From a virus, in the IMG/VR virus record IMGVR_UViG_3300044634_000512, positions 1 to 21,937 of that record: a DNA stretch of 21,937 nt; one strand, written 5' to 3'. This document shows, one piece after another, positions 1-21,937 of this stretch. Below the pieces are notes generated by a model. That model was not told where the DNA came from. It made no database searches and saw only the letters and a program-made list of their open reading frames with translations. The first letter of the stretch is position 1, and each line of letters starts with the position of its first letter. The position numbers and the translations under genes were made by a program.

Positions 1-609
1 ATCAGCCGCATATTCAGTTGCAAACTCCACAGCGGAGGTGACGGACGCATTGTATGGGTCTTGATACTTCTCAAGGAACTTGGGCGACTTCTCAAATGCC
101 GTGCGCTCAAGTTCGGCCTCCATCTTCTCTAGCTTCTCACGATAGGTGGAAAGCTCTGTGTCCTTGGTCTTGAGGGTTTCCTCGTAACTCTCTGCCTTCT
201 TGCGAAGCTCTGCAATATTGTCTTCCTTGCTCTTCTTCTTTGGCTTCTCCTCAATAGGATCTGGGTCTTTTGAAAGGTCAAGGTCAGATACGTCAAAGCT
301 ATTAGACACTTCAGGTTCTACTTCAACCTTAATCTTCTTTTCTTTTTTAGGCTCAACATCCTTGCCGTCCATGTTCTTTAGGAAGTCACTAGCCTCCTGC
401 ACGGAAACACTATCAAAGCCATCAACTGCCACATCATCGGGCAGGGATTCAAGGCTCTTCAAATCCGTTTTGGGGATATTGGGCTTGTTTTTAAGCTGTC
501 TTGAAATCTGCGACTCCCAGCTTTCAGTAATTGGTTCTGGGGTTGTGGCAATGACGGGATCAGCGGATTGCGTGATGGATGCTACTGGGGCTTCTGTTTG
601 GTCTGACAT
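1..609 (-). CDS. Acidic coiled-coil protein, scaffold-like (3' end outside window)
   Basis: The frame opens at an ATG (MSDQTEAPVAS) and stays open to the window edge, giving 203 residues without a stop. The first 80 residues are polar and low in complexity. Residues about 80–125 alternate acidic and lysine-rich stretches (EPKKEKKIKVEVEPE). Residues about 125–180 look like a coiled coil (ELRKKAESYEETLKTKDTEL). Charge pattern, coiled coil and a place three small genes after the portal match phage capsid scaffolding proteins, which guide head assembly and then leave. No sequence motif proves this. The ATG lies 11 bases after the stop of the 91-residue gene, with an A/T-rich leader and no Shine-Dalgarno. 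A plain structural or DNA-binding role is possible. A capsid gene just beyond the edge would support the scaffold reading and weaken the capsid call at 14928–16124. Confidence 0.6.
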   Translation of the reverse strand, partial: MSDQTEAPVASITQSADPVIATTPEPITESWESQISRQLKNKPNIPKTDLKSLESLPDDVAVDGFDSVSVQEASDFLKNMDGKDVEPKKEKKIKVEVEPEVSNSFDVSDLDLSKDPDPIEEKPKKKSKEDNIAELRKKAESYEETLKTKDTELSTYREKLEKMEAELERTAFEKSPKFLEKYQDPYNASVTSAVEFATEYAAD

Positions 610-620
610 ATATGTGTTGG

Positions 621-896
621 TTAAAATTCGGTGGTGTAGCTAGGAGGAAGCTCTTTCATTTCCTCTGGTACGACGGAAAGGTTTTGCAGGTCGGATAAAA
701 TAGATGCCCTTCCAGCATCATATCCGAATAGAACGTGTGCCTTGTCGGAAAGCTGAAGCAATCCATTTCCAGCCAACGTCCTTGCCATTGTCTGGGAATC
801 CAGAATAGAAATAGCGGCCTTTAGTACTGGAAGATCAAGGATCTTCTTTAGTTCGATAGCGAGGGAAACATCCGCTCGCCACTCTTCATGAGTCAT
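621..896 (-). CDS. Small hypothetical protein in the head block, 91 aa
   Basis: This 91-residue protein is mostly helical in look (VSLAIELKKILDLPVLKAAISIL) and has an LFGYDAGRASILSDLQNL segment near residues 56–73. Short helical proteins with a G-Y-x-x-G-R motif are often found near portal and scaffold genes in podovirus-like genomes, but I cannot name a family. It lies between the DUF6321-like gene (20-base gap) and the scaffold-like gene (11-base gap). The ATG is preceded by AACAACTAAAATATT, a leader almost repeated before the next gene upstream. No Shine-Dalgarno is seen. The role is probably head assembly or a virion accessory, by position only. Confidence 0.7.
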   Translation of the reverse strand: MTHEEWRADVSLAIELKKILDLPVLKAAISILDSQTMARTLAGNGLLQLSDKAHVLFGYDAGRASILSDLQNLSVVPEEMKELPPSYTTEF

Positions 897-916
897 AATA
901 TTTTAGTTGTTGTTGT

Positions 917-1177
917 TTATCGGCAATTCCACGCCCTCAAGCTTTTGTTCACTCTGCTATTCGGGTCACGTTTTGTTTTTTCACTTGTGAGTTTGGCTTT
1001 AAGTCCCTTCATCCTAGAGCAAAATGATTTCCTTCTTGCGGCATCTTTTTCTGTTTTGGGGTTCGGTGCTGGCGGCTTTAGATTGCCACCAGTAGCCTTG
1101 TTGTAGCTTGCTCGTCCCTTGGCGTTCAATCCACCTTTGGGATTCTTGCCCTCCTTTCTAGTCCATGCCTGTGTCAT
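917..1177 (-). CDS. Small basic DUF6321-like protein, 86 aa
   Basis: This 86-residue, strongly basic protein carries NPKGGLNAKGRASYNKATGG near residues 12–31, then RRKSFCSRMKGLKAK, with a basic C-terminal half rich in K and R. The pattern (K-N-P-x-G-G-L-N-x-K-G-R, then A-A-R-R-K-S-F-C-x-R-M) matches from memory the small family labelled DUF6321, common in phages of aquatic bacteria. Its molecular role is not known. High charge and a place between portal and scaffold-like genes suggest binding to DNA or to the head interior. The ATG follows the leader AACAACTAAAATTAT, without a Shine-Dalgarno. Confidence 0.8.
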   Translation of the reverse strand: MTQAWTRKEGKNPKGGLNAKGRASYNKATGGNLKPPAPNPKTEKDAARRKSFCSRMKGLKAKLTSEKTKRDPNSRVNKSLRAWNCR

Positions 1178-1230
1178 ATAATTTTAGTTGTTTATTGTCG
1201 TTGATTGCACAACAGCATTAAAGCCTTGTA

Positions 1231-1446
1231 CTACTTTTGCATTTGCAAGTCAAGCTTACTTATTTTTGCATTGTCCATTTCATCTGCCTGCGCGTCCCTG
1301 ATGGAGTGAATTAGGTTTTTTAGTATTAGGGCTGGCTCCGACTCCCTGCCTAGAAATGTTCTACAATAGATATAACGCTCATAAATGAGCGATATGATCT
1401 GCTCTCTCATTTCCTCCCGACCCGAATCAAACGGGTGTGTTGTCAT
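1231..1446 (-). CDS. Small hypothetical protein, 71 aa
   Basis: The protein has 71 residues, is helix-rich and charged, and shows no membrane segment or recognisable motif. The middle (EQIISLIYERYIYCRTFLGRE) could form an amphipathic helix. It sits between two small basic protein genes in the portal block and ends 53 bases before the next ATG. The start follows CCATAAAAAACA, A-rich and without a Shine-Dalgarno, like several neighbours. Support is the gene spacing, same strand and intact frame. The function is unknown. Confidence 0.6.
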   Translation of the reverse strand: MTTHPFDSGREEMREQIISLIYERYIYCRTFLGRESEPALILKNLIHSIRDAQADEMDNAKISKLDLQMQK

Positions 1447-1474
1447 TGTTTTTTATGGTTAGGTTTACCGACAA

Positions 1475-1618
1475 TTACTTCTTGGCAGTCTTGGCAGACT
1501 GACGGAATGCCTTGGCAGTTGGTCGCCCCTTCTCTCCAGCTTTCTTCATCCGCTCGCCAGATCCTTGTGCAATCCTTTTTTTCTTTGCGTGAATGTTGGC
1601 GTAGAGTCCTTTTTTCAT
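1475..1618 (-). CDS. Very small basic protein of the MKKGLYANIHAK type, 47 aa
   Basis: This 47-residue reading frame begins MKKGLYANIHAKKKRIAQGS and ends TAKAFRQSAKTAKK. It is extremely basic (about one third K or R) and has no acidic patch. From memory, nearly the same pattern (M-K-K-G-L-Y-A-N-I-H-x-K, then G-S-G-E-x-M, then P-T-A-K-A-F-x-x-S-A-K-T-A) recurs in many phages, usually near structural genes and a DUF6321-type gene. The gene starts 7 bases after the portal stop, so it is probably translated from the same message. No Shine-Dalgarno is seen. Nucleic-acid or capsid-interior binding is a guess from charge. Confidence 0.82.
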   Translation of the reverse strand: MKKGLYANIHAKKKRIAQGSGERMKKAGEKGRPTAKAFRQSAKTAKK

Positions 1619-1625
1619 GGGGGGT

Positions 1626-3848
1626 TTATTCTTGGGTTGTTCCGTACTTTTGAGCCACCTTGATGCGATCCACCATCATCCGCTGTGCTGTCTTGCGGTC
1701 TTGGAGTTGCATCTGGTGCTGTGCCTTTGCCTGTTTGATTTGGGCATCGTTCTGGAACTTCATGCGATCAAGCTCAATCTTGTTCATGGCAACCATTGCC
1801 TTCGGATCTTGCTGTTGAGGCTGTTGCTGTTGAGCCATTGCCTCCATCTGGCTCTGCTGGATCTCCTGAGACATCCTAGCAAGCTGATCAGCAATCTTCA
1901 TAAGCTCGCTCACCTGCTCATTCATGGCATTGAACTGATCCGCACGAGTGGGATCGGCCTCCATGTATTTAAGATGCGTGAGCATATGAGGAATAACAGC
2001 CTGCATTGTCTTATCAGCACCCACAGGATCAATCTGCTGATCTTGTACGGACTGCACGACTTGACCTGCGAACTGGAGGTGAACGGCCATGTGCGTGGCA
2101 TGGTTTTGGTCTGGGTCAATAAGCACCTGCCCCCCTGTCTGGAGTGCATTGTTCTCAAGAGACGCAATGGATAGGTCATTTCCATCTGGCTTTGTTTCCT
2201 CTGGGATTCCGAATGTGTCCACCCCAGTCTGTCCTGCGATAGCCGCAATGTTGGCATTGATAACACGCTTCCTATTGGACTCTGGGAGTTGTGGGAGATA
2301 CTGACCGATCAGTTCCATCGCTTGCATGCGAGCCGCAGACGATCCCTGACCAATGCTTCGTGTTGCCTTGACGCTATCAATGTCCAGCATAGCCGCTTTG
2401 GGAACTCCACGATTGAAGCAAGCGTTCTGGAACTCAAGAGCCTCCTTGCCGCCATGATCTTCCTCTACGAGGTTCGGATTGGATGCACGACGATAAACCT
2501 CTGCATAATGAACATCAAGAGCCTGAAGGTAGATTTCTGCACGAGTGTTGGTAAGGCGAGACTTCTCACCAATCTCTGCCTCAACTTCCCGATTGCTCTT
2601 CTTCCTGCCTCCAGCAACGGATGGCATGAATGATCCAATGTCATCACTCTCCTGCCCTTGGAAGTATTGAGCCGTCTGCATGGCGGCGGCAAGATTAGAT
2701 GCGACATTGACTTGCGTTAGGTTAAGGCCAGGAGGCAAGATACGATAAGGTCCTACCTGCACAGTCTTTAGCTTCTCCGCATCAGCCGCAGAGTTAGGCT
2801 GGAACATAACGGCAGATCCAACAATGACACCCTCAAGGAGCGAGTTGTTAACCCTGTTCATTGCCTCTGCGTACTTATAAACCTTCTGACCAAGGCCACG
2901 GACGCTGTGGTAGTAGCCATTGCCAACGCCATTCAGGAAGATGGTGAAGGCGTTAGAGAAGTTCTTATATCGTCCTACCTTCTGGCACAAAAATTCGGTG
3001 CTGTTGAGGCGATCAAAAATGTAATGTGAAATCCTGCCATCGTATTCACGCACATAGAAATGAGCGATCTTGATAACCTTGCTCTTGGCATACGAGTAGT
3101 ATAGGGCATTGTTTTTAAGCTCCCTCTGATACCACTCCCAAGGACGGCGTTGATCCTGCTCATCAACCTTGGCTTGCATGATAGCCTCCCTGCATTGTTC
3201 AACATCCCATCCACCACGAGTTGCGGCCTCTTCATTCTCAACGTAGCTGTAAAGCTCTTCGCAATACATCTCATCAAGGATGTAGCAAAACTCCCAGTTG
3301 TCCCAATCAACCTTAGATCCCTTTGGAACAACCAGAGCGTAAGGCTCAATAGCCTTGGCTCGCCAATCCACCCCATCTGGGAAGTACATACAAGCCATTC
3401 CATGAATAACAAGCTCCTTATGGCAAACCTGATGCTGTGCAAGAAAGTTGGGATTGCTGGACGATAGGAGCCTGTGGAACTCCTCCGTAATGATCCTGCT
3501 CCATTCTTCCCTCTTGCCCATGTCCTTCCCGTACTTGGTCTTTACAGTTGCGTAATGACCAACGGATGTGAGGATGTCAAAGTATGGGATAACAGCGGCC
3601 TCGACCTTTGCTTCAGCATGACCCCAGTTTACGTTGATGCGGTCTGCCTGACCCATCTCACGAAGCTGTTGTTCGTTATATGGAGGGTTGCCATCAATGA
3701 TGCCCTGAATCTGCGCCCTGCGATATGATGCTATCTGATCGTCATTGATCAGTTCAAATAGCATTGACCTAGCGGATTCAGCATCCTCAATTCTAGTGCG
3801 AGGAGGCTTTTCGCCAACTTTAGGGTCAGTTAATCCAAAGGAAATCAT
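1626..3848 (-). CDS. Portal protein
   Basis: The 740-residue length and features fit the large podovirus-type portal, which forms the dodecameric DNA gate at one head vertex and docks the terminase. The N-terminal third has the charged and aromatic character of portal wing regions (NPPYNEQQLREMGQADRINV near residues 54–73). The middle contains the stem-like NRVNNSLLEGVIVGSAVMFQ stretch and a GQESDDIGSFMPSVAGG loop. The C-terminal 120 residues are helical and Gln-rich (MAQQQQPQQQ), as in barrel or crown regions. The ATG overlaps the stop of the Zn-cluster gene by four bases (ATGA), which indicates coupled translation. Assignment rests on size, composition, neighbours and recognition of the family pattern rather than catalytic residues, which portals lack. 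Confidence 0.8.
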   Translation of the reverse strand: MISFGLTDPKVGEKPPRTRIEDAESARSMLFELINDDQIASYRRAQIQGIIDGNPPYNEQQLREMGQADRINVNWGHAEAKVEAAVIPYFDILTSVGHYATVKTKYGKDMGKREEWSRIITEEFHRLLSSSNPNFLAQHQVCHKELVIHGMACMYFPDGVDWRAKAIEPYALVVPKGSKVDWDNWEFCYILDEMYCEELYSYVENEEAATRGGWDVEQCREAIMQAKVDEQDQRRPWEWYQRELKNNALYYSYAKSKVIKIAHFYVREYDGRISHYIFDRLNSTEFLCQKVGRYKNFSNAFTIFLNGVGNGYYHSVRGLGQKVYKYAEAMNRVNNSLLEGVIVGSAVMFQPNSAADAEKLKTVQVGPYRILPPGLNLTQVNVASNLAAAMQTAQYFQGQESDDIGSFMPSVAGGRKKSNREVEAEIGEKSRLTNTRAEIYLQALDVHYAEVYRRASNPNLVEEDHGGKEALEFQNACFNRGVPKAAMLDIDSVKATRSIGQGSSAARMQAMELIGQYLPQLPESNRKRVINANIAAIAGQTGVDTFGIPEETKPDGNDLSIASLENNALQTGGQVLIDPDQNHATHMAVHLQFAGQVVQSVQDQQIDPVGADKTMQAVIPHMLTHLKYMEADPTRADQFNAMNEQVSELMKIADQLARMSQEIQQSQMEAMAQQQQPQQQDPKAMVAMNKIELDRMKFQNDAQIKQAKAQHQMQLQDRKTAQRMMVDRIKVAQKYGTTQE

Positions 3849-4507
3849 ATTTTAAGTGAATCGACAGCGTGAGTTAAGTCATCATTTTTGACCCAGCACC
3901 ATTCTGGTCTAGCGTTTGTTGTCTCCGATTTCTCGCCAGAAAGCAACACTTTTCTATTGACATGGACAATGGCTTCGTTTCTGCAACCACATACACCACA
4001 GGTATATAACTTTGAATCCAGCGGAGTTGTGCGTGATCCCTTAACCTTTGCAACCAAGGATGTTATCTGTTGCATGGCAGAGCATCCAGCACAGAAGTTG
4101 GTTGTCATGTTGTTGTAGCACCTAGCGCAGATTTCGGCCCTTTTATTCGCTTCTTCCTGACTGACAAAGACTTCCTGCCCAGACACAGCATCCATTGCCA
4201 TTGTTGCAAGGGACTTGATTCCCTTGATAATGTTTTCAGCTGATAGATTTGGAGCTACCCCTTGTGCTGGATTGCCATCAGAATAACTGCACCAACCATG
4301 AGGAAGCTGACGGCAAAGATGGTCTTCTACTACCTCTTTCCAATCAGGAGGCAACGTGATTCCATTTTCCATATAATGCTTCTTAACCCTAGACAATAGG
4401 GATTCCATAGTGAGTTCGCCTTCAATGCGAAACCCTGTCTCTGGAACAACGAAGCGATAACGATTGGGGGGAACGCTATCGTGAATTATCAGCTTTTGAC
4501 GTATCAT
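3845..4507 (-). CDS. Cys-cluster (probable zinc-binding) protein upstream of portal
   Basis: The protein has 220 residues. The N-terminal half (GFRIEGELTMESLLSRVKKH) looks like a small globular domain. The C-terminal half carries C127-x2-C130 and C139-x2-C142, then C170-x2-C173-x-C175 and C204, enough for one or two zinc sites. Zinc-ribbon-like domains in phages often bind DNA or partner proteins. The start ATG follows AGGAG with a ten-base spacer, one of the few clear Shine-Dalgarno sites here, and lies 32 bases inside the end of the preceding gene. Its stop overlaps the portal ATG by four bases, so it is co-translated with the portal. It could be a packaging accessory or small-terminase-like factor, but no helix-turn-helix is visible. 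The function is open. Confidence 0.72.
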   Translation of the reverse strand: MIRQKLIIHDSVPPNRYRFVVPETGFRIEGELTMESLLSRVKKHYMENGITLPPDWKEVVEDHLCRQLPHGWCSYSDGNPAQGVAPNLSAENIIKGIKSLATMAMDAVSGQEVFVSQEEANKRAEICARCYNNMTTNFCAGCSAMQQITSLVAKVKGSRTTPLDSKLYTCGVCGCRNEAIVHVNRKVLLSGEKSETTNARPEWCWVKNDDLTHAVDSLKI

Positions 4508-4667
4508 TTTTAATAATCTCCTGTATGTCTTTAAGTGCTGAATGATAACCGCTCATCCAAGCGATTGCCATGTATTCCTCGTGCCCTTCAGCAGATCCAT
4601 GATTTTTAGAGTATGAGCGAATTCCAACGCTTCCATACCATTCGTCGAATTGTTGTTTAGCTGTCAT
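4476..4667 (-). CDS. Small hypothetical protein, 63 aa
   Basis: The start is set at the ATG (MTAKQQFDEWYGS) because AAGGA lies seven bases before it; longer in-frame extensions only overlap the peptidase-like gene. The 63-residue protein has the arrangement F-x-E-W-Y, then E-E-Y-M-A-I-A-W-M-S-G-Y-H-S-A-L, a pattern like small phage proteins in which W/G/A residues repeat along a helix. No function is known. It overlaps the preceding gene by 11 bases and the following one by 32 bases. Confidence 0.7.
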   Translation of the reverse strand: MTAKQQFDEWYGSVGIRSYSKNHGSAEGHEEYMAIAWMSGYHSALKDIQEIIKNDTSKADNSR

Positions 4668-4965
4668 TTGTATTCCTTTCTTGTTCAATGCTTTTTGATA
4701 GTTTCTTTTCCATGTCACCAACTGTCTTGCCAAATCTTTCAACGAAATCTTCGTTTGCAAAGGGAATGTAGGCGTGAAGCACCTCATGCGCCACAACGTC
4801 TGACAGTCTACAGTCTGCATGATATTTTTTGTTGATTGTGATTCGTCTGTTTTGGTAGTAGCACTTTCCGATTGCTGGGCCATTTGGAGTCATCCCACAA
4901 TCCCCCCATCCAAACTCCCAGCGTTCTCCGTTAATGTCTACATTGCCAACCTTCTTGAATTTCAT
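4657..4965 (-). CDS. Mini HExxH putative zinc metallopeptidase-like protein, 102 aa
   Basis: The start is taken at the ATG (MKFKKVGNVDINGE) that overlaps the stop of the DUF3310 gene by four bases. The protein is 102 residues. H60-E61-V-L-H64 inside VVAHEVLHAY is an HExxH zinc-site helix as in gluzincin, SprT-like and ImmA-like proteins. A Y-Y-Q-N-R-R-I-T-I-N strand segment comes before the helix, which also fits that fold. At 102 residues it is short for a full peptidase, and the third zinc ligand is not obvious (candidates are E72 and E76, downstream of the HExxH). It may be a phage-reduced protease or a non-catalytic relative. Substrate is unknown. Confidence 0.72.
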   Translation of the reverse strand: MKFKKVGNVDINGERWEFGWGDCGMTPNGPAIGKCYYQNRRITINKKYHADCRLSDVVAHEVLHAYIPFANEDFVERFGKTVGDMEKKLSKSIEQERNTNDS

Positions 4966-5168
4966 TTTGCGAGCTTGGTTATTTCCCTTTGAATTAACCA
5001 TGCCGCCTTTTGCAAGTCTTCCAGTTCCTTTTCTGGATTCTTCTTGCCAGCACGGAATATGTATTTCATGGCAGATGCACGAGCAAACGGCATTTCGTCA
5101 ATAATGTCGATTAGCTCAACGCCATTGGCATTGATATAATGGGATGGATGTGAAACTGGATTGCTCAT
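4962..5168 (-). CDS. DUF3310 family protein, 68 aa
   Basis: The 68-residue sequence has the family's marks: NPVSHPSHY at residues 3–11, then a VELIDII helix, then ARASAMKYIFRAGKKN at 29–44, and an ELEDLQKAAWLIQREI helix. This is the pattern of DUF3310, a small protein very common in phages of many hosts and sometimes labelled nucleotide kinase on weak evidence. The biochemical role is unproven. Both ends overlap neighbours by four bases, so the gene is part of a tightly coupled early operon. Confidence 0.9.
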   Translation of the reverse strand: MSNPVSHPSHYINANGVELIDIIDEMPFARASAMKYIFRAGKKNPEKELEDLQKAAWLIQREITKLAK

Positions 5169-5365
5169 CGTTTGGGAAGTATCATGCCCTTGCGTTCCAC
5201 ATAGCGTAGCGGCCCGAAGCTGACAACTGTGTAATGGATTTTACCACGCTTCATGTCATCAATGACATTCTGTAGGTATTGATCGTGACGCTTGTTGCCA
5301 ACTACATATGGCCCTGCTAGGACGCTGTAGTCTTCTTCAATATAATATTCTGCTTCGTTTTTCAT
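5165..5365 (-). CDS. Small hypothetical protein, 66 aa
   Basis: The protein has 66 residues and no recognised motif. The sequence is acidic at the N-terminus (MKNEAEYYIEEDYS) and basic at the C-terminus (RYVERKGMILPKR), and probably forms a small mixed alpha/beta fold. The ATG overlaps the stop of the winged-helix gene by four bases, and its own stop overlaps the DUF3310 ATG by four. That chain of ATGA junctions is the main evidence that it is real. Confidence 0.7.
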   Translation of the reverse strand: MKNEAEYYIEEDYSVLAGPYVVGNKRHDQYLQNVIDDMKRGKIHYTVVSFGPLRYVERKGMILPKR

Positions 5366-5601
5366 TTAATGATTCTGTAGTGTGGTGTTGAATACAATCC
5401 CCTTACCTCGTGGTTAATTCTAAAGTTCTTTTTCTCTATTTTCCCCGACTTCATAAGAAGCCGCAGTTTTTGAGTAAGCGTTCGTGCTGGAATGTTCAAC
5501 TCAGATGCCAAGGCACTTGATGTTTTGAATCCTTCTGGAACGATGTCTGGATCGCTCAACTGAGTGCTGGCAATGATCTCAGCCCACTTATTCGCGCTCA
5601 T
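5362..5601 (-). CDS. Winged-helix DNA-binding protein, 79 aa
   Basis: The start is placed at the ATG reading MSANKWAEII because GGAGG lies eight bases before it and the ATG overlaps the phosphoesterase stop by four bases; a start five codons earlier lacks such a site. Residues about 25–50 (KTSSALASELNIPARTLTQK) form a helix-turn-helix, followed by LRLLMKSGKIEKKNF and a strand-rich end (GLYSTPHYRIIK) like a wing. This is the shape of small winged-helix domains that bind DNA. It may regulate phage genes or mark DNA sites for replication; targets cannot be read from the sequence. Confidence 0.75.
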   Translation of the reverse strand: MSANKWAEIIASTQLSDPDIVPEGFKTSSALASELNIPARTLTQKLRLLMKSGKIEKKNFRINHEVRGLYSTPHYRIIK

Positions 5602-6368
5602 AGTGGCAACCTCCATTCTTTATCAAACTCTCCTCTTGTGATGAGCCAGACAGCGGAATCCTTTGGCCCGATTTCTCCATACACAAGCCCCTGTCGCCAT
5701 CCAAGCGTGGCCCTTCGTGCTTTCGCATAATCCATCTCACCTCTGCGAGTAAGCGTGCCTGTGCAGTAGCCCGTGCTTTCCTTGATCGTTCTGCCTTCAG
5801 CTTGTTGGCTTCTATGAGTGTGCCCAAAGATGACTTTGCCACCATACATTTCAGCCATGTCCCTAGCGGAGTTTTCATTGTAGATGGTTCCATGAGTGAA
5901 GGTCACATCACCGATAACCAGCTTTTGAAATACCCCATCATACGGAATCCTGCGGCAACCAATCTCCACAAAAGTCCTGTCAATGTAATCCGTAGCCTGT
6001 TGAGCGGCGTATGCGACAAGAGCGTTGCGGTGACTAAGCATTCGGGGAATGCGGTCTTCATGGTTTCCATCCAACACATGAGTTGGTCTATACTTTCGCA
6101 GGAACGAAAGCCCACCATCAATGTCGGGAGCAACAGGTTCGGATTCGTCGGAGCTTCCAACCGCACCAGAACGAAATGCCGTGGTATCGCACCAGTCGCC
6201 GAGATGCACCACAATACTTGGGTTCCACCTTTCCCGCATTTTAAGCACAGCGTCAATTGCTGTCTCATCTGCGTATTTCCCATGACTGCATGATATGGCG
6301 ATAAAGCGTTCATACGTTGTGGCAATATGGGGGGCTTTCGCCCCCCTTGAGTTTGCTTTAGGCTTCAT
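5598..6368 (-). CDS. Calcineurin-like metallophosphoesterase
   Basis: The protein has 256 residues and most motifs of the two-metal phosphoesterase fold: H29 in ISCSHG, GDWCD at 57–61, GNHED at 101–105, H159 in FTHG, and GHTH at 182–185. These motifs bind two metal ions and cleave phosphate esters in nucleotides, nucleic acids or phosphoproteins. In the first motif the usual Asp of D-x-H is replaced by Cys27, which may change metal choice or activity. The N-terminal 20 residues are a basic lead contributed by a GC-rich hairpin. No other in-frame ATG lies before the first motif, so the start at 6368 is retained. It overlaps the ERF gene by 11 bases. A DNA-repair or nucleotide role is suggested by context only. 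Confidence 0.88.
   Translation of the reverse strand: MKPKANSRGAKAPHIATTYERFIAISCSHGKYADETAIDAVLKMRERWNPSIVVHLGDWCDTTAFRSGAVGSSDESEPVAPDIDGGLSFLRKYRPTHVLDGNHEDRIPRMLSHRNALVAYAAQQATDYIDRTFVEIGCRRIPYDGVFQKLVIGDVTFTHGTIYNENSARDMAEMYGGKVIFGHTHRSQQAEGRTIKESTGYCTGTLTRRGEMDYAKARRATLGWRQGLVYGEIGPKDSAVWLITRGEFDKEWRLPL
6329..6346 (-). repeat. Perfect GC hairpin with GAAA tetraloop inside the phosphoesterase start
   Basis: On the minus strand the sequence GGGGGGC-GAAA-GCCCCCC forms a perfect seven-pair stem closed by a GNRA tetraloop. It lies 22–40 bases into the phosphoesterase coding sequence and 11 bases after the ERF stop. No T-run follows on either strand, so it is not a normal intrinsic terminator. 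It could slow ribosomes, set an RNase cut, or protect the ERF message end. Confidence 0.85.
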
Positions 6369-7092
6369 TAGGCGTTAGCGTTACTAGCTCCCATTTGCTA
6401 GGATCTTTCTTTCCTACAGCAACGCCAGCATCAACCAGCGTTCCATTAGATCCGAAATCGGTAGCCGCCATGAACAACTTCTCATCGAAGGTCATTGCCT
6501 CAATAACCTTGCCGTTGTCATTGAACTCCACGGAGTAGAGTGTCCATTTCTTGGCAGAGCCTTCCTTGCTCTGTGCGGCGATCTTGGCTTGCGTTGGTAG
6601 CACCCCCCTCCAAGTAGCAGTCACATTGCCAGCAGGACGAACGCTGGGGTTCTTGTCCATTACCTTTGCAATGGCTGGTCTGGGGGAATCAACAGGCCGC
6701 TTTCCTTCTGCTACGTTTCCGTCATCGTCATCCTCTGAAGCAACGCCAAGGACGGCGGCTAGTGCGTAGCGGCGAGCGTAGGTGATCGCAGATCCAACTC
6801 CCTGTGGCGACTGATCCTTGAGTGGGAGAAGTAGCGTGGTAGTCGTGCTGTGACCATCCTTGTGCATGATTGTGGTCTCAACTCCAGCCGCTCCATCCAT
6901 GAACAATGGCTGTTGAGTTACTGCCAGACCATGCTTGGACAGGATAGGACGAGTCGCATCAATGATCGCATCCAGAGGAGCATACTTGCTCTTGAAGTAC
7001 GGATTGTTTGCGGTTTTCGGAACATTGGAGAGTTCCCCTATAGCGGCTACAAGAGCCGTGGCGTATGCTTTCTGTTGTGCTGTGTTTTCCAT
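6358..7092 (-). CDS. erf: ERF-family single-strand DNA annealing protein
   Basis: The protein has 244 residues. The N-terminal half carries the ERF domain: NNPYFKSKYAPLDAIIDATR at residues 29–48, GVGSAITYARRYALAAVLGV at 98–117 and the acidic DDDDGN after it. ERF proteins form rings on single-stranded DNA and anneal complementary strands during phage recombination and replication. The C-terminal half is linker plus a small domain (TLYSVEFNDNGKVIEAMTF) that may bind a partner protein. The ATG follows ACCAAAAATT without a Shine-Dalgarno and 21 bases after the stop of a 46-residue gene. Position at the head of the recombination block supports the role. No nuclease partner is adjacent except possibly the downstream phosphoesterase. 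Confidence 0.93.
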   Translation of the reverse strand: MENTAQQKAYATALVAAIGELSNVPKTANNPYFKSKYAPLDAIIDATRPILSKHGLAVTQQPLFMDGAAGVETTIMHKDGHSTTTTLLLPLKDQSPQGVGSAITYARRYALAAVLGVASEDDDDGNVAEGKRPVDSPRPAIAKVMDKNPSVRPAGNVTATWRGVLPTQAKIAAQSKEGSAKKWTLYSVEFNDNGKVIEAMTFDEKLFMAATDFGSNGTLVDAGVAVGKKDPSKWELVTLTPNEA

Positions 7093-7113
7093 AATTTTTG
7101 GTTTCAGTTTCGT

Positions 7114-7254
7114 TTATCCACGCTCATCAGCCTGAATCATCGAATCGTCGATAAATGCAATGGCTTCATCAAGAGTTGACCGCAATTCCTCAAACGAGGA
7201 AAGCAAAAAATCAACCTTTTCTTTGTCCGTCATGGGAGGCTCTTGGTCGCTCAT
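7114..7254 (-). CDS. Very small acidic protein, 46 aa
   Basis: The reading frame begins MSDQEPPMTDKEKVDFLLSS and ends DDSMIQADERG, 46 residues. It is acidic and helical, with an FEELRSTLDEAIAFI amphipathic helix. The ATG comes two bases after the stop of the upstream membrane-protein gene, and the stop is 21 bases before the ERF ATG, so it fills the space exactly as a real gene would. No family is recognised. A small regulator or partner of the neighbouring membrane protein or ERF is possible. Confidence 0.62.
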   Translation of the reverse strand: MSDQEPPMTDKEKVDFLLSSFEELRSTLDEAIAFIDDSMIQADERG

Positions 7255-7256
7255 TG

Positions 7257-7526
7257 TTATCGGACGATGAACACCACGAGGGCCGTAGTGATGGAAAGCA
7301 GGATGGATGCAATGCTAGTCCAGAACAATACGCACACATGATCCCTGAGTTCCTTGATGATGTTCTCCGTTTCATCAATGTAGGACATTGCCATGTGCGA
7401 CTGCGCTTGGGCGTTAAGAATGATGACAGTCAACTCTTGGATGACATCATCAAGCTTTTTCTTGCAAGGCTTGGTGGTCTTGCTGGCGGCTGGATTCTTT
7501 GTGGATTTGGTGGTGTTGTTTTTCAT
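7257..7526 (-). CDS. Tail-anchored small membrane protein next to the lysis cassette, 89 aa
   Basis: The start is set at ATG (MKNNTTKSTKNPAAS); an upstream TTG could add 13 residues. Residues 1–24 are basic and disordered in look, residues 25–63 form an amphipathic helix (DVIQELTVIILNAQAQSHMA), and residues 65–88 are one membrane segment (VCVLFWTSIASILLSITTAL). A soluble N-terminal helix with a C-terminal anchor directly after holin and lysozyme genes fits a holin regulator or second holin-like protein. No family is recognised. An intergenic gap of 127 bases separates it from the lysozyme gene. Confidence 0.65.
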   Translation of the reverse strand: MKNNTTKSTKNPAASKTTKPCKKKLDDVIQELTVIILNAQAQSHMAMSYIDETENIIKELRDHVCVLFWTSIASILLSITTALVVFIVR

Positions 7527-7653
7527 AACGCAACAACCATTACCGCTGGCATCAAGCGATGGCAAGAAATATTTTCAGAAATCTTTTTTTATTTTTAGCT
7601 TGACAGGGTTATGGGAAAACCCCCTTTATAATCCCCCTATCGGCTCGCAAGGC

Positions 7654-8106
7654 TTAAACCAAAACGTGCTTTCGTAGGTCTCTTGTCCTATTGAGCCACC
7701 CCTTCAAAAAAACCTTACTGGCTGGTCTTCTCTCAACGAGGCGATGATAGAAAGCGTCTCTCTCATCCATGAATTTTTTGACATTCAATCCTGAAATCTT
7801 CTCAATCTTCATCGCTCGTCCAAACCCACAATTCACGCAAGCATCGAAGAATGCCCAGTCGTAGTTTTGAGGAAGGTGATCACAGCCATACTTCACCCAA
7901 TACTCATTCCAATAAATATCTGTTGCTCTTTCAGCGGTAAGATTGGCAATGTCTTCCTTTGGATGAGAACGAGCGTCAATCCCATACTTCGTGCCCACCA
8001 ACTTTCCATTGACGTAGTTTCCTGCGTCATTGGGATGAAGATCCAACTTGGTTCCCTCCCACTTGAAGAGGAATGGAATGATCCTGTCCTTAAATCTCTT
8101 CGTCAT
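7654..8106 (-). CDS. Endolysin, GH108-like lysozyme
   Basis: The start is the ATG reading MTKRFKDRIIPFLFKWEG, 17 bases inside the holin gene, because the catalytic domain begins there; longer forms only add a sequence that reads through the holin gene. The protein has 150 residues. E17 in FLFKWEG is the likely catalytic glutamate, KYGID at 40–44 and the AFFDACVNCGFGRAMK helix at 85–100 match GH108 lysozymes, and the end (LKGWLNRTRDLR) resembles the peptidoglycan-binding part seen in that family. It cuts the sugar backbone of peptidoglycan after the holin opens the inner membrane. There is no signal peptide, so release depends on the holin. Confidence 0.88.
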   Translation of the reverse strand: MTKRFKDRIIPFLFKWEGTKLDLHPNDAGNYVNGKLVGTKYGIDARSHPKEDIANLTAERATDIYWNEYWVKYGCDHLPQNYDWAFFDACVNCGFGRAMKIEKISGLNVKKFMDERDAFYHRLVERRPASKVFLKGWLNRTRDLRKHVLV

Positions 8107-8407
8107 CGAATGACTTTGGTTTTGGGGTTCGCTCAACGATCTCTTCTTTAATTTTGGAAACTGACCCAACAACCTCTTGAATTTGGTTCGTTCCCATCTT
8201 CCAGTCATAGACCATCCTTCCAGTAACTAGGAACACAACAATGGTACCAGTCACATACAGAGTATTGGTAGTGATAGTAACGAACCCAGCAAGAGCAATC
8301 TCTGGTAGCCAGTATAGATGATAAACTGCCCACCTCCAAGATGCTTGAATCAAAGCAATGCCTATCAGGGAAATGATCAACCGCTGGGATACAAGTTTGG
8401 GAATCAT
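8090..8407 (-). CDS. Putative holin, 105 aa
   Basis: The start is the ATG (MIPKLVSQRLIIS) that overlaps the spanin stop by four bases, with GGAGG eight bases before it. The protein has 105 residues: a membrane segment at about 9–25 (LIISLIGIALIQAS), a second hydrophobic stretch at about 35–65 that could cross once or twice (IALAGFVTITTNTLYVTGTI), and a charged C-terminal tail (KIKEEIVERTPKPKSFDDEE). That layout is typical of small phage holins, which time and form inner-membrane holes. Place between spanin and lysozyme supports the call. The sequence does not name a holin family. Confidence 0.75.
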   Translation of the reverse strand: MIPKLVSQRLIISLIGIALIQASWRWAVYHLYWLPEIALAGFVTITTNTLYVTGTIVVFLVTGRMVYDWKMGTNQIQEVVGSVSKIKEEIVERTPKPKSFDDEEI

Positions 8408-8778
8408 GGTCTGAACCTCCATGCCGTTTTCAATCCGATATAGACTACCACACACAAGATTGCAGAAAGTGCAATCATACGCCAAGTCCATAGCTCCCTG
8501 AGTGCCTTCTCGTGCTTTCCGTGCCAGTAAACGATGTTGTTCTGCGCCTCTGACAGGTCTTGAGACTGCTTGTCAACCTGCTCCTCGTAGGTGTCAATTG
8601 CGGAGATTACGTCCTTAATCGCCGCATTTCCTGCGGAGGTTGTGATATGCGGCTTGAGCCGCTCCACTCCGACCTTAACGGCAACGGCTGAGGGAGCAAC
8701 GTAACGCTCCTGTTTGGGTGCCGCACAACCCACCACAAGGGCGACGGATGATATAATAATAAGTTTAATTGTATTCAT
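8404..8778 (-). CDS. One-gene spanin (u-spanin architecture), 124 aa
   Basis: The N-terminus is a lipoprotein signal peptide (MNTIKLIIISSVALVVGCAA) with cleavage before C18; A19 after the lipidated Cys fits outer-membrane sorting. Residues about 35–98 are a charged, helical periplasmic region (EEQVDKQSQDLSEAQNN). Residues 101–117 are a C-terminal membrane segment (MIALSAILCVVVYIGL) followed by a basic end. One protein anchored in the outer membrane by lipid and in the inner membrane by a helix is the layout of unimolecular spanins such as T1 gp11, which disrupt the outer membrane in the last lysis step. This implies a Gram-negative-type host. The ATG abuts the tail-gene stop (TAAATG). The alternative is an unrelated lipoprotein, but the lysis neighbours argue against it. 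Confidence 0.78.
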   Translation of the reverse strand: MNTIKLIIISSVALVVGCAAPKQERYVAPSAVAVKVGVERLKPHITTSAGNAAIKDVISAIDTYEEQVDKQSQDLSEAQNNIVYWHGKHEKALRELWTWRMIALSAILCVVVYIGLKTAWRFRP

Positions 8779-10068
8779 TTACCTTTGTTCTATCCACGTC
8801 ATTGATGCAATTGCGTTTTTGTTAGATGTAGATGCCGCCGCCACCAATGTCAAGGTGTCACTAACTGTTCCAATGGAGCTTCTTCCAATCTGGAATTGAG
8901 TATCCTTGTCAATGCGAATTGGGCCTCCTCCACCACCTCCAATAACAAACCCTGCGTCAAGAGTGGTGCCGCCAGTAAAAGCCGTTGCGGTAACATTGTA
9001 TTGAACGAAGCTGTTGGCATCTGGCATATTGTTCCAAGTACCGCCAGTAAGGGTGACGTTCCTCACCAGCCTGTAATAGACGTTGGTATTGTCAATCGTG
9101 GCTACTTGGAAGTAAGAGGGCAACACAATGCCCTGTAACTGAGTTGCTTTAAGCCTAATTGAAATCAATGGTCGGTATGTATTGGCCGTGCCAGTATCAA
9201 GCCCAGTAATGGCAGTTTGAATGTTTTGAGCAATACCGAGCTTCTCTGGTTGCCCTTCTGAAACCAGCGAGTTTGACCCTTGGTAAATATAGAAAGGCCC
9301 ACCAGCTTGACCACCAGTAGTGTTTTTGATCTCAATGCGGATAGGCAGGAATGGGGTTCGGCTCCAAGCATTAACAAGGACGTTGGCTGTATTGAAGGTG
9401 TGAACGATAATTGTCTTCCCATCAATGACCCACCCAAACTTTACCTGACCTGCGCCATACCACTCATACTCAAAGCTAACCATCTGTTGCTTTGTTGGGT
9501 CTGCGGTAATTCCGCTAGGCCCATTGCCGTCCAGCTTATCGCCATTCCATTGCGCCCTACCAACTCTCTGAAGGGATGGAGTCCCACCGCTGTTGATGAT
9601 GCAACAGAAGTAATCGCCTGATCCGTCGTCCTCGAAATAGAACCCATCCGAACCATTGAAGAGTCCAAACCTTTTACGGATTCCTGCAACTGGAAGATTG
9701 AGTTTTACCGAAAATGAAAGCGTGGAAGTGCGGCTTGGAATGTACCGCATGGTGTGGATCGTTTGACGTATAACCTCGCTGTTAAGCGTGCTAGTAACTG
9801 CCATATCAACCTCTGATCCAGTAGGGTCGTGAGTAGCCACGCCTCCGTTAGCGGTTGATTCATCCCAAACGTCGCTTTCCTTGCCATACTGGAAGGTGTT
9901 GAAGAAGACTGTCTGGTATGGGCTAACCTTTAGTCTCCCCTTGCTAGTGAAGTCTGCGTTTCCTAGAACCTCATCAGATGAAAGCAGAAGATCGTTGATC
10001 TTTTGAAGACTGCGGCTGGAATCATCATTCTGCCAAGGCGTATTATTCTCTGGAAAATACGCAGGCAT
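8779..10068 (-). CDS. Tail or receptor-binding structural protein with shared N-terminal segment, 429 aa
   Basis: The protein has 429 residues. Residues 1–27 (MPAYFPENNTPWQNDD, then RSLQKIN) almost match the start of the gene at 13350–14345, which suggests a common docking segment on the virion. Residues about 55–260 contain MRYIPSRTSTLSFSVKLNLP and an FYFEDDGSGDYFCC strand pattern, a beta-rich domain I recall from many marine and freshwater phage tail proteins without known enzyme activity. The C-terminal third is also strand-rich with a Gly run (VIGGGGGGPIRIDKDTQFQI). It is probably a tail fibre, tip or baseplate-attached adhesin. The ATG lies three bases after the beta-helix gene. Confidence 0.75.
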   Translation of the reverse strand: MPAYFPENNTPWQNDDSSRSLQKINDLLLSSDEVLGNADFTSKGRLKVSPYQTVFFNTFQYGKESDVWDESTANGGVATHDPTGSEVDMAVTSTLNSEVIRQTIHTMRYIPSRTSTLSFSVKLNLPVAGIRKRFGLFNGSDGFYFEDDGSGDYFCCIINSGGTPSLQRVGRAQWNGDKLDGNGPSGITADPTKQQMVSFEYEWYGAGQVKFGWVIDGKTIIVHTFNTANVLVNAWSRTPFLPIRIEIKNTTGGQAGGPFYIYQGSNSLVSEGQPEKLGIAQNIQTAITGLDTGTANTYRPLISIRLKATQLQGIVLPSYFQVATIDNTNVYYRLVRNVTLTGGTWNNMPDANSFVQYNVTATAFTGGTTLDAGFVIGGGGGGPIRIDKDTQFQIGRSSIGTVSDTLTLVAAASTSNKNAIASMTWIEQR

Positions 10069-10071
10069 TTC

Positions 10072-11148
10072 TTAAAAGACAAAGAATGGACTAACTAATA
10101 GAGTTCCACCTTGAATAGTGGTATTGGCATCTTTTGCAACATTGGCGTGTGCGCTTGAGACAACGACATCTCTAGCATTGGCAGACACAATGCAGTTTGT
10201 TGCGCTAGTAGCAAGCTGTGTATCGCCCATGAGCTTCACAACCTTATTAGTTGCAGTAGTGGCGTTAAACGTGATGCAGGGTTGAGAGTTATTGGCAATC
10301 AACCTTCCACCTCTGAATACATGGCTGTTGTTTGTCGCATCCCCGTTTGCAAACTTAAAAACAACAAGTTTGGTAGCGGGGGTTCCACCAACTAGATTTT
10401 CAATTCGCAAGGATGTAACTCCACCAACAATACTAACGCCTTCCGTTCCAAAAATCTGAACAGTCCAACACAATGCCGTGAATTGCATAAACGAATTGGA
10501 TTGGGTCATGTCGAGCAATCTTCCGCAATAAGTGAATAGCACCTCGTAAAAGACCATCCCGCTTGTTCCAGTCTCGCTGACAACAGTAGATGCAGGTGCG
10601 TTGATAATACCTTGAATGTTAATCCCAAGGGTTCCAGTCGCAACGGCAAAAATAGTCCCAGCCCCAGCGGCATTTGTAATGCCAGAGCATTGTATCGCTA
10701 CCGCCTGAGCTACTGGGGTTCCACCGCTTTGCGACCATAGACCGCCAGTTCCAGAACAGGTGAATGTTCCATAACCAGCAATTGTTTTTGGTTGATCTGC
10801 CGTTAGGCTAAAGGCAACGATATTTGCAGATACAGTTACGCTTGCTCCTTGTTCAAAATAAATGTCGGCCTTTCCGTTAAGGCTAATCTGTGCAGAGATT
10901 GAGTAAGATCCAGCCCTGACATAAACCAAGTCCCCAACCGCTGAAGCTGAAACAGCGGCGGCAATAGTAGCGAATGGATAATTGATGCTATATTTGCTAT
11001 AGCCACTCCTAGCGTCAGATCCAGACGAGTCCACATAGATCGTCTTTCCAGAGTTCATCTGCTGTTGGATGGCAGATCCCGACTGCTGTATCAATACAAC
11101 ATTCCCTCCTACTGGTGGGGTAATTTCAACAAGGTTGTTAGCAGTCAT
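10072..11148 (-). CDS. Right-handed beta-helix tail protein, 358 aa
   Basis: The protein has 358 residues. After a short N-terminal part, GKTIYVDSSGSDARSG at about 34–49 and YPFATIAAAVSASAVGDLVYV at 57–77 give the entry pattern of pectate-lyase-like beta-helix proteins. The rest shows short repeated strand-turn units (for example IVAFSLTADQPKTIAGYGTF). Such folds form trimeric tailspikes that bind or cut surface polysaccharide. No clear catalytic Glu/Asp cluster can be identified by eye, so binding versus depolymerase activity is open. The ATG overlaps the preceding stop by one base (TAATG). There is no Shine-Dalgarno. It lacks the N-terminal segment shared by its neighbours, so it may attach through the 116-residue protein before it. 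Confidence 0.8.
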   Translation of the reverse strand: MTANNLVEITPPVGGNVVLIQQSGSAIQQQMNSGKTIYVDSSGSDARSGYSKYSINYPFATIAAAVSASAVGDLVYVRAGSYSISAQISLNGKADIYFEQGASVTVSANIVAFSLTADQPKTIAGYGTFTCSGTGGLWSQSGGTPVAQAVAIQCSGITNAAGAGTIFAVATGTLGINIQGIINAPASTVVSETGTSGMVFYEVLFTYCGRLLDMTQSNSFMQFTALCWTVQIFGTEGVSIVGGVTSLRIENLVGGTPATKLVVFKFANGDATNNSHVFRGGRLIANNSQPCITFNATTATNKVVKLMGDTQLATSATNCIVSANARDVVVSSAHANVAKDANTTIQGGTLLVSPFFVF

Positions 11149-11498
11149 TAGGCAAAGGTAGTTGATTCAATAATATCGCAAGTTCCTTTGATAATATGAT
11201 CTACATTGCCGCCAATAGCAATTCTAATGTCGTATTGATAACGCTCTGGTGGAATTGCCGCAGATGTAGCGGCTGGCAGGAATAATCCAATAAACCCATC
11301 CGTTGCTGGAGAGTTTTTAGTAACAGTAAAAGATGCTAATGCAGACTCATTCCAAGCGTCCTTGATTTGCGACGTAATGGTTGCGGCTGTCAAATTAATG
11401 GGGTTGCCATCAGAGTCCTTATAAATAAGGGAAAAGGAAAAGTCGCTACCCTGTTCTATAGCGTTATCATCTACTAAATTAAAAATTCCTGCTGGCAT
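11148..11498 (-). CDS. Baseplate/BppU-like small tail protein, 116 aa
   Basis: The start is the ATG (MPAGIFNLVDDNAIEQ) with GGAGG seven bases upstream, the clearest ribosome site in this block; it overlaps the preceding stop by one base (TAATG). The protein has 116 residues. IEQGSDFSFSLIYKDSDGNP followed by INLTAATITSQIKDAW is the beta-sandwich pattern of BppU-type and related phage baseplate or fibre-attachment domains, and ERYQYDIRIA matches a later strand. Such domains link adhesins to the tail. The adhesin gene follows directly with a one-base overlap, which fits a linker for the beta-helix protein. Confidence 0.75.
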   Translation of the reverse strand: MPAGIFNLVDDNAIEQGSDFSFSLIYKDSDGNPINLTAATITSQIKDAWNESALASFTVTKNSPATDGFIGLFLPAATSAAIPPERYQYDIRIAIGGNVDHIIKGTCDIIESTTFA

Positions 11499-11788
11499 TA
11501 TTCTTCCTCCGTAAAATCTTGGAATCTGTCTAAAAGAGTCGGCTCCTCCACAACCTCCGTAATCCAGTCTGGAAGCGGAGTGTCGGCAGGGTCGAGGAGT
11601 GCGCTCCACTCGTAGTAGAGAGGTTCACCGACGGGTTGCTCAAATCCCTCATCGTCCTTTGCGTAAGAGGCATAGACTGGTGATGGGATGATATTGACGC
11701 CCCAGACGGGACGGCATGGCGAGGGGTTCATCCATAGCCAAGGCAGGTCACTTGCGTCTTGGAGAGTTGTAGCTCTAAAGGTTCTCAT
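11498..11788 (-). CDS. Small partner of the LamG tail protein, 96 aa
   Basis: The protein has 96 residues, acidic, Trp- and Pro-rich (LPWLWMNPSPCRPVWGVNII), with an acidic C-terminus (LLDRFQDFTEEE). It starts two bases after the LamG gene stop. Its base composition is GC-rich (37 of 60 bases in 11701–11760) like the middle of the LamG gene and unlike the neighbours, which suggests the two moved together. A fibre-assembly chaperone or small tip protein is plausible; no family is recognised. Confidence 0.7.
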   Translation of the reverse strand: MRTFRATTLQDASDLPWLWMNPSPCRPVWGVNIIPSPVYASYAKDDEGFEQPVGEPLYYEWSALLDPADTPLPDWITEVVEEPTLLDRFQDFTEEE

Positions 11789-11790
11789 GG

Positions 11791-13344
11791 TTATGGGAGG
11801 CCGAGTCCAAGGCCGAGGGTTTGTTTATAGAGGGAGTAGAGTTGGCTTGTTGAAGTCGAGAGGTTCCCGATTAAGCTAAAAGGGATCGTAAAACTTCCAC
11901 TAGGTGCGCTTGCACCAAACCCTGCGCCAACCTTGCATGTGTCGAGAAAACTGGTAGGTAGCACGGAGTAAGCACCAGTAAGGGGTGCATTGTTATCAGC
12001 GCGGGTTGAAGCAACCCCGCCAACCACTTGTGTGATGAGGCTCTTGGGACTGTTTAATGTGTAGAGGTAGGCCGAATCGGTGGAGTCCCATACCCAGTTT
12101 TCATTGCCTCCAGTCCTCGTCGTGAGATTAGGCAACATATATCTTCCACGATATGTGCCGCTGTTTCCTGCCCCAACGCAAACAGCTATGCCATCTGAGC
12201 CAGCGGTAGATGCGCCATGATTAAATGTCGCTATTTTCGAACCATCTTCGGCATACGGAGTAGCAACCACCATGTTTAGCAGTTGGCTTGTCGAGGAATA
12301 GAACGTGGACGATAAAAAGCCTCCCGAATTTCCAGTCGCGCAATTTATATGCTGCGTGGTGGCCGGACTAAACCTTATCCCATTCGCCCCCCAGACTGGA
12401 GCGTTAACCAGAGTCCCATTGAACCGACCTAGCCCTCCAAGCGAGAATGCCGTAGTGCCGCTCCCTGCATTCTGACTAGCCCTCAAAGGCCAACACACCA
12501 TGCTATTCCACAAGCCGAGCGATTTGATCCCTTTCACGAAATCCGAGATCAGACGGCGTGAGTCGGCAAGAGAGGTGACAATCGGGCCAATGTTCGGAGC
12601 GGTGACGCTTCCGTTGTTCGTCAGGGTGTTCGTTCCGTGAGAATCAGCGGTGACGCTGTTCTGGTTGAGTGCCCACCAAGAGATCAGGTTCGTCCGAAGT
12701 CCGCTGTCGAGCGATGCGTAGGTGCGTCCTGCGCCAGAGTTGAAGAGGGCCGTGACTTCGGACGCGGTGAGTGCTCGCTTCCAGAGGCCAAATGCAGCCA
12801 CTCTGCCGTTGAGGTATTGTGAATTATTCGCCCCAGCTAAACCGATGGATAAAGGGTTTGCGGTGTTTTGAATTGCCGCAGGCATGGCAACTGGAGTCCC
12901 TGCAACTCCATTCCCATACATGGTCAGATTCGTTCCGTCGAAAACTATGGTCAAATGATTCCACGCCCCCAATACAACCGATGGCCCAGTTAAGACAGAA
13001 TAGCTCCCTGAAGTGCTCCAAAGGAATTGTGTCGTTGTCGTGTTAGCATTTATGCGGAACCCGTAGTCCAAAGGTAAAAGGTTAAGCACCGCCTTTCCAA
13101 ACACATAGGCGTTTGCTGTGTTCAACGCCGAAACAAAATACCAGCAGGAGAGTGTGAAGTTTGTTCCCGAAAGGTTAATTGATGCGTTGTCAGCAACACT
13201 CAAAAACTGATTCGTCCCATTAAAACTAGCCGCATTGTCGTAAGCCGTCGGCGTCTGGGTGCCGCTCGCAATCCCTGCCCTCAAGAAATATTGATAGGCA
13301 TCTGGATCTACTCCTTCTCCGAATATGATCGGATAACCACTCAT
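11791..13344 (-). CDS. LamG/concanavalin-like tail adhesin, 517 aa
   Basis: The protein has 517 residues. Residues about 40–205 form a LamG-3 (concanavalin-like) domain: AASFNGTNQFLSVADNASIN, then FTLSCWYF, VLGAWNHLTIVFDGTNLTMY and RVAAFGLWKRALTASEVTAL. A following NLISWWALNQ, then DSHGTNTLT motif often accompanies such domains. Residues about 280–517 form a second beta-rich region ending SLYKQTLGLGLGLP, a common end of phage tail proteins. LamG domains bind sugars or protein surfaces, so this is a likely receptor-binding protein. Base composition is richer in GC than the flanking genes, a sign of exchange. It starts five bases after the preceding gene with no Shine-Dalgarno. Confidence 0.82.
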   Translation of the reverse strand: MSGYPIIFGEGVDPDAYQYFLRAGIASGTQTPTAYDNAASFNGTNQFLSVADNASINLSGTNFTLSCWYFVSALNTANAYVFGKAVLNLLPLDYGFRINANTTTTQFLWSTSGSYSVLTGPSVVLGAWNHLTIVFDGTNLTMYGNGVAGTPVAMPAAIQNTANPLSIGLAGANNSQYLNGRVAAFGLWKRALTASEVTALFNSGAGRTYASLDSGLRTNLISWWALNQNSVTADSHGTNTLTNNGSVTAPNIGPIVTSLADSRRLISDFVKGIKSLGLWNSMVCWPLRASQNAGSGTTAFSLGGLGRFNGTLVNAPVWGANGIRFSPATTQHINCATGNSGGFLSSTFYSSTSQLLNMVVATPYAEDGSKIATFNHGASTAGSDGIAVCVGAGNSGTYRGRYMLPNLTTRTGGNENWVWDSTDSAYLYTLNSPKSLITQVVGGVASTRADNNAPLTGAYSVLPTSFLDTCKVGAGFGASAPSGSFTIPFSLIGNLSTSTSQLYSLYKQTLGLGLGLP

Positions 13345-13349
13345 TCTAA

Positions 13350-14345
13350 TTAAGGACGATAGCCTTCAAGCGAAACAGTAAACGTAGCCCCACTCACAGG
13401 AACATATGCCGCAGTTACCTCAAGCAACCCAAAGATAGACGTTCCAGTTGCAGGAGTTGCAATAATAGCACTTCCAACATCAGGAACCCCTCTTCCGCTA
13501 GATCCAGTAGTTCCAGAGTTAGACAGCGTAATGGAGAAATTGCCAAGGTATCCATCTATCCCAGATGTGGCAAGCACTCCAGCAGTATTAAATGCTCCAT
13601 TGTCACCAACAGTTGGTACTGGAGTTGTTTCAAACAAGTGAAGCCTAAAGCTGGCGTTTGTCAAAAGCGCATTACTAGTGTTAATCCTAGCCCTTTCAAT
13701 TCTTACGGAATCTCCAGCACTCCTAGTTACAGTAGTAAAAGTAAGCGGAACTACTGATCCTGCGGTTGTGTTATTTGCAACAAGATCACCGCTTGCATAG
13801 GTAGTGGTATCGGCTGGACGAGTAAAAGAGGAAACACGCTCAATAAGCGCATTATTTGAAGTGACTGCACCAATATTATTGGTTCCAGCAGGAAGAGGTG
13901 CGCTAAAAATGGTAGAACTATTACCACTCAAATTATAAGAAATGGCCAGCGGCCCCGTAAATCCTAATTGACTTGAAAACCTAATGGCTCTAAATCCAGA
14001 AACATCAATTATGCCTAGCGTTGCAGTTGCGACGACAAGAGTGCTTGATTGTGTTCCACTTGGAAGTGAAGTATAATTAACAGCAGAAAAAGTTGTTCCA
14101 TCAACAGATCCCGAAACCTGCACGTTACCAGCCAGCATGGAGCCAGCTGTTTGAAAAGCAAGCACTCCGTATCCAGTTGTATCAATAACAAGAGGAGCGG
14201 AACTTGTTACATTTCCACTACCAGAGACATCTGCATTAGCTGGGCCTGTTTGAATGGACTGAACTAGAGCGTTGATCTTCTGCAAGCTCCTCGTTACGTC
14301 ATCATTCTGCCAAGGGGTATTGTTTTCTGGGAAATAGGTAGGCAT
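13350..14345 (-). CDS. Tail structural protein with shared N-terminal segment, 331 aa
   Basis: Residues 1–27 (MPTYFPENNTPWQNDD, then RSLQKIN) nearly match the gene at 8779–10068. The remainder is Ser/Thr/Gly-rich and strand-rich: residues 35–170 (DVSGSGNVTSSAPLVIDTTG, then GVLAFQTAGSMLAGNVQVSG) look like a carbohydrate-binding or jelly-roll type domain, and residues 190–331 form a second beta domain (VRIERARINTSNALLTNASF) found in other phage structural proteins. No catalytic motif is seen. It is probably a head or tail decoration or adhesion protein. The leader AAAAAATAAATAT has no Shine-Dalgarno. Confidence 0.75.
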   Translation of the reverse strand: MPTYFPENNTPWQNDDVTRSLQKINALVQSIQTGPANADVSGSGNVTSSAPLVIDTTGYGVLAFQTAGSMLAGNVQVSGSVDGTTFSAVNYTSLPSGTQSSTLVVATATLGIIDVSGFRAIRFSSQLGFTGPLAISYNLSGNSSTIFSAPLPAGTNNIGAVTSNNALIERVSSFTRPADTTTYASGDLVANNTTAGSVVPLTFTTVTRSAGDSVRIERARINTSNALLTNASFRLHLFETTPVPTVGDNGAFNTAGVLATSGIDGYLGNFSITLSNSGTTGSSGRGVPDVGSAIIATPATGTSIFGLLEVTAAYVPVSGATFTVSLEGYRP

Positions 14346-14349
14346 ATAT

Positions 14350-14514
14350 TTATTTTTTGAGAACTCTAATAATGGTTGCGGCTGACGCTACGATACTAAA
14401 CAATAGACACAAAATACGCAAGGATTCTTCGTTTGGAAAATAGGACGCAATAAATGCCGCCATAGAAGTTGTGGCACCAATTAGTCCATCAAATCCATCA
14501 GAATTGGAGTGCAT
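14350..14514 (-). CDS. Small membrane protein, 54 aa
   Basis: The start is set at ATG (MHSNSDGFDGLIGA), one base after the preceding stop; a longer frame would add an Arg-rich lead that only reads through the acidic-tail gene. The 54-residue protein has two hydrophobic stretches, about 12–27 (LIGATTSMAAFIASYF) and 33–50 (SLRILCLLFSIVASAATII), with a short loop containing NEE and a basic end (RVLKK). Such hairpin membrane proteins can be holins or virion membrane-contact proteins. It is far from the lysis cassette, so holin is only one option. Confidence 0.65.
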   Translation of the reverse strand: MHSNSDGFDGLIGATTSMAAFIASYFPNEESLRILCLLFSIVASAATIIRVLKK

Positions 14515-14515
14515 A

Positions 14516-14812
14516 CTAATCCATCTCCTCCTCTTCACTATACTCCTCCTCCTCCATCTCCTCGCCCTCCATAGAGGCACTTCCCTTCTTGTCCTCCATA
14601 GCCATCAACTGCTCTTTCATTGCCTGCTTCGCACCCTTTGGCTTATTAGCCTTTTCCATTTTGGATTCAACAGGGATGTTGTCCTGTCCGATTCCAACAA
14701 CGTGCATCTTGCCATCCTTAATCTTAAAGGTGGCGATTTCGGAGAACTCTTGACCCTCTTTAACCCCATCGGGAGTGGAGAAGCCTTTGGGAATATTAAA
14801 TGAAGTAGACAT
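14516..14812 (-). CDS. Small protein with acidic tail after the capsid gene, 98 aa
   Basis: The protein has 98 residues. Residues 1–50 look like a small folded domain (FSEIATFKIKDGKMHVVGIG). Residues 50–80 are Lys-rich, and residues 82–98 are almost all Glu with Met, Tyr and Asp (MEGEEMEEEEYSEEEEMD). It is the first gene after the capsid terminator. Head decoration or minor capsid proteins can have this size, and the acidic tail may mimic nucleic acid or bind a basic partner. The ATG follows GATAAAAATT without a Shine-Dalgarno. Confidence 0.7.
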   Translation of the reverse strand: MSTSFNIPKGFSTPDGVKEGQEFSEIATFKIKDGKMHVVGIGQDNIPVESKMEKANKPKGAKQAMKEQLMAMEDKKGSASMEGEEMEEEEYSEEEEMD

Positions 14813-14820
14813 AATTTTTA

Positions 14821-14849
14821 TCAGTAAGACCTTGTAATAATTTAGTCAA
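14821..14849 (-). promoter_or_regulatory. Candidate promoter for the tail block
   Basis: TTGACT at 14849–14844 and TACTGA at 14826–14821 are separated by 17 bases on the minus strand, between the capsid terminator and the acidic-tail gene. The -35 is one base from consensus; the -10 is weak. The start point would fall within a few bases of the ATG at 14812, giving an almost leaderless message. The first 20 bases resemble the site before the capsid gene (TTGACT followed by AATTA). Confidence 0.4.
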
Positions 14850-14867
14850 TGCTTTTTAAGCTTGCAC

Positions 14868-14902
14868 AAAAGAAAACCCCCTCCAGATTTCTCTAGAGGG
14901 GG
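14868..14902 (-). terminator. Intrinsic terminator after the capsid gene
   Basis: On the minus strand CCCCCTC and GAGGGGG pair perfectly (seven pairs) around a 12-base loop, followed at once by TTTTCTTTT. It lies 26 bases after the stop of the probable capsid gene. This is a standard Rho-independent terminator and separates the capsid unit from the tail block. Confidence 0.92.
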
Positions 14903-14927
14903 CTTCTTGAGTACTAGTTAACTCTGA

Positions 14928-16124
14928 TTAGGAGTTCGTGCAAGACGTAAATGCCAGATCGTTCGGGCAACGCTTGTGGATGATCACCCTACCGAGATAA
15001 GGTGCAATCGGGCGGCTTCCGCTCTGGAAGATAGCCATCCAGCGACCGATCTTGCCCAGAGGGTTCGACACGGCATCACGGATGTTCAGCCAGAAGAACT
15101 GTCCGCTGTAGTAGTACGGATAGTCATCAAAGGCGGCTCCAGCGATGTTCGGCCCAACCTGCTGAACTGCTTCCTCATACACATCGGGGTGGAAGATGTA
15201 TGCGGCCTCAAGAGGCGCAGTATTGTAGGCAGGGTTAGCCTCCCAGCGGTTGGTCGAAAGACCAGCATCACGCTGAATGAACGGATACACTTGGGTGTAG
15301 GTTCCACCACCGCTCGTGCTGTAGGTGAAACGAGGAACCTCAAGGTCGATCATGTGGTAGAAACCACCGAAGGAACGCTCGACACCGAGAGGAGCAATAA
15401 GCTCGCTAGGGGTGGCATAGCGGATGTCCTGACGGAGTTCCGAGTTATCACGAAGGAGTGAGCGGCTGGTTTCGGGCGAGGTGATGAGACCAAGCACGGG
15501 AACACCATTCTCTTTTCCAAGGGCGTTGTGACCAGCACCATCACGGATAAGCTGAACACGGATGGTGTCAAGCTGATCCTGCGAAAGCTTCAGGGTAGGA
15601 ACAGGGACTCCACCAACACCATTAAGGTTGGCGTATTCCGTGCTGAATCCAGCCTGAATCTTGGGAACGAGACGGAGGTACTCCGCACGGCGACGATTAT
15701 CAAGAACAGTCTTGGTAAGCTGGGTAAGCTGTTGGACAGTCTTGGCAATCTGGCTCTCAATCTGGAAGGAGGTCTTCAGATCATCCAAGCAGATGCAAGG
15801 GGTCTGATAAGCCTTCGACTGGAGGTTCCAAGTGCGGACAGTCTGACCGAAGTTAAGACTGGAAGGAGCGGGATCACAACCATTGGAGGAAGTTCCATTG
15901 GAGATACCGACATTCGTCCAATCCGCTTCAACGGAACCAGACAGAACACGCTCAATGGTGATTTCGCTCAAGGTGGTGCCCATTCCCTGCGGAAATTTTC
16001 CGACACGGACAAGGCGGCCCCAAGGGCCATCAACGGAGTAACGCTCATGAACGTCAACGGAGAAGCGATTCGTCTCACGCTGGAACAGGTCGTTAACTGT
16101 GCTACAAGCAATAGAAGCAGACAT
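14928..16124 (-). CDS. Probable major capsid protein, 398 aa
   Basis: The protein has 398 residues. It shows a folded head-protein pattern: NRFSVDVHERYSVDGPWGRL at about 18–37, a polar middle with SLNFGQTVRTWNLQSKAYQT, a long helix FQIESQIAKTVQQLTQLTKT with DNRRRAEYLRLVPK after it (like the spine helix of HK97-type capsids), and a strand-rich end (AAYIFHPDVYEEAVQQVGPN). Size, its own promoter-like site and terminator, and the absence of another candidate in the window favour the major capsid protein. The family is recognised only by overall pattern. Eight bases or more before the ATG there is no Shine-Dalgarno; an AAGGAG is 60 bases upstream. Doubt remains because the portal and scaffold-like genes lie about 11 kb away on the same strand. 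Confidence 0.68.
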   Translation of the reverse strand: MSASIACSTVNDLFQRETNRFSVDVHERYSVDGPWGRLVRVGKFPQGMGTTLSEITIERVLSGSVEADWTNVGISNGTSSNGCDPAPSSLNFGQTVRTWNLQSKAYQTPCICLDDLKTSFQIESQIAKTVQQLTQLTKTVLDNRRRAEYLRLVPKIQAGFSTEYANLNGVGGVPVPTLKLSQDQLDTIRVQLIRDGAGHNALGKENGVPVLGLITSPETSRSLLRDNSELRQDIRYATPSELIAPLGVERSFGGFYHMIDLEVPRFTYSTSGGGTYTQVYPFIQRDAGLSTNRWEANPAYNTAPLEAAYIFHPDVYEEAVQQVGPNIAGAAFDDYPYYYSGQFFWLNIRDAVSNPLGKIGRWMAIFQSGSRPIAPYLGRVIIHKRCPNDLAFTSCTNS

Positions 16125-16194
16125 AAAGTTAAAATAGTTATTGGTTAGGTTTAGTTGGACTGACTCTTTTTCGGAAGAGGCGACTCCTTCCTAC

Positions 16195-16235
16195 GCCTTA
16201 ATTATGGTTGCGACCCCACATACGCAAATTAAGGC
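16195..16235 (-). repeat. Inverted repeat before the capsid gene
   Basis: GCCTTAATT and AATTAAGGC are perfect nine-base arms with a 23-base spacer, and TTGCG/CGCAA form a second five-base pair inside it. The repeat directly follows the -10-like element of the candidate promoter, so it overlaps the predicted transcription start. No T-run follows. It could be an operator or a leader hairpin that stabilises the capsid message. A weaker CTCTT/AAGAG hairpin lies at 16164–16179. Confidence 0.8.
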
Positions 16236-16263
16236 ACTATCACAACTTAGTTAATTCAGTCAA
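16236..16263 (-). promoter_or_regulatory. Candidate promoter of the capsid gene
   Basis: TTGACT at 16263–16258 and GATAGT at 16241–16236 are 16 bases apart, with TGT just before the -10 as in extended -10 promoters. The site begins over the stop codon of the nuclease gene and points toward the capsid gene 112 bases away. The match is good for a sigma-70-type promoter but untested, and the host's consensus is unknown. Confidence 0.5.
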
Positions 16264-16655
16264 CGGGATTCTATCAATTCCTTGATCCTCTGGCAGTTTT
16301 CAATGGTAATCATGCTACCAACTAATCTAATGACTGCCCATCCAGCAAATGCCGCCTCATTATACTTTTCAGCATCCTTGATATATCCACCACCCCTAGT
16401 ATGCCTCCCACCAGACCAAACGCCGCCCTCTATCTCAATGGCCGTTTTCGATTCTAAATGAGCAAAGTCAAATCTCCACTTGCGAGTTTCGTGGAACCTA
16501 TGCTCCTCAACTAGCTGTGGCGAGTTCTGAATGCTTGACCACAGCCTTGCGAACTTTACCTCTAGGACGCTTGGAGGCTTTGGGAGCTTTGATGATCCCT
16601 GCTTCAACGAGCTTGTGGAGCAGTTCTTTTTTGTTTTTGTTGTTTTGTTTTGCAT
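16260..16655 (-). CDS. PD-(D/E)XK/Vsr-like phage nuclease, 131 aa
   Basis: The start is put at ATG (MQNKTTKTKKNCSTSS), giving 131 residues; it has no Shine-Dalgarno, and the conserved part begins only near residue 30. LEVKFARLW at 31–39, RKWRFDFAH at 58–66, AIEIEGGVWSGGRHTRGGGY at 72–91 and KYNEAAFAGWAVIRL at 97–111 match a widespread small phage nuclease family. D63, E74 and E76 are the likely metal-binding residues. Such enzymes may resolve DNA junctions or cut at nicks or mismatches; the substrate is not known here. The first 50 residues are encoded inside the glycosyltransferase gene in another frame. Confidence 0.82.
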   Translation of the reverse strand: MQNKTTKTKKNCSTSSLKQGSSKLPKPPSVLEVKFARLWSSIQNSPQLVEEHRFHETRKWRFDFAHLESKTAIEIEGGVWSGGRHTRGGGYIKDAEKYNEAAFAGWAVIRLVGSMITIENCQRIKELIESR

Positions 16656-17439
16656 ATTCAATAAGTGCGTCCAATGATTCTTGAGGCTTATCCTTTGTTT
16701 CATGTGGTTGCAATGGCGACACAACAACTACGCCAGCACCCGTTGCAGGATCTCCCTGCACACCATTCGGAGATAAACCATCATTAAAAAGAACACCCTG
16801 TTTGTCGGGATGGTATATCACAGCACCTTGCCTTACGCAAGAAGCATCTACCACATCCCTGCGCCACTTCTTTTCTGGAATCCAATCGTGATGGATCAGT
16901 TCAGTTCGTGCCATCCGTGGAATTACATGATGCGCTGATGCGATGTCCCATGCCGTGAACTCGTTATTGTAAATTGAAGGAGCGTACCTAGATAGATCCC
17001 AATGATAAACGGCAATGCCGCTCATGTGGTCTACCCCATTTGGCATGATCCCATTGATCCCAACATAATCTCCCATGAAGAACTGCCCTCGCTTGATGTA
17101 TTCAGCTTCGATGTCATCAATCCAAGATGCCTTGAGAGGAACTGCGTCTGGCTCCATCCATAGAAATGGCTCCTTGGCGATGGTTTCGCAATAGCGAGCC
17201 ACCTGTTCAAATGCCAAGTTGCAGGACAGGGGCCAGCCAGATTGCGTGTGATAACAAGACTCCACAATGGCTTTTCCGAAGGCCGAAGAAAGCGGCTCAA
17301 GCACTCCTTGCGTGGTTGCTTGGTGAACTGGAGCTAGGAGAATAGTGTGCTTGGGATATGATCCAAGCTTGGCTACATGGTTAGCCCAACGCCGCATAAG
17401 CGGCAAATCTCCGTTGTGATATGCGATTGCAACAATCAT
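16507..17439 (-). CDS. GT-A-like glycosyltransferase, 310 aa
   Basis: The start is set at the ATG (MIVAIAYHNGDLPLMRRWAN); an upstream TTG could add nine residues. VAIAYHNGD is the first strand and loop of a GT-A nucleotide-sugar fold. LWMEPDAVPL at 94–102 gives E96-P-D98, a DXD-like metal site. A later FMGDYVGINGIMPNGVDHMS region and AVYHWDLSRYAPSIYNNEFT fit the acceptor side. The last 80 residues are a lysine-rich linker and helical tail. Phage enzymes of this type may glycosylate virion proteins, DNA or host surface sugars; the substrate cannot be told. It lies 56 bases after a virion gene, with a TTGACA promoter-like site between them. Confidence 0.75.
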   Translation of the reverse strand: MIVAIAYHNGDLPLMRRWANHVAKLGSYPKHTILLAPVHQATTQGVLEPLSSAFGKAIVESCYHTQSGWPLSCNLAFEQVARYCETIAKEPFLWMEPDAVPLKASWIDDIEAEYIKRGQFFMGDYVGINGIMPNGVDHMSGIAVYHWDLSRYAPSIYNNEFTAWDIASAHHVIPRMARTELIHHDWIPEKKWRRDVVDASCVRQGAVIYHPDKQGVLFNDGLSPNGVQGDPATGAGVVVVSPLQPHETKDKPQESLDALIEYAKQNNKNKKELLHKLVEAGIIKAPKASKRPRGKVRKAVVKHSELATAS

Positions 17440-17451
17440 TTCGATGGATTG

Positions 17452-17480
17452 CTTGTATGGCAACAACCGCTACTTGTCAA
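17452..17480 (-). promoter_or_regulatory. Candidate promoter of the glycosyltransferase gene
   Basis: A perfect TTGACA at 17480–17475 and TACAAG at 17457–17452 are 17 bases apart in the gap after the 163-residue gene. The start point would fall about six bases before the ATG at 17439. The -10 has four of six consensus bases. If real, it favours the ATG over the upstream TTG start. Confidence 0.42.
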
Positions 17481-17495
17481 GCAGTTGTTTTACAA

Positions 17496-17987
17496 TTACA
17501 CGGCACCAAGAACCCATACTGTTTGAGATCCACCAGCTGGGGTGGCGAAAGTAATGGGGGTAAACAAGGCATCGCTTGGAAGACCGCTTGGATCAATGTT
17601 GCAGGAAACGCCACCAGCGATAGCGGTGATTACTCCAGCATCAACATACGTTACGTTATCGTTATCAATAAAGTTTGTAATCGTTGCTGACCCAGCATTC
17701 GTGTCCGACTCAAGAGTAATTTTTGGAGATCCAGTTGCATCATCGCCAAGATATATTGTTGATTTGTCTTGGTGATAATCTACATTAACCTCAAATTTTT
17801 GCGAAACGCTCCTAGTGGCGTTACTGCTATATAATTCAATCTTGTCAGCAGGCTTGCGGGCTGGCATCCCACCAATGGAGGTTGACATCGGAGCAAACGC
17901 CCCTTCATATCCAACGCTCGCATTTGTTTTTGCGTTAGGCAATGGCCCGAATCCACTAAAGTCTGACTTTACTTGTGTTGTATCCAT
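17496..17987 (-). CDS. Beta-rich virion protein, 163 aa
   Basis: The protein has 163 residues, with no membrane segment, low charge and many Gly, Thr, Ser and Asp. Strands alternate with turns (KIELYSSNATRSVSQKFEVN, STIYLGDDATGSPKITLES). It begins one base after the stop of the 452-residue gene. This is the look of a minor head or tail protein such as a decoration or fibre-tip protein. No family is recognised. Confidence 0.7.
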   Translation of the reverse strand: MDTTQVKSDFSGFGPLPNAKTNASVGYEGAFAPMSTSIGGMPARKPADKIELYSSNATRSVSQKFEVNVDYHQDKSTIYLGDDATGSPKITLESDTNAGSATITNFIDNDNVTYVDAGVITAIAGGVSCNIDPSGLPSDALFTPITFATPAGGSQTVWVLGAV

Positions 17988-17988
17988 A

Positions 17989-19347
17989 TTATTTCAAGAG
18001 AACGTATTGCTTTGCCACCCTCCAAATATTGGCTTTCCAATAATCAATTTCAAATGCGATCAACTGATATGTTCCAATTTTTAATAAATAATCAGATGCT
18101 AATTCAGCAGTTGTTGGAGCCGTGTAAGATTGAACAATATATCCGTGAACTGGGTCATTCGATGCGGTATTAAAACTAACCGAAATTCCAGCGTTCGTTA
18201 ATGCATCTGGAACATTTATTTTGAAAAAGTACCCATCAAAATACAGGTTTGTTGTTACTGGATCGTAAAGCGTGTACGAAGGTGTTGGCTGGTTGTATTG
18301 ATAAGTTGTCTCATACTTAAACACAGTTTGATAACTGCGCTTTGCTCTCATAACTGGCGTTACGGCAACATTGAGTTCCCAATTTGGCAACTGAGTTGTT
18401 GTTGTGGTAAATCCAGTAACCAGATTTGGGCTGGAATAAGACCCAGTTTTATATTCGTCTCTTTGTGGCGGCAATGACGATATGCGAGATTGAATCCTAA
18501 CTGTTTGCCAAGCGTTGATTGGCTCATCCCTGTACGAAAGCAATCCATCGGTAATTCCAAGCGGAGCGGCGTCTTCTGCAATTAAATCCTTCGTTGTGCT
18601 AATGATTAAATTCAGGTCTGGGTCATATTGATAACCATTCAGCGTTTCCGTGGAAGAATAAACAACATTTGTTAGCTCAGACTTGACAGAATCAACAGGA
18701 TTAATTGACGAGCTAATGGTGTTTGTTGTTGGAGTGCCAATGGCAGTTCCACTTGCAACAACCTGCTTGGTCTGATCAGCAATACCAAACTCTTGCATTA
18801 CCTTGCCAGTCAATGACGGGCCGGGTATTACCTCATAAACTCTCTGAACGACAACATAGCGTGAGCGCAATGGGTTCCCATCTGGGAGTTCTTCTTTCCT
18901 CTGGGAAACAATCCTAGCACCACCAAATACAGGATCAACGGAGCCTAGTGCTACTGGAACATACTGCGACCTTGGCACAATGTATGTCCGTGTAACAATT
19001 GGAAACAAGGGATTATTAGAACTATAATCCAAGCCGAAATTCCAAGGGTCTTGGGAGGCTAGAGTTCTGTCATTTGCCCAGAAATTCAGGACGAACTTGC
19101 CGTCCTCGCTTGGCTGTTGATAAACCAAATACAAGGTATCAGGCCATTTGCCTGCATCCCTTTTATTGTAAACAACAGATCCGTCCAATGGCTGTGGGTT
19201 GTAAGCACCCTTCTCTGCGCTGACCTTTTCAACCAATACAATGTGTCCGTTCTTCGTATAGAAATCGGGAACATTGGGCGTTGGATATTGGGGAACTCCA
19301 ATCTCCAATGGAGGGTCTGGGAATCTAGGTTGTTTTGCTGTAGCCAT
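17989..19347 (-). CDS. Large beta-rich virion protein, 452 aa
   Basis: The protein has 452 residues and no signal peptide. It starts with a Pro-rich stretch (RFPDPPLEIGVPQYPTPNVP), then strand-rich parts (DTLYLVYQQPSEDGKFVLNF; RYVVVQRVYEVIPGPSLTGK), and a C-terminal domain rich in aromatic residues (YWKANIWRVAKQYVLLK). I recognise the general form from uncharacterised structural proteins of aquatic podovirus-like phages but cannot give a function; tail-tube or connector roles are possible. The ATG overlaps the preceding stop by one base (TAATG), so translation is probably coupled. No catalytic motif is seen. Confidence 0.7.
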   Translation of the reverse strand: MATAKQPRFPDPPLEIGVPQYPTPNVPDFYTKNGHIVLVEKVSAEKGAYNPQPLDGSVVYNKRDAGKWPDTLYLVYQQPSEDGKFVLNFWANDRTLASQDPWNFGLDYSSNNPLFPIVTRTYIVPRSQYVPVALGSVDPVFGGARIVSQRKEELPDGNPLRSRYVVVQRVYEVIPGPSLTGKVMQEFGIADQTKQVVASGTAIGTPTTNTISSSINPVDSVKSELTNVVYSSTETLNGYQYDPDLNLIISTTKDLIAEDAAPLGITDGLLSYRDEPINAWQTVRIQSRISSLPPQRDEYKTGSYSSPNLVTGFTTTTTQLPNWELNVAVTPVMRAKRSYQTVFKYETTYQYNQPTPSYTLYDPVTTNLYFDGYFFKINVPDALTNAGISVSFNTASNDPVHGYIVQSYTAPTTAELASDYLLKIGTYQLIAFEIDYWKANIWRVAKQYVLLK

Positions 19348-21401
19348 TATCGTTCAGAGATGTTTTGCCGTAAGAAGGGTATAGACAACTCCATTGCTTC
19401 CCAGATGTTTTCTGGTGCCCTCTTAACTGGGTGAGGAGCAACAACGCTAGAAACGCTATGTCCAAAATCTTCCATGTTAAATGGCTCTTCCAGATCCATC
19501 ACATCAGCAACGTATTGCATTGTTGAGGGAATATAGGGTCTGGCATAAATTTCTGTCAACGTGATTGGGAATCGTTCGCCGCCATGAATGAGCTTCTCAA
19601 GGTTAACCATTGAACTGACAAAGGGAGCCTTCTCAATCAGTCCAAGCGATGTGAGGGCAAAGCCACGAGCCAGTTCACCAGCCATTTCAGACGGATAATC
19701 TGATTCGTCAATGTGCGTCTTCCAGAATCGCATCATGGTTGCCCCAATCTGCAATGCCGCAAACAATGGGTTTTCAAGCAAACTGTGAGGGATAAATGCA
19801 ATCTTGCCATATTCCGTCTCGCCTTCTTCTTCCCCCTTGATGTAGATGCCGCCAATCTGCTCCTCAAACAAGGCTCCAATAGCCAAGAAGGTTAATCCAG
19901 CAGACCCATTCTTTAGCTGACGCATGATCACTTCTGCGTCCCTTTGTGGGAGTGTTTCCAATCCCTTCGACACGGCATTAACAAGCTTGGCAGTTCCATA
20001 CACAGATCCAAAGGCATACTCAAAGGTTTGCTTGATGATGTTTGTCGGGATCTTAACGATTGGCAATGTCTGCTCCAGAGCAAAGGCTACTGCCTTGCCT
20101 CCAGCACCCCTCCTCTTGCTTTCTGCAATAAGCCTATTGTATTGTTGGATGACGTAGTTGTCTTCCTTGAAAATCGATCTATTGGCAAATTCAAAGGCGG
20201 CAAGTTCAGCCTGATTGATAATAGCTGGATCTCTAGGATTGATGTCTGGCTGGGTCTCTGCCCACTTCATATAACGATTGAATCCAGCTTCGTAATTGGC
20301 AAGTCGTGTGGGATTCTTAACGGCTTCGTGCAACCTGCCAAAGAAGCCTAGCCAGTTTTGAGGAACGTCCATTCCCTTGCCAAACTTGACCTCAAGATAC
20401 GAGCCATCTCCACGGACAATCTTCTTGAACTCCTTCATACCAGCTGTCAATCCCTTCCAGTATGCCTGAACGTCTTCAGCCACCCTTGTATTGCCGCCAC
20501 CTTCAATTGGTGCGTACTTGGCAAGACGATCAATAACTGGCACAAATCGCTTCAGGATCATGCCAGTACCCTCCGTGAATCCACGAGCAAGTGCGACTTC
20601 AGAACTTGCCGCAGTAAGCTTAAACAGGGACTTGGGGCTGGACAGAATGCTGAATCGCTTAAATGAGGTAAGGAAATCTAATGCTTTTTGCGTTGGAGTG
20701 CGATCACGATATTCAATTTCCGTGATGGCTTTTTGCACTTCCCTCTGCAATCTCTTAACCTCACGATCAGCGGCCTCCATCTCTGGAGTCATAATCTTTT
20801 CCCTTGTAATTGTCTTTTTTGTAAAATCTCCTTCAGCCAGCTGACGCTCAAGCTCCGCAGTCCTCCTGCTCATTCTTGCCATGTAGTTTTTAATGGCGGC
20901 ATCTCGCAGTTGCTCTTGCTTCCATGCCGTTCCCTTGACCTGCTGTTGCATATCAGCAATTTTCTGCTTCAGCGCAGTAACAGCTTCGGTATCAACGCCA
21001 GCCTTTTGCCGCCTCTCTGGAGGAACTCCATCTAGCTGGCTTTGAAGACCATCAATCTGCTTGAGCAATCTCTCTTCTTTCTTAATTTCATCATGCGTAG
21101 TGGTCAGTTGGTCAAGGGCTTGCTCTTTTGCCTCAAGGTGCTGTAGTTGCGCCTTGGATGCCTTGATCTCTTTGGAAGTAACGCTATCCCTGAATGACTC
21201 CTTCTTCTTCTGCCTTGTTAGTTCGGCATCCTGCAAAGAAGCAAGCTTCTCTGTTTCGTGTTGCTTCATTACTCGCAACGCACGTTTGGCGGCTCCAAGC
21301 TTCTTGCCAGCATCCAAGTTTGGATTCGATAGATCCTTGTCTACCTCATCTAGCGTCTTTTTGTCAGCTTCAGCAAACTTACTCGCACGAACGCAACTCA
21401 T
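19347..21401 (-). CDS. C-terminal part of a large polyvalent/internal virion protein, 684 aa
   Basis: The start is the ATG (MSCVRASKFAEADKKT) with AAAGGAG eight bases before it; 16 residues of open frame upstream lack such a site. Residues about 1–260 are charged coiled coil (KLASLQDAELTRQKKKESFR; RRTAELERQL). Residues about 260–684 are a helical, partly hydrophobic domain (FSILSSPKSLFKLTAASSEV; FANRSIFKEDNYVIQQYNRL; AGLTFLAIGALFEEQIGG). This pattern resembles the C-terminal region of phage large polyvalent proteins, which are thought to enter the host with the DNA. It overlaps the previous gene by 23 bases in another frame. It may be a separate internal virion protein or half of a split one. 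Confidence 0.68.
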   Translation of the reverse strand: MSCVRASKFAEADKKTLDEVDKDLSNPNLDAGKKLGAAKRALRVMKQHETEKLASLQDAELTRQKKKESFRDSVTSKEIKASKAQLQHLEAKEQALDQLTTTHDEIKKEERLLKQIDGLQSQLDGVPPERRQKAGVDTEAVTALKQKIADMQQQVKGTAWKQEQLRDAAIKNYMARMSRRTAELERQLAEGDFTKKTITREKIMTPEMEAADREVKRLQREVQKAITEIEYRDRTPTQKALDFLTSFKRFSILSSPKSLFKLTAASSEVALARGFTEGTGMILKRFVPVIDRLAKYAPIEGGGNTRVAEDVQAYWKGLTAGMKEFKKIVRGDGSYLEVKFGKGMDVPQNWLGFFGRLHEAVKNPTRLANYEAGFNRYMKWAETQPDINPRDPAIINQAELAAFEFANRSIFKEDNYVIQQYNRLIAESKRRGAGGKAVAFALEQTLPIVKIPTNIIKQTFEYAFGSVYGTAKLVNAVSKGLETLPQRDAEVIMRQLKNGSAGLTFLAIGALFEEQIGGIYIKGEEEGETEYGKIAFIPHSLLENPLFAALQIGATMMRFWKTHIDESDYPSEMAGELARGFALTSLGLIEKAPFVSSMVNLEKLIHGGERFPITLTEIYARPYIPSTMQYVADVMDLEEPFNMEDFGHSVSSVVAPHPVKRAPENIWEAMELSIPFLRQNISER

Positions 21402-21937
21402 AATCAAGCTCTCCTTTGAATTTAGATGCCAAGACGTTAATTTCCTCAACCATTGATTTCATTTGTGACTCAACACTCTTGAACTCAATATTCCTTCTTT
21501 CAAACAATTTAGCAATATTTATCTCCCTTTCTCTGGCTGTGCCACGTTTCGTCGCCTTATTGTAAGAGTCAACAAACTCTTTCTGCTGGGTAATGCTATT
21601 TTGAATCGCTTTCTTTAGGCTGGTTTCTCCAAACTGAACAAACGCCCCGTTGCCCTGTAGAGCATCATGCGTCTGCTCTTTTGTCCAAGAGTCGCCCATG
21701 ATGTTCTTAATGCGCTTGTGAACCTCATCAGTAATCTTGGCTGGATCGGTGCTACCAGTCTTTTCTGCGAAAGACCTTGCCAGTCCACGGACAGCAAGCC
21801 CAACGCTCATTGGGTCGTTCTTCTCTGATTCCAAGATGGATGTGAATCGCTCCATTTCCTGCTTGGCAGTAGGTTGCTCTTCTGCAATCGAAACCCTACG
21901 AAGCCCCTTGGAGTATTCAATGAACTCCATTAGAGCA
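21379..21937 (-). CDS. Upstream part of the polyvalent/internal protein (5' end may lie outside window)
   Basis: An ATG at 21930 opens 183 residues, but the frame is still open at the window edge and no ribosome site is visible in the seven bases left, so the real start may be farther upstream. The sequence is helical and charged. WTKEQTHDALQGNGAFVQFG at about 82–101 resembles the pattern T-K-x-x-x-x-x-A-L-S-G-Y-G seen in large phage polyvalent proteins, where it precedes a coiled coil like that in the next gene. It ends inside the next gene with a 23-base overlap. Function is inferred only from this resemblance. Confidence 0.62.
   Translation of the reverse strand, partial: ALMEFIEYSKGLRRVSIAEEQPTAKQEMERFTSILESEKNDPMSVGLAVRGLARSFAEKTGSTDPAKITDEVHKRIKNIMGDSWTKEQTHDALQGNGAFVQFGETSLKKAIQNSITQQKEFVDSYNKATKRGTAREREINIAKLFERRNIEFKSVESQMKSMVEEINVLASKFKGELDYELRSCE

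Follow-up and report, generated by a model that had tools for sequence, protein, structure and literature searches.

In the window, by which we mean the whole stretch of 21,937 nucleotides of the IMG/VR virus record IMGVR_UViG_3300044634_000512 that was analysed, a promoter-like sequence on the minus strand runs directly into a perfect nine-base inverted repeat ahead of an open reading frame (ORF) for a 398-aa capsid-type protein, and the question arises what the stretch between promoter and start codon does. Two answers had been put forward in an earlier note on this DNA, namely that (i) the repeat is an operator that blocks a late promoter; or (ii) it forms a 5' hairpin that guards an abundant message. 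From our point of view, the site is very probably the 5' leader of a phage capsid-type mRNA that opens with tandem pseudoknots, and we tentatively favour the protection of the 5' end as the main role of this array. The features on which the argument is built are the following, with the strands of stem 1 given in square brackets and those of stem 2 in braces:

16258-16263, minus strand: -35 element TTGACT, read from the sequence, overlapping the stop codon of the ORF at 16260-16727
16236-16241, minus strand: -10 element GATAGT with TG before it, read from the sequence
16227-16229, minus strand: predicted (not mapped) transcription start, placed by its spacing from the -10 and -35 elements
16195-16235, minus strand: perfect 9-bp inverted repeat of the earlier note, enclosing pseudoknot unit 1
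16203-16227, minus strand: pseudoknot unit 1, [TTGCG]TA{TGTGG}GGT[CGCAA]{CCATA}, with covariation of both stems
16173-16198, minus strand: pseudoknot unit 2, [AGGCG]TA{GGAAG}GAGT[CGCCT]{CTTCC}, with strong covariation of stem 1 and weaker covariation of stem 2
16125-16172, minus strand: A/U-rich, apparently unstructured linker to the start codon, with a predicted energy of 0.0 over most of its length in the window
14928-16124, minus strand: 398-aa capsid-type ORF served by the leader, a putative capsid gene judging by its context

The promoter and the flagged inverted repeat

The promoter is present exactly as it had been described, with TG ahead of the -10 element and a 16-nt spacer between TTGACT and GATAGT on the minus strand of the window. 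By itself it stands at chance level (22 promoter-like sites in the scanned region vs 21.1 in shuffles); in the comparison with 20 relatives of the window leader, the TTGA of the -35 element is near-invariant and the TAG of the -10 element is kept at the matching place in most. Judging from the promoter spacing, transcription would start with the first base of pseudoknot 1 or just ahead of it. The upstream ORF whose stop codon lies inside the -35 element (window 16260-16727, minus strand) encodes 155 aa and matches phrog_503, a family of unknown function (E 2e-33).

The perfect nine-base inverted repeat, with its arms GCCTTAATT at 16235-16227 and AATTAAGGC at 16203-16195 of the minus strand, was found as described as well and is likewise at chance level, the window holding 1 perfect 9-bp inverted repeat with a loop of 3-40 vs 1-5 in five dinucleotide shuffles. 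A search of the rest of the window returned no further copy of GCCTTAATT. The pairs of the repeat form in 60.2% of the cells of a 20-sequence alignment vs 54.6% after shuffling, and the repeat is confined to the window and its nearest relatives and not conserved. Most of its first arm would, given the predicted start, lie 5' of the transcript and hence not be transcribed. Since the arms are not conserved, the repeat occurs only once and at chance level, and the 84-aa ORF that had been named as a winged-helix protein has no Pfam or PHROGs match, the operator reading is unsupported and was dropped. The second suggestion, a 5' structure guarding an abundant message, survives in part: a conserved RNA structure does lie at the predicted 5' end, and it is a tandem pseudoknot instead of the 9-bp hairpin.

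Tandem pseudoknots in the leader and its close relatives

The same bases that had drawn attention as a repeat hold two tandem H-type pseudoknots of ~26 nt (minus strand, 16227-16203 and 16198-16173), the first of which sits between the two arms of the repeat. Read from 5' to 3', each unit starts with the first strand of stem 1, a helix of 4-6 bp with a closing G-C pair. A UA-type loop leads to the first strand of stem 2, which has 4-7 bp and is nearly free in sequence, and a short linker with U as its last base leads back to stem 1, whose 3' strand is separated from that of stem 2 by 0-2 nt (often A). Compared with a classical H-type fold, the loop that crosses stem 1 is short (0-2 nt), so that the real three-dimensional fold may be a different one, or alternative hairpins may form rather than a simultaneous pseudoknot. 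Plain minimum-energy folding of the window leader, with a program that cannot represent pseudoknots, gave a z of -0.81.

Relatives of the 398-aa protein are encoded at 46 IMG/VR loci (64-97% identical), and most leaders of these loci keep TTGA(C), a TAG-type -10 element and, ~37 nt past the start of the -35 element, two tandem units of the form xGCGUA...UCGCx. The pairing was assessed in a sequence-only alignment, A2, of 20 leaders that had been picked for having both units, so that relatives with a variant first unit (L003, L009, L014, L046 and others) are excluded from it. In A2, the two stems of each unit are paired in 90.4% of the cells vs 80.3% after shuffling, 38 cells carry a double change vs 12.9 in shuffles, and the covariation is 0.322 vs 0.138 after shuffling, with 0 of 500 shuffles attaining 0.322; with the stem registers slid by 1-3, covariation is at most 0.135. 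Individual pairs swap between AU, UA and GC, between GC and AU, or between GC, CG, UA and AU, and G-U cells number 21 vs 8 A-C cells. Two whole-structure measures, namely pairs with a double change and further pair types, were not above shuffles in A2. The weakest helix is stem 2 of unit 2, which is paired in 76% of the cells because its register shifts between relatives.

The leaders vary around this common plan. In those of L003, L009, L014, L046 and L068, the first unit is a variant with an inserted hairpin (TTAGCTGAA[CCAGT..ACTGG]CGAGAGGATAGC...), and the second unit keeps the pseudoknot form. Most members of the window family (for example L019, L020, L029, L033, L043, L044 and L045) have a strong hairpin of 8-9 bp in the stretch from unit 2 to the start codon; this hairpin is absent from the window, L032 and L002. 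No evident Shine-Dalgarno sequence was found in the linker of the window or in the leaders of the rest of its family.

Arrays ahead of N4-gp56 capsid genes

The array is not confined to this family. When IMG/VR was scanned for the pattern without regard to genes and the matches were filtered for the presence of both stems in each of two units, 43 strict arrays remained (loci L090-L189; near-identical contigs counted), 40 of which lie directly upstream of a capsid-type gene that belongs either to the window family or to the N4-gp56 major capsid proteins (TIGR04387); two others are cut off where the contig ends, and L158 is a coding repeat. A second pattern scan added six arrays, five of them before N4-gp56 genes. 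The sixth, L436 (minus strand, array at 9850), consists of two units before an ORF start (MGVDTTTYLPDMKIVN then stop), and the gene that follows may be one more split capsid gene or represent an additional capsid family. Against TIGR04387, with its cutoff of 60 bits, the proteins of L144 and L168 score 143.7 and 134.1 bits, and proteins of the N4-gp56 group also match the phrog_1357 major head protein.

The capsid protein of L144 has relatives at 593 IMG/VR loci, and the best 80 of these 593 were analysed, which gave 61 non-redundant leaders. With a relaxed detector, in which the G-C closing pair and the U before C are fixed and these bases are therefore conserved by construction, the 61 leaders contain 92 units vs 4.7 (maximum 11) after shuffling. 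Of the 61 leaders, 30 have at least two units, vs 0.1 in shuffles and vs 3 of 1075 other sequence windows of the same loci. When the anchors were blind to complementarity, stem 2 formed in 80.5% of the cases vs 33% (maximum 44%) with permuted flanks, and the fourth pair of stem 1 in 83% vs 60% (maximum 69%) after permutation. Among the 92 units there are 70 distinct stem-2 sequences, and the number of units per array ranges from two to five. Two interleaved stems are backed by compensatory change in the window family and in the N4-gp56 group alike. In the N4 set, a comparison of G-U with A-C cells did not separate selection on RNA from selection on DNA.

Without exception, the arrays share the sense orientation of the gene and fall within the predicted transcript, and 15 whole records contained isolated single-unit matches only and no evident second array. 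Nine cultured or fecal N4-gp56-type records have no array, and in the six of them that carry gene annotation the capsid gene follows the preceding gene after ~5-90 nt. Few arrays appeared among the matches listed in a pattern scan of GTDB, and these resemble GC-rich coding or simple repeats. At six loci (L099, L149, L131, L132, L380 and L381), what appears to be an intron with an endonuclease-like ORF interrupts the N4-gp56 capsid gene shortly past its start, and the array keeps its place at the 5' end of the first exon.

The place of the array relative to the promoter is similar in the two groups. In the window family, the distance from the first base of the -35 element to stem 1 is 36-39 nt, counted from the conserved TTGA, which was read separately for L002, L019, L028, L029, L043 and L044, where the automated spacing had taken a later TTGA. 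In the N4-gp56 leaders, the gap from the end of the -10 hexamer to the first unit that was detected, which in some leaders is not the true first one, tends to be 4-7 nt, with a mode at 6 (11 leaders vs 1.1 expected). In both groups, the predicted start coincides with the first base of the first pseudoknot or lies no more than about 3 nt from it. At the other end of the leader, a stem of at least 6 bp, with a 3' arm that terminates at the Shine-Dalgarno sequence, occurs in 33 of the 61 N4-gp56 leaders (6.9 expected), and in 7 of the 18 evaluable leaders the 5' arm of this hairpin shares bases with the last pseudoknot, as could be expected of a switch. In L315, L309, L348, L360 and other N4-gp56 leaders, this hairpin is of the type CTTAAG...CTTAAG and lies in the last ~50 nt before the start codon.

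As to the gene in the window itself, its context and the shared leader suggest that the 398-aa product is a capsid protein. Homology and profile searches, including Pfam and PHROGs, returned no match of the product to any capsid family, its AlphaFold model (pLDDT 34) is too poor for fold comparison, and hhalign of its family against the N4 group gave a probability of 0.3 with shallow profiles. A search of GTDB with the capsid, directed at the host, gave no matches. Just after the ORF, a strong terminator-like hairpin of 15 pairs with a T run (window 14873-14906, minus strand) suggests that the leader serves a short transcript.

Possible roles and relation to known structures

How might such a leader act? 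We propose that transcription from a sigma-70-like promoter would begin with the first base of the first of at least two tandem H-type pseudoknots, or no more than about 3 nt from it, and that these would mainly shield the 5' end of the mRNA from 5'-end-dependent decay of the RppH/RNase E or RNase J type. The extra units would serve as back-up and the coat message would be long-lived, and in the N4-gp56 group the Shine-Dalgarno hairpin would add a translational setting. We infer the shielding because the structure is, by prediction, 5'-terminal, because it is repeated, because its fold is kept over its sequence and because it is reserved for the coat gene. In Bacillus subtilis, RppH requires at least two unpaired 5' nucleotides (PMC3997798), according to work cited in that review a 5'-terminal stem-loop can stabilise Escherichia coli mRNA (PMC3997798), and a compact viral fold halts RNase J1 in vitro (PMC5760640). 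Taken together, the tandem-pseudoknot leader and its role in 5'-end protection form a possible reading, to be held with somewhat less than even confidence.

Two serious rivals have to be weighed. One could imagine, firstly, that the 5' pseudoknots serve as a standby site or translation enhancer to which ribosomal protein S1 or the 30S subunit is drawn, the start codon then being reached past downstream structure. The tisB mRNA of E. coli requires a 5' pseudoknot for the binding of S1 and 30S at its standby site, and SELEX has yielded H-type pseudoknots to which S1 binds (PMC7708055). The frequent hairpin at the Shine-Dalgarno sequence of the N4-gp56 leaders would fit such a role; however, the window family lacks a Shine-Dalgarno sequence, the window itself lacks the downstream hairpin, and enhancement alone would not demand structure at the first transcribed base. 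We consider this explanation rather unlikely. Secondly, the capsid protein or another phage protein could bind the repeated pseudoknots and repress translation, as does gp32 of T4, whose gene 32 leader contains a pseudoknot bound by its own product (PMC3014915). A series of units whose loop bases are conserved would lend itself to cooperative binding, but the proteins of the two groups have no detectable homology by profile comparison (with shallow profiles), and a shared protein ligand is hence not obvious: either a host protein would be needed or the recognition would have evolved twice. Autoregulation seems unlikely to us.

In a broader form of the operator idea, the interleaved inverted repeats would act as DNA and be bound by a regulator of the capsid promoter. 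The array lies just downstream of the promoter, and the G-U to A-C comparison was not decisive in the N4 set, yet a stem 2 that is nearly free in sequence (70 distinct among 92 units) is unsuited to a sequence-specific DNA site, and the constant sense orientation inside the predicted transcript also speaks against this reading, which we regard as very improbable. Several riboswitch classes are H-type pseudoknots, and tandem aptamers whose last unit competes with the Shine-Dalgarno hairpin would account for the bases shared in 7 of the 18 evaluable leaders, but with little conserved sequence for a ligand pocket, a varying copy number and no match to an Rfam riboswitch even at relaxed thresholds, a metabolite-sensing riboswitch is hardly credible.

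Protection of the 5' end, our preferred reading, would make the array a compact, sequence-flexible mRNA part, as would a boost of the message, and in either case a direct test case for the protection of late phage mRNA. The two phage groups in which this one RNA architecture recurs have capsid-type proteins without detectable homology to each other; in both it sits at the predicted first base of the message and is reserved for genes of the capsid type, and hundreds of N4-gp56 contigs in IMG/VR are further candidates.

With regard to known systems, no Rfam 15 family was found at or near the gathering threshold, nor with relaxed thresholds, by covariance models, which hold no pseudoknots and are therefore limited in sensitivity, and the open-access papers covered contained no description of a tandem-pseudoknot capsid leader. 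The STAXI motif, with pseudoknot units two or three times in tandem in phage-related contexts and of unknown function (PMC2864571), resembles the array in being built of tandem pseudoknot repeats. However, STAXI lies near genes for SSB, topoisomerase, antirestriction proteins or XerDC integrase, whereas 40 of 43 arrays here precede capsid-type genes, and the STAXI model (RF01728) matched 0 of 8 array records at E<=10.

The leader of T4-type gene 32 is also an H-type pseudoknot in a DNA-phage leader upstream of the gene for an abundant protein (PMC3014915). It is, in contrast, a single unit 67 nt upstream of the start codon and bound by gp32, whereas two to five units lie at the predicted 5' end here. 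A review from 2010 regarded the gene 32 pseudoknot as perhaps the sole viral one used in translational autoregulation (PMC3014915), and in view of this statement, leader pseudoknots of DNA phages appear little explored. The tisB mRNA shares with the array a pseudoknot near the mRNA 5' end and a downstream structure at the ribosome site (PMC7708055), but the pseudoknot of this bacterial toxin mRNA occurs once, not as an array, and its stem 1 is longer (9 nt).

Lastly, the viral exonuclease-resistant RNAs (xrRNAs) are compact pseudoknotted folds as well, some of them in tandem, that stop 5'-3' exonucleases including the bacterial RNase J1 in vitro (PMC5760640). They differ in their larger, ring-like folds and in their location in the 3' UTRs of RNA viruses. 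One could speculate, with considerable doubt, that the tandem pseudoknots at the start of the coat-protein mRNA protect it from bacterial mRNA decay in many uncultivated phages, that two or more phage groups have acquired or evolved such a 5' shield, and that the array is a DNA-phage counterpart of the xrRNAs.
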